Positions 1 through 64,000 of a DNA stretch of 64,000 nucleotides are shown here, in pieces. Made by a program: the position numbers and the translations under genes. The notes beneath the pieces are model-generated. The model ran no database searches. It saw only the letters and a list, made by a program, of their open reading frames with translations, and was not told where the DNA came from. Position 1 is the stretch's first letter. The number at the start of each line of letters is the position of its first letter. Origin of the DNA: Altererythrobacter sp. B11 (lineage in GTDB: Bacteria; Pseudomonadota; Alphaproteobacteria; Sphingomonadales; Sphingomonadaceae); the NCBI RefSeq assembly GCF_003569745.1, contig NZ_AP018498.1, positions 1,277,001-1,341,000 of the forward strand, given 5' to 3'.

Positions 1-189
1 CGCGAACCGCTCGTGGCGGCGCAGCCCGGCGGCGGGAAGGGCGCGGGTGCCCGCGTCACGCCCGAGGGCGAGGCGGCGCTGGCTGCCTATCGCGCGTTGA
101 CGGCGCGGTTGGCGGGCGATCTGGCGGGGGACGCGCGCGATGCGCTGGAAGCGGCGATCCGCGACGAGCCGCTGCCGCCGGGAAGCTAG
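1..189 (+). CDS. C-terminal end of a ModE-type winged-helix regulator (partial)
   Basis: The frame is open from the window edge to TAG at 187-189. It encodes the last 62 residues of a protein whose start lies outside. The stretch GGGKGAGARVTPEGEAAL resembles the wing and following helix of the ModE N-terminal DNA-binding domain, usually a glycine-rich loop then L/V-T-P-E-G. Only this part is visible, so a molybdate-binding domain cannot be checked; many short ModE-like proteins lack it. The stop overlaps the end of the convergent alcohol dehydrogenase gene by 4 nt. The family assignment is fair; the ligand is unknown. Confidence 0.65.
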   Translation, partial: REPLVAAQPGGGKGAGARVTPEGEAALAAYRALTARLAGDLAGDARDALEAAIRDEPLPPGS

Positions 190-1187
190 GGCGCGATCAG
201 CACCTTGCATTGCCCGCTGCGCTGCTTGAGGCTTTCGAACACCGCCGGCACGTCATCCAGCGCGATCGTGTCGCTCACCAGCAGGCGCGGCTCGATGGCG
301 CCGGCGGCCAGCGCATCGAGCGCCGCGCGATATTCGGCCACGGTGAAGAAGGCGCTGGTGACGAGGCGCACCTCCTTGGACAGCATGGCGAAGCTGTTGA
401 AGGTATCGGGCCTGGTGCAGAGGCCGAGCAGCAGGATCGTACCGCGCGGGCGCAGCTGTTCCACCGCCTGCGCAACGAGGCCGGGCACGCCCACGCATTC
501 GAACACGATATCGGCCTTGCCACCCAGCGCCGCCTCCGCGCTGCCCACCGGATCGGCAGGATCGACCACGAACACATTCGCGCCCATGTCCAGCGCGCGC
601 TGCTGCTGGTGGTCGGCGATGTCCTGCACTGCCACCCGCCCCGCGCCGAAGCGCCGCGCCCAGAACGCCACCGCGAGGCCGATCGGGCCGGCGCCGAGCA
701 CCAGCACCCGGTCGCCGCTCTGCAGGCCGGACAGGTTCACGCCATGCAGCGCCACGGCCAGCGGTTCGATGATCGCGCCATCCGCCAGCGAGAGGCCTTG
801 CGGCAATTTCACGCATTGGTTGGGGCGGGTGAGGGCATATTCGGCATAGCCGCCGCCCTGCAGGCCGAAGCCGGCGCACCATTGCACCTCGCCCTTCCGG
901 CAATGCTCGCAGGTGCCGCAGCTCTTGAGCGGGATCACGGAGACGAGATCGCCCGTCTTCAGCCCCTCGACATCGGCTCCGGCCGCGACCACCTCGCCGG
1001 CGAATTCATGGCCCAGTATGTCACCGTGGCGGCAGCCATAGGCGGCGTCCTCGGTCATGTGGAGGTCGCTGCCGCAGATGCCGCAGCGGCCCACCTGCAC
1101 CACCACATCGCCGCGCGACGGGGTGGGGTCGGGCAGATCCTCCAGCGCGAGCGGCTGGTGCAGGGCCTGAAACGTCGCCGCCTTCAC
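186..1187 (-). CDS. Zinc-dependent medium-chain alcohol dehydrogenase
   Basis: This 333-aa MDR-superfamily dehydrogenase should oxidise an alcohol or polyol with NAD(P)+ in the cytoplasm. Catalytic zinc residues are visible in C35-GICGSD and in the GHE motif at about 59-61. The structural zinc lobe has four cysteines (C90, C93, C96, C104) in the usual CX2CX2CX7C spacing. A GxGxxG Rossmann loop (GAGPIGLAV) follows near residue 166. The start is a GTG placed 4 nt after the stop of the upstream dehydrogenase, so the two are probably cotranscribed as the last genes of the cupin/SDR cluster. Sorbitol/threonine-type dehydrogenases are the closest in layout; the substrate is not predictable. Confidence 0.88.
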   Translation of the reverse strand: MKAATFQALHQPLALEDLPDPTPSRGDVVVQVGRCGICGSDLHMTEDAAYGCRHGDILGHEFAGEVVAAGADVEGLKTGDLVSVIPLKSCGTCEHCRKGEVQWCAGFGLQGGGYAEYALTRPNQCVKLPQGLSLADGAIIEPLAVALHGVNLSGLQSGDRVLVLGAGPIGLAVAFWARRFGAGRVAVQDIADHQQQRALDMGANVFVVDPADPVGSAEAALGGKADIVFECVGVPGLVAQAVEQLRPRGTILLLGLCTRPDTFNSFAMLSKEVRLVTSAFFTVAEYRAALDALAAGAIEPRLLVSDTIALDDVPAVFESLKQRSGQCKVLIAP

Positions 1188-1191
1188 TGGG

Positions 1192-2310
1192 CTATTCCGT
1201 GCCGATCCGCAGCACCGGCTTCACCACCTCGCCGCTTTCGCTCGCTTCGATCGCCTCGTTGATCTCGTCGAATTCGAAATAGCGGATCAGCCGTTCGAAG
1301 GGGAAGCGGCCGGCGATGTGATGCTCGATCAGTTCGGGCAGGAAAGTCACCAGATCGCTGTCGCCGCCGAGGATGCCCATCACCCGGCGTCCGCCGCCCA
1401 TGAACTCCGCCTCGTTGAAGGTCAGCTGCGCGGCCGGATCGCTGGCGCCCACGATGCCGCAGATGCCCATCGGCGCCAGCAGCCCCCAGGCGCCCTGGAT
1501 CACCGTGTTGATGCCCGTGGTGTCGAAAGCATAGCCCAGCCCCTGCGGGCACAGCTCGCGGATCTTGCCCACCGCATCCTCGCGCGCGTTGAAGCTGTGC
1601 GTCGCGCCAAGTTCGCGCGCCAGGGCGAGGCGGCTCTCATGCACGTCCACCGCGATGATCGGGTCGGCGCCCGCGATCTTGGCCGCCATGATCGCGGCGA
1701 TGCCCACGGTGCCGGCGCCGAACACCGCAATGGGCAGCCCGGCGCGCACCTTCATCGCGCGCAACACGGCGCCCGCGCCGGTCATAAGGCCGCAGCCGAT
1801 CGGGGCCAGCCGCTCCAGCGGAATATCCGCCGCCGATGCGGGCACCTTCACCACATTGCGCTGATGCGCGATTGCCTGCGTGGCAAAGCTGGACTGGCCG
1901 AAGAAATTCGCATTCACCGGCTTGCCGTCACGATAGAGCGTGGCGCTGCCATCCGCGCGCGTGCCGGACCAATTGTGCGGAAAGAATTCGTAGCAATAGG
2001 TCGGCGCATCCACCGCGCAGCTGGGGCAATGGCCGCAGGAATTGAAGCTCATCACCACCCGGTCCCCCGGGGCGGCCACGGTCACATCGCTGCCCACCGC
2101 CTCCACGATCCCGGCGCCCTCATGCCCCAGCACCACCGGCAGGGGGACGGGCAGCTGCTCGTCCCGCACGGCGAGATCGGTGTGGCAGATGCCGCAGGCG
2201 ACCACGCGGATGCGCAGCTCGTCGGGCCGGAGATCGTCGAGAACCACATCTTCGATGCGGAAGGGTTCGGTGTTGCCGCGGCAGATCGCGGCCTGTGCAT
2301 GGATGTTCAC
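1192..2310 (-). CDS. Zinc-dependent aryl/benzyl-alcohol-type dehydrogenase
   Basis: This is a second MDR dehydrogenase, 372 aa, with a layout like aryl-alcohol dehydrogenases (XylB/AreB group) and class III enzymes. Catalytic zinc ligands are C39 in CGICHTD and H63-E64 in GHEGAG. Structural zinc cysteines are C92, C95, C98 and C106. An NAD-binding loop GAGTVGIAA is followed by IIAVDVHESR, where the acidic residue at the end of beta 2 favours NAD over NADP. The predicted start is GTG at 2308-2310. Four nt separate it from the following dehydrogenase and 48 nt from the upstream SDR. Aromatic alcohol oxidation is an inference from family resemblance. Confidence 0.87.
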   Translation of the reverse strand: MNIHAQAAICRGNTEPFRIEDVVLDDLRPDELRIRVVACGICHTDLAVRDEQLPVPLPVVLGHEGAGIVEAVGSDVTVAAPGDRVVMSFNSCGHCPSCAVDAPTYCYEFFPHNWSGTRADGSATLYRDGKPVNANFFGQSSFATQAIAHQRNVVKVPASAADIPLERLAPIGCGLMTGAGAVLRAMKVRAGLPIAVFGAGTVGIAAIMAAKIAGADPIIAVDVHESRLALARELGATHSFNAREDAVGKIRELCPQGLGYAFDTTGINTVIQGAWGLLAPMGICGIVGASDPAAQLTFNEAEFMGGGRRVMGILGGDSDLVTFLPELIEHHIAGRFPFERLIRYFEFDEINEAIEASESGEVVKPVLRIGTE

Positions 2311-2358
2311 TTGGATCTCGCTCTTGCTTGGGCAGCCATGGTGGGCGCTGTGGGCCAG

Positions 2359-3207
2359 TCAGTCCAGCGGCTTGATCGGGCCGAGCTGCATCCCCCCGTC
2401 GATCATCACATGCGCCCCGGTCATGTAGCTGCCGGCGTCGCTGGCAAGCAGCAGGGCGAGCGGCTTGATCTGGTAGGTTTCGGCCATCCGGCCTACCGGC
2501 ACCAGCTCGTCCCACGCTTTCTTTGCCGCGGGATTCTTCTTCACCCAGCCGTCGCCGATGTTGGTGACGAAGGGGCCGGGCGCGATCGCGTTCACGCGAA
2601 TACCATAGGCGGCCAGTTCATAGGCGGCGTGGCGCATGAAATGCTTCACGCCCGCCTTGGCGGCCATATAGGGCACGCCGACGATCGCCTCGTTCACTTC
2701 GGCCGCGTTGGAACTGGTGATGACGATGGAGCCGCCGCGTCGCCCGCCCCGCTGTTCGTTGGCCTTCATCGCCCGCGCTGCCTCGCGCACGGTGTGGAAG
2801 CAGCCGGTCAGATTGATGCCGATGGACTTGTCCCACCGGGCCTTGTCGTACACGTCGATCTGGCCATCCGGATTGCGCTTGCCTTCCGGGCTCCAGAAGC
2901 CGTTGCCCACGTCCAGCCCGGCATTGGCGAAGCAGATGTCCAGCCCGCCATACGCCGCCACATGCGCATCCACCGCGGCGGCCACCTGATCGAGATCGGC
3001 AATGTCGCAGGCTTCCCAGCGCACGTCGTAACCGGCATCCGCCAGCCGCTTCGTTTCGCGTTCCGCGCCTTCGGCATCGAGATCGGTCAGCGTAACCCGG
3101 GCGCCGGCTTCCGCCATGCATTCGGCATAGGCAAGGCCGAGGCCGGAGGCCGCACCCGTTACGAGCGCACTGCGCCCGGCGACGTTGAATTGATCGAGCG
3201 TTTTCAT
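2359..3207 (-). CDS. Short-chain dehydrogenase/reductase (SDR)
   Basis: This is a classical SDR of 282 aa. The cofactor motif is TGAASGLG at 17-24 and the N-A-G motif lies at about 94-97. Active-site residues are Ser165/166, Tyr180 and Lys184 (YxxxK). The DLD at the end of beta 2 suggests NAD(H). The start has a strong AGGAGG five nt upstream. It sits between the cupin genes and the dehydrogenase pair in one minus-strand run, so a ketone/alcohol interconversion in the same pathway is likely. There is an insert around residues 105-122 (SPEGKRNPDG region) before the active site. The substrate is unknown. Confidence 0.9.
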   Translation of the reverse strand: MKTLDQFNVAGRSALVTGAASGLGLAYAECMAEAGARVTLTDLDAEGAERETKRLADAGYDVRWEACDIADLDQVAAAVDAHVAAYGGLDICFANAGLDVGNGFWSPEGKRNPDGQIDVYDKARWDKSIGINLTGCFHTVREAARAMKANEQRGGRRGGSIVITSSNAAEVNEAIVGVPYMAAKAGVKHFMRHAAYELAAYGIRVNAIAPGPFVTNIGDGWVKKNPAAKKAWDELVPVGRMAETYQIKPLALLLASDAGSYMTGAHVMIDGGMQLGPIKPLD

Positions 3208-3258
3208 GGATCCTCCTGCTCGCTCACAGGCAGGCGGCTGCCCGCCGGGAAGAGCGCC

Positions 3259-3798
3259 TTACAGATAGAGCTTGGGATTGATCGGCAGGCCCTGTTCGCG
3301 GCAGTAGCTTTCGTAGTGGTTCATCATCCACCACACATCCACCGTCTCGATGAAATTGGCCTTGTCGTCATAGAATTCGATCGGCCCGGTCATCCAGCCG
3401 AACAGCTTGCAGCCATCGGGGTGCTCCGTCACCAGCGTGTGGCTTTCGCCGGGGACTTCCAGGATCAGGCCGCCCGGCGTCGCCACCCAGTCATATTCCA
3501 GATACCGCACCGAGCCGGTGATGCAGACCATGGTCACGGTGCCGCGGTGGAAATGGGTGCCGATCGTGCCCGGTCCCTTCATCCACAGGATGTTGGAATA
3601 GGCGTTCTGCCGCACATCGAAGGACAAGTGCTTGATCGCCGCCGCTTCGCCGAAGGGAACCCACGGGCTGTCGGCATCGCTTTCCATGTCGATATAGCGG
3701 CCGCCGGGGGATCGCTGCGCCACCAGATCCTTGTAGTTGAAGGGAACGTCCACGATTTCCTTCACCGTGGAGGGCGGGGCCTTCATCACGCTTGCCAT
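3259..3798 (-). CDS. Cupin, 2,4'-dihydroxyacetophenone dioxygenase family (copy 1)
   Basis: This is a single-domain cupin of 179 aa. H82 and H84 in THFHRG and H120 in PGESHTLV form a probable three-histidine metal site; the glutamate common in other cupins is absent after HxH. This pattern and the flanking sequence match the dihydroxyacetophenone dioxygenase (DAD) family, whose founder cleaves the bond between two carbon atoms next to an aromatic ketone using Fe(II) and O2. It lies 13 nt after a paralogous cupin and 51 nt before the SDR. GGAG precedes the ATG by 8 nt. Many family members have no known substrate, so oxidative cleavage is an inference. Confidence 0.82.
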   Translation of the reverse strand: MASVMKAPPSTVKEIVDVPFNYKDLVAQRSPGGRYIDMESDADSPWVPFGEAAAIKHLSFDVRQNAYSNILWMKGPGTIGTHFHRGTVTMVCITGSVRYLEYDWVATPGGLILEVPGESHTLVTEHPDGCKLFGWMTGPIEFYDDKANFIETVDVWWMMNHYESYCREQGLPINPKLYL

Positions 3799-3811
3799 CG
3801 CTTCTCTCCGT

Positions 3812-4354
3812 TCAGCGGATCAGCGTATCGAGATGGTCGGGCAGGCCGACCGAGTCATAATGCGCGCGGGCATCCTTCATATAGTCGAACACGTCATAAT
3901 GGCCGACCGAATTGCCCTGTTCGTCCAGCCACATCAGCGGGCCGGACACGACGAAGAAGACCTTCATCGGATCGGGATGCTCATAGGAGACGAGCGTGTG
4001 GCTTTCCCCCGGCGTCTCGAAGATGAAATCGCCCGCCGTGGCCGTCCAGTCATGCTCCAGATAGGCCCACTTGCCGCTGATCGTGTAGGCCCAGATGGGC
4101 TTGGGGTGATAGTGGCGGTTCACGATGCAGGGCTTCTCCGCCATCAGCACGTCGGCCCACATGTTGAGCGTGGGGCTGATCCACACCGGCTTCGAATAGA
4201 CGCCTTCCACCTGTGGCCGGCCGATGGGCACCCACAGGCGTTCGTCCCCCTCGGCGATCTTGGCCATATAGGCTTCCGGCATCGCGCCCGGCCGCAGCGC
4301 GTGCGGCACGGGCGGCGTGCCCTTCCAGGGCTCTGTCGTGGGGGCTTCGGGCAT
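3812..4354 (-). CDS. Cupin, 2,4'-dihydroxyacetophenone dioxygenase family (copy 2)
   Basis: This 180-aa paralogue of the next gene has the same architecture and the same three histidines: H81 and H83 in RHYHPK, and H119 in PGESHTLV. The C-terminal part (DVFDYMKDARAHYDSVGL) also aligns with copy 1. Two tandem cupins could form a hetero-oligomer or act on successive intermediates. The ATG is preceded by GGAGAG. It is the first gene downstream of the TonB receptor, 87 nt after it, with a hairpin between them, and probably leads the enzyme part of the operon. Confidence 0.82.
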   Translation of the reverse strand: MPEAPTTEPWKGTPPVPHALRPGAMPEAYMAKIAEGDERLWVPIGRPQVEGVYSKPVWISPTLNMWADVLMAEKPCIVNRHYHPKPIWAYTISGKWAYLEHDWTATAGDFIFETPGESHTLVSYEHPDPMKVFFVVSGPLMWLDEQGNSVGHYDVFDYMKDARAHYDSVGLPDHLDTLIR

Positions 4355-4393
4355 GATCTCTCCAACTTACTCGTATAATCATTCGCAAGGCGC

Positions 4394-4419
4394 GGGGGCG
4401 GCCTTTGCGGCCTGCCCCC
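4394..4419. terminator. Hairpin between TonB receptor and cupin genes
   Basis: GGGGGC plus GGCC pair with GGCC plus GCCCCC around a TTTGC loop, with one bulged T. It follows the TonB receptor stop in the minus direction. No T-tract follows, so it could be an attenuator or an mRNA-stabilising structure rather than a full terminator. Confidence 0.4.
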
Positions 4420-4441
4420 TCCCGTTAAACCACGGCCGGCT

Positions 4442-6952
4442 TCAGAATTCGAAGCCGATCCGCGCGTACCATTCGGCCGGGCGGCTGTAGGTGCCGTAGA
4501 TCACCCCGCCGCCGATCTGCGCCTGGCCGGTAACCAGATAACGCTCGTCGGTCAGGTTGGTCCCGCCCACGGTCAGATTCCAATTGCCGTGATCGGGCTC
4601 GTAACTGACGCTGGCATTGATGATGTCGGTGGACGGGCGCAGCAGCAGGATGGTGCCTTCCGTGTCGTTGCGCATGCCGGTGGTGTGCGTCCAGTCCGCC
4701 AGCATCACGAGGGAACCGCTGCCGATCGGCACTTCCAGCCGCGGGGCGATGTTGATCTTCCAGTCGGGCGCCTTGGGCAGATCCGCACCGGAGAACACGC
4801 CCAGTTGCAGATCGCTGGGCGGCACCTGCGCCGGCGTATCGACATTGGTGTAATAGGCATCGAGATAGCCGACCGACGCGGTGATGGTGAAATTGTCCGC
4901 CGGTGCGGCCTGCGCCTCCAGCTCGAAGCCCTTGATGCGGGCATTGCCGGCATTTTTCACCGTGGGCGAGACGCCTTCCTGGAAGTTCAGCTGGATGCCT
5001 TCATACTTGGTGGAGAAAGCCGCCAGATTGAGCTGCAGCCGCCGGTCGATGAGCGTGGACTTGATGCCCGCTTCCCAGGTTTCCGCCTGCTCTTCGCCGA
5101 AGGTCGGCGCCACCGGGAGCGGGTTGGACAGGCGCGTGGTCCAGCCGCCCGTCTTGTAGCCCTGGCTGAAGGAGCCATAGACCATCACGTCTTCCGTCGG
5201 GTAAACCTGCACGCCCGCCTTGAAGGAGAAGTCCTTGAAGTCCTGGTCGTTGGGTTCGAGTGGATAGTAGCGGAAGGGCTGGCTCGGGATCGGGAAGCCC
5301 AACGCCGCTGCGCAGGCTTCGCTCGGCAGGCCGTCCGGGCCGGTCTCCATGCAGCCGGCCAACTTGTAGTTGATGCCGTTCACGTCCGACTGGGCGCCGA
5401 CGTAGCTTTTGTCTTCCTTCGTCCAGCGGCCGCCCAGCGTGAAGCCGATCAGGTCCGAAACACGCCAGTCCACCTGCCCGAAGGCGGCATAGGCGGTGGT
5501 GTCCACCGTGCCCGGCCCGTCCACCTGCAGCAGCCCGCCCGCGAAGGTCACGAAGTCGCGCAGGTCGCCCTTCTCGTTGAAGATATAGCCGCCGACGACG
5601 AAGTTCAGCGCATCGTCCAGCGCGGAGCCGGTGAGCTGCACTTCCTCGCTCCACTGCTCCTGCTTCACGGTGAAGCTGGTCTGCAGGACGGGCAGGGGGG
5701 AGTTATCGAGGTCGACACCGGCCGCGAAGTCGATCTTCCGATAGGAGGAGATGGATTTCAGCATCAGGTCCGGCGTCAGATCATATTCGAGATCCAGCGC
5801 GACGCCGCCTTGCTCCAGCTTGGAGAAGTTGTTGCCGGTGGCATAGGTCTTGTCGATATCGGTGTTGACCCAGCGATCGTCGATCGGGGCGACGTCGTTC
5901 AGCGGATCGCCGTCCACGTTGCGGCTGCCGAGCCCGGCGATGGTGTTGTATCCCGCCGTGCTGCTGCGCGGTCCGCAGACATTGCTGAGATCGCCCACCG
6001 GGCTGGCGGCGATCTGCGCCGGGGTGGAATTGATGCAGGTGTTGTAGAGGAAGGCGAAGAAGGCGCCGGGATTGTCGTCGAGGATATCGAGCACGGTGTT
6101 CGCGGTCGATTCCTGGTCGATCTTGGTGAAGTCGCCCGTCAGCGTGGCGCGCAGCGCGCCGCCATCGTCCCACCGCAGCTTGCCGCGCAGGTTCCAGTTG
6201 TCATCGCCGCCCTGCTTGCTGGCATTCTGATAGCCGGCCGCCGGGAACAGCTCCCAGGAATCGTAATCGCCAGCATCGCCGGGGTAAGCCACGCGCTTCT
6301 GGTAGCCTTCGCGCTTCAGCATGCCGAATGCTAGGGAGGAGGACAGGCCCTTGGTGATCGGCAGTTCGATCATCCCGCGCACCTGCATCCGTTCGAAGCT
6401 GCCCACGGTGAGGTCGCCCGTCACGCGGAACTCGTCGCCCGGGTTGCGGGTGACGATTGAAATTGCGCCGCCGATGGTGTTGCGGCCGAACAGCGTACCC
6501 TGTGGGCCTTTCAGAATTTCGATCCGCTCCACATCGAGTAGATCCTGATTGGCGCCGATCGAGCGGCCGAGATAGACGCCGTCGAGATAGACACCCACCG
6601 CGGGGTCGATGTTGAAGGCGAAGTCGCTGGACCCGATGCCGCGGATCGTGGCGCCCAAAACGGCGCTGGAGCCGGAGAAGGGCGTCGATGCGTCCAGCGT
6701 CACGTTGGGGGTAATGGCGGAGAGCGCGGAGACGTTGCCCACGGCCCGTTCCTGCAGCGCTTCGGCGTCGAAGGCGCTGATCGCGATCGGCACGTCCTGC
6801 ACGTCTTCCGCGCGCTTCTGTGCCGTCACCACGATCTCGCGGATACCGCCGGAGGCTTCCTCCGGCGCTGCCTCGGTCTGACTGTCCTGCGCATGGGCGG
6901 GCACGGCCATGGCGAAAGCCAGCGCGGCCAGCGAAACCTGCGTGATTCTCAT
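4442..6952 (-). CDS. TonB-dependent outer-membrane receptor
   Basis: This 836-aa receptor starts at ATG 6952, where GGGAG lies about 9 nt upstream; the open frame runs further 5' but that part does not look coding. A Sec signal ends at AHA-Q near residue 22. A plug domain begins with REIVVTAQKR and contains the family motifs GVYLDGVYLGR and EILKGPQGTLFGRN. The rest is beta-barrel ending in aromatic F-E-F. It should import a substrate across the outer membrane using TonB-ExbBD energy. Position between an AraC regulator and the cupin/SDR/ADH genes suggests that it imports the substrate of that pathway. Confidence 0.95.
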   Translation of the reverse strand: MRITQVSLAALAFAMAVPAHAQDSQTEAAPEEASGGIREIVVTAQKRAEDVQDVPIAISAFDAEALQERAVGNVSALSAITPNVTLDASTPFSGSSAVLGATIRGIGSSDFAFNIDPAVGVYLDGVYLGRSIGANQDLLDVERIEILKGPQGTLFGRNTIGGAISIVTRNPGDEFRVTGDLTVGSFERMQVRGMIELPITKGLSSSLAFGMLKREGYQKRVAYPGDAGDYDSWELFPAAGYQNASKQGGDDNWNLRGKLRWDDGGALRATLTGDFTKIDQESTANTVLDILDDNPGAFFAFLYNTCINSTPAQIAASPVGDLSNVCGPRSSTAGYNTIAGLGSRNVDGDPLNDVAPIDDRWVNTDIDKTYATGNNFSKLEQGGVALDLEYDLTPDLMLKSISSYRKIDFAAGVDLDNSPLPVLQTSFTVKQEQWSEEVQLTGSALDDALNFVVGGYIFNEKGDLRDFVTFAGGLLQVDGPGTVDTTAYAAFGQVDWRVSDLIGFTLGGRWTKEDKSYVGAQSDVNGINYKLAGCMETGPDGLPSEACAAALGFPIPSQPFRYYPLEPNDQDFKDFSFKAGVQVYPTEDVMVYGSFSQGYKTGGWTTRLSNPLPVAPTFGEEQAETWEAGIKSTLIDRRLQLNLAAFSTKYEGIQLNFQEGVSPTVKNAGNARIKGFELEAQAAPADNFTITASVGYLDAYYTNVDTPAQVPPSDLQLGVFSGADLPKAPDWKINIAPRLEVPIGSGSLVMLADWTHTTGMRNDTEGTILLLRPSTDIINASVSYEPDHGNWNLTVGGTNLTDERYLVTGQAQIGGGVIYGTYSRPAEWYARIGFEF

Positions 6953-7112
6953 GATTGTTCTCCCAAACACATGCGATTCGTCTTTTTTATCGGCCGCGCA
7001 TGTCGGCACTTCTGTGCACGATAGTCCAATGGTGCGCGCCACGCTTGCACTGGCGCGCAGCAGGGCAGGACAGCGGCGCAAGCAGGGCGGGCGCCGTCCT
7101 CTCACGGCCGCG
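6953..7112 (-). promoter_or_regulatory. Upstream region of the TonB receptor, likely AraC target
   Basis: These 160 nt separate the AraC gene from the receptor start. They contain the receptor Shine-Dalgarno sequence and a short inverted repeat, GCAC-TTCT-GTGC. No confident -35/-10 pair was found. That the adjacent AraC protein acts here is inferred from gene order. Confidence 0.3.
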
Positions 7113-8057
7113 CTAATGCGCGTGCCGCGCCAGCCGCCACTCGCGGGGGGAGGCGCCGTATTTCTGCCGGAAGCAGCGCGTGAAATAGGCGCTGTCGTTG
7201 AAGCCATGGGCAAAGGCGATGTCGGTGATCGTCGCGCCCGGCTCTGCGATCAGCCGCTCCGCCGCGCGCTTCAGCCGACGCTCCAGGATGGCTGCCGAAG
7301 GCGTGGTGCCGGCGCGGGCGAACAGGTTCTGCACCGTACGCACGGAGGTGCCGAGTTCGGCCGCGATGGAACCGGTGTTCAGATCGGGGTCGGCGAGGCC
7401 CGCGTCGACCACCGCGCAGGCCTGCCGCCACAGCGGGGCATCCTGCCGCCCTCCATCGCTGGTGCCGTGGCGCGCGTCGCGGATCGCCATGGCGGCCAGA
7501 TCGTAGAACACGCGGCTGATCCCCTCGCTCCATTCGGGATCTTCGCTGGCAGCCTCCGCCTGGCGCCAGAGCGACAGGAGGAAATCGTTGAACACGCGCG
7601 CGGCCGGCGAGTGGCCCGAGAGGCGCTGGGCCAGCGCGTCGTCCAGATCGGGAATCCGCTCCTGCAGGGCCTGCCGCGGGAATTCCACCACCATCATCTC
7701 GTGGGCCGACAGGTCGAAGTGGTAGGGGCTGTGCGGCGATCCGATCACGAAGTCGCCCGGTTCCAGCCGCGTTTCGCGCCCCCGTTGGGTGTGCTGCCCG
7801 GTTCCGCGCCACTGCATGTGCATGATCACCCGCTCTTCCACCCGGTCGAGCGGGCGGCGACCGACCGAGGCCTGGACGGAGCGCGTGCGGATCATGTCGA
7901 GATCGCCGACACTCCAGCTCCACATCTCGCCTTCGAAACGGTGGCGTTCAGCATTCACGAAGGTGCCGCAGAACACCTCGTCGGCCACGGTATTCCAGTA
8001 TCGCAGCCGATCATCGACAGCGATGCCGGACGTTGCGAATCTTGCGATCACGGCCAT
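7113..8057 (-). CDS. AraC-family transcriptional regulator
   Basis: This 314-aa protein starts at ATG 8057 (GGGAG about 10 nt upstream), not at the more distal in-frame start 13 codons earlier. The N-terminal half is a cupin-like ligand domain of the AraC_binding_2 type (EPGDFVIGSPHSPYHF). The C-terminal ~100 residues carry two helix-turn-helix motifs: IAAELGTSVRTVQNLFARAG, then ITDIAFAHGFNDSAYFTRCF, the classic AraC signature. It is flanked by an MFS transporter and a TonB receptor on the same strand and probably regulates this catabolic cluster in response to the substrate or an intermediate. Confidence 0.92.
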   Translation of the reverse strand: MAVIARFATSGIAVDDRLRYWNTVADEVFCGTFVNAERHRFEGEMWSWSVGDLDMIRTRSVQASVGRRPLDRVEERVIMHMQWRGTGQHTQRGRETRLEPGDFVIGSPHSPYHFDLSAHEMMVVEFPRQALQERIPDLDDALAQRLSGHSPAARVFNDFLLSLWRQAEAASEDPEWSEGISRVFYDLAAMAIRDARHGTSDGGRQDAPLWRQACAVVDAGLADPDLNTGSIAAELGTSVRTVQNLFARAGTTPSAAILERRLKRAAERLIAEPGATITDIAFAHGFNDSAYFTRCFRQKYGASPREWRLARHAH

Positions 8058-8129
8058 TGGACATTCACTCCCTGCAACAGACCTCCCCCTGTGCATTTCA
8101 TGTCCCGCCCTGGCGGCGTGTGCCGGCGC

Positions 8130-9380
8130 CTAGGCGACCAGCGGATAGAGCCCGCGCTTCTCCCTTACTCCCGGCGCACTTTCCTCCAGCAGAAGCGAGA
8201 GGGCGAAGGCGGCCATCGTCAACACCATCAGGAACCACATCACCGAACGCAGGCCATAGGCATCGGCCAGCGCACCGGCGAGCGTGGGGCTGAACACCCC
8301 GCCCAGCACCTCGCCGATCCCCATCACAATGCCCGTCAGCGTCGCGGTCAGCCGCGGATCGACGCTTTCCGCGGGGACCGTGGCCATGAACAGCGGGAAA
8401 ATCCCGTTCAGCGACCAGCCGAAATAGAACAGCACCGCCAACACGAACCAGCTGCCGCCCTGATAATAGAGCGCGGCCAGCGGCAGGATCATGCCCATCA
8501 GGCACACGGCGATGAAGGTGGGCTTGCGGCCGATCTGGTCCGAAATCCACGGCACCAGGAAGGCATTCACCCCGGCCGAGATACCCAGCGCCGCCATGAT
8601 CCAGCCCATTACCGCTTCATCGAAGCCGGCCAGCTGGGTGAGATAGAGCGGCATGAAGGCCCAGGTCACCACCAGGAAGGAGACCAGCAGCACAGCGATC
8701 AGCGCGCACAGCAGCACGTTGCGGTTGGCCAGTGCCCGCGTGATCGGCACCCGCTCCCGCTCCGGCTGCCCTTCGGTCTCCAGCCCCTTGGGCGGTTCGC
8801 GCAGGGTGAACCAGATCAGCGCTGCGGAGATCAGGCCCGGCACGGCGGCGAAGAAGAACCCCTCGCGCCAGCTGAAGGCGATGGCGATCGGCACGAGGAT
8901 CAAGGGGGCGGCGGTGGAGCCGAGCAGGTTGGAGCCGAGGTTCTGGCCGACGCCCATGGCCGTGCCGCGCCACTTCGGCTTCACTTCGGATACGATCATC
9001 GCATGGCTGATCGGCATCACGCCGCCTTCGGCCGCGCCCATCAGCAGCCGCGCGCCCAGCAGCAGCAGGAAGCTGCCGGCGATGCCGGACAGCATGGAGC
9101 AGAGGCAGAACAGCACGGTGGCGCCCACCACAATCGGCTTGCGCGAACCCAGCTTGTCCGACAGCGGCCCCACGGTGAGGCCGGACAGTGCCCAGGTGAG
9201 CGACAGGCCGGAGGACAGCAGGCCGATCTGCGTGTTGGTGAGCTGCATGTCCTCCTGAATGAAGGGCATCATGAAATTGGCCGCCTGCCGGTCGAAGAAC
9301 AGGATGCCGAAGTTCAGGCTCAGCAGCAGGGTGAGCCAGGTCTGGTAGCCGTCGCCGCGGCGGGTGGGCACGATGGTCAT
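8130..9380 (-). CDS. MFS transporter
   Basis: This 416-aa protein has about 12 hydrophobic segments. The MFS signature between TM2 and TM3 reads GPLSDKLGSRKP, and a second copy between TM8 and TM9 reads WISDQIGRKP. A conserved acidic residue in TM1 (FFDRQAANF) recalls the anion:cation symporter/aromatic acid:H+ symporter groups. It lies 13 nt after the VOC gene frame and 72 nt before the AraC gene. It likely carries the cluster's substrate across the inner membrane after TonB-dependent uptake. The substrate is not determined by sequence. Confidence 0.92.
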   Translation of the reverse strand: MTIVPTRRGDGYQTWLTLLLSLNFGILFFDRQAANFMMPFIQEDMQLTNTQIGLLSSGLSLTWALSGLTVGPLSDKLGSRKPIVVGATVLFCLCSMLSGIAGSFLLLLGARLLMGAAEGGVMPISHAMIVSEVKPKWRGTAMGVGQNLGSNLLGSTAAPLILVPIAIAFSWREGFFFAAVPGLISAALIWFTLREPPKGLETEGQPERERVPITRALANRNVLLCALIAVLLVSFLVVTWAFMPLYLTQLAGFDEAVMGWIMAALGISAGVNAFLVPWISDQIGRKPTFIAVCLMGMILPLAALYYQGGSWFVLAVLFYFGWSLNGIFPLFMATVPAESVDPRLTATLTGIVMGIGEVLGGVFSPTLAGALADAYGLRSVMWFLMVLTMAAFALSLLLEESAPGVREKRGLYPLVA

Positions 9381-9393
9381 CGCCGGGCCGCCC

Positions 9394-9939
9394 TTACAGG
9401 AACGACCGCACGGGATCGCTGCCGTCCCAGCCGCGCGATGCCTCCCAGAAGCGGGTGAAGGTGCCGTCCATGCCCGGCGTCACCGGCAGCAGTTCCAGAA
9501 AGCCCCAGTCCGCGCCGGTACCGTTGTCCAGATAGACCACTTCCCCACCCGTGGGCACGGCAGCGCGGAATGCCTCGTGATAGCCGCGAGCCTGATAATC
9601 GCGGCTGGCGGCGTCCACATCCGCGCAGGCGATGCCGAAATGGTGGAAGCCATAGCCGCGCCGGGCGATGGTTTCCTGATAGACGCTGGGGTGGCTGTCC
9701 AGCGGCTGGATCAGTTCGATCAGCATATGGCCGGCGAAGCCCATGGCGATGGTGATGTCGGCGCGGCTTTCCTCGCCGCGATAGGTCTGGCCCGGCACCA
9801 GGAAATGATCGAGAATGAAGAAGGGGCCGGCGCGCATGTCCGCTATCCAGCGGTCCACCGCCTCCCGCAAATCCGGCACCACGAAGGCCGTTTGTGCCAC
9901 GCCGCCCATTGGCTGGCCATAGCCGAGCACACCAGTCAT
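9394..9939 (-). CDS. VOC (glyoxalase-fold) family protein
   Basis: This 181-aa protein belongs to the vicinal-oxygen-chelate superfamily. The start is ATG 9939, since GGAGG lies 8 nt upstream inside the longer open frame. Two babbb modules are visible: the first begins with TAFVVPDLREAVDRW, the second with GYGFHHFGIACADVDAA, where HHFG supplies a typical metal-ligand His. The end carries an acidic residue in WGFLELLP. Such proteins include dioxygenases, epimerases and lyases. It is first in the minus-strand catabolic run and divergent from the aldolase-family gene, so an enzymatic role there is plausible. Confidence 0.85.
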   Translation of the reverse strand: MTGVLGYGQPMGGVAQTAFVVPDLREAVDRWIADMRAGPFFILDHFLVPGQTYRGEESRADITIAMGFAGHMLIELIQPLDSHPSVYQETIARRGYGFHHFGIACADVDAASRDYQARGYHEAFRAAVPTGGEVVYLDNGTGADWGFLELLPVTPGMDGTFTRFWEASRGWDGSDPVRSFL

Positions 9940-10055
9940 CCATTCCCTCCCGGCCGGCACTTCGCCGGTCTCGCTGCATGGCTCGCCAATCGGGGCGACA
10001 AAGTCAATCGCCGCGTGTTAGGACCGGCCAAGAACAGACGGGAAAGGAGCGCGAA
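9940..10055. promoter_or_regulatory. Divergent promoter region, VOC gene / aldolase-family gene
   Basis: This 116-nt gap separates two divergent starts and must hold both promoters. A minus-strand TTGACT (10007-10002) is present, but no good -10 box lies at the right spacing. Strong Shine-Dalgarno sequences flank both sides. Confidence 0.4.
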
Positions 10056-10811
10056 ATGGCCACGCAGCCGAGGCAGCAGGAGAGCTGCAGCGAAGCCGAA
10101 TGGACCGCGCGGCAGGAGCTTGCCGCCTGCTATCGCATCTTCGACATGATGGGCTGGTCCGAATCGATCTACAACCACATCACCCTGCGCGTGCCGGGGG
10201 AAGAAGCCTTCCTCATCAATCCCTATGGCCTGTTGTGGAGCGAGGTGACGGCTTCCAACCTCGTCAAGATCGACAGCCAGGGGAACAAGCTCTGCGCCAG
10301 CCCTTGGCCGGTGAACAAGGCCGGCTTCACCCAGCATGGCCTGTTCCACGGCGCGCTCGATTGGGCGCATGCCATTGTCCACACGCATACGCCGGATGCC
10401 ATGGCCGTATGCAGCAGTGCGGACGGGCTGACGCCGACCAATTTCTACGCCTGCTTCTTCGCGGGCAATGTGGCCTATCACGATTTCGAAGGCATCACCG
10501 TGCGCGCGGAGGAGGGGGAGCGGCTGCTGCGCAATCTGGGTGACAAGCGCGTGCTGATGCTGCGCAACCACGGGCCGGTGGTGCTGGGGGAGACGCTCTA
10601 CGAGATGTTCTTCAACTATTACATGCTCCAGCGCGCCTGCGAGATTCAGGTAAAGACCTGCGCCCTGGGCCGGCCGGTCACCGTGCCGCCGGAGGTGGTG
10701 GCGGTGCACCAGCGCGACCGTGACGAGGTGGCGCTGAAGGATTTCGGCCGCGCCGACTTTGAAGCCTGGGTGCGCAAGCTGGACCGCATGGACACGAGCT
10801 GGCGCGAGTAG
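10056..10811 (+). CDS. Class II aldolase/adducin family protein
   Basis: This 251-aa protein starts at ATG 10056, with AAGGAG 8 nt upstream. It has the class II aldolase/adducin fold features: SIYNHITLRVP near the N terminus, the zinc-binding H-x-H in AIVHTHTPDAMAV, and RNHGPVVLGET with the third histidine. Family members are Zn-dependent L-fuculose-phosphate-type aldolases, decarboxylases or non-enzymatic adducin-like proteins; this length and sequence are common for catabolic decarboxylase/aldolase genes. It is 13 nt upstream of the [2Fe-2S] gene and divergent from the VOC gene. Retro-aldol cleavage in the neighbouring pathway is an inference. Confidence 0.88.
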   Translation: MATQPRQQESCSEAEWTARQELAACYRIFDMMGWSESIYNHITLRVPGEEAFLINPYGLLWSEVTASNLVKIDSQGNKLCASPWPVNKAGFTQHGLFHGALDWAHAIVHTHTPDAMAVCSSADGLTPTNFYACFFAGNVAYHDFEGITVRAEEGERLLRNLGDKRVLMLRNHGPVVLGETLYEMFFNYYMLQRACEIQVKTCALGRPVTVPPEVVAVHQRDRDEVALKDFGRADFEAWVRKLDRMDTSWRE

Positions 10812-10824
10812 TAGGCGCAGCCCC

Positions 10825-11379
10825 ATGTCGCGCATGACGGTAAACGGCCGGCCGGTGCAGTTCGATCTGGACCCGCAGACGCCGCTGCTGTGGGCGCTGC
10901 GCGATGCCGCCAATCTCACGGGCACGAAATATGGCTGCGGGGTGGGGGATTGCGGGGCCTGCATGGTGCTGGTGGATGGCGCGGCGCTGCGCAGCTGCCT
11001 GATCACCATTGCCGAGGCGGAGGGGCGCTATGTCACCACGATCGAAGGGCTTTCGCACGATCGCTCGCACCCCGTGCAGCAGGCGCTGGTGGCAGAGCAG
11101 GCGATCCAGTGCGGATTCTGCACCCCCGGAATAGCCATTGCAGCGGCCGCGCTTCTGGCACGCAACGCCAACCCAAGCGAAGAAGAAATATATGGGGCTG
11201 TTCCGAACCTGTGCCGCTGCGGAGTCTATCCGCGGCTGGTCACCGCGATCCAGCGCGCCGGACGCGTGGCGCGTCGGGCGGAACAGATCAGCGCCGCCCC
11301 GGCACCCGGGATCGATGCGCGCGATGCCGCCGCCGCCGTGCCGGCGATGCGCGCGCCTGAGCAAGGAGGACAGGAATGA
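10825..11379 (+). CDS. [2Fe-2S] subunit of a xanthine-oxidase-family dehydrogenase, orphan
   Basis: This 184-aa protein carries both clusters of the CoxS/IorA type. The plant-ferredoxin cluster is YGCGVGDCGACMVL plus a later Cys in LRSC. The second cluster is QCGFCTPG plus NLCRCGVYPR. Such subunits shuttle electrons from a molybdopterin catalytic subunit, yet no such gene lies nearby. After about residue 145 there is an Ala-rich tail not typical of the family. ATG 10825 is chosen; ATG 10834 is an alternative. The last codons overlap the arsC start (ATGA). Confidence 0.88.
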   Translation: MSRMTVNGRPVQFDLDPQTPLLWALRDAANLTGTKYGCGVGDCGACMVLVDGAALRSCLITIAEAEGRYVTTIEGLSHDRSHPVQQALVAEQAIQCGFCTPGIAIAAAALLARNANPSEEEIYGAVPNLCRCGVYPRLVTAIQRAGRVARRAEQISAAPAPGIDARDAAAAVPAMRAPEQGGQE

Positions 11380-11720
11380 AGGCCACCATCTGGCACAACC
11401 CCAAATGCGGCACCTCGCGCAAGACGCTGGCGCTGCTGGAGGAGCGGCCCGGCGTGGAGCTGGCGGTGATCGAATATCTCAAGAACCCGCCCTCGGCCGA
11501 AAAGCTGGCGCAGCTCTATCGCGATGCCGGGATGAGCCCGCGCGACGGGCTGCGGCTGCGTGGGACGGATGCGGAGGAGCGCGGCCTGCCGGATGCATCG
11601 GATGCGGACATCCTCGCCGCCATGGCAGCCGAACCGATCCTGATCGAACGGCCGCTGGTCGAAACCGAACGGGGCGTGCGCCTGTGCCGGCCGATGGAGC
11701 GGGTCGAGGAAATCCTGTGA
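11376..11720 (+). CDS. arsC: Arsenate reductase family protein (ArsC/Spx-like)
   Basis: This 114-aa thioredoxin-fold protein matches glutaredoxin-linked ArsC in length. The active-site Cys lies in NPKCGTSRKT near residue 12. The conserved LIERPLVETERGVRLCRP segment holds the oxyanion-binding arginines. It would reduce arsenate to arsenite, but this family is widespread in cells lacking an ars operon and often has no proven arsenic role. Here no arsB/acr3 or arsR is present. It overlaps the [2Fe-2S] gene by 4 nt, so translation is likely coupled. Confidence 0.85.
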   Translation: MKATIWHNPKCGTSRKTLALLEERPGVELAVIEYLKNPPSAEKLAQLYRDAGMSPRDGLRLRGTDAEERGLPDASDADILAAMAAEPILIERPLVETERGVRLCRPMERVEEIL

Positions 11721-11847
11721 AGCGGGCGGAACAAACGCTGTAGTGAAACCGTCACGCTTGCATTGGTCCATCATATTTGCCAGTCGAATTCCATTCCAGG
11801 CGCGCCGCGGCGTGCCCTGCGCAACAAAGGGGGGCGCGTCTTTTTTC

Positions 11848-12471
11848 ATGAATGGCAGTGAGTTGGCCGAAGGCCGTCGTTCGGGTCTGGTGGAACGCAT
11901 TTCGCGGGCGCTCGGCCCGGCGGGTGTGTTCTTTCGTGGTTTTATCGAGCATCCGCGGATGGTGGGGGCGATCCTGCCCTCCTCGCGTGCCGTGATCGAC
12001 GCCATGCTGGCGCCGGTGGACTGGCAGAACTGCAAGCTGTTCGTGGAATATGGCCCCGGCATCGGCACCTTCTGCCGCCCGGTGCTCGATCGCCTGCCCC
12101 GCGACGGGGAGCTGGTGGTGATCGACACCAACCCGCTCTATATCGACTATCTGCAGAAGACGATCCGCGACAGCCGCTTCCACGCGGTGCTCGGCTCGGC
12201 CGCGGATGTGGAACAGATCATCCGCTCGCTCGGCCATGAGCAGGCGGATTTCGTGCTGTCCGGCCTGCCGTTCTCCACCCTGCCCGAAGGCGTGGGGCCG
12301 GCCATCGCCGCCGCCACCCAGCGCATCGTGCGCAAGGGCGGCGCCTTCCTGACCTATCAATACAGCACCGTCGCCCGCGAATTGACCGGCCGCCATTTCC
12401 CGCGGCTGGAAAAGGGCATGGTGTGGCGCAATTTCCCGCCCTGCTTCCTCGGCTGGGCCTGGCAGGACTAA
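11848..12471 (+). CDS. Class I SAM methyltransferase, phospholipid N-methyltransferase-like
   Basis: This 207-aa protein starts at ATG 11848; the frame is open further upstream but lacks a good start. The segment FFRGFIEHPRMVGAILPSSR and the SAM-binding EYGPGIGTF motif are typical of PmtA-like proteins and related rRNA-dimethylase-like enzymes. DTNPLYIDYL supplies the acidic ribose ligand, and FVLSGLPFSTLP is the motif IV analogue. PmtA makes phosphatidylcholine precursors by methylating phosphatidylethanolamine at the membrane; the exact substrate here is inferred. The Shine-Dalgarno sequence is weak (G-tract 14 nt upstream). It converges on the next gene. Confidence 0.78.
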   Translation: MNGSELAEGRRSGLVERISRALGPAGVFFRGFIEHPRMVGAILPSSRAVIDAMLAPVDWQNCKLFVEYGPGIGTFCRPVLDRLPRDGELVVIDTNPLYIDYLQKTIRDSRFHAVLGSAADVEQIIRSLGHEQADFVLSGLPFSTLPEGVGPAIAAATQRIVRKGGAFLTYQYSTVARELTGRHFPRLEKGMVWRNFPPCFLGWAWQD

Positions 12472-12523
12472 GCGGCTGGGCCAAGGGGCAGCACCGGCAC
12501 CGGCGCAGCCCCGCAGGCCGGGC

Positions 12524-13342
12524 CTATTCGAAGGTCCGGCTCAGCGCCCCGGCGGAGGGGCCGGCAAGCTGGCGATGCACGGCCGCCAGCACGGCGAGCA
12601 TGACGACCGACACGACGGCAGAGACAAAGCCGGAGAAGACCGCGTTCACCATCTTGAACACCTCCGGCCCGGCCACCAGCAACAGCGCGCCGACGACCAG
12701 GCCGAGCACCATCGAGATCACGAAATACGCGATCACGATCAGCAGGTAGAACAGGAACAGCCGGAAGCTGTTGCCCTTGGTGAGCTGCCAGCTGCGCGCC
12801 AGAACCTTCGCCGGATTGCGGATCTTCTCGATCGCCAGCGCCGGCGAAGCGAGCGAGATCTTCACCAGCACATAGATCAGCGCCACGAACAGGATCAGCA
12901 TGACCAGGCCCACGGTGGCCGTGCTGCCTGTGACGGACGCCGCTGCCAGCGCCAGTCCGCCGATCAGGCCCGCGCCGATCGAGAACAGCAGATAGGTGCC
13001 GATCGCCGGCAGCAGGGCGGTGAGCCCGTCACGCAGCGCCTCCCCCACGGTGGGCTTGCTGTCATCGCGCAGCAGGCTGAGCAGGCTGAGATAGCCGACG
13101 ATCTGGAACAGCAGCACGAGCATGAACAGCCAGCCGTAGCTGGCATAGACCGTCATCATTTGGTTCCACATCAGCTCGGGGTCTTCCACCTCGGACATCA
13201 TCAGCTGCATGTCCGGCATGACCAGCCCCAGCACCACGGTGGGCAGGAAGAAGAATATGCCCGCCACGATCAGCAGCACTTCGCGGTTGCCGCGGATCAT
13301 CGCGGTCGCTTCGCGCCATGCCTCGCTCATGTCGAACTTCAT
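12524..13342 (-). CDS. Multi-pass membrane protein, GDPD-membrane-domain-like
   Basis: This 272-aa protein starts at ATG 13342 with GGGAGACGG just upstream; the open frame extends much further 5' but overlaps lipB and is not coding there. About six hydrophobic segments follow an amphipathic N terminus (SEAWREATAMIRGN). The pattern, with long loops and LARSWQLTKGNSFRLFLFYL near the last TM pair, resembles the membrane domain found in glycerophosphoryl diester phosphodiesterase-associated proteins. No catalytic residues are recognisable. It is divergent from lipB with 63 nt between starts. Function unknown. Confidence 0.75.
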   Translation of the reverse strand: MKFDMSEAWREATAMIRGNREVLLIVAGIFFFLPTVVLGLVMPDMQLMMSEVEDPELMWNQMMTVYASYGWLFMLVLLFQIVGYLSLLSLLRDDSKPTVGEALRDGLTALLPAIGTYLLFSIGAGLIGGLALAAASVTGSTATVGLVMLILFVALIYVLVKISLASPALAIEKIRNPAKVLARSWQLTKGNSFRLFLFYLLIVIAYFVISMVLGLVVGALLLVAGPEVFKMVNAVFSGFVSAVVSVVMLAVLAAVHRQLAGPSAGALSRTFE

Positions 13343-13405
13343 CTTCCGTCTCCCGTGCATTGGACGGCTTGATAACCGCGTTTGGAAGGCCCACGCAATT
13401 CCACA

Positions 13406-14074
13406 ATGAACCGGACGCACAATGATATCCTGAGCGAGGTCGAATGGCGGCGCAGTGCAGCGCCCGTTCCATACCTCGCCGCACTGGCGGAGCAGGAGGC
13501 GCGCAACCGTGCCATCGCCGCGGGCGAGGCCGAGGAGCTGATCTGGCTGCTGGAGCATCCGCCGGTCTATACCGCCGGCACCAGCGCCGCCCCGGCCGAC
13601 CTGATCGATCCCCGCTTCGAAGTGGTGGAGACGGGGCGGGGCGGGCGCTACACCTATCACGGGCCGGGGCAGCGCGTGGGCTATGTGCTGCTGGACCTTG
13701 CGCGACGGGGGCGCGATGTCCGCCGCTTCGTCCACGGGCTGGAGACATGGGTGATCGCCACGCTCGCCGATTTCGGCGTGGAGGCATGGGCGGTGCCCGA
13801 TCGGATCGGCATTTGGACGCGCGATGTGGATGGCAGCGAGGCGAAGATCGGCGCCATCGGCGTGCGCGTGCGCCGTTGGGTGACGATGCATGGCTTCGCG
13901 CTCAATCGCGACCCCGATCTCAGCCATTTCACCGGCATCGTGCCCTGCGGCATTGCCGATTACGGCGTCACCAGTCTTGCCCGGCTGGGCATATCGGTTG
14001 CGCCGGAGGAGCTGGATGAGGCATTGCGCGCGCATGCCGCCGATTTCCTGGCCGCGCTGACCGCTTCGGAGTGA
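13406..14074 (+). CDS. lipB: Lipoyl(octanoyl) transferase LipB
   Basis: This 222-aa enzyme transfers octanoate from acyl carrier protein to lipoyl domains of 2-oxoacid dehydrogenases. LipB motifs are all present: [40 protein letters not shown] with the catalytic Lys, and GIVPCGI with the acyl-accepting Cys. ATG 13406 is preferred to the longer frame from 13382, because LipB proteins begin close to the first strand. Its last codon overlaps a possible GTG of the following lipoprotein gene. lipA is not in the window. Confidence 0.96.
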
Positions 14075-14079
14075 ACCAC

Positions 14080-14418
14080 GTGTCGTTGAAACTGCCGAAC
14101 CCCGCCGTGTTGCTGGCCCTGCTGCCGCCCCTGCTGCCCCTGGCCCTGCTGGCCGCCTGTGGCGACAAATCCGCCCCCGAGCAGGGCGAGGGCGCCGCGT
14201 CCGGCAAGGTGCTGGACGGCACGATCAGCGACGGGATGATCCCGCTCGATGAAGTGACATCCCACCCGCCGCTGCTGGCGCCGGAGCCGACCGGAGGGGC
14301 CGCTACCCCCGCCGCCGATGCGAGTGACGCGGCGAGCGAGGCCGAAGCCGCCGAAGCTGCGCCGGACGGAGCGGCGACGCCGGCAGCCAGCGCCACGCCC
14401 GCCCCCGCGCAGCCCTAG
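14080..14418 (+). CDS. Small putative lipoprotein
   Basis: The product has about 112 aa if GTG 14080 is used (GGAG 8 nt upstream); GTG 14071, overlapping the lipB stop, is an alternative. A hydrophobic leucine-rich segment ends in LLAAC, a good lipobox, so a lipid-anchored exported protein is likely. The mature part is Ala/Pro/Glu-rich and probably disordered, with a short conserved-looking core (KVLDGTISDGMIPLDEV). Similar short lipoproteins follow lipB in related bacteria, but no function is known to me. Codon use matches the neighbours. Confidence 0.7.
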   Translation: MSLKLPNPAVLLALLPPLLPLALLAACGDKSAPEQGEGAASGKVLDGTISDGMIPLDEVTSHPPLLAPEPTGGAATPAADASDAASEAEAAEAAPDGAATPAASATPAPAQP

Positions 14419-14488
14419 GCTCGCGCCCTAAGGCCGTAGACTCATAAAAGCGGCCCGTCGGGTTCCGACCCCATTGCGGCCGGTGCCT

Positions 14489-14603
14489 CTCTCCCCTTCA
14501 GGGGAGAGATACGCAGGCTTGGCGCGGAGCGCCTAGCCGGAGTTGAGAGGGGCATGGGCAGTCCCTCCCCCTCTCCCAACCCTCTCCCCTGAAGGGGAGA
14601 GGG
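14489..14603. repeat. Paired REP-like palindromes between convergent genes
   Basis: Two near-identical hairpins occur here. CTCTCCCC-TTCA-GGGGAGAG spans 14489-14508. CCCTCTCCCC-TGAA-GGGGAGAGGG spans 14580-14603. They face each other as inverted copies, with GGCGCGGAGCGCC between them. The unit lies between the lipoprotein gene and the convergent lyase gene, a typical place for REP/BIME-like elements, and may terminate transcription from both sides. The rest of the 14419-14675 gap shows no gene. Confidence 0.75.
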
Positions 14604-14675
14604 CTATGACCGCACTCCACCCGATCTCGGTCGTTCAGCCCTTGCGCTGAAAGCGATTGTTTATGGGTTCACGGC

Positions 14676-15560
14676 CTAGCCGAGCCGGGCGAGCAGGCGC
14701 CGCGCCTGTTCGAGATGCGGCTGGTCGATCATCCGCCCGTCCAGCTGCAGCGCGCCCGCGCCGGGGGAGGCGGAGAAGGCCTGCACGATGCGCCGCGCTT
14801 CGGTGATTTCCGCTTCGCCCGGGGTGAAGGCGGCGTTGATCACCGGCACCTGATCGGGATGGATGGCCAGCATGCCGCCGAAGCCATCGGCGTAGGAATC
14901 CCGCGCCACGCGGGCGAGCCCCTCCAGATCGCGGAAATCGGCATGGAGCGTATCCACCGCCAGCACGCCGCGCGCATGGGCTGCCAGCAACACGGTGGCA
15001 CGGACCATGCGGAAGGCATCGGTCCAGCAGCCATCCGGATCCCGCTTGCGCGCCGCGCCGATGGCGGCGGACAGATCCTCCGCCCCCCAGGTCAGCCCCG
15101 CCAGCCGCGGCAGCTCGGCCGTGGCATAGGCGGCGATACCCAGCGCGGCGGCGGGCGTTTCGCTGACCAGCGGCAGGATGGCGGTGCTGCCCTGCGGCAG
15201 GCCGTTGCGCTGTTCCGCCTGCAGCAATTCCCCGGCGAGCATGCGCAGCTGGTCCGGTCCGGCGGCCTTGGGCACCATGATGCCTTGCGGCGCGGCCGGC
15301 ATCACCGCGGCCACATCATCCCGCCACAGCGGCGTGTCCAGCGCATTGATGCGCACCCAGCGGGCGAAGCCGGCGCCGGCCAGCACCTGCTGCCCATGCG
15401 CCTTCAGCCAGTCATGCGTCAGCAGCCGGGCCTGCGCCTTGGCGGGCGGGGCCACCGCATCCTCCAGGTCCAGGATCACCACATCGGCGCCGCAGCTTGC
15501 CACTTTGGCCAGCTTGCGTTCGCTGTCGCCGGGCACGAACAGCCAGGATCGCATCGCCAT
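14676..15560 (-). CDS. HpcH/HpaI (CitE-type) CoA-ester lyase
   Basis: This ~294-aa TIM-barrel protein belongs to the CitE-like group, which includes malyl-CoA/citramalyl-CoA lyases and thioesterases. RSWLFVPGDSERKLAK at the N terminus, VILDLEDAVAP (the metal-binding acidic pair), WVRINALDT, and WGAEDLSAAIGA with its Glu-Asp are family hallmarks. ATG 15560 is 9 nt after AGAAGG; GTG 15569 and ATG 15554 are alternatives. It stands alone, divergent from the EamA transporter gene. It probably acts on a C4-C5 hydroxyacyl-CoA, but which one cannot be said. Confidence 0.88.
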   Translation of the reverse strand: MAMRSWLFVPGDSERKLAKVASCGADVVILDLEDAVAPPAKAQARLLTHDWLKAHGQQVLAGAGFARWVRINALDTPLWRDDVAAVMPAAPQGIMVPKAAGPDQLRMLAGELLQAEQRNGLPQGSTAILPLVSETPAAALGIAAYATAELPRLAGLTWGAEDLSAAIGAARKRDPDGCWTDAFRMVRATVLLAAHARGVLAVDTLHADFRDLEGLARVARDSYADGFGGMLAIHPDQVPVINAAFTPGEAEITEARRIVQAFSASPGAGALQLDGRMIDQPHLEQARRLLARLG

Positions 15561-15640
15561 TGCCTTCACCTTCTTCCCGAAATCATCACGCGTTGCAGAT
15601 TGCTATAGCCACACGGGCCGGCGAAGCTAGAGACGGGCCG

Positions 15641-16585
15641 ATGAGCGCCCCCGCCGCATCGCCGCAATCGCCGCCGCCATCCTCCGCCGCGCGCTTCCTG
15701 CCGCTGGCGGCGCTGGTGGCCGGCAATGCCGCGCTGGCGCTGGGCCCATGGTTCGTGCGGCTGGCGGATAGCGGGCCGGTTTCCGCCGGGTTCTGGCGCA
15801 TTGCGCTGGCCCTGCCGGTGCTGGCGCTGCTCGCCCGCGCGAACAGCCAACCGCTGACAGGCATTCCGCGCCGGGTGATGCTGGCCGCGCTGCTGGGGGG
15901 CGTGTTCTTCGGGCTGGACATCGCCGTCTGGCATGTCGGCATCGGCATGACGCGCATGGCCAATGCGGTGCTGTTCGGCAATTCGGGCAGTGTGATCCTG
16001 ATGATCTGGGGCTTCATCGTCCTGCATCGCCTGCCGCGCGGGCCGGAAGCGCTGGCGGTATTCGCGGCCATCGCGGGGTCGGCCATCCTGCTCGGCCGAT
16101 CGTTCGACATTTCGGCGCGCACGCTGATCGGCGATCTGTTCTGCCTGCTGGCCGGGGCCTTCTATGCCGGATATCTGATCCTGCTGCAGGACGCACGGCG
16201 CACGCTGGGCGGGTGGAACCTGCTTACATGGTCCTGCATCGGCAGTGCGCCGGTATTGCTGATTATCGCCGTGCTGCTGGGCGAGCCGGTGTGGCCGCAT
16301 GACTGGACGCCGCTGGTGGGGCTGGCGATTTCCAGCCAGCTGCTGGGGCAGGGGCTGCTGGTCTATGCCCTGCGCCATTTCCCGCCGCTGGTGATCGGCG
16401 TGGGCCTGCTGACCCAGCCTGCCGTAGGGGCGCTGGCCGGCTGGTTTGCCTTTAGGGAAGCGCTTTCGCCGCTCGATCTGCTGGGCATCGGGCTGGTGGC
16501 GGCGGCGCTGGTGATTGCGCGGGTGGCGCGGCGCGGGCCGGTGGCCGCGCCGGCCGAGGGCGTCGCCGGCGCGCCGAGGCCCTAG
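15641..16585 (+). CDS. EamA/DMT-family transporter
   Basis: This 314-aa inner-membrane protein has ten predicted TM segments in two EamA repeats, the second starting near FCLLAGAFYAGYLILLQ. Conserved features are WHVGIGMTRMANAVLFGN in the first repeat and VGVGLLTQPAVGALAGWFAF in the last third. EamA proteins export amino acids, nucleosides or other metabolites; the substrate is unknown. The start lies 80 nt from the divergent lyase gene. Its stop codon overlaps that of the convergent DUF2254 gene by 4 nt (CTAG). Confidence 0.88.
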   Translation: MSAPAASPQSPPPSSAARFLPLAALVAGNAALALGPWFVRLADSGPVSAGFWRIALALPVLALLARANSQPLTGIPRRVMLAALLGGVFFGLDIAVWHVGIGMTRMANAVLFGNSGSVILMIWGFIVLHRLPRGPEALAVFAAIAGSAILLGRSFDISARTLIGDLFCLLAGAFYAGYLILLQDARRTLGGWNLLTWSCIGSAPVLLIIAVLLGEPVWPHDWTPLVGLAISSQLLGQGLLVYALRHFPPLVIGVGLLTQPAVGALAGWFAFREALSPLDLLGIGLVAAALVIARVARRGPVAAPAEGVAGAPRP

Positions 16586-17922
16586 CCGGCTTCGGGCGTG
16601 CGATCGGCCACGAAGGAGCGGCCGAAGGCAATGTAGCGCGCCTCGACATCCGCGAAGTCGGGGCCCTTGAGAGCCAGCTGCGCCTGTTCGAACATTCGCT
16701 CCCCTTCACGGCGGAGCAGGTCGCGCCGGCTTTGCTGCACGATCGGCACGGCGGAATTGCGCAGGCAGTCCAGCATGACCAGCGCGGCGATGCGGTTGCC
16801 CGCCACTGCGCCCCGCATGGCGCCGAAACCGCGCTCGACGAAATGGTCGAAACCGTCGGGCAGGGGGATCACCCGCTCGTGCCGATCGTCCTTGCCGCCG
16901 GGGCGCTGCGTGAGATCGCGCTGGCCGAGCTCGGCCGTTGCCGCGGCGAGCCAGTGGAGCGAGGTTATGGCGGTGAAGGGATCGTTGATACCGGGGGAGA
17001 GCGCACGCAGGCCGATCTCCACCAGCTCGTCGATCAGGAATTGCGGATCCTGTTCCGCCGTGCGCCAGGCGCCCAGCGAGAAGGCATCGCGCAAGCGCCC
17101 CGAAAGCTCCGCCTCCGCCTGTCCGTTGCACACGCGGGCAAGCGCTACGCCGGCATGGACGAAATCGCCCGTCCGCACTTCCAGCGCAACGGTGACATCA
17201 TGCTCTGCCGCGGCCTTGGCGATGGCATCGAAATCGATCAGCATCACATAGCCGGTGCCTTCCGCATGGATCGGCTGGCCGGCGGGGGCGGCGGGCTGCT
17301 CATGCCCGTTGGCGGCATCGGGATAGGCGGCGACGATGTCGTCCAGCAGCCGCGCGCCGATCCCTTTCAGCACCGCGTTGATGCGGATGCTGGCCGGGAT
17401 GTGATTGAGGAAATAGACCAGCGTGCCCACCGAAAGCGCCATCAGCCCGAAGGCGACCAGCAGCGAAAGCTGGGGCACGAAGCCCGGCAGGCCGCTGGCC
17501 TCCGCCGCGAAGATGCCCGGCGCCTCGTCCTCCGCGCGGACGCTGCGCAGCACGATTACGGCGTAGACGAAGGTGGCGATGAAGGTGGCGAGGCTCAGCT
17601 GGTTGCCCCGATCCTCCATGAAATTGGTCAGCAGGCGCGGGCCGTAATTGCCGCTGGCATAGGCGACCGCCGCGATGGTGATGGAAAAGACGGTGGACGC
17701 GACCCCGATCATGGAGCCGGCGATCACCGTCAGCATGTTGCTGGCCCCGTCGGGCCGGGCGGGGATCAGCCAGTCGGTGGCGCTCAGTGCCTCGGAAACG
17801 CCGTGCCGGTCCAGCCAGATGGTGGCGAAGGCGAGCAGCGCCGCCCCCAGCGAAAACAGCGCGGGATAGAACCAGTAGTTCGCGTTGAGGCGCGACCAGA
17901 ACCAGCGGATCTCGGCTGTCAT
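16582..17922 (-). CDS. DUF2254 family membrane protein
   Basis: This 446-aa protein matches the DUF2254 family: an N-terminal RFWSRL-like start, about four TM segments in the first 170 residues, and the family stretch SMIGVASTVFSITIAAVAYASGNYGPR (split here by topology, not quoted further). The C-terminal ~250 residues are soluble, with GLRALSPGINDPFTAI well conserved. Function is unknown; it has been linked only loosely to ion or envelope homeostasis. Its 3' end overlaps the EamA gene stop. It is probably a monocistronic gene, 54 nt downstream of nadA. Confidence 0.85.
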   Translation of the reverse strand: MTAEIRWFWSRLNANYWFYPALFSLGAALLAFATIWLDRHGVSEALSATDWLIPARPDGASNMLTVIAGSMIGVASTVFSITIAAVAYASGNYGPRLLTNFMEDRGNQLSLATFIATFVYAVIVLRSVRAEDEAPGIFAAEASGLPGFVPQLSLLVAFGLMALSVGTLVYFLNHIPASIRINAVLKGIGARLLDDIVAAYPDAANGHEQPAAPAGQPIHAEGTGYVMLIDFDAIAKAAAEHDVTVALEVRTGDFVHAGVALARVCNGQAEAELSGRLRDAFSLGAWRTAEQDPQFLIDELVEIGLRALSPGINDPFTAITSLHWLAAATAELGQRDLTQRPGGKDDRHERVIPLPDGFDHFVERGFGAMRGAVAGNRIAALVMLDCLRNSAVPIVQQSRRDLLRREGERMFEQAQLALKGPDFADVEARYIAFGRSFVADRTPEAG

Positions 17923-17976
17923 GCCGCTACAACGATGCTGCGCCCGAACGGTTGCCGCATGCGCCCGGCCGAAGGG

Positions 17977-18966
17977 CTAGACCCGGCCGAGATCGCCCTG
18001 GCCGATCGTGCCGCTGGCCATTTCCAGCATCCGGTCGAGGCTGGCCTTGGCGCGCAGCCGCAGCCCTTCCTCGATCTCGATCCGCGGCTCCAGATCGCGC
18101 AGGCAGGCGTAGAGCTTTTCCATCGTGTTCAGCGCCATGTAGGGGCAGATGTTGCAGTTGCAGTTGCCGTCCGCCCCCGGCGCGCCGATGAAGCTCTTGT
18201 TCGGCAGCGCCTTTTCCATCTGGTGGATGATATGCGGCTCGGTCGCAACGATCAGCGTGTCGCCCGGCATCGTCTTGGCATAGTTCAATATGCCGCTGGT
18301 CGATCCCACGTAATCCGCATGGTCGATGATATGCGGCGGGCATTCCGGATGCGCCGCCACCGGGGCGCTGGGGTGCTGTGCCGTCAGCTTCAGCAGCTCA
18401 CGCTCGCTGAAAGCCTCGTGGACGATGCACACGCCCGGCCACAGCAGCATGTCGCGGTTGAACTTGCGGTTCAGATAGCCGCCCAGATGCCGGTCCGGCC
18501 CGAAGATGATCGGCTGGCTTTCAGGGATCTGCTGCAGGATCGTCTCGGCGGAGGAACTGGTGACGATCACGTCGCTCAGCGCCTTCACCTCGGTCGAGCA
18601 GTTGATGTAGGTCAGCGCGATGTGATCGGGGTGGGCTTCGCGGAAGGCCTTGAACTTTTCCGGCGGGCAGCTGTCTTCCAGGCTGCAGCCGGCGTCCATG
18701 TCAGGCAGCACCACGATCTTCTGCGGGCTGAGGATCTTGGCCGTGTCGGCCATGAACTTCACCCCGCAAAAGGCGATCACATCGGCATCCGTCTCCGCCG
18801 CCTTGCGGCTGAGCTCGAGCGAATCGCCGACGAAATCGGCGAGGTCCTGCAGCTCGGGCCGCTGGTAGTAATGCGCCAGGATCACCGCGTTCCGCTCCTT
18901 GCGCAGGCGGTCGATTTCCTCGCGCAGGTCGGTGCCGGAAAGCGGCCTGTTCATTTCGGCGGTCAT
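17977..18966 (-). CDS. nadA: Quinolinate synthase NadA
   Basis: This 329-aa [4Fe-4S] enzyme condenses iminoaspartate with dihydroxyacetone phosphate to quinolinate in de novo NAD synthesis. Family signatures include ILAHYYQRPELQDLADFVGDS, VKFMADTAKIL, DMDAGCSLEDSCP, YVGSTSGIL, and NCNCNICPYMALNTMEKLY. Single cysteines in the three thirds (for example in CSLEDSC, HPECPPH and CPYM) provide the three cluster ligands. The length equals that of the family. nadB and nadC are not adjacent, so NAD genes are dispersed here. Confidence 0.97.
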   Translation of the reverse strand: MTAEMNRPLSGTDLREEIDRLRKERNAVILAHYYQRPELQDLADFVGDSLELSRKAAETDADVIAFCGVKFMADTAKILSPQKIVVLPDMDAGCSLEDSCPPEKFKAFREAHPDHIALTYINCSTEVKALSDVIVTSSSAETILQQIPESQPIIFGPDRHLGGYLNRKFNRDMLLWPGVCIVHEAFSERELLKLTAQHPSAPVAAHPECPPHIIDHADYVGSTSGILNYAKTMPGDTLIVATEPHIIHQMEKALPNKSFIGAPGADGNCNCNICPYMALNTMEKLYACLRDLEPRIEIEEGLRLRAKASLDRMLEMASGTIGQGDLGRV

Positions 18967-19046
18967 GCTTGCTCCCCGCTATCAGTCGGCACCGCAGATA
19001 GGGCCGGTGGTCCGCCGGGACAATAGAGGTGTCCGGGCGGGGCGGG

Positions 19047-19808
19047 TTACATCGGGAAGAAGGCCGCCATCTGCCGCGCCGCGCCGGGCGTTCCGGCAAG
19101 CACGCGCTCGGTCAGGGCATAGCCGATCGGGCTGTAGGCCAGCAGATCCGCCAGCAGCAGCGCGCCCAGCGCCACGCCGATCCCGCGCAGCCAGGCCGGA
19201 TGGATGGCGCCATAACGGCGTCGGTCCGCCAGCATGCCCACCAGCGGGAACACCAGCGGCGCCAGATTGGCCGCCCACCAGCCCCAGGGGATGAGAAACG
19301 GCATGGGCAGCAGCCGACCGAAGCCCGGGCCGGTGAGCAGGGCCATGGCGCAGAACATCAGCCGGCGATGCCAGCTGGTGTTGCGCCGCATGGAAATGGC
19401 CCACAGCGCCAGACCGGCAAAGGCCAGGATGCCGATGGGGTTGCCGAACAGGAATTCATTCTGATCGAGGAAGGGCGGGCCGCCGGCGCTGCGCAGCGAA
19501 TGCAGCGTCACCATGGTGCCGAGCACCACCATCGCCGGAATCCACCCCAGCGCCAGCCAGCCCAGCGTGCGGTGCAGCCGGTAATTGCCCGCGAAGATCA
19601 GCGCGTTCTGCGTGACATACAGCGTCACCCAGCCAAAGAAGGTGACGGCGTGCAGATGGATCAGCAGCGGCGATCCGAAACTGGATCGGCCCAGCGCCGC
19701 ATTCAGGCCGAAGCCGGTGACCAGCGTCCCGGCCATGAGGCAGGCCATGATCAGGAAGAAGCGGGCTTCGCCGCGGTCTGCAACAGGACTGGCAGGCAAG
19801 GTGGCCAT
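19047..19808 (-). CDS. Conserved seven-TM-like membrane protein, function unknown
   Basis: This 253-aa protein has about seven hydrophobic segments. Several histidines lie near TM ends (LLIHLHAVTFFGW, RLHRTLGWLA, WHRRLMF), a pattern seen in DUF2306-like and haem-b-binding membrane proteins; haem binding is only a suggestion. The N terminus is cytoplasmic and lacks a signal peptide. It lies 80 nt upstream of nadA and 37 nt downstream of the DUF4230 gene on the same strand, so it may be in their operon. Confidence 0.7.
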   Translation of the reverse strand: MATLPASPVADRGEARFFLIMACLMAGTLVTGFGLNAALGRSSFGSPLLIHLHAVTFFGWVTLYVTQNALIFAGNYRLHRTLGWLALGWIPAMVVLGTMVTLHSLRSAGGPPFLDQNEFLFGNPIGILAFAGLALWAISMRRNTSWHRRLMFCAMALLTGPGFGRLLPMPFLIPWGWWAANLAPLVFPLVGMLADRRRYGAIHPAWLRGIGVALGALLLADLLAYSPIGYALTERVLAGTPGAARQMAAFFPM

Positions 19809-19845
19809 GATTCGCTCCCCCCAAGCGAGATGGCGGCAAATTACC

Positions 19846-20571
19846 TCAGGCGGGGGGCGGCGGCAAAGCGGAATCTTGGCGCGGCGCCGGCTGCCCGTCG
19901 AAGCGGATATTGACCGTCACATCGCCGAAGCCGGCGACTTCCAGCGGAATGGTCAGGTTCTGCTGCACGGCGGCCACGGCGGCATCGCGGGCGAGGCCCA
20001 TCAGCACCGGATTTGCGGCCTGCTTCACCGCCTGCTGTTCCGCCAGCTTGGTGTTGTCGCGCGTCAGCTTGTCCTGCGCCTCGCGGCTGATCCACAGGCC
20101 TTCACGCAGATATTGCGCACGCCCTTCGTCCAGATTGGGGCGGCCCACGGTAATCGCGGGCAGTTGCACGTCCAGCGTCTTCTCCGCCTCGTTCCATGCC
20201 AGCCGGCTGGCATCCACCTGCGACAGGTCCAGCGTGTAATCGACCCGCGCGGGAATCACCGCCACCTGCCGGCTGCGGACCATGCCGAACAGGCGGCTGT
20301 CGTCGCTCGCCACTACGGGGGAGAGCTGGGCGCTGAAGACGGTGAGCCGGTTCTGCTTCTCGAAGGCGACGAGGCTGGTGGCCAGCGGATCGCCATGATC
20401 CTCCGGCCCGAAGGCGCGCCAGCCCAGCCATGCGGCCAGCGCCAGGGTGAGAATGAACAGCAGCCAGGGCAACGCCTGCACGCGCGCCAATGGCCGCTCC
20501 GCTCGCGGTGCCGGGGAACCCGGCGGGGTGGTCGTGCCGCTTTTGCCCGGCATCAGCTTGCGATCGCCCAT
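19846..20571 (-). CDS. DUF4230 family protein
   Basis: This 241-aa protein has one TM helix near residues 35-55 (LPWLLFILTLALAAWLGW) and a periplasmic DUF4230 domain with VDYTLDLSQVD and a C-terminal FGDVTVNIRFD. ATG 20571 has AGGGG four nt upstream; ATG 20553 shares its A with the stop of the upstream hydrolase gene (TGATG) and is an equally good coupled start. DUF4230 has no assigned role. The coupling with the MBL hydrolase gene suggests a shared function or expression. Confidence 0.8.
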   Translation of the reverse strand: MGDRKLMPGKSGTTTPPGSPAPRAERPLARVQALPWLLFILTLALAAWLGWRAFGPEDHGDPLATSLVAFEKQNRLTVFSAQLSPVVASDDSRLFGMVRSRQVAVIPARVDYTLDLSQVDASRLAWNEAEKTLDVQLPAITVGRPNLDEGRAQYLREGLWISREAQDKLTRDNTKLAEQQAVKQAANPVLMGLARDAAVAAVQQNLTIPLEVAGFGDVTVNIRFDGQPAPRQDSALPPPPA

Positions 20572-21428
20572 AGATCCCCTGAACGGGCAACCTGCCCACG
20601 CCGTTCCAGATCGATCAAATGCGCCCGCACGGATTGCCCGGCGGCGGGCCACAGCACTTCGGCCACCCCCTTGTACATCGCCGGCACCAGCCCTTCGGCC
20701 ACGCTGCGCGGCCCTTCTTCCAGCAGGCGCAGGATCTGCCGTTCGCGCTGGCGGCGATGACCGATCATGCCGCGCACCAACTGGCGCGGCCGTTCCACCG
20801 CGGGGCCGTGGGCGGGATAGTAGATCCGGTCCTCCCGCTCGTGCAGGCGCAGCAGGCTGCGCATGTAGTCGCCCATATCGCCATCAGGCGGCGCGACCAC
20901 AGTGGTGGACCAGCCCATCACATGATCGCCGGTGAACAGCGCGCCGCTTTCCTCCAGCGCGAAGCACAAATGGTTGGAAGTGTGCCCGGGCGTCGCCAGC
21001 GCAGCCAGCGTCCAGCCGGGGCCATGGATGCGATCGCCGTCCGCCAGCACGCGGTCGGGGCGATAGGCGTGATCGAAGGGCGCGTCCGCGCGGGGTTCGT
21101 CGCTGTCGATGGCCAGCGGCGCGCAGCCCACGATCGGCGCCCCGGTGCGCGCCGCAAGCGGGGCCGCGGCGGGCGAATGATCGCGGTGCGTGTGGGTGCA
21201 GCAGATGGCGATCACCCGTGCATCCCCGATCGCGCGCTCCAGCGCGGCCAGGTGTGTGGGTTCGTCCGGCCCGGGGTCGAGCACCGCCAGCGCCTCTTCC
21301 GTGCCGATCAGATAGGTCTGGGTGCCGGTGAAGGTGAAGGGCGACCCATTGGGCGCGAGCACGCGGCGCACCAGCGGTTCCAGCTGTTCGCAATGGCCGG
21401 TGGGCCAGGGCTTGGGGGGCAATGCCAT
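20553..21428 (-). CDS. MBL-fold metallohydrolase (LACTB2-like)
   Basis: This 291-aa protein has the metallo-beta-lactamase fold motif CTHTHRDHSP (HxHxDH), then LATPGHTSNHL, LFTGDHVMGW and YYPAHGP with the remaining metal ligands. The C-terminal ~60 residues form a winged-helix-like segment (RERQILRLLEEGPRSVAEGLV) typical of the LACTB2/beta-lactamase-like-2 group, which includes endoribonucleases and thioesterases. The precise substrate is open. Its stop overlaps the next gene. Confidence 0.88.
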   Translation of the reverse strand: MALPPKPWPTGHCEQLEPLVRRVLAPNGSPFTFTGTQTYLIGTEEALAVLDPGPDEPTHLAALERAIGDARVIAICCTHTHRDHSPAAAPLAARTGAPIVGCAPLAIDSDEPRADAPFDHAYRPDRVLADGDRIHGPGWTLAALATPGHTSNHLCFALEESGALFTGDHVMGWSTTVVAPPDGDMGDYMRSLLRLHEREDRIYYPAHGPAVERPRQLVRGMIGHRRQRERQILRLLEEGPRSVAEGLVPAMYKGVAEVLWPAAGQSVRAHLIDLERRGQVARSGDLWAIAS

Positions 21429-21491
21429 GCGGGGGATATGGGAAGGCGGAGCGCCGGAGTCGAGCCGGCGCGCGGCGCCAGAGCGGCGCGG

Positions 21492-21959
21492 CTAGAGGCC
21501 GACGCTCACCTGATCGAGCCGCTCGCACAGTCGGTGGATCGCCGTGGGATGCATGGCGAAGCGGCCCTGCCAGGCGCGGTCGAGCCGCTCGACCCGGGCA
21601 TAGAAGCGCCGTGTCCGCTCCACCAGTTCGACGATCGCCGGCGGCAGCAGCGCGGCCTGTGCGGGATCGGCTTCCGGCTGGGGCGGCGGCAGGCGGCCGT
21701 GGCGCCGCAGCTGGAACTCGCTGAGATCGCCCGCGAAATAGGCCCGGTGGTTGAGCAGCCAGGCCAGCGCATGCATCATTCGCGTGGTGGTGCGCAGCGC
21801 CTCGCACGAGAGGGCGATGCGGGCGAGATCCTCGTCCGCGCCGGCGATGTCCAGCCGGCCGGAAAGATCGAAGGTGCAACGCGCTTCGTCCGCCAGGTCC
21901 AGGGCCTGGCAATACAGCGTTTCGATGATCGTCGGGCTGAGATCGGCAGGGCTGTTCAT
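21492..21959 (-). CDS. rcdA: DUF1465 / RcdA-like regulator of CtrA degradation
   Basis: The 155-aa product starts at ATG 21959; upstream in-frame codons look non-coding. TIIETLYCQALDLADEARCTFD and the helical LRTTTRMMHALAWLLNHRAYF are typical of DUF1465, the family of Caulobacter RcdA. RcdA is a helical adaptor that helps ClpXP degrade the cell-cycle regulator CtrA together with CpdR and PopA. The last ~40 residues are divergent and may form the flexible tail. The assignment by family is good; an adaptor role in this species is inferred. c-di-GMP genes elsewhere in the window fit the same regulatory network. Confidence 0.8.
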   Translation of the reverse strand: MNSPADLSPTIIETLYCQALDLADEARCTFDLSGRLDIAGADEDLARIALSCEALRTTTRMMHALAWLLNHRAYFAGDLSEFQLRRHGRLPPPQPEADPAQAALLPPAIVELVERTRRFYARVERLDRAWQGRFAMHPTAIHRLCERLDQVSVGL

Positions 21960-22100
21960 CGGCGCTAAAGCTATCCCGAATTTCTGCCTGAGCGCCATAG
22001 GCGCGGGGCCGTTTTTCCGCCGTTTTCCGCGGCTGTCCCGCAAAGGAACGCGCCCCGGGCTTGACATCGCCCCGGCGGCGGGCGGCGGCCATCCCGCCGG

Positions 22101-22298
22101 TCAGGCGATGATATCGGGCGTCAGGTAATCCTCGATGATCGAAATCTGGTCACGCAGGCGCAGCTTGCGCTTCTTCAGCCGGGCGATCTGCAACTGATCC
22201 GGACTGTTCGCACCCGTGAGCGCGGCGATCGCGGTATCGAGATCGCGATGTTCGGTGCGCAGCAAGACCAACCTCTTGCGCAGCTCCTCTTCGCTCAC
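22101..22298 (-). CDS. DUF465 (YdcH-like) small protein, copy 1
   Basis: This 65-aa protein starts at GTG 22298, with AAGGGG 7 nt upstream. The longer frame beginning with ATG at 22385 is less likely because DUF465 proteins start right before the E-E-E-L-R helix. RLVLLRTEHRDLDTAIAAL and LKKRKLRLRDQIS form the helical hairpin of the family, with the HxxLD and KxxKLxLKD motifs. Role unknown. It is divergent from a second DUF465 gene. Confidence 0.85.
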   Translation of the reverse strand: MSEEELRKRLVLLRTEHRDLDTAIAALTGANSPDQLQIARLKKRKLRLRDQISIIEDYLTPDIIA

Positions 22299-22464
22299 GG
22301 CAAACCCCTTCGTTGCATCGCCAGCCAGCCTCCCATCGTCGCAGGCCGGGTTTGCCGATCTATGGCTATTATGTTTTGATGACAATTGCGCGGCTCGAAG
22401 CCTCGCTTTGAGTCGTTCGCAACTGTCGTTCCGGGGTTTACCCCAGCCAATCAGGAGAACGCGT

Positions 22465-22620
22465 ATGGAAACTTCGCATGTCGCCGCCCTTCAGGCCAAG
22501 CACGAGACGCTGGAGCGTCGTCTGCGCGACGAGATGAACCGGCCGGCTCCCGATGCAGTGATGGTGCAGCACATCAAGAAGCAGAAGCTGATCATCAAGC
22601 AGGAAATCGCCGCGCATTGA
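22465..22620 (+). CDS. DUF465 small protein, copy 2
   Basis: The 51-aa product begins at ATG 22465 with AGGAG 7 nt upstream. LQAKHETLERRLRDEMNRP and IKKQKLIIKQEIAAH are the two helices of DUF465. It is shorter than copy 1. The 166 nt between the two divergent starts (22299-22464) hold both promoters; a motif could not be assigned. Confidence 0.85.
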   Translation: METSHVAALQAKHETLERRLRDEMNRPAPDAVMVQHIKKQKLIIKQEIAAH

Positions 22621-22744
22621 GCGGTTTCGGCCGGACGGGCGGGTGCGAGGGGCGCCCGCCATGCCGGCATCCGCGCTGCCCGCCCCCGGCGCTTATCGGA
22701 GGGGCAACATTCCCAAGCTCGCGCTAATGCGATAGGCGGTGTTC

Positions 22745-25015
22745 ATGTCCGCCGCCGCAGCCGCCCGCTCCATCCTGACCCAGCTTCACGAGGTGATGGC
22801 TTCCCGGCTTCACGCGCAGGGCAAGCTGAACCAGGTCGTGGATATCATCGGCGAATCGCTGCACAGCGAAGTCTGCTCCATCTACCTGCTGCGCGAAGGG
22901 CTGCTGGAACTGTTCGCCACGCGCGGCCTGAACCAGGCGGCGGTGCATGTCACCAAGCTGGCCGTGGGCGCCGGCCTGACGGGCACGATCGCCCAGAATA
23001 TCGAGACGCTGAACTTGGCCGAAGCGGCCACCCACCCCGAATTCCAGTATCGCCCGGAAACGGGGGAGGAGAAGTTCCATTCCTTCGCCGGCGTGCCGAT
23101 CGTGAGGCGCGAGCGGGCCATCGGTGTGCTCACCGTCCAGCACACCGAGCCGCGCCGCTATGAAGAGGTGGAGATCGAGGCGCTGCAGACCGTGGCCATG
23201 GTGCTGGCGGAGCTGATTCACAATGCCGGGCTGGTCGATGGCGAAGGCACGGGCGAGGGGGCGGAGCACCATTCGGGGCAGGAAGTCCTTGGCGGGCTGC
23301 AACTGGTGAAAGGCCTCGCCTGCGGGCAAGCGGTGTTCCACCAGCCGCGCATCGTGATCGAACAGACCGTGGCGGAGGATATCGAGGCCGAGCGCCAGCG
23401 CGTCTATATCGCCTTCGACAAGATGCGCGAGCAGATCGAGCAGATGTCGGGCCAGGCGGAGTTCGGTGGCGGGGGCGAGCACGAGCAGGTGCTCGAGACC
23501 TACAAGATGTTCGCCTATGACGAAGGGTGGAGCCGCCGGATCAACGAGGCGATCGATTCCGGCCTCACCGCTGAGGCAGCGATCGAGCGCGTGCAGCAGC
23601 GCACCCGCATGCGCATGCGCGAGATCCAGGATCCGCTGCTGGCGGACCGGATGCACGATCTGGAGGATCTCTCCAATCGCCTGCTGCGCATCGTCTCCGG
23701 CCAGCTGGGCACGGCCGCCAGCGTGGGGCTGCGCGGCGATTCCATCCTGATCGCCAAGAACCTCGGCCCGGCGGAGCTGCTGGAATATGACAAGCGCCGC
23801 CTGAAGGGCGTGGTGCTGGAGGAAGGCTCGCTCACCGCGCATGTCGTGATCGTCGCCCGTGCCATGGGCGTGCCGGTGATCGGGCGCGTGCGCAATGCGC
23901 GCGGCCTGATCCGCGAAGGCGATCAATTGCTGCTGGATGGCGATCACGCGCAGCTGACCATCCGCCCCGGCCCCGGTGCGGTGGAGGCCTTCGAGGCGCG
24001 TTCCGCCCGCAACCGCGAAAAGCAGGCCGCCTATGCCCGGCTGCGCGATGTGGAGCCGTTCAGCCGCGACGGGGAACGGGTGGAGGTGATGATCAACGCG
24101 GGCCTGCGCGATGACATGCCGATGCTTAGCCTCACCGGGGCGGACGGCATCGGCCTGTTTCGCACGGAGTTCCAGTTCCTGGTGTCCGCCACGCTGCCCC
24201 AGCGCGACCGGCAGACGCGGCTCTATCGCGATGTGCTGGATGCGGCGGGGGACAAGCCGGTGATCTTCCGCACGGTGGACATCGGCGGCGACAAGTCGCT
24301 GCCCTATCTGCGCAGCGAAAGCAGCCGCGAGGACGAGAACCCGGCCATGGGCTGGCGCGCGCTGCGCCTGGCGCTGGAACGGGAAGGCCTGCTGAAGGCG
24401 CAGGCCCGCTCGCTGCTGGAAGCGGCGGCGGGGCGCACGCTCAGCGTCATGTTCCCCATGGTTTCGGAACCGTGGGAGTTCGAAGCCGCGCGTGACGTGT
24501 TCGAAAGCCAGGTGGCCTTCCTGCGGCGCCGCAAATACAAGCTGCCCGAAGCGATCCGCTATGGGGTGATGCTGGAAGTGCCCGCGCTGGCGGAGATGCT
24601 GGACCAGCTGATGCCGCGCTTGTCGTTCATCTCGGTGGGCACCAATGACCTTACCCAGTTCCTCTTCGCAGCGGATCGGTCCAATCCCAAGCTGGCGGAA
24701 CGCTATGACTGGCTGAGCCCGGCGATCCTGCGCTTCCTGCGCCGGGTGGTGATGGCCACCGTGGGACAGAATGTGACGCTGGGCGTGTGCGGCGAAATGG
24801 GTGGCCGGCGGCTGGAGGCGATGGCGCTGCTCGGCCTCGGCATCCGGCGCCTGTCGATCACGCCCGCTGCGGTGGGGCCGATCAAGGAACTGGTACGCAA
24901 GCTGGACATGGCGGAAATCGGCGCGGCGATGGGCGGCTGGCTGGCCAACCCGCCGGCGGACCTGCGCGGCACCATGCACAAATGGGCGATTGAGCGCGGG
25001 ATCGAGGTGGAATAA
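22745..25015 (+). CDS. ptsP: PEP-protein phosphotransferase PtsP (EI-Ntr)
   Basis: This 756-aa protein has an N-terminal GAF domain (about 15-165, LNQVVDIIGESLHSEVCSIY) followed by the enzyme I core. The phosphorylated His lies in GSLTAHVVIVARAMGVP near residue 365. PEP-binding motifs are FRTVDIGGDKSLPY, SVGTNDLTQFLFAADR and the catalytic Cys in GVCGEMGG. It phosphorylates NPr, then EIIA-Ntr, linking carbon/nitrogen state to regulation. ATG 22745 is preferred over GTG 22739. It is monocistronic here; ptsO/ptsN are not in the window. Confidence 0.95.
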   Translation: MSAAAAARSILTQLHEVMASRLHAQGKLNQVVDIIGESLHSEVCSIYLLREGLLELFATRGLNQAAVHVTKLAVGAGLTGTIAQNIETLNLAEAATHPEFQYRPETGEEKFHSFAGVPIVRRERAIGVLTVQHTEPRRYEEVEIEALQTVAMVLAELIHNAGLVDGEGTGEGAEHHSGQEVLGGLQLVKGLACGQAVFHQPRIVIEQTVAEDIEAERQRVYIAFDKMREQIEQMSGQAEFGGGGEHEQVLETYKMFAYDEGWSRRINEAIDSGLTAEAAIERVQQRTRMRMREIQDPLLADRMHDLEDLSNRLLRIVSGQLGTAASVGLRGDSILIAKNLGPAELLEYDKRRLKGVVLEEGSLTAHVVIVARAMGVPVIGRVRNARGLIREGDQLLLDGDHAQLTIRPGPGAVEAFEARSARNREKQAAYARLRDVEPFSRDGERVEVMINAGLRDDMPMLSLTGADGIGLFRTEFQFLVSATLPQRDRQTRLYRDVLDAAGDKPVIFRTVDIGGDKSLPYLRSESSREDENPAMGWRALRLALEREGLLKAQARSLLEAAAGRTLSVMFPMVSEPWEFEAARDVFESQVAFLRRRKYKLPEAIRYGVMLEVPALAEMLDQLMPRLSFISVGTNDLTQFLFAADRSNPKLAERYDWLSPAILRFLRRVVMATVGQNVTLGVCGEMGGRRLEAMALLGLGIRRLSITPAAVGPIKELVRKLDMAEIGAAMGGWLANPPADLRGTMHKWAIERGIEVE

Positions 25016-25113
25016 TTCTGTGGGGGCCATTGCCCGCTTGACTTGGTGCAGGCACACAAGGCTTGTGGGCGGCACGGGGTTCGCACCAGAACCAGCGCCA
25101 AGCTGGAGCTCGA

Positions 25114-25941
25114 ATGACTGACACGACAGAAACGGAGATGGAGCCGCAGGCGCCGCAGGGTGTCGGGCCGCAGCTGCGCGCCGCGCGGGAAGAGCGGGGG
25201 CTTACGCTGCAGCAGGTGGCCGCCGAAACCCGCATCCCCCAGCGCCATCTGGCGACGATGGAAGCCGGGGGATTCGCCGCGCTGCCGGGCCGCACCTATG
25301 CGGTGGGTTTTTCGCGGACCTATGCCAAGCTGCTTGGTCTCGACCAGGAAGATGTGGCTGCCCGGGTGCGGGCGGAACTGGATGCGCAGGAAGTCCACAG
25401 CGGCGCCCGCGCCGCCTCCTTCGAGCCTGGCGACCCGGCCCGCGTGCCCTCCGCCCGGCTGGGCTGGATCGCGCTCGCTGCGCTGGTGCTGCTGGTGATT
25501 GGCGGCTTCGCCTTCATGCGCGCGCTGTTCATTCCCGCGGCGGAGCTGCCTCCGCTGGTGAATCCCGAGGCGACGCCCAGCGCGTCGGCCCCCGCCACCG
25601 CGCCGTCCGCCGCCGCGGCCACGCCAAAGCCGGCGGGGCCTGTGGTGTTCACTGCGCTGGAGGACTCCATCTGGGTCAAGTTCTACGACGCGGAGGGGCG
25701 CCAGCTGATGCAGAAGCTGATGGCCAAGGGCGAAAGCTACACCGTGCCGGCGGATGCCGCCGGGCCGCAGATCTGGACCGGGCGGCCCGATGCGCTGGCG
25801 ATCACCGTGGGCGGGCGCCCCGTCCCGAAACTGGCGGAAGACGATATGGTGATGCGCGATGTGCCGGTGACGGCCGCAGCCTTGCTCGCGCGGAGCGAGC
25901 CGGTCGCTACGCCCACGCCCGCACCATCGCCCACAGCCTAG
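25114..25941 (+). CDS. RodZ-like helix-turn-helix membrane protein
   Basis: This 275-aa protein starts at ATG 25114 (GGAG 6 nt upstream). It has a cytoplasmic Xre-type HTH (LRAAREERGLTLQQVAAETR, about 18-85), one TM near residues 120-140, a Pro/Ala-rich linker, and a C-terminal DUF4115 domain (SIWVKFYDAEGRQLM through AITVGGRPVPKL). This is the RodZ/cytoskeletal adaptor architecture, which links MreB to the envelope and cell shape. It precedes cpoB with a 109-nt gap, a neighbourhood common in alphaproteobacteria. Confidence 0.87.
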   Translation: MTDTTETEMEPQAPQGVGPQLRAAREERGLTLQQVAAETRIPQRHLATMEAGGFAALPGRTYAVGFSRTYAKLLGLDQEDVAARVRAELDAQEVHSGARAASFEPGDPARVPSARLGWIALAALVLLVIGGFAFMRALFIPAAELPPLVNPEATPSASAPATAPSAAAATPKPAGPVVFTALEDSIWVKFYDAEGRQLMQKLMAKGESYTVPADAAGPQIWTGRPDALAITVGGRPVPKLAEDDMVMRDVPVTAAALLARSEPVATPTPAPSPTA

Positions 25942-26050
25942 GCCAGGCCCTGCCTCGACAAGCGATTCCCGTCTTGGCACAGTGCCGCTCAGCATCGGTT
26001 TTGTCGCCGCGCGGCAGGCGCCCCGCGGCACGCATGGAGGATATCGAGTA

Positions 26051-27037
26051 ATGCGTTATTCCAGGATGGCCCCGCGCACGGCGATGACGGGGGCGGTGCT
26101 GGCGGCGCTGGCCGCGGGCATGATGCCATCCGCCGCCGCCGCGCAGGACAGCGACGCGCGGCTGCGCAAGATCGAGGCGGAGATTCGCGCCCTGCAGCGC
26201 AGCGTGTTCCCGGGCGCGGACGGCCGCTATTTCACGCCGGAGGTGACGACCCCGCCGCAAAACCCGCCGGCGCAACCGGTCGGCACGCCCTCCACCACGG
26301 CCGTCACCGACATGCTTGTGCGGCTGGATTCGATCGAGGCGCAGCTGGCCACGCTGACCGCCCGCACCGAAGAGAACACCAACACCATCGCCATGCTGAA
26401 GGAAGAGATGGAGGCGATGAAGCTCGCCCCCTCCGCCAGCGGCGCACTTCCCCCGGTCGGGAGCACCGGCAGCAGCGCGGGCGCCGCGCGCACCGGCGGT
26501 CCGACCGGGATCATCCCCGTGCCCGGCAGCGGGAGCGGCACCGCCGGCCGGGCCCCGGCGCAGGCGAGCGCCGCCACCCCGGCCGCTGCACGGCCGAGCG
26601 CGGAACGGCTGGCGGCGGTGCAGGCGATCGCCAAGCCCGCCACGGACGATCCGGGCGATGACGAATATGTCTATGGCTTCCGCCTGTGGGATGCGAAGTT
26701 CTATCCCGAGGCGGAACAGCAGCTGGCGCTGTTCCTGGAGAAATATCCCAGCCATTCGCGCGTGTCCTATGGCCGCAATTTGCTCGGCCGGGCCTATCTG
26801 GATGATGGCAAGCCGCGCGATGCGGCGCGCTATTTCCTCGACAATTACCAGTCGGACAAGAATGGCGCCCGCGCGGCCGACAGCCTGCTCTACCTGGCCG
26901 AGACGATGATCACGCTGGGCGACACCAGCCGCGCATGCATCGCCCTGGCGGAGTTCGGCGATACCTACCCCGCGCTCGCCACCGGGCGGCTGAAGGACCA
27001 GTATGAGCGCAACCGCGGACGGGTCGACTGCAGCTGA
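26051..27037 (+). CDS. cpoB: CpoB/YbgF, Tol-Pal coordinator
   Basis: This 328-aa protein has a signal peptide ending near AAAAQD (about residue 35). An N-terminal coiled coil (RLRKIEAEIRALQRSVF) is followed by a second helical stretch (DSIEAQLATLTARTEENTNTI, not extended here) and a Pro/Ala linker. The C-terminal TPR domain begins at YVYGFRLWDAKFYPEAEQ. It works in the periplasm, coordinating peptidoglycan synthesis with Tol-Pal constriction. GGAGG lies 10 nt before ATG 26051. Its last 35 nt overlap tilS. Confidence 0.9.
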   Translation: MRYSRMAPRTAMTGAVLAALAAGMMPSAAAAQDSDARLRKIEAEIRALQRSVFPGADGRYFTPEVTTPPQNPPAQPVGTPSTTAVTDMLVRLDSIEAQLATLTARTEENTNTIAMLKEEMEAMKLAPSASGALPPVGSTGSSAGAARTGGPTGIIPVPGSGSGTAGRAPAQASAATPAAARPSAERLAAVQAIAKPATDDPGDDEYVYGFRLWDAKFYPEAEQQLALFLEKYPSHSRVSYGRNLLGRAYLDDGKPRDAARYFLDNYQSDKNGARAADSLLYLAETMITLGDTSRACIALAEFGDTYPALATGRLKDQYERNRGRVDCS

Positions 27038-27983
27038 GGCCTCGCCGGGCGGGGCAACGGCACGCTTTGCCGACGCTCTCGCCCAGCTATGGCCGGGGGA
27101 AGGGCGCATCGGCCTCGCCGTATCGGGCGGGGTGGACAGCCTCGCCCTGCTATTGCTGGCAGAGGCCGCAATTCCTGGCCGCTTCGAAGTCGCCACCGTC
27201 GATCACGGCCTGCGGGCTGAGGCGGCCGGCGAATGCGCCATGGTGGCCCGCCTCTGCGCAGGGCGAGGCATTGCCTGCGCCGTGCTGCCCGTCAGCGTGG
27301 CCTCCGGCAATCTGCAGGCGAGCGCCCGCGCGGCCCGCTATGCGGCGCTGAGTGCCTGGGCGCGGGAGCGGGGACTGGGCGCTCTCGCCACGGCGCATCA
27401 TGCGGATGACCAGGTGGAAACCGTGCTCATGCGCCTCGCACGGGGGAGCGGGGTCGCCGGGCTGGCGGGCATCCGCGCGCGCGGGGTGGTGCCGGGATCG
27501 GACCTGCCGCTGCTGCGCCCGCTGCTGGGCTTCGACCGGGCGGAACTGGAGAGCATCGTGGCCGCCGCGGGGCTCGATCCGGTGCGCGATCCCAGCAATC
27601 TGGACGAGCGGTATGATCGGGTGCGCCTGCGCCGCTGGCTGGCGGAAAACCCGCTGATCGGGGCGGAGGCGGTGCGGGCCAGCGCCGCCCATTGCGCCGA
27701 TGCCGATGCGGCTCTCGTCTGGGCGGCGGAACGCGAATGGGCCGAGCGGGTGGAGCGGGTGGAAGGGGGCTTGCGCTATCGCCCCGCCGCGCCGCGCGCC
27801 GTGGCCCTGCGGATGCTGGAACGCGCCGTGGCGGAGCTGGGGGGCAGTGCGCGCGGCGGCGCGCTGGCGGCGATGCTGTCGGCGCTTGAGCGCGGCGAAA
27901 GCGCCAATGCCGGCGGCGTGCTGGCGCGGGCGGAACGGGGCGTTTGGCTGTTTACTGCCGAACCGCCCCGGCGCGGCACTTAG
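27003..27983 (+). CDS. tilS: tRNA(Ile)-lysidine synthase TilS
   Basis: This 326-aa enzyme converts C34 of tRNA-Ile(CAU) to lysidine using ATP and lysine. The PP-loop SGGVDS lies at 41-46. VATVDHGLR, ATAHHADDQVETVLMRL, RPLLGFDR and DPSNLDERYDRVRLR are conserved catalytic-domain motifs. The C-terminal domain is shorter than in E. coli TilS, as in many alphaproteobacteria. AAGGA lies 5 nt before ATG 27003, inside cpoB. The cpoB-tilS order is common; ftsH often follows but is absent here. Confidence 0.95.
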   Translation: MSATADGSTAAEASPGGATARFADALAQLWPGEGRIGLAVSGGVDSLALLLLAEAAIPGRFEVATVDHGLRAEAAGECAMVARLCAGRGIACAVLPVSVASGNLQASARAARYAALSAWARERGLGALATAHHADDQVETVLMRLARGSGVAGLAGIRARGVVPGSDLPLLRPLLGFDRAELESIVAAAGLDPVRDPSNLDERYDRVRLRRWLAENPLIGAEAVRASAAHCADADAALVWAAEREWAERVERVEGGLRYRPAAPRAVALRMLERAVAELGGSARGGALAAMLSALERGESANAGGVLARAERGVWLFTAEPPRRGT

Positions 27984-28684
27984 CCCGCCAGCGGCGTGCC
28001 GATGCCCGCGTTCACGCCCTTTGTGATGATGACCCGGTCGCCCTTGCTCGCCTCGGCATAGAGGCGCGAGACGAAATCGTCCGGCGCCGACACGCAGCCA
28101 TGGCTGGCATAGCCGTTCTGCACTGTGGAGCCGCCGTGAATGGCGACCCCGTCCCAGGTGAGCCGCATGGTCCAGGGCATCGGGGCGTCGCCGTATTTCT
28201 CGGAGATATTGTGCCGTTCCTTGGTCAGGATCGGAAACGTGCCCAGCGGAGTGGGATGGTCGGGCGTGCCGATCAGCACCGCCGCCGCGCCGATTTCATA
28301 ACCGTCGCGGAAGACGGAGAGCACGCGCGCATCGAGATCGACGGTGATGACCAGCGGCCCCTGCGGCACGCCTTCATCATCCCAATGCCATTCGCCATAT
28401 TTGATCGGGCCGGCTATCGGCAGGATGCGCTTGATGACGAGCGGAGCATCCTCGACCGGCGCAGCGGCAATCGCCTCGGGCGCAGCTTCGGCCGGGGCGG
28501 GGGCTGGCGCGGTGACGCCGTCATCCGCCTGCGCCAGCACATCCTCCGGTTGCAGCCAGGCATCGGGATCGACCGTTTCCGGCTGTGCAGGCGCGCGCCC
28601 GGCCACGATGGCCGAACCGATCAGCGCCACCGCCAGCAGGGTGGGGCCACCGATCCATTTGAGCGCTGCGATCATGGCCCGCAT
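27980..28684 (-). CDS. L,D-transpeptidase (YkuD domain)
   Basis: The 234-aa product has an N-terminal membrane anchor or signal (TLLAVALIGSAIVAG), a Pro/Ala linker and a C-terminal YkuD domain. The catalytic motif is H183-GGSTVQNGYASHGC197VS, with the nucleophile Cys197. It would make 3-3 peptidoglycan crosslinks or attach proteins to the wall in the periplasm. The stop overlaps that of tilS (convergent). A perfect 8-bp inverted repeat sits 6 nt upstream of its start (see the separate entry). Confidence 0.9.
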   Translation of the reverse strand: MRAMIAALKWIGGPTLLAVALIGSAIVAGRAPAQPETVDPDAWLQPEDVLAQADDGVTAPAPAPAEAAPEAIAAAPVEDAPLVIKRILPIAGPIKYGEWHWDDEGVPQGPLVITVDLDARVLSVFRDGYEIGAAAVLIGTPDHPTPLGTFPILTKERHNISEKYGDAPMPWTMRLTWDGVAIHGGSTVQNGYASHGCVSAPDDFVSRLYAEASKGDRVIITKGVNAGIGTPLAG

Positions 28685-28689
28685 GATGC

Positions 28690-28712
28690 GTGGTAAAGGA
28701 TCTGTTTACCAC
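28690..28712. promoter_or_regulatory. 8-bp inverted repeat upstream of the L,D-transpeptidase gene
   Basis: Arms GTGGTAAA and TTTACCAC are separated by 7 nt, just before the start codon. On the plus strand, 28702-28715 reads CTGTTTACCACCGG, which differs by one base from 56717-56730 upstream of the CHASE2-EAL gene. It may be an operator. Confidence 0.5.
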
Positions 28713-28766
28713 CGGCGCTGCGCCTCCCGTCCCGCTGCGAGACGGCGAGGCGTGGGAAGTTAACGA

Positions 28767-31544
28767 TCAGCCGTGGGCGCCGAACTGGTTGGCGATGGTG
28801 GTGGAGATGCGCAGCGAGAGCGCATAGGCACGGTCGATCGGATCGATGAAATCGCGCCGGATCGATTCGTAGCCTTCCGATCCGCGATCCGGGAAGTCGG
28901 TCGGCTCGGACAGATCGAAATCGCCGATCTTCGGAAAATGCGTGGGGAAAGTGCGCCGCAACTGCTTCAGCGCATCCTCGATCCGCAGGGTGAAGACCAT
29001 CTCCAGCACATCCTCGCGCGAGATGTCGTTGGCGCGGCTGAACAGCGGGATGGAGACGGCGCGGATGAACATGTGCTGGAACAGCGCCAGCCGCAGCGCC
29101 TGGCACACGCCGATCGCCCGGCGCACCTGCTCCCGGTCTTCCAGCGGGCTCTCGTTCGGCACCAGCGCCAGCAAGCGGTGCAGCTTCAGCGCATCGACCC
29201 GGAGGCGCGAGGCGAGACGGCGGAACACGCCGATGCGATCATCCTTGATGAGATATTCGGCCAGCGCCCCGCAGGGCCCGGACAAATGGCTTTCCGTGCC
29301 GCGATAGGGGCGACTGGCCCAATAGGCGGAATTGAACAGCTCGCCATAGGCGGCCACCGTCTTCACGCTGGCCAGCGCATTGGCCGCGCGGGCAAGGCGG
29401 AGCAACTGCCGCCCGCGCTCGCTGTCGCGCAGCAGGGCGGCCAGCTCCTCGTAATTGCCGTCCGCCGCCGTGCCGATGCCGGCGATCACATTCACCGGAT
29501 AGCCCAGCTGCTGCATGATCGCATTGTGCGGGATCGCGCGGATCTGCCGCAGGCTCATCTCGCGGTCGGCCGAAAGGTCCGACTGGCGGCGCGATACGCG
29601 GCTGCCCGTGGAATTGAGCATTCCCAGGCCGAAGGCGGTGATCGCCCGGCTGTAGGTGCGACTTTCCAGATGGGCATGCTGGTGATCGCGAATGGCGCGA
29701 TAGAAATCGAGACTCAGATCGGTGCGGCGATAGAAGGGATCGGGCGGCGCATCGGGATCGGTATGGGCGGGGCGCTGCTGCACGATCCGCGTCAGCGTGG
29801 CCAGCGCGAGTTCGGGCGTGGCGAAGAACAGATAGCCGTCGCCGCCCTGGAAGCTCACCTCTGGTTCCAGCCGGATGCCGGCGCGCACGAAGCGGCGCCG
29901 CGCCCAGGGGCTGAGCGGCCAGGCCAGCCGGTCGGCGAAGCTGGTGGGATGCGCGCCGCGCCCCATGCTCTCGCCATGTGTATCGAAGATCAGCGCCGCC
30001 ACATCGGTGAGGCCGTTGGCCTCCATCGCCAGCGCCAGCCGGCCCTGCAGCCGCTCGATCGCCAGGCTGGCGGGGATCTGCCCGACGAACCGCCCAGCGT
30101 CGGAAAAGCCCGTCTGGATCGCCACCCGGCCGCGCCGGCGGGCGTAGGTGCGGTATTCCTCCTCCGCCAGCAGCGCGTCGAGGAAACGGCCGCCGTGTTC
30201 CAGCGCGTTTTCGGTTTCGAACAGGGGGGAGATATCCACCTTGTCCTCCACCCCGAACAGGCGCGCGAAGTAGAGGGCGGCCAGCACGGTTGCCGGCTCC
30301 TCGCACTCCGCGATCAGCATGCGGATCGGCGCATCGGCATCGACATGCTGCAGGATCTGCGCCATGGCCAGGAACTGGCGGATTGCGGTGCTGCTTTCGA
30401 TGGCCAGCGCGGCGAAATTGCTGCGCACCGGCTTCACCTGCTCGATCGCGCGGCGCAAATGGACGATCGCCCCCTTGCTGGACAGGTCGATGGCGCTGTC
30501 CGGGTCGATCCGTCGGCGGATCGCATTGTGCAATTGCTTGGAATTCACCCGGAAGTGAATCCAGCCCATGCCCAGCCCGTCCGCCCGCATGGCAGCGGCC
30601 AGGGTCTTGAGCTGCACCCCGCGTTCCCCGCCGACTTCGCCCGCCTCCTGCTCCAGCGCGGCGATGTGGCGCTTCAGCGACAGCAGCTGGCGCGGATCAT
30701 GCGCGGTCAGGCGGTTCGCGGCGACGGACAGCGCCGCGGGATCGGACAGGTCGGCGGCAAAGTCCTGCGCCCGGTCCGCGGCATAGGCGGCGGCGGGCTG
30801 CAATTCGCGCAGCAGCGGATGGTCCGCGTCGATGGCTTCCAGTGCGGCGACATAGCGCGCCAGCCGCTGAGCCTTTTCGGCCAGGCGAAAGCCCATGGAA
30901 TTGGCCCAGGTAATGTCCGTGCGGCCATCCATGTCATAGCCGACCCAGCTGGCGAAGCGGAACGGCAGCGGGGCGAAGCTGCCCCATTCCTCCGGCCATT
31001 TCTGCTGCGCGGTGGCGACGGCCTGCGCCACGATGCGATCGCGCGCATCCTGCGCATGGGCGATCGCCTTCATCGCTTCGGTATGTTCATAGGCCAGCGT
31101 GATCGGCGGGCGATCGGCGGAGGCGGCGCATACGCCCGCGCCGATGGCATCGTCGCTGCTGGCCGCCTGCGCCACTGCCTCGGTCTGTCCGGGGGAGAGC
31201 AGGAAGGTGGGATGGGCGGTGAACACGGCGTGCAGCTGCGGATGTTCCCAGTGCGCCCGGAAGCGGGCGAAATCCTCGCCTCCCAGTTCCTCCGCCAGCG
31301 CGGCGTCATTTGCGGCGGGCGTCACGGGGGCCACCATCTTTCGCAGCCGCTCGGCCCGCGCCGCCATCGCGTCGCATTCCAGCTCCTCGATCAGCCTCTC
31401 GCAATCCGCCAGCGTCAGCTCCCCGCTTTCCAGCAGGCGCGAAAGATCGAGCGAGAGCTGGAAGACAGGATTGAACAGCGGCGTTTCCGCCGTGCGCTGG
31501 TGGAGGGCCTGCAGCCTCTCGGTGAGCTGGGCGACCGTCTTCAT
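28767..31544 (-). CDS. Diverged phosphoenolpyruvate-carboxylase-family protein
   Basis: This 925-aa protein aligns end to end with PEP carboxylase by motif order, but key positions differ. TAHPTE reads TAHPTF (109-114). The lysine loop (SDSAKDAG in E. coli) reads SDAGRFVG (481-488), with Arg for Lys. FHGRGGTVGRGG reads FDTHGESMGRGA (520-531), losing the first His and Arg but keeping Arg529. PLFET and SRPYRG are recognisable. It is the last gene of the Entner-Doudoroff operon, overlapping eda by 4 nt. The frame is open 219 codons further upstream, but that part is antisense-like reading through eda. It may be an anaplerotic enzyme with changed chemistry or a regulatory pseudoenzyme. Confidence 0.82.
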   Translation of the reverse strand: MKTVAQLTERLQALHQRTAETPLFNPVFQLSLDLSRLLESGELTLADCERLIEELECDAMAARAERLRKMVAPVTPAANDAALAEELGGEDFARFRAHWEHPQLHAVFTAHPTFLLSPGQTEAVAQAASSDDAIGAGVCAASADRPPITLAYEHTEAMKAIAHAQDARDRIVAQAVATAQQKWPEEWGSFAPLPFRFASWVGYDMDGRTDITWANSMGFRLAEKAQRLARYVAALEAIDADHPLLRELQPAAAYAADRAQDFAADLSDPAALSVAANRLTAHDPRQLLSLKRHIAALEQEAGEVGGERGVQLKTLAAAMRADGLGMGWIHFRVNSKQLHNAIRRRIDPDSAIDLSSKGAIVHLRRAIEQVKPVRSNFAALAIESSTAIRQFLAMAQILQHVDADAPIRMLIAECEEPATVLAALYFARLFGVEDKVDISPLFETENALEHGGRFLDALLAEEEYRTYARRRGRVAIQTGFSDAGRFVGQIPASLAIERLQGRLALAMEANGLTDVAALIFDTHGESMGRGAHPTSFADRLAWPLSPWARRRFVRAGIRLEPEVSFQGGDGYLFFATPELALATLTRIVQQRPAHTDPDAPPDPFYRRTDLSLDFYRAIRDHQHAHLESRTYSRAITAFGLGMLNSTGSRVSRRQSDLSADREMSLRQIRAIPHNAIMQQLGYPVNVIAGIGTAADGNYEELAALLRDSERGRQLLRLARAANALASVKTVAAYGELFNSAYWASRPYRGTESHLSGPCGALAEYLIKDDRIGVFRRLASRLRVDALKLHRLLALVPNESPLEDREQVRRAIGVCQALRLALFQHMFIRAVSIPLFSRANDISREDVLEMVFTLRIEDALKQLRRTFPTHFPKIGDFDLSEPTDFPDRGSEGYESIRRDFIDPIDRAYALSLRISTTIANQFGAHG

Positions 31545-32155
31545 GGGCGCAACGCAGCCGCTTCGCGGGCCAGCGCCTCGATCGCCGCCTTGTCCGGCGG
31601 GCCGGCGGGGGAGACCCAGCTGCCGCCCACGCACAGCACCGGTTTCAGCGCCAGCCAGTCCGGCGCATTGGTGGCGGAAACGCCGCCCGTGGGGCAGAAA
31701 CGGCATTGGCCGAAGGGCGCCGCCAGCGCCTTCAACGCCGGAATGCCGCCCGCGGCCATGGCCGGGAAGAACTTGAAATGGGTGAGGCCGAGATCGAGCC
31801 CCCGCATGATGTCGCCCGCATTGGCAATGCCGGGCAGGAAGGGCACGCTCGATTCCACCGCCGCCTTGCCCAGCCGTTCGGTGAGGCCGGGGGAGACGAT
31901 GAATTCGCTGCCCGCGTCCAGTGCGGCGTCCAGCTCGGCCGGATTGGTCACCGTGCCGGCGCCGACGATGGCGCCTTCCACCTGCTTCATCGTGCGGATC
32001 GCATCCAGTGCCGCCGGGGTGCGCAGCGTCACTTCCAGCACGCGCAGCCCGCCCGCCACCAGCGCCTCGGCTAGCGGCAGCGCATGGTCCACGTCTTCCA
32101 CGACCAGCACCGGGATCACCGGTGCGGTCAACATGATCGTTTCGATCGCGCTCAT
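31541..32155 (-). CDS. eda: KDPG/KHG aldolase Eda
   Basis: This 204-aa TIM-barrel aldolase cleaves 2-keto-3-deoxy-6-phosphogluconate to pyruvate and glyceraldehyde-3-phosphate. PVIPVLVVEDVDHALPLAEAL, LEVTLRTPAALDAI with the catalytic Glu, VGAGTVTNP, and THFKFFPA with the Schiff-base Lys are all present. CPTGGVSATNAPDWL matches the phosphate-binding loop. It overlaps glk and the PEPC-like gene by 4 nt on either side, so translation is coupled. Confidence 0.97.
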   Translation of the reverse strand: MSAIETIMLTAPVIPVLVVEDVDHALPLAEALVAGGLRVLEVTLRTPAALDAIRTMKQVEGAIVGAGTVTNPAELDAALDAGSEFIVSPGLTERLGKAAVESSVPFLPGIANAGDIMRGLDLGLTHFKFFPAMAAGGIPALKALAAPFGQCRFCPTGGVSATNAPDWLALKPVLCVGGSWVSPAGPPDKAAIEALAREAAALRP

Positions 32156-33150
32156 ACGGCGAATCCTTTGTGATGCTGGTGGGCAAAGGCAGCCACGGCA
32201 CCGAACAGGCCCGGCTGCGGATGGGTGATGAGCTTCACCGGGATACCGGCCATCATCTGTTCGTACCGCCCCTTGAAGCGGAAGCGGCCGGCGAAGCCCG
32301 ATCGCGGCAGCAGATCGCGCAGGCGATAGCCGAGCCCGCCGGCGATCACCACCGCGCTGGCACCGTGGGCCAGGGCGAAATCGCCCGCCACGCCGCCCAG
32401 CGACTGGCAGAAGCGATCGACCGCCGCGCTGGCCAGCGCATCTTCCCGGTCCAGCCCGCGCTGCCAGATCTGGCGGTCTTCCAATTCGGGCACGGCGCGC
32501 TTCTCCAGCGCGGCCAGCGCCTGATAGATCGGCACGATGCCGGGGCCGGCCACCACTCGCTCCGCCGAGACGCGGCGGTGCTGCTGGCGCAGCCGCGCCA
32601 GGATCAGGTCGTCGATATGGTCCACCGGCGCGAAATCCACATGGCCGCCCTCGGTCGCCTGCACGTGATAGCCGGCGGCGAAGCGGTGGAAATGGGCGAC
32701 CCCAAGGCCTGTGCCGGGGCCGATCACGCTGATCGTGCCGCGCGTGGGCAGCGGCACGTCCGGCCCGGCCAGATGGGTGAACTGATCCGCCGGCGCCTGC
32801 GCCACGGCGTGGGACACGGCTGCGAAATCATTGACCAGCGTGACCTTTTCCAGCCGCAGCTGGTCCTCCAGCGCATCGGTGTGGAGCACCCAGCTGTTGT
32901 TGGTCATGCGGATCGTCTCGCCGGTGATCGGGGCGGCGATGGCGATGGCGGCAATCGGCGGGGGCGGGGTGGTGCAGCGGCGGGCGAATTCCTCCCACGC
33001 GGTTTGCAGGCTGGCGAAATCGCCCGTCTTCAGCGTCACCGGCTCTTCTAGCGTGATTGCGCCGTTAGCGGCGATTTCCGCCAGCGCGAAGCGCGCGTGC
33101 GTGCCGCCGATGTCCAGCGAGACGAGCCTGGTGACGGAGCTTTGCGTCAC
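32152..33150 (-). CDS. glk: Glucokinase
   Basis: This 332-aa ROK-distant bacterial glucokinase (E. coli Glk type) phosphorylates glucose with ATP. The phosphate loop [12 protein letters not shown] is at the N terminus. [18 protein letters not shown] and [11 protein letters not shown] are the substrate-site motifs, and [11 protein letters not shown] is the adenosine motif. It overlaps edd and eda by 4 nt. A kinase in this operon fits uptake of free glucose by a non-PTS route. Confidence 0.95.
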
Positions 33151-34976
33151 AAGCCGGCCATCGCAAGCATGGCCGAGCCACCCTTCTCCGCCTCATCCGC
33201 ATTGGCGCGGAACATGGCGAACAGCTCACGCCCCATGCCCTGCGCCGCCGGCGGCGGGGTGGCGGGCTCGCGCGCGGCGAGGTCGGCCGTGGTGGACAGG
33301 GTGCCGTCCACCGCGGAAAGGCGCACCACGTCGCCATCGCGCAGATAGGCCAACGGGCCCCAATTGCCGCTCATATCCCCCAGCGCTTCCGGGCTCGCGT
33401 GGATGGCGGCGGGCACCTTGCCGCTGGCACCGGACATGCGCCCGTCGGTGACGAGCGCGACCTTGTAGCCACGATCCTGCAGCACGCCCAGCGGCGGGGT
33501 CAGCTTGTGCAGTTCGGGCATGCCGTTGGCGCGCGGCCCCTGGAAGCGGACGACCACCACCACATCGCGGTCCAGCTCCCCGGCGGCGAAGGCCTTGGCC
33601 ACCTGCACCTGATCGTCGAACACGCGGCAGGGCGCCTCGATCTCCCAGCGTTCGGGGTCCACCGCGCTGGTCTTGAAGCAGGCGCGGCCGAGATTGCCCT
33701 GCACCAGCCGCATGCCGCCATCGGCCTGGAACGGATTGGCGGCGGGGCGCAGCATCGCTTCGTCCCCCGAAGGGCCGGCCTCGCGCCAGGCGAGGTTCTC
33801 ACCGTCCAGCCAGGGCTCGCTGCCGTAGGCCGTGAGGTCGTCCGCCGCCACGGTCACGATGTCGCGATGGGCAAGGCCCGCATCCAGCAGTTCGCGGATC
33901 ACGAAGCCCATGCCGCCGGCGGCGTGGAAATGGTTCACGTCTCCCGCGCCATTGGGATAGACGCGGCTCAGCAGCGGCACGGCATGGCTCAGCTCGGCCA
34001 GATCCGCCCAGTCGATCTGCACGCCGGCAGCGCGCGCAAAGGCGGGGATATGGATCGCGTGATTGGTCGATCCGCCGGTGGCCAGCAGGCCCACGGCGGC
34101 GTTGACCACCGCCTTTTCATCCACGCATTGCGCCAGCGGGCGATAATCGTCCCCCTCGCGCGTGATCGCGGCCAGCCGGTGGACTGCGGCGCGGGTCAGC
34201 GCCTGGCGCAGCGGCGTGCCGGGCTGGATGAAGGCCGCGCCGGGGAGGTGCAGACCCATCATCTCCATCATCATCTGGTTGGAATTGGCCGTGCCGTAGA
34301 AGGTGCAGGTGCCGGCGGAATGATAGCTGCGGCTCTCGCTCTCCAGCAGTTCCGCGCGCGTCGCCTTGCCTTCGGCATAGAGCTGGCGGACCTTCTGCTT
34401 TTCCTTGTTGGCGATGCCGCTGGGCATGGGGCCACTCGGCACGAAGATGGTCGGCAACCAGCCGAAGCGCAGGCCGCCGATCAGCAGGCCGGGCACGATC
34501 TTGTCGCAAATGCCCAGCATGGCAACGCTGTCATACATGGCATGACTTAAACCGACCGAGGCTGCCAAAGCGATCACGTCGCGGCTGAACAGCGACAGCT
34601 CCATGCCGTCCGCCCCCTGCGTCACCCCGTCGCACATGGCGGGGGTGGCGCCGGCCACCTGCGCGGTGGCGCCCACTTCGCGGGCAAAGACCTTCATCTG
34701 CGGCGGATAGGCGCCATAGGGCTGATGGGCTGAGATCGTGTCGTTATAGGCGCTGATGATGCCGATGTTCGGCCCGCGCCGGGTGGCGATGCTGTCCTTG
34801 TCCTCCCCGGCGGCAGCAAAGCCGTGGGCGAGGTTGGAGCAGGGCAGCGCGACATTGCGGTCGCGGTGCCGGTCGCCCTCGATCGCCATCAGCTCCAGAT
34901 AGGCCGCGCGGCTCTTGCGCGAACGGTCGATGACGCGATCGGTCACCCGTTCGATGGCGGGGTGGAGCCGGGTCAT
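33147..34976 (-). CDS. edd: Phosphogluconate dehydratase Edd
   Basis: This 609-aa [4Fe-4S] dehydratase (IlvD/Edd family) turns 6-phosphogluconate into KDPG. Cluster cysteines lie in [18 protein letters not shown] and [31 protein letters not shown] and [18 protein letters not shown] are conserved C-terminal motifs. ATG 34976 is preferred to GTG 34982 because GGAAGGAAG lies at the better distance. The gene is 42 nt downstream of zwf; no pgl lies between. Confidence 0.97.
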
Positions 34977-35018
34977 GTGCACTTCCTTCCATTGCGCCTC
35001 GTGGGGGAGGCGAAAAAC

Positions 35019-36452
35019 TCATTCATGCCAGCTGACGCCGTCGCGTTCGGCCAGCGCGATCGCCGCGCTCGGCCCCCAGCTTCCCGCGCTGTAGGTGCGC
35101 GGCGTCAGGCCTTCCTTGCGCCATTGTTCGCGGATGGCATCCACCCAGGCCCATTGCGCCTCCACCTCGTCGCGCCGGACGAACAGCGTCTGGTCGCATT
35201 CGATCAGGTCCAGCAGCAGCCGTTCATAGGCGATGCGGCGATGCACGCCGGTGAAGGCGTCGGGCATGGCGATTTCCAGCGGCACGGCGCGCAGGCTCAT
35301 CCCCTCGCGGTCGAGGCCCGGCACCTTGGCCATCAGCGAAAGCGTGATGTTCTCTTCCGGCTGGATCCCGATCAGCAACTGGTTGGGCACGGTGCGCGTG
35401 CCGCTGAAGATCGAATGGGGGATGCAGCGAAACTGGACGAGGATTTCCGTCCGCCGCTTGGGCAGCCGCTTGCCGGTGCGCAGGTAGAAGGGCACGCCCT
35501 TCCACCGCCAATTGTCGACATGGGCCTTCAGCGCCACGAAGGTTTCGGTGTCGCTTTCGCGGCCCAGTTCCTCGTCATAGCCGGGGACGATCTGCCCGCC
35601 GGTGGCGCCGGCGCGATACTGGCCGGTCACGCTTTCGCCGGGGCCGATGGGGCGCAGTGCGCGCAGCACCTTCACCTTCTCGTCACGCACGGCGCTGGAA
35701 TCGAAGCTGGTCGGCGGTTCCATGGCCACCAGCGCCAGCAGCTGCAGCATGTGGTTCTGCACCATGTCGCGCAGCGCGCCCGCCTCGTCATAGAAATCGA
35801 CGCGGCTTTCCAGGCCCACCGTTTCGGCCACGGTGATCTGCACATGGTCGATATGCTGGGAATTCCACAGCGGTTCGAACATGATGTTGGCAAAGCGCAG
35901 CGCGATCAGGTTCTGCACCGTCTCCTTGCCCAGATAGTGATCGATGCGGAAAATGCGGCTTTCGGGGAAGGCCGCGGCCACCGCGTCGTTGATCTCCCGG
36001 CTGGAGGCGAGATCGATGCCGAGCGGCTTTTCCAGGCTGATCCGCGCGCCTTCGCCGGTCAGCCCCGCGCCCTGCAAACCCTTGATCGTGGTTTCGAACA
36101 GGCTGGGCGCGGTGGACAGGAAGATCGCCAGCTTCTCCCCCGGGCGCGCGGCCTTTTCCGCCACCGCCTTGAAGCCGGCCGGGTCTTTCACGTCCAGCGG
36201 CTGGTAGCTCAGCCGGTTGAGGAAATCGGCCATGCCGCTGCGCCGGTTGGCGGGCATGAACTTTTCCAGCGCGGCGCGGGCGAAATTGCGGAACTCCGCA
36301 TCGCTCATCTCCGAACGGGCGGTGCCCACGATGCGCAGATCGGGGTCCAGCAAACCATCGGAATGCAGCGCGCACAGCGAAGGCAGCAGCATCCGCTGGG
36401 CAAGATCGCCCGTGGCGCCGAACAACAGCAGCGCATCGGCCGTCGAACTCAT
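35019..36452 (-). CDS. zwf: Glucose-6-phosphate dehydrogenase Zwf
   Basis: This 477-aa enzyme begins the operon. The start is ATG 36452 with GAGAGG about 8 nt upstream; a longer open frame 5' of it is not coding. The Rossmann motif LLFGATGDLAQRML, the substrate motif RIDHYLGKETVQN with the active-site His and Lys, and VEKPLGIDL (here SLEKPLGIDLA) are typical. It makes 6-phosphogluconolactone and NAD(P)H. The 94 nt upstream, to the transglutaminase gene, should contain the operon promoter. Confidence 0.97.
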   Translation of the reverse strand: MSSTADALLLFGATGDLAQRMLLPSLCALHSDGLLDPDLRIVGTARSEMSDAEFRNFARAALEKFMPANRRSGMADFLNRLSYQPLDVKDPAGFKAVAEKAARPGEKLAIFLSTAPSLFETTIKGLQGAGLTGEGARISLEKPLGIDLASSREINDAVAAAFPESRIFRIDHYLGKETVQNLIALRFANIMFEPLWNSQHIDHVQITVAETVGLESRVDFYDEAGALRDMVQNHMLQLLALVAMEPPTSFDSSAVRDEKVKVLRALRPIGPGESVTGQYRAGATGGQIVPGYDEELGRESDTETFVALKAHVDNWRWKGVPFYLRTGKRLPKRRTEILVQFRCIPHSIFSGTRTVPNQLLIGIQPEENITLSLMAKVPGLDREGMSLRAVPLEIAMPDAFTGVHRRIAYERLLLDLIECDQTLFVRRDEVEAQWAWVDAIREQWRKEGLTPRTYSAGSWGPSAAIALAERDGVSWHE

Positions 36453-36546
36453 GAAAAAGCCTCTCCCACAATGGAAACGAATTAGGCCGACCCTGCCCGC
36501 AGAACCCTTATGCTGCACCGCCGCAGGCCATGCGGCAAGAGAAAGA

Positions 36547-37386
36547 TCAGCCGTTCGCCCGCACGGAAACGGTCTTTTCGCCAAAGCGCGCTTCGCCGAA
36601 ACTGGTCATGAAGCTGACATCGGCCGCATCGCGGCCCACGCCGATCTTGGCCGTCTCCGCAGGGTCCGCCATGCCGGTGGCGTCCACGATCTGCCAGCTT
36701 CCACCGCCGGCAATGGTGGGATCGCGCAGGAACACTTCGGCCACGGCATGGAAATCGGGCGGCTCCACGCCGGGGGCATAGGCGCTGACATAGCGGGCCG
36801 GGATGGCCGAGGCGCGGGCGAGCGAGATCACCACATGGGCATAGTCGCGGCAGATGCCGCGCCGCTCCACGAAGCTGTCCAGCGCGGTGGTGTGGGTATC
36901 GCTGCTGCCCGGTTCGTAGCGGAAGCGTTCCGCCACCCAGTCGCGGATCGCGGCGATGCGCGCGCCGCCCTGCAGGCCGCCGAACTCCGCCTCCACGAAG
37001 GGCTGGAACGGTGCGCCGGGGCAATAGCGGGAATCGAACAGATATTGCACCGTGTCCGCCGGCAGCAGATGCGGATCGAGCCCGCCCAGGGTGGCGAGAT
37101 CGGCAGTGATGCGGCGCGGCTCCACCCGCGCGGCATAGCGGACCTCGATCGGGCCGGTGGCGCGCAACCAGATACGTTCCCCGATCCCGTCATGCGCCGC
37201 GATACGCGCCACATGATCCGCCTCGCTCATCGTGGTGGAGGTTTCCAGGATTTCCTGCTCGGGGATCGCCGCCGCCTCGAACTGGAGGAGGACGTCGCCG
37301 ACGCCTTCGAGGGCGAAGGAGAATTGCGTTTCGATTTCGATAGCCATGGGCTGGCAATGCTCCGCCGCCGGGGAGTTTCCGGTCAT
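36547..37386 (-). CDS. Transglutaminase-like cysteine protease family protein
   Basis: This 279-aa protein has a beta-rich N-terminal domain and a transglutaminase core with the triad Cys (RRGICRDYAH), His (PDFHAVAEVFL) and Asp (IVDATGMAD). Such bacterial proteins are probably peptidases or amidases. The ATG at 37386 overlaps the YjbQ stop (ATGA), suggesting coupling; ATG 37347 (MAIEIETQF) is an alternative closer to usual family starts. The cytoplasmic location is inferred from the lack of a signal peptide. Confidence 0.85.
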   Translation of the reverse strand: MTGNSPAAEHCQPMAIEIETQFSFALEGVGDVLLQFEAAAIPEQEILETSTTMSEADHVARIAAHDGIGERIWLRATGPIEVRYAARVEPRRITADLATLGGLDPHLLPADTVQYLFDSRYCPGAPFQPFVEAEFGGLQGGARIAAIRDWVAERFRYEPGSSDTHTTALDSFVERRGICRDYAHVVISLARASAIPARYVSAYAPGVEPPDFHAVAEVFLRDPTIAGGGSWQIVDATGMADPAETAKIGVGRDAADVSFMTSFGEARFGEKTVSVRANG

Positions 37387-37799
37387 TCGCCGATTATATG
37401 CGCCACGATGTTGCGGCGATGCGGCACGGCGCGATGTTCGATCAGGTAAATCCCCTGCCAGGTGCCCAGCGCCATGCGCCCTTCGGCCACCGGCACGGTC
37501 AGGCTGTTGCCGGTCAGCATCGCCTTGATATGCGCGGGCATATCGTCCGGCCCTTCATCGTCATGCTCGTAATGCCGGCCTTCGGGCACTGCCTTGTCCA
37601 GCCAGCGCAGCAGGTCGCGCTTTACCGCCGGGGCGGCATTTTCATTGATCGTCAGCGAGGCGGAGGTGTGGCGGCAGAACAGCGTGAGCAACCCCGTCTC
37701 GATCCCCGTGCCGCCCAGCCAGCCGGCGACCTCGCCGGTGAACTCGACAAGGCCGGCCCCATGGGTGGCGATGGTGAAGCGGGTCTGCGCCTGTTGCAT
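37383..37799 (-). CDS. YjbQ/UPF0047 family protein
   Basis: This 138-aa protein has the UPF0047 signature: LFCRHTSASLTINENA, then YEHDDEGPDDMPAHIKAML, SLTVPVAEGRMALGTWQGIYL and EHR near the C terminus. The family binds metal through conserved His/Asp residues and has weak thiamine-phosphate synthase activity in vitro. It is coupled to the transglutaminase-like gene. A role there is not established. Confidence 0.92.
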   Translation of the reverse strand: MQQAQTRFTIATHGAGLVEFTGEVAGWLGGTGIETGLLTLFCRHTSASLTINENAAPAVKRDLLRWLDKAVPEGRHYEHDDEGPDDMPAHIKAMLTGNSLTVPVAEGRMALGTWQGIYLIEHRAVPHRRNIVAHIIGE

Positions 37800-37916
37800 G
37801 GCCGCGGCTATAGCGGCGCGTCTTGTTCACTGCGAGGGGCTTGGCGGTCGCGCAGGGTGCGAGTAGGACTTCGTCAACAGAGCGGCAGGGGCCGTTGTCG
37901 GTGGGAGAAGGAAGAT

Positions 37917-38330
37917 ATGGGCGGGTTTCGCAAACGCCATGCAGCCGCGGCCGTCGCGCTGGCGGCGATGGGGCTGGGCACCGCTCCGCCGGCGCTGGCG
38001 CATCATTCCTTCGCGGTGTTCTTCGATCCGCAGAAGATGGTCACCATCACCGGGACCGTCACCGCCTTCCGCTTCACCAATCCGCACGGCACCATCGCGC
38101 TGGACGTTAAGAAGCCCGATGGCAGCGTGGAGAAATGGCGCGTGGAAACCAATGCGCCGGTGGTGCTCACCCGCCGCGGCTGGACGCGGCAGAGCCTGAA
38201 GCCCGGCGATGTGGTGACGATCGAAGGCTGGGCCGCGCGCGACGGCAAGCCCTACCTGCGCCTGCGCATGGCGCGCGACGCGCAGGGCAAGCCCATCGGC
38301 CAGACCGCCTTCGGCATCACCGATGAATAG
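37917..38330 (+). CDS. DUF6152 secreted protein (pair 1, first gene)
   Basis: This 137-aa exported protein has a signal peptide ending at ALA-HHSF. HHSFAVFFDPQKMVTITGTV, FRFTNPHGTIALDV and SLKPGDVVTIEGW are DUF6152 features, a small beta-barrel OB-like fold. The mature protein begins with two histidines, a possible metal site. AAGGA lies 5 nt before ATG 37917. It overlaps the next gene by 8 nt. Another copy of this pair lies at 51859-53055. The function of the family is unknown. Confidence 0.85.
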   Translation: MGGFRKRHAAAAVALAAMGLGTAPPALAHHSFAVFFDPQKMVTITGTVTAFRFTNPHGTIALDVKKPDGSVEKWRVETNAPVVLTRRGWTRQSLKPGDVVTIEGWAARDGKPYLRLRMARDAQGKPIGQTAFGITDE

Positions 38331-39138
38331 GCCCGGCCGGATGATGCGCCCGCTCCGCATGCCGCTGATCGCGCCTTTGATGGCGTTGGCCGCGCTGTGC
38401 CTGCCCGCCGCCGCGCTTGCGCAGGGGGATGGCGCGCCGCCCGATCTGGAAGGCTTCTGGGCCCCCGTGTTCGACATGGGCGATCCCGATCCGAAGATGG
38501 TGGCCGAACTGCCGGCGGACACGGTCATCATCGCGGATTCCGGCGTGGCCGAGTTTCCGCGCATGGAATTCGGCGGGCTCAAGCTCACGCCCCAGGCGCT
38601 GGAGCATGCGAAAAGCTGGCAGCCGACCGATGACATGACGCTGGACCGCGTGTGCGTGCCGCCTTCCATCGTCTATTCGGTGCAGGGACCGTTCCCCTTC
38701 GAAGTGCACCAGACGAAGGATCTCATCGCCTTCAAATACGAATATTTCGATCAGGTGCGGCTGATCTTCATGGACGGCCGCGGCCATCCGCCGGCCGATG
38801 CGCCGCACAGCAAGATGGGCCATTCCATCGGCCATTGGGAAGGTGATGAGCTGGTGGTGGACACCACCCATATCGCCCCCTCCACCATCACCAACAACGG
38901 GCTGGACCACACCGCCGACGTCCACATGGTCGAACGCTATCGCCTCAGCCCGGATGGCAAGAAGCTGATGGCGATGCAGTGGTTCTCCGATCCGGAAGTG
39001 CTGGAAAACAACGGTGCCCGCTGGATCGAATGGGACCGGCGGCCGGGGCAATATGTCTTTCCCTATGAATGCGATCCCAGCTTCGCGCTGGAATACCAGC
39101 AAATGAGTGAGGGCGGAAAGGCGGCCGAGGGCCAGTGA
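38323..39138 (+). CDS. Secreted protein of the DUF6152-partner family (pair 1, second gene)
   Basis: This 271-aa exported protein has a signal peptide ending near ALAQG. The core CVPPSIVYSVQGPFPFEVHQ, then FMDGRGHPP, GHSIGHWEGDELVVDTTHIA and a C-terminal YECDPS recur, with variation, in the gene at 52273-53055. The repeated histidines and the GHWEGD motif suggest a compact beta domain. No enzyme family is recognised. It overlaps the DUF6152 gene by 8 nt, so the two are translated together. Confidence 0.82.
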   Translation: MNRPGRMMRPLRMPLIAPLMALAALCLPAAALAQGDGAPPDLEGFWAPVFDMGDPDPKMVAELPADTVIIADSGVAEFPRMEFGGLKLTPQALEHAKSWQPTDDMTLDRVCVPPSIVYSVQGPFPFEVHQTKDLIAFKYEYFDQVRLIFMDGRGHPPADAPHSKMGHSIGHWEGDELVVDTTHIAPSTITNNGLDHTADVHMVERYRLSPDGKKLMAMQWFSDPEVLENNGARWIEWDRRPGQYVFPYECDPSFALEYQQMSEGGKAAEGQ

Positions 39139-39159
39139 TGCGCGCTTTGGACGGGCGCG

Positions 39160-39446
39160 CGTCCTTCGACAGGCTCAGGACGAGCGGGGGGGGGGTGTCA
39201 TCCCTTGCCTAACCTGACCTTCGTCATCCCCGCGCAGGCGGGGATCCGGGGCGGCAAGGGCCGGCGCTGACTGGATTCCCGCCTACGCGGGAATGACGAA
39301 GAAGGGTGTCGTGGGGCGTGCTTTGCCCGCGCGGGAATGACGAAGGTGGCGAGGCAGGTCACAAAACCCGCCCGTCCTGAGCTTGTCGAAGGACGCGCGC
39401 TGCGTCTGGCGTTCCGGCTGGATTCCCGCCTGCGCGGGAATGACGA
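39160..39446. repeat. Cluster of dispersed inverted repeats
   Basis: This convergent gap (39139-39480, no gene) contains two kinds of repeats. CGTCCT-type elements occur at 39160-39183 and, inverted, at 39373-39395 (stem GTCCTTCGACA/TGTCGAAGGAC-like). GGATTCCCGCC-N-GCGGGAATGACGA elements occur at 39273-39299, 39420-39446 and, degenerate, at 39326-39342. A CCCCGCGCAGGCGGGG variant lies inverted at 39221-39247. All are common small palindromic repeats in proteobacterial genomes. Confidence 0.8.
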
Positions 39447-39480
39447 AGAAACAAAGGGATGTGTTCTGGCCACCCGCTCC

Positions 39481-39999
39481 TCAGCGGATCCGCTTCACCC
39501 GCACCGGGCGCTGCCCTGAATAGCGCAGCTGGAAGCTGCCCAGCGCTGCGCGGCTGATCTCCACCGGCGCGCCGGGGCGGGGCGGGCTGTAGGAGAAGGG
39601 CACGGCATCCACGAATTGCCACTGCGCGCCATCCGCCAGTGTCAGCAGGAAGACGCCGGGGCCGAGCTGTTCCGCCGCGCGCACTTGCGCCTCCACCCGG
39701 TCCGGTTCCTGCTCCCTTTCGTCCCGCTCGACCCGGCGGGGGAGGGCTTCGGCTCCGAAGCCTTCCGGCGGCGGTGGAGGCGCGGCGGTCGGCGCTGCTG
39801 GTGCGGCCTCACCGGAGATGAGCCGCTCCGCGCCCACGGTCTGGTCGTAGCAGGCGACGCGCGCGGGGACGTCGGCGATGCGCGCGCATTGACGCATGGT
39901 TCGCACGATCGCTTCGTAATCCGTACCCTGCGCAGTCGCGGCGGCGCCGCAGGCGAGCAGCAGCAGGGCGGCGAGGGCGGTGATGATCTGCCTGTTCAT
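39481..39999 (-). CDS. Exported protein of unknown function
   Basis: This 172-aa protein starts at ATG 39999. The signal peptide ends near AAATAQG (an LLACGAA variant could also be a lipobox). MRQCARIADVPARVACYD with its pair of cysteines is a recurrent N-terminal motif in alphaproteobacterial exported proteins. A Pro-rich linker precedes a beta-rich C-terminal domain (VFLLTLADGAQWQF to FQLRYSG). Function unknown. A strong hairpin lies upstream of it (40037-40080). Confidence 0.72.
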   Translation of the reverse strand: MNRQIITALAALLLLACGAAATAQGTDYEAIVRTMRQCARIADVPARVACYDQTVGAERLISGEAAPAAPTAAPPPPPEGFGAEALPRRVERDEREQEPDRVEAQVRAAEQLGPGVFLLTLADGAQWQFVDAVPFSYSPPRPGAPVEISRAALGSFQLRYSGQRPVRVKRIR

Positions 40000-40036
40000 G
40001 CTTGATCCTATCGCTCCGGCAAGGGAGGGGCCGAAC

Positions 40037-40080
40037 AATGGCGGCAGGCCCTTTTTTCAGGGAGGGGGCCTGCCGCCATT
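40037..40080. terminator. Strong hairpin after the TonB receptor gene
   Basis: A 14-bp perfect stem, AATGGCGGCAGGCC / GGCCTGCCGCCATT, encloses a 16-nt loop that holds a T6/A6 run. It lies 44 nt after the receptor stop on the minus strand and just before the 39481-39999 gene. It lacks a standard U-tail but is probably the terminator. Confidence 0.6.
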
Positions 40081-40123
40081 GCCAGTTTTCCCGGGCTGGG
40101 TGCCGGGAACCCGGTAGCCGCCG

Positions 40124-43100
40124 TTAGAGCTGCACCTTCACACCGATGTAGAAGCGGCGGCCCAGCACGTCATACTGGCTGGCGTTGTACGGGCTCGCTG
40201 CCTGTGGCCACCGGGGCGTGCCGTCGCCCAGCACGTCGTCGGTGAAATAGCCGACATAGGGCGGCGCCTTGTCGAACAGATTGTCCACCCCGCCGCGCAA
40301 GGTCACCTTGTCCATCAGCTCATAGCTGGCAGTGAGGTTGAACAGGTCATAGGCGGGTGCGCCGGCCACGTTGTTGTTCGTATCCGTGGCCGCCTGCGAC
40401 GCCTTGACCGAGGGCTTGTGCTGCCATTGCAGGCCCACCGTGGCCGGGCCGACCGAATAGTTCAGCCGGGTAAACAGCTTCCAGCGATAGGAACCGGCAT
40501 TGGTGCCCACTTCGCCGCCACCCAGCGTGCCCGCATAATCCACCAGCGGAATGGCGACCTGATCCGTGGTGGTGGCGAACTTGTCCAGATAGTTGAAGTT
40601 CACATTGGTGGAGATCGCGCCCGGCAGGCCGATGCCCACATCCTCGAACCGCAGCGCCCAGTCCAGCTGCACGTCCACGCCGGCGGTCTCGACCGCGCCC
40701 TGGTTGTCGTAATTGACCGTGACGACCTGCATATTGCCGTTCACATTGTCGCGCTCGATCCGCTGGCAGGCGTCATTGAGTTCGAAGTTCGGATTGAATT
40801 CGCTGGTGAAGCACTGGCGCAGCACCGAATCCAGGCCGAGCTGCGAAATGCCGTCGGTCAGCTTGATGTTGTAGTAATCCACCGACATGCGCAGGCGGCT
40901 GAGCCAGGGCGTATCCGTGGGCGCGGTGATCACGGCGCCGATCGTGTAGGTCTTGGCCGTTTCCTCGCGCAGGCCGTCGGCGCCTGCCAGCAGCTGGGTG
41001 AAATACTGGCCGCCCAGCAGGTAATCGTCGCGCCCGGCGGCGTAATAGATGGCGGAGCCATCAGCCCCCATCAGCTGGCGGCACAGCGCCTGCACCTGCG
41101 CGGCCGTGCCATTGGTGTTGAGATCGGGATTGGCCGAATAATTGCCGTAGCGAACGGGCGAGGTGTTGTTCTCCAGCGAGCAGGGATCGCCATCGCGCGA
41201 GAAGGTGAGCACGCTGGTGCGGGCGGTGAACAATTCGCCCAGGTTCGGCGCGCGGCTGGCCTTCTGATACCCGCCGCGGAACCGCAGCCAGTAAGTCGGC
41301 GCCCATTCGCCGTTGATCTTGTAGGTGCCGATGGTGCCCACGGAATCGTAGTCCGACAGGCGATAGCCCAGCTCCAGGTTCAGATCCTCCACGAAGGGCA
41401 GGTCCGAAAGCACCGGCACCAGCAATTCGCCATACAGCTCCTTCACCGAGGTGGAGCCCTTGGTGCTGGCCTGGGGGAAGGTGGTGGTGGTCTGGTAGAA
41501 GGACGATCCTTCATAGGCCGAACTGTCGGAATAGAATTCGAGCGAGTTCTTGCGATAGGCCGCGCCGACGGCAAAGCGCAGCTGCCCGCCCGGCAGGTCG
41601 AACAGGCCGCCCTGCAGGTTTGCTTCCAGCAGATCCTGCGAGATGCGATTTTCGAACTGCACGTCGGCGCTGCTGGCCAGATCGCAATCCGCGCTGAAGG
41701 CGGAATCCACGATAAAGGGGCTCAGCCCGCTCTCGCAGCTGGCGGTGGCGCCATAGCGCTGGCCATCATTGCCCAGGGCGAAGAAGTTCCGCCCGAAATT
41801 GGGCGAGGTGAGGATGGCGCGGAACCGCTCCAGCGCCACCAGCCCGATCAGATTGGTCTTGGCGATCGTCTCGCCGTGGGAACCGATGAAGTCCCAGGTG
41901 AAATCAGTGCCGGGGATGGAGCCTTCGAAGCCCAGCTGGATCTGGAAGGTGTTGTTGAAATTCTCCGTCCCGCGGCGGCCGAAGGCATCGAGCGAATAAT
42001 TCGCCGTCCACGGTGCGTTGGGATTGGGCCGGCTGTTCAGCAAGGCCGCGATATTGCCGGGGACAGGGAACACCTCCTTGTTGGTGCAGCCACCCACCGG
42101 GCCGCAATTGAGGCCGTAACGCCCGCCGGCCATGAAATCGGGATTGGTGTTGCCATTGGGCAGGACGGAGGAGACCTTGTAGTCCGCCTCGTTATTGATC
42201 CACGTGCTGCCGGTATAGATCTGGTCGTTGTAAGGGATCTCGGTCCCCGTGGAGCCCAGCAGCACCGTGTTGAAGGACACGGAGCGGGTCTGCGTGCGCG
42301 CGAAATAGGCCTGGCCGATGAAGGTCGCCCAGTCGGTCAGATCGTATTTCCCCTTGGCGAAGAAGGAATAGCGATCCTGCGGCGAGGAGAGGATGCGATC
42401 GGGATTGTTCTGTTCCAGCAGGCCGGTGTCCAGCACCTTGCGCGTCAGCCCCCCGTCCGTGCCGCCCTGATAGTTCAGCAGCAGCGGGTAATAGACGCCC
42501 CCCACCGTGCGCGAGGTGTTGGTCCACAGCGAGCCGTCGTCGTTCAGATAGAGTGAGGATGTGCCCGGCACCGCCACCGGCGCGCCGGGGAAATAGGATG
42601 TCAGCAGCGCTTCGTTGAAGGGATTGGTCCCCCCGGTGGAGACGTAGTTTTCCGAGAGGAAGAACTCCTCCCCGCGCACCGTGGGGTCGCTCTGCGCCCG
42701 GCGGAAGGATTTGCGGTCGCGCCGCAGCAGCTGCTCGCGCTTGTAATATTCCATGCCCAGGATCACGCTGCCCCGGCCATCGTCCAGCGAGGCGCCGATC
42801 AGGCTGGATACGCGATATTCCTCGCCCCCGCCCTGCGGTGAGAAGCTGACCTGCCCATCGAAATCGACGCCGGTGAAATCGTCCTTGAGGATGAAATTGA
42901 CCACGCCACCCACGGCATCCGCGCCATAGGTGGAGGATGCGCCGCCGGTGATGATCTCCACCCGCTGGATGGCGGCGGAGGGTATGGAGTTGATGTCGAT
43001 CACGCCGGTGCCGTTGATCGGCGTCGCGCGCCGCCCGTCGAGCAGCACGAGATTGCGGTTGGCGCCCAGCTGGCGCAGGCTGACCGTGGAAATGCCCGGC

Positions 43101-43444
43101 GTGCTGTTGGCGTTGGGCTGGATGTCCGCCGTGTCGAACTGCGTCAGGGCCGGGCTGAATTGCGGCAGCTTGTTGAGATTGGCCTCCAGATTCACCGCGC
43201 TGCTCTGTTCGATCAGCTCGGAATCGACCGTCACGATCGGGCTGGTGGCGGTGTAGTCAGGCCGCTGGATGCGCGATCCGGTCACCACGATGCGGTTTTC
43301 GGCGGGCGCGGCGGCCTCGCTGCGCTGCGCCTCCGGCTCGTTGCCTTGCTCAGCCTGCTGGGCGTGGGCGGGCGCAGCCGCCGCGATCGCACAGGCGGCA
43401 CCGGCCAGAAGGATGGCCCTGTGCGTCTTTCCGTTTCTGCTCAT
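40124..43444 (-). CDS. Large TonB-dependent receptor (1106 aa)
   Basis: The signal peptide ends at AHA-QQ near residue 28. After an acidic linker comes NRIVVTGSRIQRPDY, the start of the plug domain, then VSLRQLGANRNLVLLDGRR and RVEIITGGASSTYGADAVGG. The rest is a long beta-barrel ending in YIGVKVQL. The size and the (I/V)VTGSRI motif are those of the sphingomonad receptors often tied to complex carbohydrate or aromatic uptake. No transport partner or regulator is adjacent, so the substrate is unknown. The gap 43445-43825 upstream should hold the promoter. Confidence 0.94.
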   Translation of the reverse strand: MSRNGKTHRAILLAGAACAIAAAAPAHAQQAEQGNEPEAQRSEAAAPAENRIVVTGSRIQRPDYTATSPIVTVDSELIEQSSAVNLEANLNKLPQFSPALTQFDTADIQPNANSTPGISTVSLRQLGANRNLVLLDGRRATPINGTGVIDINSIPSAAIQRVEIITGGASSTYGADAVGGVVNFILKDDFTGVDFDGQVSFSPQGGGEEYRVSSLIGASLDDGRGSVILGMEYYKREQLLRRDRKSFRRAQSDPTVRGEEFFLSENYVSTGGTNPFNEALLTSYFPGAPVAVPGTSSLYLNDDGSLWTNTSRTVGGVYYPLLLNYQGGTDGGLTRKVLDTGLLEQNNPDRILSSPQDRYSFFAKGKYDLTDWATFIGQAYFARTQTRSVSFNTVLLGSTGTEIPYNDQIYTGSTWINNEADYKVSSVLPNGNTNPDFMAGGRYGLNCGPVGGCTNKEVFPVPGNIAALLNSRPNPNAPWTANYSLDAFGRRGTENFNNTFQIQLGFEGSIPGTDFTWDFIGSHGETIAKTNLIGLVALERFRAILTSPNFGRNFFALGNDGQRYGATASCESGLSPFIVDSAFSADCDLASSADVQFENRISQDLLEANLQGGLFDLPGGQLRFAVGAAYRKNSLEFYSDSSAYEGSSFYQTTTTFPQASTKGSTSVKELYGELLVPVLSDLPFVEDLNLELGYRLSDYDSVGTIGTYKINGEWAPTYWLRFRGGYQKASRAPNLGELFTARTSVLTFSRDGDPCSLENNTSPVRYGNYSANPDLNTNGTAAQVQALCRQLMGADGSAIYYAAGRDDYLLGGQYFTQLLAGADGLREETAKTYTIGAVITAPTDTPWLSRLRMSVDYYNIKLTDGISQLGLDSVLRQCFTSEFNPNFELNDACQRIERDNVNGNMQVVTVNYDNQGAVETAGVDVQLDWALRFEDVGIGLPGAISTNVNFNYLDKFATTTDQVAIPLVDYAGTLGGGEVGTNAGSYRWKLFTRLNYSVGPATVGLQWQHKPSVKASQAATDTNNNVAGAPAYDLFNLTASYELMDKVTLRGGVDNLFDKAPPYVGYFTDDVLGDGTPRWPQAASPYNASQYDVLGRRFYIGVKVQL

Positions 43445-43825
43445 GTCCTGACTCTCCCCTTGTCAGTGCCTCCGCCGCCGGGGCGGGGCGCCCTTGTCTG
43501 GTCTGGGGATGCGACCGCACCCCAGCGCCGTGATGCGGATGGGGGAAGCGCTCATCGCGCCGCGGCGCGCCGCCGGCGCGGGCCGACGTCTGACGGTTCT
43601 GCGAGCAGTGAACCCTCTCCCCTCCCGGGCGGGGCGGCTTCTGCGTCCACCCCTTCCCGGCAGGATCGGTATCATTCCAAAATGATTCGTCCAACAAATA
43701 GTTTAAGTGAGCATTATTAGGGAGCGAACCACAATTGCGGCAGACGGCACGGCGCTCGCGCTGGTGGGCCAGCGCGGCAGGTTCCAAATCAGGAGGGGAA
43801 GGCCGGCGCGTGCCGCCCGTTTCGT
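43445..43825 (-). promoter_or_regulatory. Intergenic region upstream of the 1106-aa TonB receptor
   Basis: This 381-nt gap runs from the receptor start to the rimO stop. It contains an AT-rich patch near 43675-43725, the likely promoter, but no convincing -35/-10 pair. No gene was recognised in it. Confidence 0.35.
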
Positions 43826-45205
43826 TCAGGCGATTACGCCGAACAGATCATGCGCATCCGCATCTTCGATCAGCACGCGGGCGAAGTCCCCGGGCTGCAG
43901 GCTGGCCGGCACATTGCGCAGTAGCACCTGCCCGTCGATCTCCGGCGCATCCGCCTGGCTGCGGCCGGTGGCACCCCTGTCGCCATCCTCATCCGGTTCA
44001 CCGACTTCGTCGATAATCACCGGAATGGTTCGGCCGACCTTGGCCGCCAGCTTGGCCGCGCTGATCCGCTCGGTCACTTCCATCAGCCGGGCGTAGCGTT
44101 CTTCCTTGACCGCTTCGGGCACCGGATCGGGCAGGGCATTGGCGGCGGCGCCGGTCACCGGCTCGAAGCGGAAGCCGCCCACCCGATCCAGCTGCGCCTC
44201 TTCCAGCCAATCGAGCAGATAGCGGAAATCATCCTCCGTCTCGCCGGGGAAGCCGACGACGAAGCTGGATCGCACGGTGATGTGGGGCGCGATGGCGCGC
44301 CAGGCCTTCAGCCGTTCCAGCACCTTCGCCTCGTTAGCCGGGCGCTTCATCGCCCGCAGCACGGCGGGGCTGGCATGCTGGAAGGGAATGTCGAGATAGG
44401 GCGTCAGCAGCCCTTCGGCCATCAGCGGGATCACCGCATCGACATGCGGATAGGGATAGACGTAGTGCAGCCGCACCCAGGGCACGTCGCCTTCGGGCGT
44501 GCGCAGCTGGCCCAGCTCGCGCGCCAGATCGGTCATATGCGCGCGAACGGGGTGGCCCTTCCACATCCGCTCCTCATGGCGCGTATCCACGCCATAGGCG
44601 GAGGTGTCCTGGCTGATCACCAGCAGTTCCCTGGTCCCCGCCGCCACCAGCTTTTCCGCCTCGCGCAGCACGGCGTCGATGCGCCGGCTGGCCAGCTTGC
44701 CGCGCAATTGCGGGATGATGCAGAAGGCGCAGGAATGGTTGCAGCCTTCGGAGATCTTCAGATAGCTGTAGTGCCGCGGCGTGAGCTTGACGTCGGGCTG
44801 CGGGATCAGGTCGATGAACGGCCCCTGCGTGGGCGGGGCGGCTTCATGCACCGCTTCCACCACCGCTTCATATTGATGCGCCCCCGTCACCGCCAGCACC
44901 TGGGGGAAGCGGGCGCGGATCGCTTCCGCCTCGTCCCCCATGCAGCCGGTCACGATCACGCGGCCGTTTTCGGCCATGGCTTCGCCGATCGCCTCCAGGC
45001 TTTCTTCCTTCGCGCTGTCCAGGAAGCCGCAGGTGTTGACCAGCACCACGTCGGCCCCGGCATAGTCCGGGCTCATGGCATAGCCATCGGCGCGCAGGCG
45101 CGTGAGGATGCGCTCGGAATCGACCAGCGCCTTGGGGCAGCCGAGGCTGACCATGCCGACCTTCTTCTGGTCGGGGATGGTGGTTTGGGCAGAAGGGGGT
45201 GCCAT
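43826..45205 (-). CDS. rimO: Ribosomal protein S12 methylthiotransferase RimO
   Basis: This 459-aa radical-SAM enzyme methylthiolates Asp88-type residue of ribosomal S12. The N-terminal UPF0004 domain has [14 protein letters not shown] and [14 protein letters not shown]; the third cysteine lies in VTGCMGDEA. The radical-SAM cluster is CNHSCAFC in [19 protein letters not shown]-terminal TRAM-like domain ends with DLFGVI. ATG 45205 is chosen over a start 10 codons earlier. It is a single gene, divergent from the DUF1761 gene. Confidence 0.96.
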
Positions 45206-45273
45206 GATTCGCGCGCCCCTACACCCGTGGGGCATTTTTCGCTAGGGTGCGCCCTTCTGGAGGAGGGTGTGCG

Positions 45274-45690
45274 ATGGGCAATGTGAACCTGCTGCCGGTG
45301 TTCCTGGGGGCACTGGCATTCTTCGTGGTGGGCGCGCTGTGGTATGGTGTGCTGTTCGGCAAGCCATGGCGCGAACTGAACGGCTTTACCGATGACATGA
45401 TCAAGGCGGGCCCGCGGCCGGGGCAGAACCCCACCTGGCTGATCATGCTGCTGGCCTTCTTGTTCGAACTGCTGATTTCGCTGATGCTGGGCCACAACAT
45501 CGCCCGCACCAATCCGCCGCCGCATGTGATCATGATGATGGCCGTGGGCTTCGGCGCCACGATCATGACCCCGGCGCTGGGCATCAACTATCTGTTCCAG
45601 ATGCGCCCCGGCAAGCTGTTCGCCATCGACGCGGCGTATCTCATCGTCGGCATGGCGGCGATGGGCGGGGTGTTCGTGGCGTTCAGCTGA
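45274..45690 (+). CDS. DUF1761 family membrane protein
   Basis: This 138-aa protein starts at ATG 45274 after GGAGGAGGG. It has four TM segments. FFVVGALWYGVLFGKPWRE at the N terminus and a Pro-Gly-rich loop after TM1 are typical of DUF1761. Function unknown. It converges on the K+ channel gene across a repeat-filled gap. Confidence 0.85.
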   Translation: MGNVNLLPVFLGALAFFVVGALWYGVLFGKPWRELNGFTDDMIKAGPRPGQNPTWLIMLLAFLFELLISLMLGHNIARTNPPPHVIMMMAVGFGATIMTPALGINYLFQMRPGKLFAIDAAYLIVGMAAMGGVFVAFS

Positions 45691-45713
45691 GGGGGGCATG
45701 CGCGGGGCTCACT

Positions 45714-45921
45714 GGATTCCCGCCTGCGCGGGAATGACGAGGGGGAGGGAGCGGTGTCATCCGCTCGTGTTCTTCCGCGCCTTTACGGCTGCGGCGAGAC
45801 GGTCCGGCGCATAGCCCTAATTCGTCATTCCCGCGAAGGCGGGAATCCCGCGCGGAGGGTTCGGCCCGGATGCGGCCCCGCGCTCGGCCTGCTGGATTCC
45901 CGCCTACGCGGGAATGACGAA
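45714..45921. repeat. Three dispersed palindromic repeats between convergent genes
   Basis: GGATTCCCGCC-(T/A)-GCGGGAATGACGA copies lie at 45714-45740 and 45894-45921. An inverted copy, TTCGTCATTCCCGCG..., lies at 45821-45848. They belong to the same family as the copies at 39221-39446. The rest of the 45691-46139 gap has no gene; its far end holds the GTTCCA repeats. Confidence 0.8.
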
Positions 45922-46090
45922 GGTGGGGGGGAACGACGCGGGTGCTCACCGTGAAGAGGGGGGCGCGGGCAGCGCTTTCCTACAGCGCGCGCGGAGTGTC
46001 ACTCTGCGCTTCGCTCTTTGTCATCGTCTGCCTTTTTCCCGATCCGCCGAAGCCGTTGAAAGGGCGGAAGGTTTTTCTGCTATGAACCCT

Positions 46091-46120
46091 GTTCCAAGGT
46101 GTTCCAGCGTGTTCCAGCCG
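46091..46120 (+). repeat. Three 10-bp-spaced GTTCCA repeats
   Basis: GTTCCAAGGT, GTTCCAGCGT and GTTCCAGCCG follow one another with exact 10-bp spacing at 46091, 46101 and 46111. They resemble an alphaproteobacterial LexA site (GTTC-N7-GTTC), but the spacing is N6. They lie just beyond the stop of the K+ channel gene, and no gene follows on the plus strand. Confidence 0.6.
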
Positions 46121-46139
46121 GACGCGCCAAAATGGGCGT

Positions 46140-47240
46140 TCAGCCGGCGATTTCCTCGTCCGATTCGGCCGGGGCGTCGGTCGGGCGGATTTCCACCACG
46201 ATGTCGCCGGGTTGCAGCGCCGCGGCCTGCGGATCCCAGAACCCCCAGGGGGTGCCGCCGCGATAGATGCGCAGGCCCTGCCCGCCGGTGGCGAGGGCGC
46301 TCAGCGGCTTGCCGATCTCCTCGGGCCGCACCGGCCGTTCGACCAGCTGCACCCGGCCGCTGACCGAGGCGAGATCGGCCAGATAGTCGGCGATATGCGC
46401 CCCCTGTGCGCTGCCGGCCAGCAGCAGGCCGGTGAAGCGCACGGGGTTGATGACATTGTCGGCCCCTGCCTGCCGGGCGAGGATCTCGTTATCCGCGGCG
46501 CGCACCACCACGCTGATCGGCACCTCGGGCGCGAGATGCCGCACGGTCAGCACGATGAGGATGGAGGCATCGTCGCGCCCGGCGGAAACCAACACGGTGC
46601 GCGCCTCGCGGATGCGCACGGCCATCAAATGTTCGTCGCGCGTGGCGTCGGCCTCGATCACGTTGCAGCCCATCGCTTCGGCCTGCGCCAGCCGGTCGGG
46701 CTTGGTGTCCATCACCACGATGCAATGCGGATCGGTGCCGCGCTCGATCAGCTCGGTGACGGCCTCGGACCCGGAAATGCCGAAGCCGAGCACCACCACA
46801 TGGTCGGAGAGCTTGTCCTGAATGCGGGCCATGCGGAACTTCTCCCAGCTGCGCTTGATGATGAAATTATACGCCGCGCCCACGAAGATGAAGATCACCG
46901 CGAAGCGGATCGGGGTGACGATGATCGCTTCCACCAGCCGGGCGCGCGGGCTGATCGGCGCGATGTCGCCGAAGCCGGTGGTGGTGATGGAGATCATGGT
47001 GAAATAGACCACGTCGAGGAAGCTGACATGGCCATCGTGATTGTCGATCAGCCCGTCGCGATCGAACCAGTGGATCAGCACCACAATCATCACCAGCGCA
47101 ACGGCGGCGGCCAGCCGCAGGCCCAGATCGGCCCACACGGGCACTTTCAGCGCGCGGCGCAGCGGAGTGAAGCGCCGGGCGCGAGCGGCCTCCCGACCCT
47201 TGCTGGGCCGATGCGAGCTGGGCCGGTGCGCGCGGGCCAT
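46140..47240 (-). CDS. Potassium channel-like protein with RCK (TrkA-N) domain
   Basis: This ~366-aa protein starts at ATG 47240; an upstream GTG frame exists. TM1 (LAAAVALVMIVVLIHWF) is followed by a pore helix and the selectivity filter TTTGFGD, then TM2. From about residue 140 there is a cytoplasmic RCK domain with the NAD-binding GFGISGSEAV motif and a second, TrkA-C-like half. It matches MthK/Kch-like two-TM K+ channels gated by ligands. The neighbourhood gives no further clue. Confidence 0.9.
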   Translation of the reverse strand: MARAHRPSSHRPSKGREAARARRFTPLRRALKVPVWADLGLRLAAAVALVMIVVLIHWFDRDGLIDNHDGHVSFLDVVYFTMISITTTGFGDIAPISPRARLVEAIIVTPIRFAVIFIFVGAAYNFIIKRSWEKFRMARIQDKLSDHVVVLGFGISGSEAVTELIERGTDPHCIVVMDTKPDRLAQAEAMGCNVIEADATRDEHLMAVRIREARTVLVSAGRDDASILIVLTVRHLAPEVPISVVVRAADNEILARQAGADNVINPVRFTGLLLAGSAQGAHIADYLADLASVSGRVQLVERPVRPEEIGKPLSALATGGQGLRIYRGGTPWGFWDPQAAALQPGDIVVEIRPTDAPAESDEEIAG

Positions 47241-47304
47241 CAGCGGCGGCCCGCAATCCCCGCCGCCCACAGCCGGGCGGCTGCGGCGCGCGGGGAACTG
47301 GCGA

Positions 47305-48060
47305 TCAGGTGGCGAAGCATTCCGCCAGCCTGCCGATCGCCGGATGATGCGTCAGGTCCAGCTGCAAGGGGGTGACGGCAATATAGCCGTCGGACACGGC
47401 TTCCAGATCGGTGCCGTGGTCCAGCGTGTGCTCCACGTCTTCCAGCCCGAACCAGAAATAGGACCGGCCGCGCGGGTCGATCCCTTCCACCAGCGATCCG
47501 CGCTGGTAATCGTGGAAGCCCTGCCGCACCACGCGCACGCCCTTCACCTCGTCAGCGGCGAGGGCGGGGAAGTTCACATTTATCAGCGTGCGCTTCGCCA
47601 TCGGCAGTTTCAGCATCGGGCGCAGCACCCGGGCGGCCCAGGCTTCGGTCGCGGCGAAGCCGTGGTCCGTGCCGCGCAGCGCCTGGCTCAGCGCAATGGC
47701 CGGGATGCCCGCCAGCGCGCCTTCCATCGCCGCCGAAATCGTGCCCGAATAGGTGATGTCGTCGCCCAGGTTCTCGCCATTGTTGACACCGGAGATCACC
47801 AGATCGGGCATGGCATCGCGAAACAGCTTGCGCAGCGCCAGATTCACCGAATCCGTGGGCGTCCCGGTGACGGAGAAGCGCTTCTCCCCATGCTGGCGCA
47901 GCCGCACCGGGCTGTGCAGGGTGAGCGAATGGCCCGCGCCCGATTGCTCTTCCGCCGGGGCGCAGACCCACACGTCGTCGGAAAGCTCGGCCGCGATCGC
48001 TTCCAGCACGCGCATGCCGGGGGCGTGGAAGCCATCGTCATTGGTCAGGAGAATGCGCAT
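47305..48060 (-). CDS. surE: 5'/3'-nucleotidase SurE
   Basis: This 252-aa phosphatase starts with [15 protein letters not shown], whose Asp pair binds the metal. APAEEQSGAGHSLT and ISGVNNGENLGDDITYSGT complete the active site. It dephosphorylates nucleoside monophosphates and may act in stationary phase. Its ATG shares one base with the serS stop (TGATG), and serS-surE is a common pair; pcm is not adjacent here. Confidence 0.96.
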   Translation of the reverse strand: MRILLTNDDGFHAPGMRVLEAIAAELSDDVWVCAPAEEQSGAGHSLTLHSPVRLRQHGEKRFSVTGTPTDSVNLALRKLFRDAMPDLVISGVNNGENLGDDITYSGTISAAMEGALAGIPAIALSQALRGTDHGFAATEAWAARVLRPMLKLPMAKRTLINVNFPALAADEVKGVRVVRQGFHDYQRGSLVEGIDPRGRSYFWFGLEDVEHTLDHGTDLEAVSDGYIAVTPLQLDLTHHPAIGRLAECFAT

Positions 48061-49340
48061 CAGGCGGCCGGCACCAGACGGTCCAATCCGCCCATATAGG
48101 GCAGCAGCGGTTCGGGCACGGTGACGGAGCCGTCCTCCTGCTGGTAATTCTCCAGCACCGCCACCAGCGTGCGGCCCACGGCAAGGCCCGATCCGTTCAG
48201 CGTGTGGACGAACTCGGTCTTCTTCTCGCCCTCCGGCCGGTAGCGGGCGTTCATCCGCCGCGCCTGGAAATCGCCGCACCAGCTGATCGAGCTGATTTCG
48301 CGATAGGCATCCTGCCCCGGCAGCCACACTTCCAGATCGAAGGTCTTCTTCGCCGTGGCGCCCATATCGCCCGCGCAAAGCAGCATCTTGCGATAGGGCA
48401 GGCCGAGCGCCTGCAGCACGCCTTCGGCGCTGGCGACCATATGCTCATGCTCCGCCATCCAGTCGTCCGGCCGGCAGATGCACACCAGCTCCACCTTCAG
48501 GAACTGGTGCTGGCGGATATAGCCGCGCGTATCGCGGCCCGCGGCGCCGGCTTCGGACCGGAAGCAGGGCGTCTGCGCGGTCAGGCGGATCGGCGTGGAG
48601 AGATCACCCAGGATCTGCTCGCGCACCGAATTGGTCAGGCTCACTTCGGCGGTGGGGATCAGCCAGCGGCCATCGGTGGTGCGGAACAGGTCGTCCGCGA
48701 ATTTGGGCAGCTGCCCGGTGCCGAACACCGCCTCGTCCCGCACCATCAACGGCGGCGCGCATTCGGTATAGCCGCGCTCGCCCGTCTGGAAATCGAGCAT
48801 GAACTGGCCCAGCGCACGTTCCAGCCGCGCCATTTGCCCGCGCAGGAAGGCGAAGCGGGCGCCGGACATGGCGGCGGCGGTTTCGAAGTCCAGCCCCAGC
48901 GCAGGGCCGAGATCGGCATGTTCGCGCGGCGTGAAGGCGAAGTCGCACGGGGTGCCCCAGCGGCCGACTTCCTGATTGCCGCTCTCATCCGCGCCCTCCG
49001 GCACGCCCTCGATCGGGATGTTGGGCAGGCCCTGCAGGATCGCGTCGAGCTCCGCGCCCACGCTCGCCGCATCCTCCTCGCAGCGCTGCATGGCATCCTT
49101 CAGCTGCGCGACTTCGGCCTTTAGCATCTCGGCCGATTCGACCTCGCCATTGCGCATCGCCTGCCCGACTTCGCGGCTCGCCTCGTTCCGGCGGCTCTGG
49201 GCGGTCTGCAGCTGGGTGGTGATTTCGCGGCGGCGCTCGTCCAGCCGCAGGATCTCGGCCGAAGCGGGTGTGACGCCGCGCAGGGCCAGCCCCGCGTCGA
49301 AAGCCTGCGGATGTTCGCGGATAAAGCGCAGATCGTGCAT
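48060..49340 (-). CDS. serS: Seryl-tRNA synthetase
   Basis: This 426-aa class II synthetase has an N-terminal coiled-coil arm (about 25-105) and the class II motifs [21 protein letters not shown]-type motif 2 and [19 protein letters not shown] motif 3. TAEVSLTN is the serine-site motif. The N-terminal start [11 protein letters not shown] is typical; upstream in-frame codons are not coding. It is cotranscribed with surE. Confidence 0.97.
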
Positions 49341-49473
49341 GGCGCGGCCTATCCCGCAGCGTGCGGTGCTTGTCCAGTGGTGAAACCGGCCGGGATGGCG
49401 CGGAACCGCCGCGGGGCTTGCACGTAATGGCTTACATGCCATGCCCGCGCGGGGCAGCCCCCACGCACGGTAG

Positions 49474-50760
49474 ATGCGCGTGGGGAGAAGGATCGGGGAG
49501 CAGGTGATTTCGCGCGATGCAAGCCTTCAGCCACCGCGGCGCACCCGTTTCATTGACGGGCTGAACGGCGCCATGGCGCTGGCCCGCCGCACGGGGCTGG
49601 CGCAGGCCCCTGTGCTGGAGAAGGAGGCGCTGCTCGACCGCGCGCGGGCGCATACCGGTCTCGAGGATTTCGGCGATCCGTGGTTCGAAAAGCCGCTGGC
49701 GGTGCTGCTGGCGGCATTGCGCGGCGAAGCGCGACTAAATGCTGCCGGCCAGTGGGCGGCGCAGGCGCAGATCGAGAAGGTGCTGCACGATCGGCTGTGG
49801 GCGCAGCAATGGTTCGAACGCCATCCCGAGATTCTGGAACGGCCCCTGCCGCGCCCGGTGATCGTGGTGGGGCCGATGCGATCGGGCACCACGCGGATGC
49901 ACCGTCTGCTGTCGGCCGATCGCCGCTTCTCCCATCTGCGCAGCTTCGAAACGATCAGCCCCGTGCCGCGGCCGGATTTCCGTTTCGGCGGCAAGGATAG
50001 CCGGCAGGTGCTCGCAAGCCGCATCCTGCGCGTCGCCCGGCTGGCCAATCCACGCACGCTCACCATCCATCCCACGGGCCCGCTGGAACCGGAGGAGGAG
50101 CTGGGGCTGCTGGTCAGCAGCTTCTGGGGCATGAAGCACGAGGCGCAATGGTGGGTGCCCAGCTATGGCCGCTGGTGCGAACAGCAGGACGCTGTGCCGG
50201 CCTATCGCCAGATGGCGCGGCTGCTGCAGCTGATCGGCTGGTCGCAGCAATCCTCCAGCCTGCGGCCGTGGATACTCAAGACGCCGCAGCACATGCTGGA
50301 CCTGCCCGCGCTGCTCAAGGTCTTCCCGGACGCGCGGCTGATCTTCACGCATCGCGATCCGCTGGCGGTGGTGGGCAGCGCCGCCTCGCTCGCCTGGAAC
50401 CAGACGATCATCTATTCTGACCAGGCCCGGCCGGAGGCGATCGGCCGCGAATGGTTGCGCAAGACGGCGCTGCAGATCCGCCGCATGCGCGATGCGCGCG
50501 ATCACATCCCGCGCGAAAGGATGATCGACGTGCATTACGACGACATGGAGAGCGACTGGCGCGGCGCGATGGAGCGGGTCTATCGCTTTCTGGGGCTGGA
50601 CATCGCCCCGGCCTTGCCGGCCATGGAGGCCTATCAGCGCCGAACGGCGCGGCTGAAGCGCCCACCGCATGAATACAGCCTCGAGGAGTTCGGCCTGGAG
50701 CCGGAGCGCGTTCAGCTGGAACTCGGCGACTATGTGAGAACCTACGGCATCGCCCGCTAG
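49474..50760 (+). CDS. Sulfotransferase family protein
   Basis: This 428-aa protein has the PAPS 5'-phosphosulfate loop [16 protein letters not shown] near residue 130 and the 3'-phosphate region [20 protein letters not shown]. The large family transfers sulfate from PAPS to small molecules or glycans, and is widespread in sphingomonads with unknown acceptors. A helical N-terminal extension of about 100 residues precedes the core. The start at 49474 is uncertain (GTG 49504 is possible). It is followed by the tandem-MarR gene after 114 nt. Confidence 0.85.
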
Positions 50761-50874
50761 GGCCTGTCTCGAAGATCGCGCCCGTCCACGCCGCTTGACA
50801 TCGCGCTGCCGCTGCGCTCCGCTCCGCCATGGGGGCCTGGAGGAGAAGCAACGCTGGAAAGCGCGGCATCAGCG

Positions 50875-51840
50875 GTGGACGTCGATCTCGATACGAAGGC
50901 GAGCTGGGTCGCTCCGCTGGCGGGTGTCCAGCGCGACCTGCTGAGTGCGCATTTCCTGTTGCTGCGGCGGCTGCTGCGCAAGAGCGCCCGGCTGGATTAC
51001 CTTGGCCTCGAACCGCAGAACGTCATGGAACGGCGCATCGTGCTGACGCTCTACCGCGTGGAGGAAGGGCGGGTTTCCGCGCTCGCCGCACTGCTCGGCA
51101 ACGATGTCTCTCAGGTCAGCCGTGCGCTCAGCGCCTGCCGGGCGGGCGGCGTGGTGGAGCGCAAGCGGCAGCGCGATCCCTATCGTCTCACTGAGAAGGG
51201 CTGGGCGATGGGCGAGCGGATCGATAGTATCGCCATGCGCCGCGAGGTGGAGCTGACGCAGGGCCTCGGCCCGCAGGAGATGTTCGAACTGGCTGGCCTG
51301 TTGGCCCACCTGATGGACAAGGCCGCCGCCGTCCTTGCCGTGGAGATGGCACGCGCACGCGCCGGGGACGAAGTGGAGGAGGTGGAAAGCGCGCAGGATG
51401 TGGAAATCCCCAGCCGCGTTCAGCCCGCCCTGATCAACCTCGCGACCATCATCGCCCGCAGCGCCACCCTGGCGTTCAAGCAGCTGACCGGCCTGTCCAA
51501 CTACGAGTGGCGGATCCTCGCCAATCTCGCCTACCGCCCTTCCATGCCCTTCATGGAACTGGTCGGCCACGTCGATAGCGACAAGGCGCAGGTCAGCCGT
51601 GCGTTGGATGGAATGGTGGGCGCCGGGCTGCTCGCCCGCAGCAAGCCCGCGCGGGGCCAGCCGGCACGCTTCGATGTGACCGAGCAGGGCCGGCGGACAC
51701 ATGGCATCATGCAGGAAGATGCGCTGAGGCGGAACGCCATCCTCTGCGAAGGGCTGACAAAGGCGCAGCGACGCCGGCTGGAAACCTATCTCAACCTGCT
51801 GATCGTCAATGCCAATGCCATGGCCGAGCGGGAACCGTAA
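50875..51840 (+). CDS. Tandem MarR-domain transcriptional regulator
   Basis: The 321-aa protein (GTG 50875) holds two winged-helix MarR domains. The first covers about residues 25-135 (SALAALLGNDVSQVSRALSA...), the second about 180-300 (MELVGHVDSDKAQVSRALDG...). The repeated V-S-Q/D-VSRALxxM recognition helix shows that it is an internal duplication. GGAGGAG at 50839-50845 sits 8 nt before an in-frame CTG (50854), which may be the true start. It converges on the DUF6152 pair and probably regulates it and the divergent TonB receptor. Confidence 0.85.
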   Translation: MDVDLDTKASWVAPLAGVQRDLLSAHFLLLRRLLRKSARLDYLGLEPQNVMERRIVLTLYRVEEGRVSALAALLGNDVSQVSRALSACRAGGVVERKRQRDPYRLTEKGWAMGERIDSIAMRREVELTQGLGPQEMFELAGLLAHLMDKAAAVLAVEMARARAGDEVEEVESAQDVEIPSRVQPALINLATIIARSATLAFKQLTGLSNYEWRILANLAYRPSMPFMELVGHVDSDKAQVSRALDGMVGAGLLARSKPARGQPARFDVTEQGRRTHGIMQEDALRRNAILCEGLTKAQRRRLETYLNLLIVNANAMAEREP

Positions 51841-51858
51841 GCTCCCGCCCCGGCAGGA

Positions 51859-52248
51859 TCAGTCGAACTGCAGCTGGTTGAGCTTGTGTCCGTCGGGGAA
51901 GGTCACCGTGACGTTGAAGCCCCCGCTTCGTCCGTCGCGCAGCGGATAATAGGTGAGGTCGACCACATCGCCCGGCTTCAGCGATCGCTTCGACCAGCCG
52001 GCACGGGTCAGGTGGTTGGGGCTCATCCCTTCGAAGGCCCATTTCTTCACCGCGCCGTTCGGCCCATCGGTGGTGACGTAGAGGAAGGTGTGCGGATTGG
52101 TCCATTCCCAGCGGACGACCTTGGCGTTCTTCAGCGGCACTTCCTTGCCCCATTCGAACATGGCGGTGGAATGGTGGGCAGAGCTGGCCACGGGCACCAG
52201 CGCGACGGCCGCGAGGGCGGCGAGGGGGTAAAATAGGCGCTTCATCAT
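51859..52248 (-). CDS. DUF6152 secreted protein (pair 2, first-position homologue)
   Basis: This 129-aa exported protein has a signal peptide ending at SSA-HHS. HHSTAMFEWGKEVPLKNAKV, WTNPHTFLYV and SLKPGDVVDLTYY mirror the gene at 37917. As in that copy, the mature chain begins with a His pair. It lies 24 nt after its partner on the minus strand. Function unknown. Confidence 0.85.
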   Translation of the reverse strand: MMKRLFYPLAALAAVALVPVASSAHHSTAMFEWGKEVPLKNAKVVRWEWTNPHTFLYVTTDGPNGAVKKWAFEGMSPNHLTRAGWSKRSLKPGDVVDLTYYPLRDGRSGGFNVTVTFPDGHKLNQLQFD

Positions 52249-52272
52249 TGTCTCCTGTGCGAAGCGGTGCGG

Positions 52273-53055
52273 TCACTCGATCTCGTCAAAACCAAGATCC
52301 ATGCTGGGCCGCCCTTCGGCGTCCGCCGCATCGCGATTGTTTTCCTGGCAGATATATTCCCTGATCTCCCAATCAGGCTCCCGCTTGTAAGTGAGCTGGG
52401 TGGTGAAGGGTTCTGTGAACAGCGCGGGGTCGATGATCGTGGTCTCGATCATCAGCGTGTCCGGTCCCTGCAGGGACATGCGCTCGCGGATGCGCGTATC
52501 CGGCGTGGGGTGAAGCCCCTCCATCAGTGAAATCTGCGGGGAAAGTCCCACCGTTTCCGCCACCAGCGTATCGCCTTCCCAATGGCCTACCGTGTTGCCG
52601 TTGAACAGCAGGTCGGGGTCCTCCGGCTGAGGGCGGCCATCGGTGAAAATGCGACGCACCAGGCTGTGCGTTTCGATCACGATGTTCACCTTGCCCGGAG
52701 AGTAGATGAACTCGATCGGATAGGGATAGCGCATCACCCCGGGCATACCCACGGGCATGCAGTTGGCCCCATCCGTCTGCAAATTGCGCCCTTCCGCCTT
52801 CTCGGCCTTGAACGCGTCGATTTCCGTGCGTGCCTTCTCCGTCAGCGGAGCATTTCCCTCTGCGGCGCGGAGCTTGGTGACCATGCCCCAGTTCGGCTGC
52901 CACACGCCTTCGAACGGCGGCAGCTTGGCAATGGCGGCATATTCGGCGGCGCGATTCACGGTGTCCGGGCCAGATTGGGCGAAGGCCGCTCCGCCCAGCA
53001 GGGGCAGGGCTATAACGGCCGGCGCCATCCAACTGAAACCCTTGGCAATTCTCAT
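52273..53055 (-). CDS. Secreted protein of the DUF6152-partner family (pair 2)
   Basis: This 260-aa exported protein (signal ending near AAFAQSG) is the counterpart of the 38323 gene: FEGVWQPNWG matches the early LEGFWAPVF, MRYPYPIEFIYSPGKV matches the Val-Tyr region, IFTDGRPQPED matches MDGRGHPP, and VGHWEGDTLVAETVGL matches IGHWEGDELVV. It precedes the DUF6152 gene, the reverse of pair 1 order. The family is not identified. Confidence 0.82.
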   Translation of the reverse strand: MRIAKGFSWMAPAVIALPLLGGAAFAQSGPDTVNRAAEYAAIAKLPPFEGVWQPNWGMVTKLRAAEGNAPLTEKARTEIDAFKAEKAEGRNLQTDGANCMPVGMPGVMRYPYPIEFIYSPGKVNIVIETHSLVRRIFTDGRPQPEDPDLLFNGNTVGHWEGDTLVAETVGLSPQISLMEGLHPTPDTRIRERMSLQGPDTLMIETTIIDPALFTEPFTTQLTYKREPDWEIREYICQENNRDAADAEGRPSMDLGFDEIE

Positions 53056-53110
53056 CCCACACCACCTTCTTGCGCCGTTTCGGCGTCATCATCGGAGCTA
53101 AACTAGGAGG

Positions 53111-53123
53111 TTGATAATGTCAA
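53111..53123. promoter_or_regulatory. Small inverted repeat, possible MarR operator
   Basis: TTGA-TAATG-TCAA lies between the divergent pair-2 and TonB receptor genes. It is the size of a MarR half/full site and may be bound by the nearby tandem-MarR protein; this is an inference only. Confidence 0.35.
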
Positions 53124-53259
53124 TTTCATGAATACCCGCAGCATCGCGGAAGTGATTGCGCGCGGGGATTGCCGCCTGCCCCGTCCCACGTTCCTCATTG
53201 CCGCCGCGCCGACGGCTAAGCGGCCGTTCTGAGTCATTTGCCACAGGCAATCTTTCGCT

Positions 53260-53290
53260 CTTGACTTTGACGAAATCAAGTGGGCAAAAT
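53260..53290 (+). promoter_or_regulatory. Candidate promoter with overlapping palindrome, TonB receptor
   Basis: TTGACT (53261-53266) is followed after 18 nt by CAAAAT (53285-53290), a plausible sigma-70 promoter. CTTGA (53260-53264) and TCAAG (53276-53280) form an inverted repeat across the -35 box, so a repressor could block it. The leader to the receptor start would be about 155 nt. Confidence 0.4.
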
Positions 53291-53452
53291 CCCATTAACA
53301 AGTGCTTGAAGGCACGAAGGGGTGAGGAAGAACAAGCGCATCGCGACATCGCTTGCGCGCCGGCTGGCATGTGCTTGCCGGCGCGGCGACGGCTGCGCGG
53401 CGTAAGCCTCCACTCCCTGGCTGCTGGAAAAGCATGAAAAAGGGAGGGAAGA

Positions 53453-56400
53453 ATGAAGCGTCTACACCTGTCCGGAATCCGTGCCCTGCTGCTGGCTGCG
53501 AGTGCTACCGGGTCGCTCTGCGCGGCGCCGGCCTTCGCGGAAGAGGATGCCGCGGAGGATGCCGCCGACCAGCCGGCGGAAACGGCCGGATCACCCGAGG
53601 GCCGCACGGCTGGGGAGGGCGGGCAGATCGTCGTCACCGGCTCCCGCCTCGCGCGCACCACCTTCGACGCGCCGTCCCCCGTGACCACGCTGGGCGGCGA
53701 TGATCTCGCCCGCCGCGGCGTGACCAATATCGCCGAGGCGATCGCCGAGCTGCCTTCTTTCCGCGACACCACCAGCCCGCAGACGCAGGGCTTCGGCAGC
53801 TTCAACGTGGGCGCGCGCATCATGAACCTGCGCGGGCTGGGGGTGACGCGCAACCTGATCCTGGTGAACGGCCGCCGCTTCGCCCCCTCCACGCGCGAAG
53901 GTTCGGTGGACCTCAACTTCCTTCCCTCGATCCTCATCGACCGGACGGAGATCGTCACCGGCGGCGCCTCCGCCGCCTATGGCTCCGACGCCATCACGGG
54001 TGTGGTGAACGTCATCCTCAACCGCAATCTGGAAGGCATCAAGCTGGAGGCCGACTACGGCATTTCAGAAGAAGGTGATGGCGAACGCTACCACGCGGCG
54101 GCTGCCTTCGGCACGGCGCTGGGCGATCGCGGCCATTTCGTGATCGGCGGCGAATATGCCGACCAGAAGGGCATCGGCAATTGCTTCACGCGTGACTGGT
54201 GCACGCCGGGTGCGATCGTCACAAATGTCGGTTTTCGCGGCGGGAACGGCCTGCCCAATTTCGTGCGAAGCAACGACAACGGCGGCTTGCGCTTCAACAA
54301 CGCCGGCGTTGTCTACGGCGGGCCGCAGAATATCTACGGCACCGGTGGGATCACCTTCGATGCCGATGGCCAGCCCCAGCCCTTCGCGGTCGGCCGACCG
54401 TCTTTCGCTCTATATCAGGTGGGCGGGGACATCCTGCCAGCCTACATCAACTCCAACATCACCGTGCCGGTGGAACGCTACACCGTTCATGCCTCGGCCG
54501 ATTACGAGCTGACCGACGACATCAATTTCTTTGTCGAAGGCACCTATGGCCATGTGGATGGCCAGCTGCTGCAGACATCCTTCTTCAACACCGCCATCCC
54601 GATCTTCGCGGACAACCCGTTCATTCCGGACGCTGTTCGCGCGACCCTCCCGGCGGCGCAACAGGCGCAGCCCACCGGGCCCAGTTCTCTCGTCCGGCCT
54701 GCCACGCCGGCGTTTAACATGGCGCGGATGTTCGACGATTTCGCCCGCGGCTACAGCACCTCCGCCGCGGATACCTATCGCGCCGCCGCAGGCCTCGACG
54801 GCAGCTTCGGCGGCGGCTGGAACTGGGATGGCTATTACCAGTACAGCCGCACCGATCGTCAGCAGCGCGTGGTGGACAATCTCATCGTCGGCGCTGCCAT
54901 CTATCCGGTGACCAATCCCGCCACGATCGCGCAGAGCAACGCCAATTTCTACTTCGCCGCCGATGCGGTGATCGATCCCGCCACGGGCGATCCCACCTGC
55001 CGTGCCTTGCTGAGCAATGATCCCGCGCTGGTGGCCGCCGCGCAGGGCTGCGTGCCGCTGAACCTGTTCGGCGAGAACAATTACGATCCGGCTGCCCGGG
55101 ATTACATCTACGGAACGCTGATCGAGGACATCAAGCTGGAGCAGCATGTCTTCGCCGCCAATGTGAACGGCGACCTGTTCGAAGCGCCGGGCGGCAGCGT
55201 CGGCCTCGCCGTGGGCGCCGAATACCGCGTGGACAAGATCGACGTGGTGCACGACGATCTCTCCAACCTCTACGCCTATTTCCAGAACTTCGGCGCAGAC
55301 TACAACGGCAAGACCGAAGTGGTGGAAGGCTATGCGGAACTGGAGGTGCCGCTGCTGGCCGATGTGCCGGGCGCTCAGGCGCTGACTGCCAACGCTGCGA
55401 TCCGGCAGACGCATTACAAGATCACCGGCTTCGGCAGCTATCTGCGGACGCAAGCGTCCAACTCCTTCGATGCCACCGCGTGGAAGCTGAGCGCGAATTG
55501 GGAGCCGACCGACTGGCTGCGCTTCCGCGTCAGCCGCTCGCGCGACATCCGGGCACCCAACTTCGCGGAGTTGTTCCTCTCCTCCGCCAGTTCCTTCACC
55601 GTGGTGAACAACCCGTTCAACCCGGCGCAGGTGGGCAATCCCGATCTGCTGAACGGTGGCAGCCCCTACCTGCGGCCGGAGAAGGCAGACACCTGGGGCG
55701 CGGGGATGATCCTGCAGCCGCATGCTTTCCTGCAGGGCTTCCGCTTCTCGGTCGACTACTTCAACATCAAGGTGAAGGATTACATCGGATCGCCCCCCGG
55801 CGGCTTCCAGAACATCATCAACGAGTGTTTCGCGGGGCGCGAGCAGGCATGTTCGCTGATCAACGACGGCACCATCGCGCAGGGCGAGGACGTCGAGGAA
55901 ATCCGCAACATCTCGCTCAATCTCGAGGAATTGCGGACGAGCGGGCTCGATTTCGAAGCGGATTACCGGATCGATCTGGGAAGCAGCAACCAGCTGCTGC
56001 TGCGCGGTCTTGCTACTTATACCGACGAGCTTTCGACCACGGCCTTCGGCCAGAAGATAGACCGGGCCGGGCAGACGGGCGTCGCGGCCGCGATCGCATC
56101 GCCCAAATGGGCGGCCAGCGGCTTCATCACCTTCGTCAATCCGCGTTTCACCGCGACCGTGCAGGGCCGTTACGTCGACAGCGGCGTTCTGGATGCCTTG
56201 TATCGCGATCCTGGCGACGCGGATTACGCCCCCACGGAGGTAAACAGCATCAACGACAACAGCGTGCCGAGCCGGTTCTACGTGAACCTCTTCGCCACGG
56301 TGAAGATGGGCCCGCTGCGGGAGGATGACAGCGGGTTCGAGCTGTTCTTCCGCATCAACAATCTGTTCGACAAGGCCCCGCCTATCGTGCCGGAATTCCA

Positions 56401-56473
56401 GTATCCGACCAATCCGGTCTATTTCGACACCATCGGACGCTACTACACGATCGGGGCGCGCGCCCGCTTCTGA
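53453..56473 (+). CDS. Large TonB-dependent receptor (1006 aa)
   Basis: The signal peptide ends at AFA-EE near residue 30, with a long acidic/Gly linker. IVVTGSRLARTTFDAPSPV starts the plug, then RIMNLRGLGVTRNLILVNGRR and RTEIVTGGASAAYGSDAITG; the barrel ends in YTIGARARF. It is related to the 1106-aa receptor by these motifs, but they are clearly distinct. The Shine-Dalgarno is GGGAGGGAAG. It is divergent from the DUF6152 pair, so the substrate may be bound or modified by those secreted proteins. Confidence 0.94.
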   Translation: MKRLHLSGIRALLLAASATGSLCAAPAFAEEDAAEDAADQPAETAGSPEGRTAGEGGQIVVTGSRLARTTFDAPSPVTTLGGDDLARRGVTNIAEAIAELPSFRDTTSPQTQGFGSFNVGARIMNLRGLGVTRNLILVNGRRFAPSTREGSVDLNFLPSILIDRTEIVTGGASAAYGSDAITGVVNVILNRNLEGIKLEADYGISEEGDGERYHAAAAFGTALGDRGHFVIGGEYADQKGIGNCFTRDWCTPGAIVTNVGFRGGNGLPNFVRSNDNGGLRFNNAGVVYGGPQNIYGTGGITFDADGQPQPFAVGRPSFALYQVGGDILPAYINSNITVPVERYTVHASADYELTDDINFFVEGTYGHVDGQLLQTSFFNTAIPIFADNPFIPDAVRATLPAAQQAQPTGPSSLVRPATPAFNMARMFDDFARGYSTSAADTYRAAAGLDGSFGGGWNWDGYYQYSRTDRQQRVVDNLIVGAAIYPVTNPATIAQSNANFYFAADAVIDPATGDPTCRALLSNDPALVAAAQGCVPLNLFGENNYDPAARDYIYGTLIEDIKLEQHVFAANVNGDLFEAPGGSVGLAVGAEYRVDKIDVVHDDLSNLYAYFQNFGADYNGKTEVVEGYAELEVPLLADVPGAQALTANAAIRQTHYKITGFGSYLRTQASNSFDATAWKLSANWEPTDWLRFRVSRSRDIRAPNFAELFLSSASSFTVVNNPFNPAQVGNPDLLNGGSPYLRPEKADTWGAGMILQPHAFLQGFRFSVDYFNIKVKDYIGSPPGGFQNIINECFAGREQACSLINDGTIAQGEDVEEIRNISLNLEELRTSGLDFEADYRIDLGSSNQLLLRGLATYTDELSTTAFGQKIDRAGQTGVAAAIASPKWAASGFITFVNPRFTATVQGRYVDSGVLDALYRDPGDADYAPTEVNSINDNSVPSRFYVNLFATVKMGPLREDDSGFELFFRINNLFDKAPPIVPEFQYPTNPVYFDTIGRYYTIGARARF

Positions 56474-56492
56474 ACCACCGCCGAAGCCGCCG

Positions 56493-56526
56493 GGCGCCGG
56501 CTCTGCGTCATGCGCAGGCCGGCGCC
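56493..56526 (+). terminator. Long hairpin after the 1006-aa TonB receptor gene
   Basis: GGCGCCGGC-T-CTGCG pairs with CGCAG-GCCGGCGCC around a 5-nt loop, with one bulged T. It begins 20 nt after the stop. The U-tail is poor (GGTTTACC), so it is a weak or factor-assisted terminator. Confidence 0.55.
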
Positions 56527-56532
56527 GGACGG

Positions 56533-56740
56533 TTTACCATACGCGCCGATGCGAGGGATTTCTTAACTGCGTGTTTACCATGGTTAGCCGCAGTTTCTCG
56601 TGAAACCGGATCGCACTGCCGCGTGAGCGATCACAAATATACTTTTAAAACAGCTACTTGCATCGCGCGCCTGCCGTGACTTGGACTGCGTTATCTTTGT
56701 TGGGTGTAACAACTCCCTGTTTACCATCGGATGGTAGACA
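56533..56740 (+). promoter_or_regulatory. Regulatory region with TTTACCAT motifs upstream of the EAL gene
   Basis: TTTACCAT occurs three times (56533, 56574, 56720). TTAA-N7-TTTA at 56563-56577 is one base off the CtrA consensus TTAA-N7-TTAA. TGTTTACCAT-CGG-ATGGTAGACA at 56718-56740 is an almost perfect palindrome ending 63 nt before the EAL start. These may be CtrA or other operator sites; this is inferred from sequence only. Confidence 0.45.
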
Positions 56741-56803
56741 TTCTGCCGTATGTTCAGCGTCGCGTTGTTCGGGGGGACTTGGCGCAGCCACAGAGTAGGG
56801 TAA

Positions 56804-59134
56804 ATGGCGGCACTTGTGGAAATCTGGCGGAATCAGCGGGCGCGACATGTCGCGATCGCGGCCGCTATCGCTTTCCTGCTCGGCATCGCGGATGTGCTGA
56901 TGCCTGTGTCCACTTTTACCTGGGCCATGCAGTCGCGCTTCTCGCCGCGCGACGCCTCGGGCGAAATCGTGTTCATCGGCGCCAAGGACGATCTTGCCGA
57001 TCCAACGAACCCGCAGCGGCGGGCGGCGCTGGCCCGCCTTCTTGTCGATCTTGCAGAGTACCGCCCTGCCAAGGTGTTCCTCAACACGATCTTCGATAGC
57101 CCCGGAACGCCGGCAAGTGACCGAGCGTTGCGGGCGGCGATCAGTTCCACACCGACGGTTCTGGTAAGCCGTCACACCACCACGGTGAATGGCGAAGAAA
57201 CTATCGGCACCATACCCGCGATTGCCGGGGATGCGCCCGCTGTGATCAGCAAGGAGTGGGTCGATGCGCTCGGCTTCACGCCGCGCCTTCCCTACTCGGT
57301 GATGGACGGGGGCAAGACCGTCGCCAGTCTCCCGGCGGCAATTGCTGGCAGGAGCGGACCGAGCGACCAGAGCTTTCCGGTGGACTATTCCGTCCGCTAT
57401 TCCACTATACCCACCTTCACGCTGGACAAGGTGGCTGAACTCATCCGCAGTGATTCCGCGGCGGCGCGGCAGGCCTTCACCGGCAAGACGATCGTGATCG
57501 GCAGCATCGGCGGCAACAGCAGCGGATATGCCACCATCCCGAGGCATCCGAAGGTGCCGCCGAGCCTCGTCTCCATCTATGGAGCCGAGACTCTGATCCA
57601 CGGGCTGCCGATCGAGTTCTCGTGGTTCCAGATCCTGCTGCTGTATGTCGCGGGGGTGGCGGCTGTCGCCTTGCTCCGTGCGCGACGCCGCGTGCGGCAT
57701 ATTGGCTATGCAGTCCTTGCTCTCAGCATGGTGGCGCTCGTGACGGTGTTCGTCTCCCACCGGGTTCCCGCCAATGTGGCTGTCGCAATCACCTTCCTGC
57801 TCATTTACGCGGGGCTGCGTTTGTGGGTGATCCGCCAGCAGTCAAGCGCTCTCGTCGATGGCCTGACCGGCCTGCCCACCTTCCGGGCGCTGGAACGGGA
57901 TATGTTCCATCAGGGTGCGGTCCAGACGACGGCGGTGGTGGTGGCCAAGGTCCACCATTTCGACGAGGTCCTGTCGGCCCTGCCGGCGGACAAGCACGCC
58001 ACCTACGTGCACATGATCGGCGAACGGCTCCGCATTACCCAGCGCGATCTCAAGGTCTACACCAACGGCGGGCGCTATCTCGCCTGGGCCGTTCAGGATC
58101 ACGGCGATCTGCGGCTGGAGGCGCATCTGCGCGGGCTGCGGGCGGTGTTCGGCACGCCGCTCACCATCGGCGGAACGACGGTGGATGTGGTGATTACCTT
58201 CGGCGTCGATTCCACCACTGAGGCCTCTCCCGCCCGCAAGATCGCTTCGGCCACCACCGCGGCAGACAAGACTTCGGAATCGTTGCTGCCGATCCGCTTC
58301 GCGGACGCCGCCAGCGAGGCGGACCGGATATGGAATATCTCGCTGCAGGCGAAGATCGACGAGGCGCTGAAGACGGGCCAGATCTACGTGGTCTACCAGC
58401 CGCAGATAAACCTGCGCAGCGGCGGCCTGTATGGCGCCGAGGCGCTGGTGCGGTGGGAGGATCCCGAGCGCGGTTCGATCTCCCCATCCTACTTCATCGA
58501 GCAATGCGAGCAGGCCGGCCGCATGGAGGCGCTGACGCGAAAGGTGATGCGCGATGCCGTGACTGCTCTGGCGGAATCGCCGCTTGCCAACCGTGATTTC
58601 CAGATGTCGATCAATGTCTCGGCCACGCTGCTGAGTGATCATCGCATTGCCGAAATCCTTGAGGAGACACTCGCCGCCTTCCCGATCGCGCCATCACAGC
58701 TGATGCTCGAGATCACCGAGACTGCGCGCATCGTCGACTACGAGAAGGCGCGGCTGGTGATGGAACGCCTGCGGCGAACCGGCGTGGGCCTTTCCATTGA
58801 CGATTTCGGCGTCGGTGCAGCCAGCCTGGAAACGTTCCTGGCGCTGCCCTTTGATGAGCTGAAGATCGACCGCTGCTTTGTCGCGAGTCTTCCTGGAGAT
58901 CGCAAGGCGCGCAAGATTGTCGAATCGCTGGTTCTGCTCGGGCAGAATCTTGGCCTCATCGTAGTGGCCGAAGGCGTGGAAAATCAGGAAGTTGTGGAGC
59001 GCCTCAACAGCCTCGGCTGCCCCGTGGCGCAAGGCTATTTCTTTGCGAGGCCGGGGGAGTTCTCCCGGCTACTGGAATTCGCCACGCCGCCGGAGAAACC
59101 GCAGAAGGCGGCATCAAGCAGACCCTATAGTTAA
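56804..59134 (+). CDS. CHASE2-degenerate GGDEF-EAL protein
   Basis: This 776-aa inner-membrane protein has TM1 (about 17-36), a periplasmic CHASE2 sensor domain (about 40-265), three TMs (about 270-342), a GGDEF-like domain and a C-terminal EAL domain. The GGDEF motif is replaced by NGGRYLAW near residue 420, so it should not make c-di-GMP. The EAL domain keeps E546-A-L, NVS, EITE, DDFG (D666-D667), LKIDR, AEGVEN and QGYFFARP, so c-di-GMP hydrolysis is likely. A signal sensed by CHASE2 may control the activity. AGGG precedes the ATG. Confidence 0.92.
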   Translation: MAALVEIWRNQRARHVAIAAAIAFLLGIADVLMPVSTFTWAMQSRFSPRDASGEIVFIGAKDDLADPTNPQRRAALARLLVDLAEYRPAKVFLNTIFDSPGTPASDRALRAAISSTPTVLVSRHTTTVNGEETIGTIPAIAGDAPAVISKEWVDALGFTPRLPYSVMDGGKTVASLPAAIAGRSGPSDQSFPVDYSVRYSTIPTFTLDKVAELIRSDSAAARQAFTGKTIVIGSIGGNSSGYATIPRHPKVPPSLVSIYGAETLIHGLPIEFSWFQILLLYVAGVAAVALLRARRRVRHIGYAVLALSMVALVTVFVSHRVPANVAVAITFLLIYAGLRLWVIRQQSSALVDGLTGLPTFRALERDMFHQGAVQTTAVVVAKVHHFDEVLSALPADKHATYVHMIGERLRITQRDLKVYTNGGRYLAWAVQDHGDLRLEAHLRGLRAVFGTPLTIGGTTVDVVITFGVDSTTEASPARKIASATTAADKTSESLLPIRFADAASEADRIWNISLQAKIDEALKTGQIYVVYQPQINLRSGGLYGAEALVRWEDPERGSISPSYFIEQCEQAGRMEALTRKVMRDAVTALAESPLANRDFQMSINVSATLLSDHRIAEILEETLAAFPIAPSQLMLEITETARIVDYEKARLVMERLRRTGVGLSIDDFGVGAASLETFLALPFDELKIDRCFVASLPGDRKARKIVESLVLLGQNLGLIVVAEGVENQEVVERLNSLGCPVAQGYFFARPGEFSRLLEFATPPEKPQKAASSRPYS

Positions 59135-59152
59135 TACTTTACAAACAGACAT

Positions 59153-59169
59153 GGTTAACATTATTAACC
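59153..59169. promoter_or_regulatory. GGTTAA-CATTA-TTAACC palindrome
   Basis: Perfect 6-bp arms are separated by 5 nt, 18 nt after the EAL stop. It contains TTAA half sites like CtrA sites, but with N5 instead of N7. It may be an operator or part of the promoter of the small gene; a weak TTTACA/TATTAA pair (59138/59162) overlaps it. Confidence 0.4.
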
Positions 59170-59188
59170 CTCCTGTCCAATCAGGAGG
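59169..59188 (+). promoter_or_regulatory. Hairpin that sequesters the Shine-Dalgarno of the 38-codon gene
   Basis: CCTCCTG (59169-59175) pairs with CAGGAGG (59182-59188) around the loop TCCAAT. The second arm includes the AGGAGG located 8 nt before the ATG of the small gene. In the folded mRNA the ribosome site is closed. Transcripts starting at the weak promoter near 59174 would lack the first arm, so the transcription start decides whether the hairpin forms. Confidence 0.6.
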
Positions 59189-59196
59189 CCAGAATC

Positions 59197-59313
59197 ATGT
59201 CGAATCGCAAGATCATCCAGACGGTGCAGGCGCCGCGCCCCACCACCACCCTCGAAAAGCGCAACGTGCGCGGTGGCATCTGGGATTGGGTGTTTGGCGG
59301 TTACTACCGCTAA
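59197..59313 (+). CDS. 38-aa small protein, unknown function
   Basis: ATG 59197 follows AGGAGG by 8 nt. The product has 38 residues: a basic, Pro/Thr-containing N-terminal half and an aromatic C terminus, GGIWDWVFGGYYR. A complete transcription-unit layout (Shine-Dalgarno, short frame, TAA, strong intrinsic terminator) makes it very likely a real gene. It has no signal peptide or TM segment. The C terminus could be a membrane-binding, inhibitory or signalling motif; nothing like it is identified here. Confidence 0.8.
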   Translation: MSNRKIIQTVQAPRPTTTLEKRNVRGGIWDWVFGGYYR

Positions 59314-59337
59314 GATCACCTTCTTGGTGTTTCGGAG

Positions 59338-59364
59338 AGGGGCCTTTCGGGGCCCCTTTCTTTT
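59338..59364 (+). terminator. Intrinsic terminator of the 38-codon gene
   Basis: AGGGGCC (59338-59344) pairs with GGCCCCT (59351-59357) around TTTCGG and is followed by TTCTTTT (59358-59364). This is a textbook rho-independent terminator, 24 nt after the stop. Confidence 0.9.
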
Positions 59365-59898
59365 GGCCGCCTCCCCCGCGTTGGTGAGGATTTCCGCCAT
59401 TCTTGGACCTGGGTGGCGCAACCGTTAACGAGCGCCTTGGCCCTCATTGCCTCGGATGCTCCAGGCACGCTTCCACAGGAGCACGGTGCAGCAATTCACC
59501 GTCCAATCACGCACGTCCGGAGCGTTTCGAATGAGGCGGCCGCCGCCCGCCTCGTCCGCCGGGCGAGGGCGGGAGGCGTTGAGCTCGGCTGCGTTTCGCG
59601 CCAGATCCCGCCTCCGCCGGAATGGCGAGGCTTCGGGAGGCGGCGAAGGAGCAAGGGGACTTGGGGGCCTGGCGGGGAAATAATCGCTGCCGCTGGCGCA
59701 GTTAACCTTGGCAGTTTTTGCGGGGGCGGGCCGGAAGGGAGCGCCCTTCGTTTCAGCGCTTGCGGCGGCTTGCAACTGCGGCTTCTAAGCCGCACATCAT
59801 CGCCGCGCCCGCCAAAGGGCCGGAGGCCGGGCGCTAGTTCTGGTTGCTGCGACCTGCGGCGCGCAGCGCAAGTCGAGGGGTAAGTGCGTCCGCCGCCG
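59365..59898. other. Gene-poor interval between small gene and GGEEF gene
   Basis: Several short overlapping open frames occur on both strands, but none has a good start site or recognisable sequence. GTTAAC occurs at 59425-59430 and TTAACC at about 59701-59706. I see no gene. Confidence 0.4.
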
Positions 59899-60996
59899 TC
59901 AGGCGACCATTACGCAGTTCCGCCCGCCCTTCTTGGCAAGATAGAGCGCTTCGTCCGCCCGGCGCAGGGCGCTGCGCGGATCGGCGTCCGCGAAAACGTC
60001 TGCCACGCCGGCGGAGAAGGTGACGTGGCCAATCGGCTCATGCGTGTCCCGATTGACGAGGCGGAGCGCAAACAGCGTCTCCCGCGCGCCGTCGAGGGCT
60101 TCCTTGGCCTCCAACGTATCCTTGCCGCGAAACAGCAGCACGAATTCTTCGCCGCCGTGGCGTGCCACATGGCACCGTTCGTTGGAGATGCGGGTCAGCA
60201 CCTTGGCGATCATCTTCAGCACCCGGTCGCCGGTATCATGGCCGTGGGTGTCGTTGATGTGCTTGAAATGATCGATGTCGCAGAAGGCGATGCTCAGCGC
60301 CTCGTTTTCTTCGGCAGCTTTCACACATTCGCTGGTAAAGCGCGTTTCGAAGGCACGGCGGTTCGCCAATCCGGTCAGGTGATCCTGTTCTGCGTCGCGC
60401 TTCATCTGGCCCACCTGCCGGCGCAGCCGCCGGGCCTCCTTCTCGCGCGTGCCGAGCTCTTCCTCGATCATGCGGGTGCGCTCCGCCATGCACTGGGTGA
60501 GGGAGATGAGGCGGGTGACGAGATCGTCGCGATCGGCCGCGCGTTCCAGCGCGGTGGCGTGGCGTGCCAGATCGCAGCTGTAGTCGTTCGCCGCGCTGCG
60601 GGCGGCGGTGGTATGGCGCGCAAACTGCGACAGGATCGTGTCGAGTTCGGTCATCAACTGGCGGGACATTTCGATCTCCCGCACTTCCGACTGGTGCTCG
60701 GGATGATCGTCGAGCCAGCTTTGCGTCACGCTGCGGCCCGCGCTGGCGAGCTGCGCCACCTGCATCGCCAGCCGCGGCTTGCTGCCCGAAGCGACATGGA
60801 AGGCGGTGGTGAGATTGGCGGTGTTCACCTCCAGATCGTTGTCGATCAGAAAGGCGCTGATTTCCTCCAGCAGCTTCGCCGGGGAGTCCCGCCGTTCAGC
60901 AGGTGCCGCGGCTTCCGCCGGCTCGGACATGGGAGGGCGGAGCCAGCTGTGCAGCGAGCGGCGCGCCGGGGCGGCTGATGGAGATCTTGCGAACAT
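59899..60996 (-). CDS. GGDEF diguanylate cyclase with coiled-coil sensor region
   Basis: This 365-aa cytoplasmic protein has a helical/coiled-coil N-terminal half (about 35-205) and a C-terminal GGDEF domain. The active motif is GGEEF at 281-285, with DHLTGLANRRAFE and FCDIDHFKHINDTHGHDTGD upstream, so it should make c-di-GMP from two GTP. The RxxD inhibitory site is absent (the residues read N-E-R-C). No TM is present. An internal ATG 60930 is an alternative start. It lies between the EAL gene and the LuxR gene near flagellar genes. Confidence 0.9.
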   Translation of the reverse strand: MFARSPSAAPARRSLHSWLRPPMSEPAEAAAPAERRDSPAKLLEEISAFLIDNDLEVNTANLTTAFHVASGSKPRLAMQVAQLASAGRSVTQSWLDDHPEHQSEVREIEMSRQLMTELDTILSQFARHTTAARSAANDYSCDLARHATALERAADRDDLVTRLISLTQCMAERTRMIEEELGTREKEARRLRRQVGQMKRDAEQDHLTGLANRRAFETRFTSECVKAAEENEALSIAFCDIDHFKHINDTHGHDTGDRVLKMIAKVLTRISNERCHVARHGGEEFVLLFRGKDTLEAKEALDGARETLFALRLVNRDTHEPIGHVTFSAGVADVFADADPRSALRRADEALYLAKKGGRNCVMVA

Positions 60997-61080
60997 GCTT
61001 TGCTGAACGGCATTTTTACCGAGTTTTTCAGCCGCCGCCCGGGATAAAACGCCGACGACGGCATTTTCAGCGGCCGCCTG

Positions 61081-61746
61081 TTAACCTTCTTGCAATTCCT
61101 CGGGGAAAGCCCCGTCACCCACGGCATCAGCGGTTTCGTAAGCGACGAATTCGCCGCTCTGGAAAGCGAGCCAGAGCGCCTGCGCGATATGATCGACCCG
61201 CAGCCGCTGCATGATCTTGGAGCGATAGATTTCTACCGTTCGCGGGCTGAGATCGAGTTCCAGTGCGATCTTCTTGTTGGAGCCCAGCCGGGCAAGCGCA
61301 CCCAGCACATCGCGCTCGCGAGGGGAAAGCGGCTGCAGCCGCTTGCGGGCCAGCGAGCGGGCGTTCTGCCGGCGCACGAACGCGTCCATTCGCGCTTCGA
61401 TCCTGGTTAGCATGGCGGTGAATTCAGCCACGGTGAACGGCCATGACAGATGCCCCTGCGCATCGGCCTGCATGGCCTGGACCGCCAATGTCGTGTCGTG
61501 CTTATCGGAACAGCTTATGATTGGCAGCCAATGCCCCTTCAGGGACATGTGTGCTTGGACACGCTCCACATCCCGGCCGCTCTCGATGAAGCACAGCACC
61601 ACGCCGCCGCTCACCGGAACGATGTCGATTTCCTCGTAATGCTCCGCCGGTGTGATTTGCCAGCCGCTGTCGGCGAACATGCTCGTGACTGCGGCCCGGA
61701 TTCGGATGCTGCCGCCGACAAAGAAAATGCTGTGAGTGCGATGCAT
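61081..61746 (-). CDS. LuxR/FixJ-type regulator with degenerate receiver domain
   Basis: This 221-aa protein resembles a FixJ-type response regulator. The N-terminal ~120 residues follow the receiver fold, but the phosphoacceptor Asp position (in VVLCFIESGRD) is not Asp and the conserved Lys-Pro reads SWPF, so phosphorylation is unlikely. The C-terminal HTH is LuxR-type: LSPRERDVLGALARLGSNKK... SPRTVEIYRSKIMQRL. It is 85 nt downstream of the next gene and near fliS/fliD, so a flagellar or c-di-GMP regulatory role is plausible. Confidence 0.85.
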   Translation of the reverse strand: MHRTHSIFFVGGSIRIRAAVTSMFADSGWQITPAEHYEEIDIVPVSGGVVLCFIESGRDVERVQAHMSLKGHWLPIISCSDKHDTTLAVQAMQADAQGHLSWPFTVAEFTAMLTRIEARMDAFVRRQNARSLARKRLQPLSPRERDVLGALARLGSNKKIALELDLSPRTVEIYRSKIMQRLRVDHIAQALWLAFQSGEFVAYETADAVGDGAFPEELQEG

Positions 61747-61932
61747 TATACCAATACAATTGGCCCCTGCCCCCAGCAGAGCCAGTCCCCGTGAGGGCGT
61801 GTAGAGTCCTCGCCGGCTGAGTCACCAACTCGCGCAGAGGCGAAATCGGCGTGCCCCCCGGCGGTGTCGCTCCCCCCGTGGCGTTCAGCTTTTGGCCGGA
61901 TCTTCGCCCATGTTGTCTGGCGCGACCGAAGG

Positions 61933-61955
61933 CGGGGTATATCAGGGATACCCCG
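61933..61955. promoter_or_regulatory. Palindrome upstream of the LuxR gene
   Basis: CGGGGTAT and ATACCCCG are separated by ATCAGGG. It lies in the 286-nt gap between the LuxR start and fliS stop. It may be an operator of the LuxR gene or a terminator hairpin for fliS transcription; no T-tract is present on the minus strand. Confidence 0.4.
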
Positions 61956-62032
61956 TATAGAACAGGGTTTCGCGGAGATGCGGGCTTTTTGGTCCTCGTG
62001 CGGCGCTGGCGGGCGGACTATCGCCTACCGCA

Positions 62033-62407
62033 TCAAGCCGCCTCGGCGAAGGCTTGCTGAAGATCGCGAAAATCCTGGCGGACCTCCGCCAGACGCGCGG
62101 CATCGAAATGCACCACGCAATCCAGCAGCGCCTTCCGGGCAGACCCGTAGATCTGCAGGAGTGCGGCGGCGAGCGGCGCCTTGCGGTCCACCCCCATCTC
62201 CAGCGCGGTCACGGCGGTGAGCGCACGGGTGAGAGCCTTGCTGCGATGCGTGGGCGCGTTGAAGCCATGGGCGGAAATTGCTCCGCCAAGGCCCTCGATT
62301 GCCTGCGCCAGGCAGAAAGTCACCAGATCGGCGGAACTGCCGCTGGCTACGCGCGCATCGATTTCGCTGCGGCGATAGGCTTCGTGGGGATCGTTCAGTG
62401 CCAGCAT
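62033..62407 (-). CDS. fliS: Flagellar export chaperone FliS
   Basis: The 124-aa product starts at ATG 62407, 1 nt after the fliD stop. DPHEAYRRSEIDARVASGSS followed by DLVTFCLAQAIEGLGGA is the FliS pattern (Y..... then S/T..ELV..LYD.A), and the helical rest matches its length. FliS binds flagellin C termini in the cytoplasm to prevent early polymerisation. The fliD-fliS order is the usual one. Confidence 0.87.
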   Translation of the reverse strand: MLALNDPHEAYRRSEIDARVASGSSADLVTFCLAQAIEGLGGAISAHGFNAPTHRSKALTRALTAVTALEMGVDRKAPLAAALLQIYGSARKALLDCVVHFDAARLAEVRQDFRDLQQAFAEAA

Positions 62408-62408
62408 C

Positions 62409-63836
62409 TTACTTGCCCGCGTTCCACGCGTCGATCTGCTGTTGCAGGAACGTGAGGGTAGATTGCGAGGCGGCAATGCGCGAATCCGCGCGGGTGAAGC
62501 GGCTCGCCAGCGAAGCGCGCAGCGCTTCCTGCTTGTCGGCCACCTCTGTCAGAGCATCGGCGACATCGCTGGTCTGCGCCTGATAACGCGCGATGGAGGA
62601 GGCAAGTGAACCCGGATCCGCCGTGGATAGCGCCGATCGCTCGATGCCATAGAGCGTGCTGTAAACACCATGCAGGCCCGGTGTGAACATGGCGGCGACC
62701 CCTTCCGGGTCCGCGGCCAGCGCCCGGGAAAGCTGCGCGCTGTCCAGCGTGAATGTGCCGTCGCGTTGGGTGCTGAGCCCCAGCTCGGCCAGCGTGCGGG
62801 GCGATCCCTCGGGCGCATTGGGCATGATGACGGTGCTGGAGAGCTGGGAGAACGCCTGCCGCAGTGCGCGCGCGCCGGGATCGCGTGCCAGATCGCCGGT
62901 CAGCGCATCGGTCGCGGGCAGCAGTTCGCCCAGCACCTGGTTCAGCGCCTGCACCAGATCGCCCATCATGGTGGTGATGTTTTCGGCCGGATTGCCGAAA
63001 GTTATGGTGGTCGGCGCGCCGCTGTTGGTGCCGCTCAGCTTCAGCGCCAGGCCAGGGGCCACTTCGCCCAGATCGTTGCTGGCGCTGGTCATCTGCAGGC
63101 CGTCGAGCTTGTAGGAGGCATCGCCGGAGGTGGCGAGGAGCCGTGCAGGATCGCCGCCGGAGGAAGGGTTCCATGCGAGTGCGGCCAAACCTTCCTCGCC
63201 CGGCGTTTCGCTCGCTTCCACGATGAAGCCGTTCTGCTGGCCTTCGGCCCCTTTCAGCACGAGCTGCGCGCCGGAGGAGGTTTGCGCGACATAGGCGGTG
63301 ACGCCGGGTTTCTTCGCGTTGATCGCGCTGGCAACATCGGCCAGCGTGGCGCCGCTGGGGATCTCCACGGTCACCGGCTCCTGCGCGCCGTCTGCGGTGA
63401 AGCCGGATGCGGTGGTGCTGCCGAAGCGGAAGGTGAGCGAGCCGGCCCCCACCGCCGTATCGCGCGAAGCGAAGGCGGGCGTGCTCAGCCGTTGGCCGGT
63501 GGCGAGGGTTTCGACCTCCAGAGTGTAGCTTCCCGAGCCGGCGGTGCCGAGCGGGGAGGAAACGCTCGCCACGGATGCGTTGGCGATGGCGGGCCGCGGC
63601 GAAAGGTCGCCGGTCCGCACCCGGTCACCGAGCGCGGAAACGAATTGCGACAGCACGTTCTTGATCGAGGAGGCGGAGGAAATCTGCGCCTCGAGCGTGT
63701 CGGTGCGCGTGTTGAGGCGCTCTATCCGATCCTCATACTGGGCCTTGGAAAGCTGGCTCGCCAGTGCCGACATGTCGATGCCGCTGCCGGCGCCGAGCGT
63801 GGTCGCGATCGAGGATGTGGAGGAGGTTTCCGTCAT
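62409..63836 (-). CDS. fliD: Flagellar hook-associated protein 2 (filament cap) FliD
   Basis: The 475-aa protein begins with TTLGAGSGIDMSALASQLSKAQYE, the usual FliD D0 start, and has a long C-terminal coiled region (about 400-470). It forms the pentameric cap that guides flagellin insertion at the filament tip. The central variable domain (about 90-360) is Ala/Gly/Ser-rich. Its stop is 1 nt from the fliS start. The flagellin gene fliC is not in the window. Confidence 0.93.
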   Translation of the reverse strand: MTETSSTSSIATTLGAGSGIDMSALASQLSKAQYEDRIERLNTRTDTLEAQISSASSIKNVLSQFVSALGDRVRTGDLSPRPAIANASVASVSSPLGTAGSGSYTLEVETLATGQRLSTPAFASRDTAVGAGSLTFRFGSTTASGFTADGAQEPVTVEIPSGATLADVASAINAKKPGVTAYVAQTSSGAQLVLKGAEGQQNGFIVEASETPGEEGLAALAWNPSSGGDPARLLATSGDASYKLDGLQMTSASNDLGEVAPGLALKLSGTNSGAPTTITFGNPAENITTMMGDLVQALNQVLGELLPATDALTGDLARDPGARALRQAFSQLSSTVIMPNAPEGSPRTLAELGLSTQRDGTFTLDSAQLSRALAADPEGVAAMFTPGLHGVYSTLYGIERSALSTADPGSLASSIARYQAQTSDVADALTEVADKQEALRASLASRFTRADSRIAASQSTLTFLQQQIDAWNAGK

Positions 63837-63866
63837 GGCCTGGAGAACGGCTTTCTGCCCGGGGGC

Positions 63867-64000
63867 TTAAGGGGTGATCCGGCCATCTGCGTCGAAGCGC
63901 AGTTCCACCGGAACATGAACCGTGGGGGCAAGCGGTCGTTCGCCGCGACCGAGCGAGAGCACATAGGCGAGAACGGCCGCGATGGCGGAATAGAGCTCCT
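63867..64000 (-). CDS. Partial gene upstream of fliD (C-terminal part only)
   Basis: The frame is open from the window edge to TAA at 63867-63869. The last 43 residues read ...LGRGERPLAPTVHVPVELR..., ending RFDADGRITP. It may be a flagellar gene (FlaG-like genes often sit here), but the sequence does not show the FlaG signature. The family is not identified. Confidence 0.55.
   Translation of the reverse strand, partial: ELYSAIAAVLAYVLSLGRGERPLAPTVHVPVELRFDADGRITP

Follow-up and report, generated by a model that had tools for sequence, protein, structure and literature searches.

A divergent clade of PEP carboxylase-like proteins in Alphaproteobacteria, probably active enzymes, with a member at the end of an Entner-Doudoroff operon

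The last gene of an Entner-Doudoroff (ED) operon in Altererythrobacter sp. B11 codes for a distant relative of PEP carboxylase (PEPC), which belongs to a separate clade. The protein has the fold of PEPC and is related to it, its residues are conserved throughout the clade, and the genomes of the host's family which carry it have no canonical PEPC. Judging from sequence comparisons, it is probably a working PEPC of a separate alphaproteobacterial subfamily, in which the phosphate loop is remodelled and regulation is altered, and it is probably expressed together with the ED genes. Most likely, it still yields oxaloacetate from PEP and replaces the ordinary enzyme; we infer PEP carboxylation, the role of each residue and the regulation from what is described below.

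The window we have analyzed is the whole stretch of 64,000 nt. The genes of the operon are the following:

28767..31544, minus strand: PEPC-like gene, 925 amino acids plus stop in an uninterrupted frame, divergent alphaproteobacterial PEPC clade
31541..32155, minus strand: eda, KDPG aldolase (NCBIfam 250.9, cut-off 241)
32152..33150, minus strand: glk, glucokinase (NCBIfam 240, cut-off 225.45)
33147..34982, minus strand: edd, phosphogluconate dehydratase (NCBIfam 875.6, cut-off 708.25)
35019..36584, minus strand: zwf, glucose-6-phosphate dehydrogenase (NCBIfam 548.7, cut-off 400.6)

The order is zwf-edd-glk-eda-PEPC-like. The ATG of the last gene (start 31544) overlaps the eda stop (end 31541) by 4 nt, ATGA. 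Overlaps of 4 nt are also found between edd and glk (GTGA) and between glk and eda (ATGA); zwf and edd are spaced, without overlap. This order and the eda overlap had been proposed in a sequence-only reading, and the coordinates and NCBIfam matches agree with both. The same reading described a 925 amino acid PEPC homologue with changed motifs, giving no strand: we find the motifs in the minus strand translation. A promoter and terminator scan gave no signal exceeding that of shuffled sequence. The zwf frame begins at TTG, the ATG at 36452 looks by eye like a likelier start.

A Pfam scan gave PF00311 alone, with 60.6 bits (E 9.9e-17), above the gathering cut-off of 22.4. The equivalog for canonical PEPC (NCBIfam NF000584) gave 65.7 bits, below its curated cut-off of 815. 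Archaeal-type PEPC (PF14010, PEPcase_2), which in principle catalyzes the same reaction, did not match. Over 623 columns, a profile-profile comparison (hhalign) with 10 canonical PEPCs gave 99.7% (E 3.9e-25), and the motifs of the two sides are aligned with each other; this alignment ends at residue 737, and correspondences of C-terminal residues come from MAFFT alone. The predicted structure has a pLDDT of 89.7 and a pTM of 0.91. Its comparison with E. coli PEPC, which the sequence-only reading had proposed, places 1jqn (the E. coli enzyme with Mn2+ and DCDP) as the top Foldseek match (E 3.2e-20, TM 0.63/0.66, 16% identity). All 50 matches listed are PEPCs, and the fold spans the whole length.

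In a tree, one branch (support 100 by a quick method), with a length of about 7.5 changes per column, separates the 39 rows of the clade from the 12 canonical ones. The 80 near relatives we have kept, out of 319, are all uninterrupted, have 920–939 amino acids and are 69–81% identical. Selection is purifying: dN is 0.13–0.19 against a dS of 0.75–1.13, a dN/dS of about 0.12–0.23.

The clade has in common with canonical PEPC of the bacterial and plant type (E. coli Ppc, 1FIY/1JQN) the whole-length fold, the order of the motifs, the metal ligands and the C-terminal Gly. It differs in loop residues 546, 579, 581 and 583 (E. coli numbering), in the change of Glu141 to Phe, in an SFQGGDGY insertion and in an extra C-terminal part. 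The corresponding motifs are:

31203..31220, minus strand: TAHPTF, residues 109–114; His111 corresponds to E. coli His138, Phe114 is in place of Glu141
30090..30104, minus strand: SDAGR, residues 481–485; Asp482 corresponds to the metal ligand Asp543, Arg485 is in place of Lys546
29955..29987, minus strand: FDTHGESMGRG, residues 520–530; Asp521, His523 and Glu525 replace His579, Arg581 and Gly583, Arg529 corresponds to Arg587
29832..29855, minus strand: SFQGGDGY, residues 564–571; insertion specific to the clade and nearly invariant there, close to the EQGE strand of canonical PEPC

SDAGR is part of GFSDAGRFVG (residues 479–488), and residues 520–531 read FDTHGESMGRGA. We have counted residues in an alignment of 40 clade members, which includes 10 of the 80 near relatives. 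All 40 have Arg in place of Lys546 and His in place of Arg581; the His579 column has 19 Asp, 20 Asn and one Ser, and Glu525, at the canonical Gly583, is present in 39. Canonical rows always retain Lys546, His579 and Arg581 (7/7 in one alignment, 10/10 in another). The sequence-only reading had considered that these residues might vary without constraint inside a canonical clade. They do not: K, H and R are constant in the canonical rows, while the clade has R, D/N/S and H. As the alignments stand, the changed loop residues are a signature of the clade, and the change of Lys546 to Arg is a conservative one.

The loss of catalytic residues suggested by the same reading is real for Lys546 and Arg581. 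It does not extend to the metal ligands Glu506 and Asp543, nor to His138, Arg396, Arg587, Arg699 and Arg713, which are retained in 40/40 members, as is W248; the C-terminal Gly is present in 39/39 full-length rows. A literature search for mutants at the altered residues found none. The fixed replacement of Arg581 and Lys546, invariant in the canonical rows we have aligned, may mean a different chemistry. One weak member, the protein of an alphaproteobacterium (G375, locus L186), matches A1 at 107 bits and shares GHPVF, YDWDGRTDI, SDSGR and THGE-type motifs with the clade. Unlike the clade, it has His at the His579 position (FHTHGE), and its sequence is perhaps that of an intermediate or a sister group.

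As a working PEPC, the protein would bind PEP through a divalent metal, with Glu443 and Asp482 as the metal's ligands. A remodelled basic cluster would hold the phosphate: Arg332, Arg485, His523, Arg649 and Arg669. Bicarbonate near Arg529 would attack this phosphate, His111 would deprotonate the carboxyphosphate, and the enolate would then be carboxylated to oxaloacetate. The terminal place in the zwf-edd-glk-eda operon would link oxaloacetate supply to ED flux, in bacteria which mostly appear to be without canonical PEPC and full-length pyruvate carboxylase.

The ligands for the inhibitors aspartate and malate are only partly retained. Lys773 is lost in 40/40 clade rows, with a hydrophobic residue or Tyr in 36 of them, and Asn881 is lost in all rows; Arg832 (39/40) and Arg587 (40/40) are present. 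These losses, together with the longer C-terminal part, suggest a different aspartate/malate feedback, or none. PMC3615186 describes a similar case: In the Methylosinus trichosporium OB3b enzyme Ppc1, hydrophobic residues occupy two of the four positions which bind inhibitors (K and N in E. coli), and serine-cycle Ppcs are termed non-regulated. Compared with that description, the clade is alike in the Lys773 column and has also lost Asn881.

The clade was first entertained as the serine-cycle PEPC because genes similar to sucC-sucD or mtkA-mtkB precede the clade gene in four genomes, as well as on a plasmid of Phyllobacterium. This is ruled out by two PEPCs which the tree places with the canonical ones: that of G339 (L149), whose gene adjoins a true malate-CoA ligase (760.7, cut-off 604), and its neighbor in the tree, that of G268 (L148), beside a succinate/malate-CoA ligase pair. 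With PF00311 these ligase-adjoining PEPCs gave 779 bits, against 34.8–88.9 for the clade members of the same search.

The gene neighborhoods are variable. Among the near relatives, eda is directly upstream in 61/80 loci, 55 of them with all four genes in the order zwf-edd-glk-eda and 6 truncated by the end of a contig, and 10/80 have no ED genes nearby; 78 of the 80 loci were informative for this reading, L011 and L036 having been set aside for too little upstream DNA. ED genes adjoining the clade gene were not seen in the examined loci of non-sphingomonad families. Since the linkage is found only among sphingomonad relatives, the basic activity is probably not specific to ED. On a Sphingobium plasmid, a second gene for enolase lies two genes away from a clade member, with folD and purU nearby; the product of enolase is PEP. 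The sucC-sucD or mtkA-mtkB-like genes are directly upstream in 4/4 genomes of one genus, and the Phyllobacterium plasmid also carries an oxalate/formate antiporter gene. The ligase beta subunits associated with the clade score 555 and 501.9, below the malate-CoA ligase cut-off of 604. Ten neighboring frames chosen by hand outside the host's family were generic, with no common theme; two had no match and some are probably wrong frames.

The two PEPC types rarely occur in the same genome. In the host's family (GTDB Sphingomonadaceae, 59 genomes, every candidate scored), 31 genomes have the canonical type, 22 the clade type, 6 neither and none both, where 11.6 would be expected if the two were independent and relatedness is ignored. 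Three of the 31 canonical PEPCs are in pieces. This lack of overlap fits a functional replacement; exclusion inside one family may also come from one or a few ancestral swaps. The clade search that the sequence-only reading called for was extended to 385 alphaproteobacterial genomes: 57 have the clade type, 37 the canonical type and one, G339, has both (5.5 expected), with up to two candidates scored per genome, so a second gene may be missed. The 57 come from 59 hits, two of which (G121 and G243) were dropped as cross-hits to canonical PEPC, while the weak member G375 was kept.

Other routes to oxaloacetate are possible in the window's genome. We have looked there for canonical PEPC, full-length pyruvate carboxylase and isocitrate lyase and have found none. 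An ATP-type PEP carboxykinase is present, and a biotin carboxylase adjoins a PycB-like protein which scores 302.9, below the cut-off of 402; judging by these matches, both are possible routes. PF02436, the PycB-like match, is found in 7 of the 22 host-family genomes with the clade type. Full-length pyruvate carboxylase is found with the clade type in 0/22 genomes of the host's family and 1/53 outside it, and without a PF00311 match in 13/80 genomes of the class and 0/6 of the family, with up to 10 candidates scored per host-family genome and up to 7 elsewhere, so a second gene may be missed. The difference between 1/75 and 13/86 has a Fisher p of 0.0016, ignoring kinship. Outside the family, the pyruvate carboxylase search covered 53 of the 57 clade genomes of the class, counting G339 with the clade, 27 of the 37 canonical genomes of the class and 80 of its 284 genomes without PF00311; G000, G014 and G041 were in the host-family test, G381 in neither. 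Full-length pyruvate carboxylase is also absent from 67 of the 80 genomes without PF00311, and from 49/61 of those at least 90% complete. This background, the PEP carboxykinase and the PycB-like protein weaken the idea of the clade PEPC as the sole route. The need for the clade enzyme is not proven, given the 67/80 background and the 6 of 59 host-family genomes without any PEPC.

A different enzyme on the PEPC fold, which splits PEP, or an enol phosphate like it, with another outcome, is a rather unlikely alternative. It could be a bicarbonate-dependent PEP phosphatase or an enzyme that carboxylates some other enol phosphate, and the Arg, His, Asp/Asn and Glu fixed in the loops would serve that reaction. 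The fixed replacements, the insertion, the Phe in place of Glu141 and the very long branch to canonical PEPC would fit it, as would the presence of both types in G339 and members near genes with no obvious tie to PEP. On the other hand, no metal residue is lost and the residues for phosphate and bicarbonate are mostly retained, the exclusion of canonical PEPC in 59 host-family genomes and the rarity of pyruvate carboxylase point to the same job, and the reactions of the enolase and succinate/malate-CoA ligase neighbors immediately precede the PEPC step or follow it closely. The sequence-only reading proposed that the protein acts in a new way on an ED metabolite; this may be so, but it is not required. 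Replacement of canonical PEPC fits its absence from the same genomes. The ED linkage is strong among sphingomonad relatives.

That reading also proposed a pseudoenzyme, sensing PEP, aspartate or acetyl-CoA and controlling ED flux. The operon position and the altered catalytic loops agree with it, but we consider it improbable: No clade member has lost a metal ligand, His138 or any of four arginines, dN is well below dS, and the lost ligands are those which bind inhibitors, the opposite of what a sensor that gave up catalysis would lose. Moreover, adjoining ED genes were seen only among sphingomonad relatives. No more credible is a working PEPC mainly devoted to C1, oxalate or glyoxylate assimilation, with a secondary recruitment to the ED operon in Erythrobacteraceae and relatives. 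The ligase-like genes, the antiporter gene, folD and purU point to it; against it are the low ligase scores and the ED context of the window's operon and of 61/80 relatives. A decaying or misassembled canonical gene would explain the equivalog score, and has practically no chance of being correct: It is refuted by the 80 uninterrupted relatives, the purifying selection and the single clade with support 100.

We have found no biochemistry for any clade member in the open-access literature, sphingomonads and Erythrobacter included. Should the protein turn out to be something other than a PEPC, the central metabolism genes of an entire clade would be misannotated. If it is a different enzyme, tens of alphaproteobacterial genera have wired a novel reaction, not anaplerotic carboxylation, into central carbon metabolism. 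If, as we think probable, it is a working PEPC, nature has swapped two residues invariant in the canonical enzymes we have compared and kept the job, a natural experiment on the requirements of the phosphate-binding loop. It would perhaps provide an enzyme free of aspartate/malate feedback, useful in engineering, and would be a warning that plain PEPC annotations and flux models may rest on a domain match alone. It would also help explain how the TCA cycle is refilled in Erythrobacteraceae and relatives in the absence of both canonical PEPC and full-length pyruvate carboxylase.

The gene under study is the last of an operon with the order zwf-edd-glk-eda-PEPC-like, which has 4-nt overlaps at its last three junctions. 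The sequence-only reading had placed it at the end of zwf-edd-glk-eda with a 4-nt overlap with eda, and the sequence bears this out.

Window 28767-31544, minus strand: PEPC-like gene (ORF translated, 925 aa)

The products of zwf, edd, glk and eda each score above their own NCBIfam cut-off. The PEPC-like protein is under the NCBIfam PEPC cut-off (65.7 vs. 815 bits), its Pfam PEPcase match is 60.6 bits (cut-off 22.4). An ORF on the operon's strand (window 27980-28684) starts 82 nt past the PEPC-like stop, and by eye its product presumably resembles an L,D-transpeptidase, judging by its motif. About 4 kb from the PEPC-like gene, the ORF at 22739-25015 looks PtsP-like by eye (GAF domain and PEP-utilising domains), a second PEP-handling protein in this region.

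The PEPC-like protein belongs to a clade and does not stand alone. In bacterial genomes scanned for it, relatives are encoded in 319 stretches; the best 80 were retained. The named organisms among these best 80 are Erythrobacteraceae, Novosphingobium and other sphingomonads; two MAGs labelled merely "Alphaproteobacteria bacterium" or similar are also included. All 80 proteins are intact (920–939 aa). Pairwise comparison of the window gene with seven relatives by a crude counting method gives dN values of 0.13–0.19 and dS values of 0.75–1.13. The sequence-only reading had proposed a profile search, which does find a distinct clade: A 26-member profile matches 59 of 385 alphaproteobacterial genomes, two of them cross-hits to canonical PEPC, which leaves 57 genomes with the clade. 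When 398 Pseudomonadota genomes were scanned, every match above 200 bits fell within Alphaproteobacteria; outside the class, a clade member is present on a Burkholderia pyrrocinia plasmid. In a tree of 39 clade members and 12 canonical PEPCs, made by a quick method which flagged E. coli as a long row, both sets lie on opposite sides of one branch (support 100, length about 7.5 changes per column).

Other PEPC-like groups are found as well. The protein encoded by L186 3220-6273 (a locus from G375) has FHTHGE, with His579 kept and Arg581 replaced by His (E. coli numbering, used throughout), and to judge from these residues it may represent a sister lineage of the clade, or an intermediate. PF00311-like ORFs about 990–1160 aa long, with motifs such as TQHPTN, TAHPTT and similar, also occur in L181 (G440), L182 (G168), L183 (G068), L185 (G364), L187 (G360) and L189 (G228); G440 has two of them side by side.

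Structure prediction, also suggested earlier, gave an AlphaFold2 model (32 aligned members, pLDDT 89.7, pTM 0.91) whose top solved structure in Foldseek is that of E. coli PEPC bound to Mn2+ and a PEP analogue (TM 0.63/0.66, 16% identity); all 50 matches listed are PEPCs. A profile-profile alignment with canonical PEPCs (99.7%) covers residues up to 737 with the motifs in register. We aligned 40 clade members (the window protein, 10 of the 80 relatives and 29 wider members, of which one is truncated at a contig edge) with seven canonical PEPCs. His138, Arg396, Glu506, Asp543, Arg587, Arg699 and Arg713 are retained in 40/40. Lys546 is replaced by Arg and Arg581 by His, also in all 40; His579 is Asp (19), Asn (20) or Ser (1), and Gly583 is Glu (39) or Asp (1). 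The residue changes noticed at first are thus fixed or nearly fixed clade-wide at 546, 581 and 583. Free variation of these sites among canonical PEPCs, which would speak against the sequence-only reading, is not seen: K, R, H and G stand at 546, 581, 579 and 583 in 7/7 canonical rows, and in 10/10 of a second alignment. The Glu141 position is Phe in the clade, and an SFQGGDGY insertion is almost invariant. In the canonical enzyme Arg396, Arg581, Arg713 and Lys546 are phosphate contacts, and Arg587 binds bicarbonate. According to a review (PMC10176493), PEPC holds Mg2+ by one Glu and one Asp, and a conserved His deprotonates carboxyphosphate.

Regulation also appears to be altered. Lys773 is lost in 40/40 clade members and the canonical C-terminal RN(T/S)G is replaced by GAHG or similar, so the clade lacks two of the four inhibitor ligands. 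PMC3615186 describes a Methylosinus serine-cycle Ppc1 which is hydrophobic at these two places, and characterises serine-cycle Ppcs as a non-regulated type. Judged by the residue spacing and the 33% identity to Ppc2 given in that paper, Ppc1 is probably outside the clade. By analogy, the clade enzyme may be insensitive to feedback.

Among the best 80 of 319 loci, 55 have zwf-edd-glk-eda-PEPC-like and six the same order broken by contig ends; in seven, glk precedes the PEPC-like gene and zwf-edd-eda lies further downstream. Ten have no ED genes in their flanks (in one of these the upstream sequence spans just 2.5 kb), and two are too short to judge. A clade member on a 1-Mb plasmid of Sphingobium sp. 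TomTYG74 (L122 6293-11763), annotated as a hypothetical protein, has a second enolase two genes upstream and folD2 and purU nearby. A Phyllobacterium plasmid has a member accompanied by sucC-sucD and a gene for an oxalate/formate antiporter, the Burkholderia plasmid one with RraA and D-glycerate dehydrogenase, and in one genus sucC-sucD-like genes are at the clade locus in 4/4 genomes. Of four plasmid records, two annotate the clade member as PEPC, a third lists it as hypothetical, and the fourth is unannotated at this place. These neighbourhoods fit a PEPC, since enolase produces PEP and a malate-CoA ligase would consume the compound two steps beyond it. The ligases beside clade members are not clearly malate-type; in the tree, PEPCs whose genes adjoin a succinate/malate-CoA ligase pair, one of these pairs being a true malate-CoA ligase, group with the canonical set. 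G339 has both a PEPC beside malate-CoA ligase (L149) and a clade member (L150). Ten other neighbouring ORFs scanned are generic.

The two PEPC types rarely coexist. Among 59 genomes of the family, 22 have the divergent type, 31 the canonical one (in pieces in G007, G025 and G052), six have no PEPC and none has both. Among 385 genomes of the class the figures are 57 and 37, with one genome having both (G339) vs. 5.5 expected. The family and class counts alike ignore kinship. Full-length pyruvate carboxylase is found in 0/22 divergent, 1/31 canonical and 0/6 other genomes of the family, in 1/53 and 3/27 respectively outside it, and in 13/80 class genomes without a PF00311 match. It is depleted in clade genomes (1/75 vs. 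13/86 PEPC-less, p 0.0016, kinship ignored), while in canonical genomes a depletion is not clear (4/58 vs. 13/86, p 0.19). Both PEPC types therefore rarely accompany pyruvate carboxylase; many genomes have neither PEPC type nor this enzyme. The window's genome has an ATP-type PEP carboxykinase and gave no match for isocitrate lyase or the GTP-type PEP carboxykinase. It also contains the following locus:

L126 5850-8668 and 9156-10193 (G000:C1:1404000-1418000): PycB-like carboxyltransferase locus, profile match 302.9 bits (cut-off 402)

The PycB-like protein adjoins a biotin carboxylase, with which it possibly forms an unknown carboxylase, and a short 345-aa ORF like the N-terminal part of PEP synthase. 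PF02436 is present in 10/59 family genomes (one a full pyruvate carboxylase), including 5/8 without a PF00463 (isocitrate lyase) match.

We found no biochemistry of this clade in the portions of open-access full texts searched. A PEPC phylogeny table in PMC3521007 has Erythrobacter entries, without comment in that portion, and PMC2749216 gives PEPC activity in Roseobacter denitrificans extracts, with a ppc gene present. The portions of PMC2680597 and PMC6417678 cover serine-cycle genes only, that of PMC7250832 has nothing on PEPC.

The altered residue set is still basic, save for position 579 and the Glu gained at 583. The serious rival, which we consider improbable, is that the PEPC scaffold here carries out a different reaction. 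The most economical reading, and in our view the probable one, is a PEP carboxylase whose phosphate loop has been rebuilt and whose regulation is altered, and which would provide anaplerosis in step with the ED pathway.
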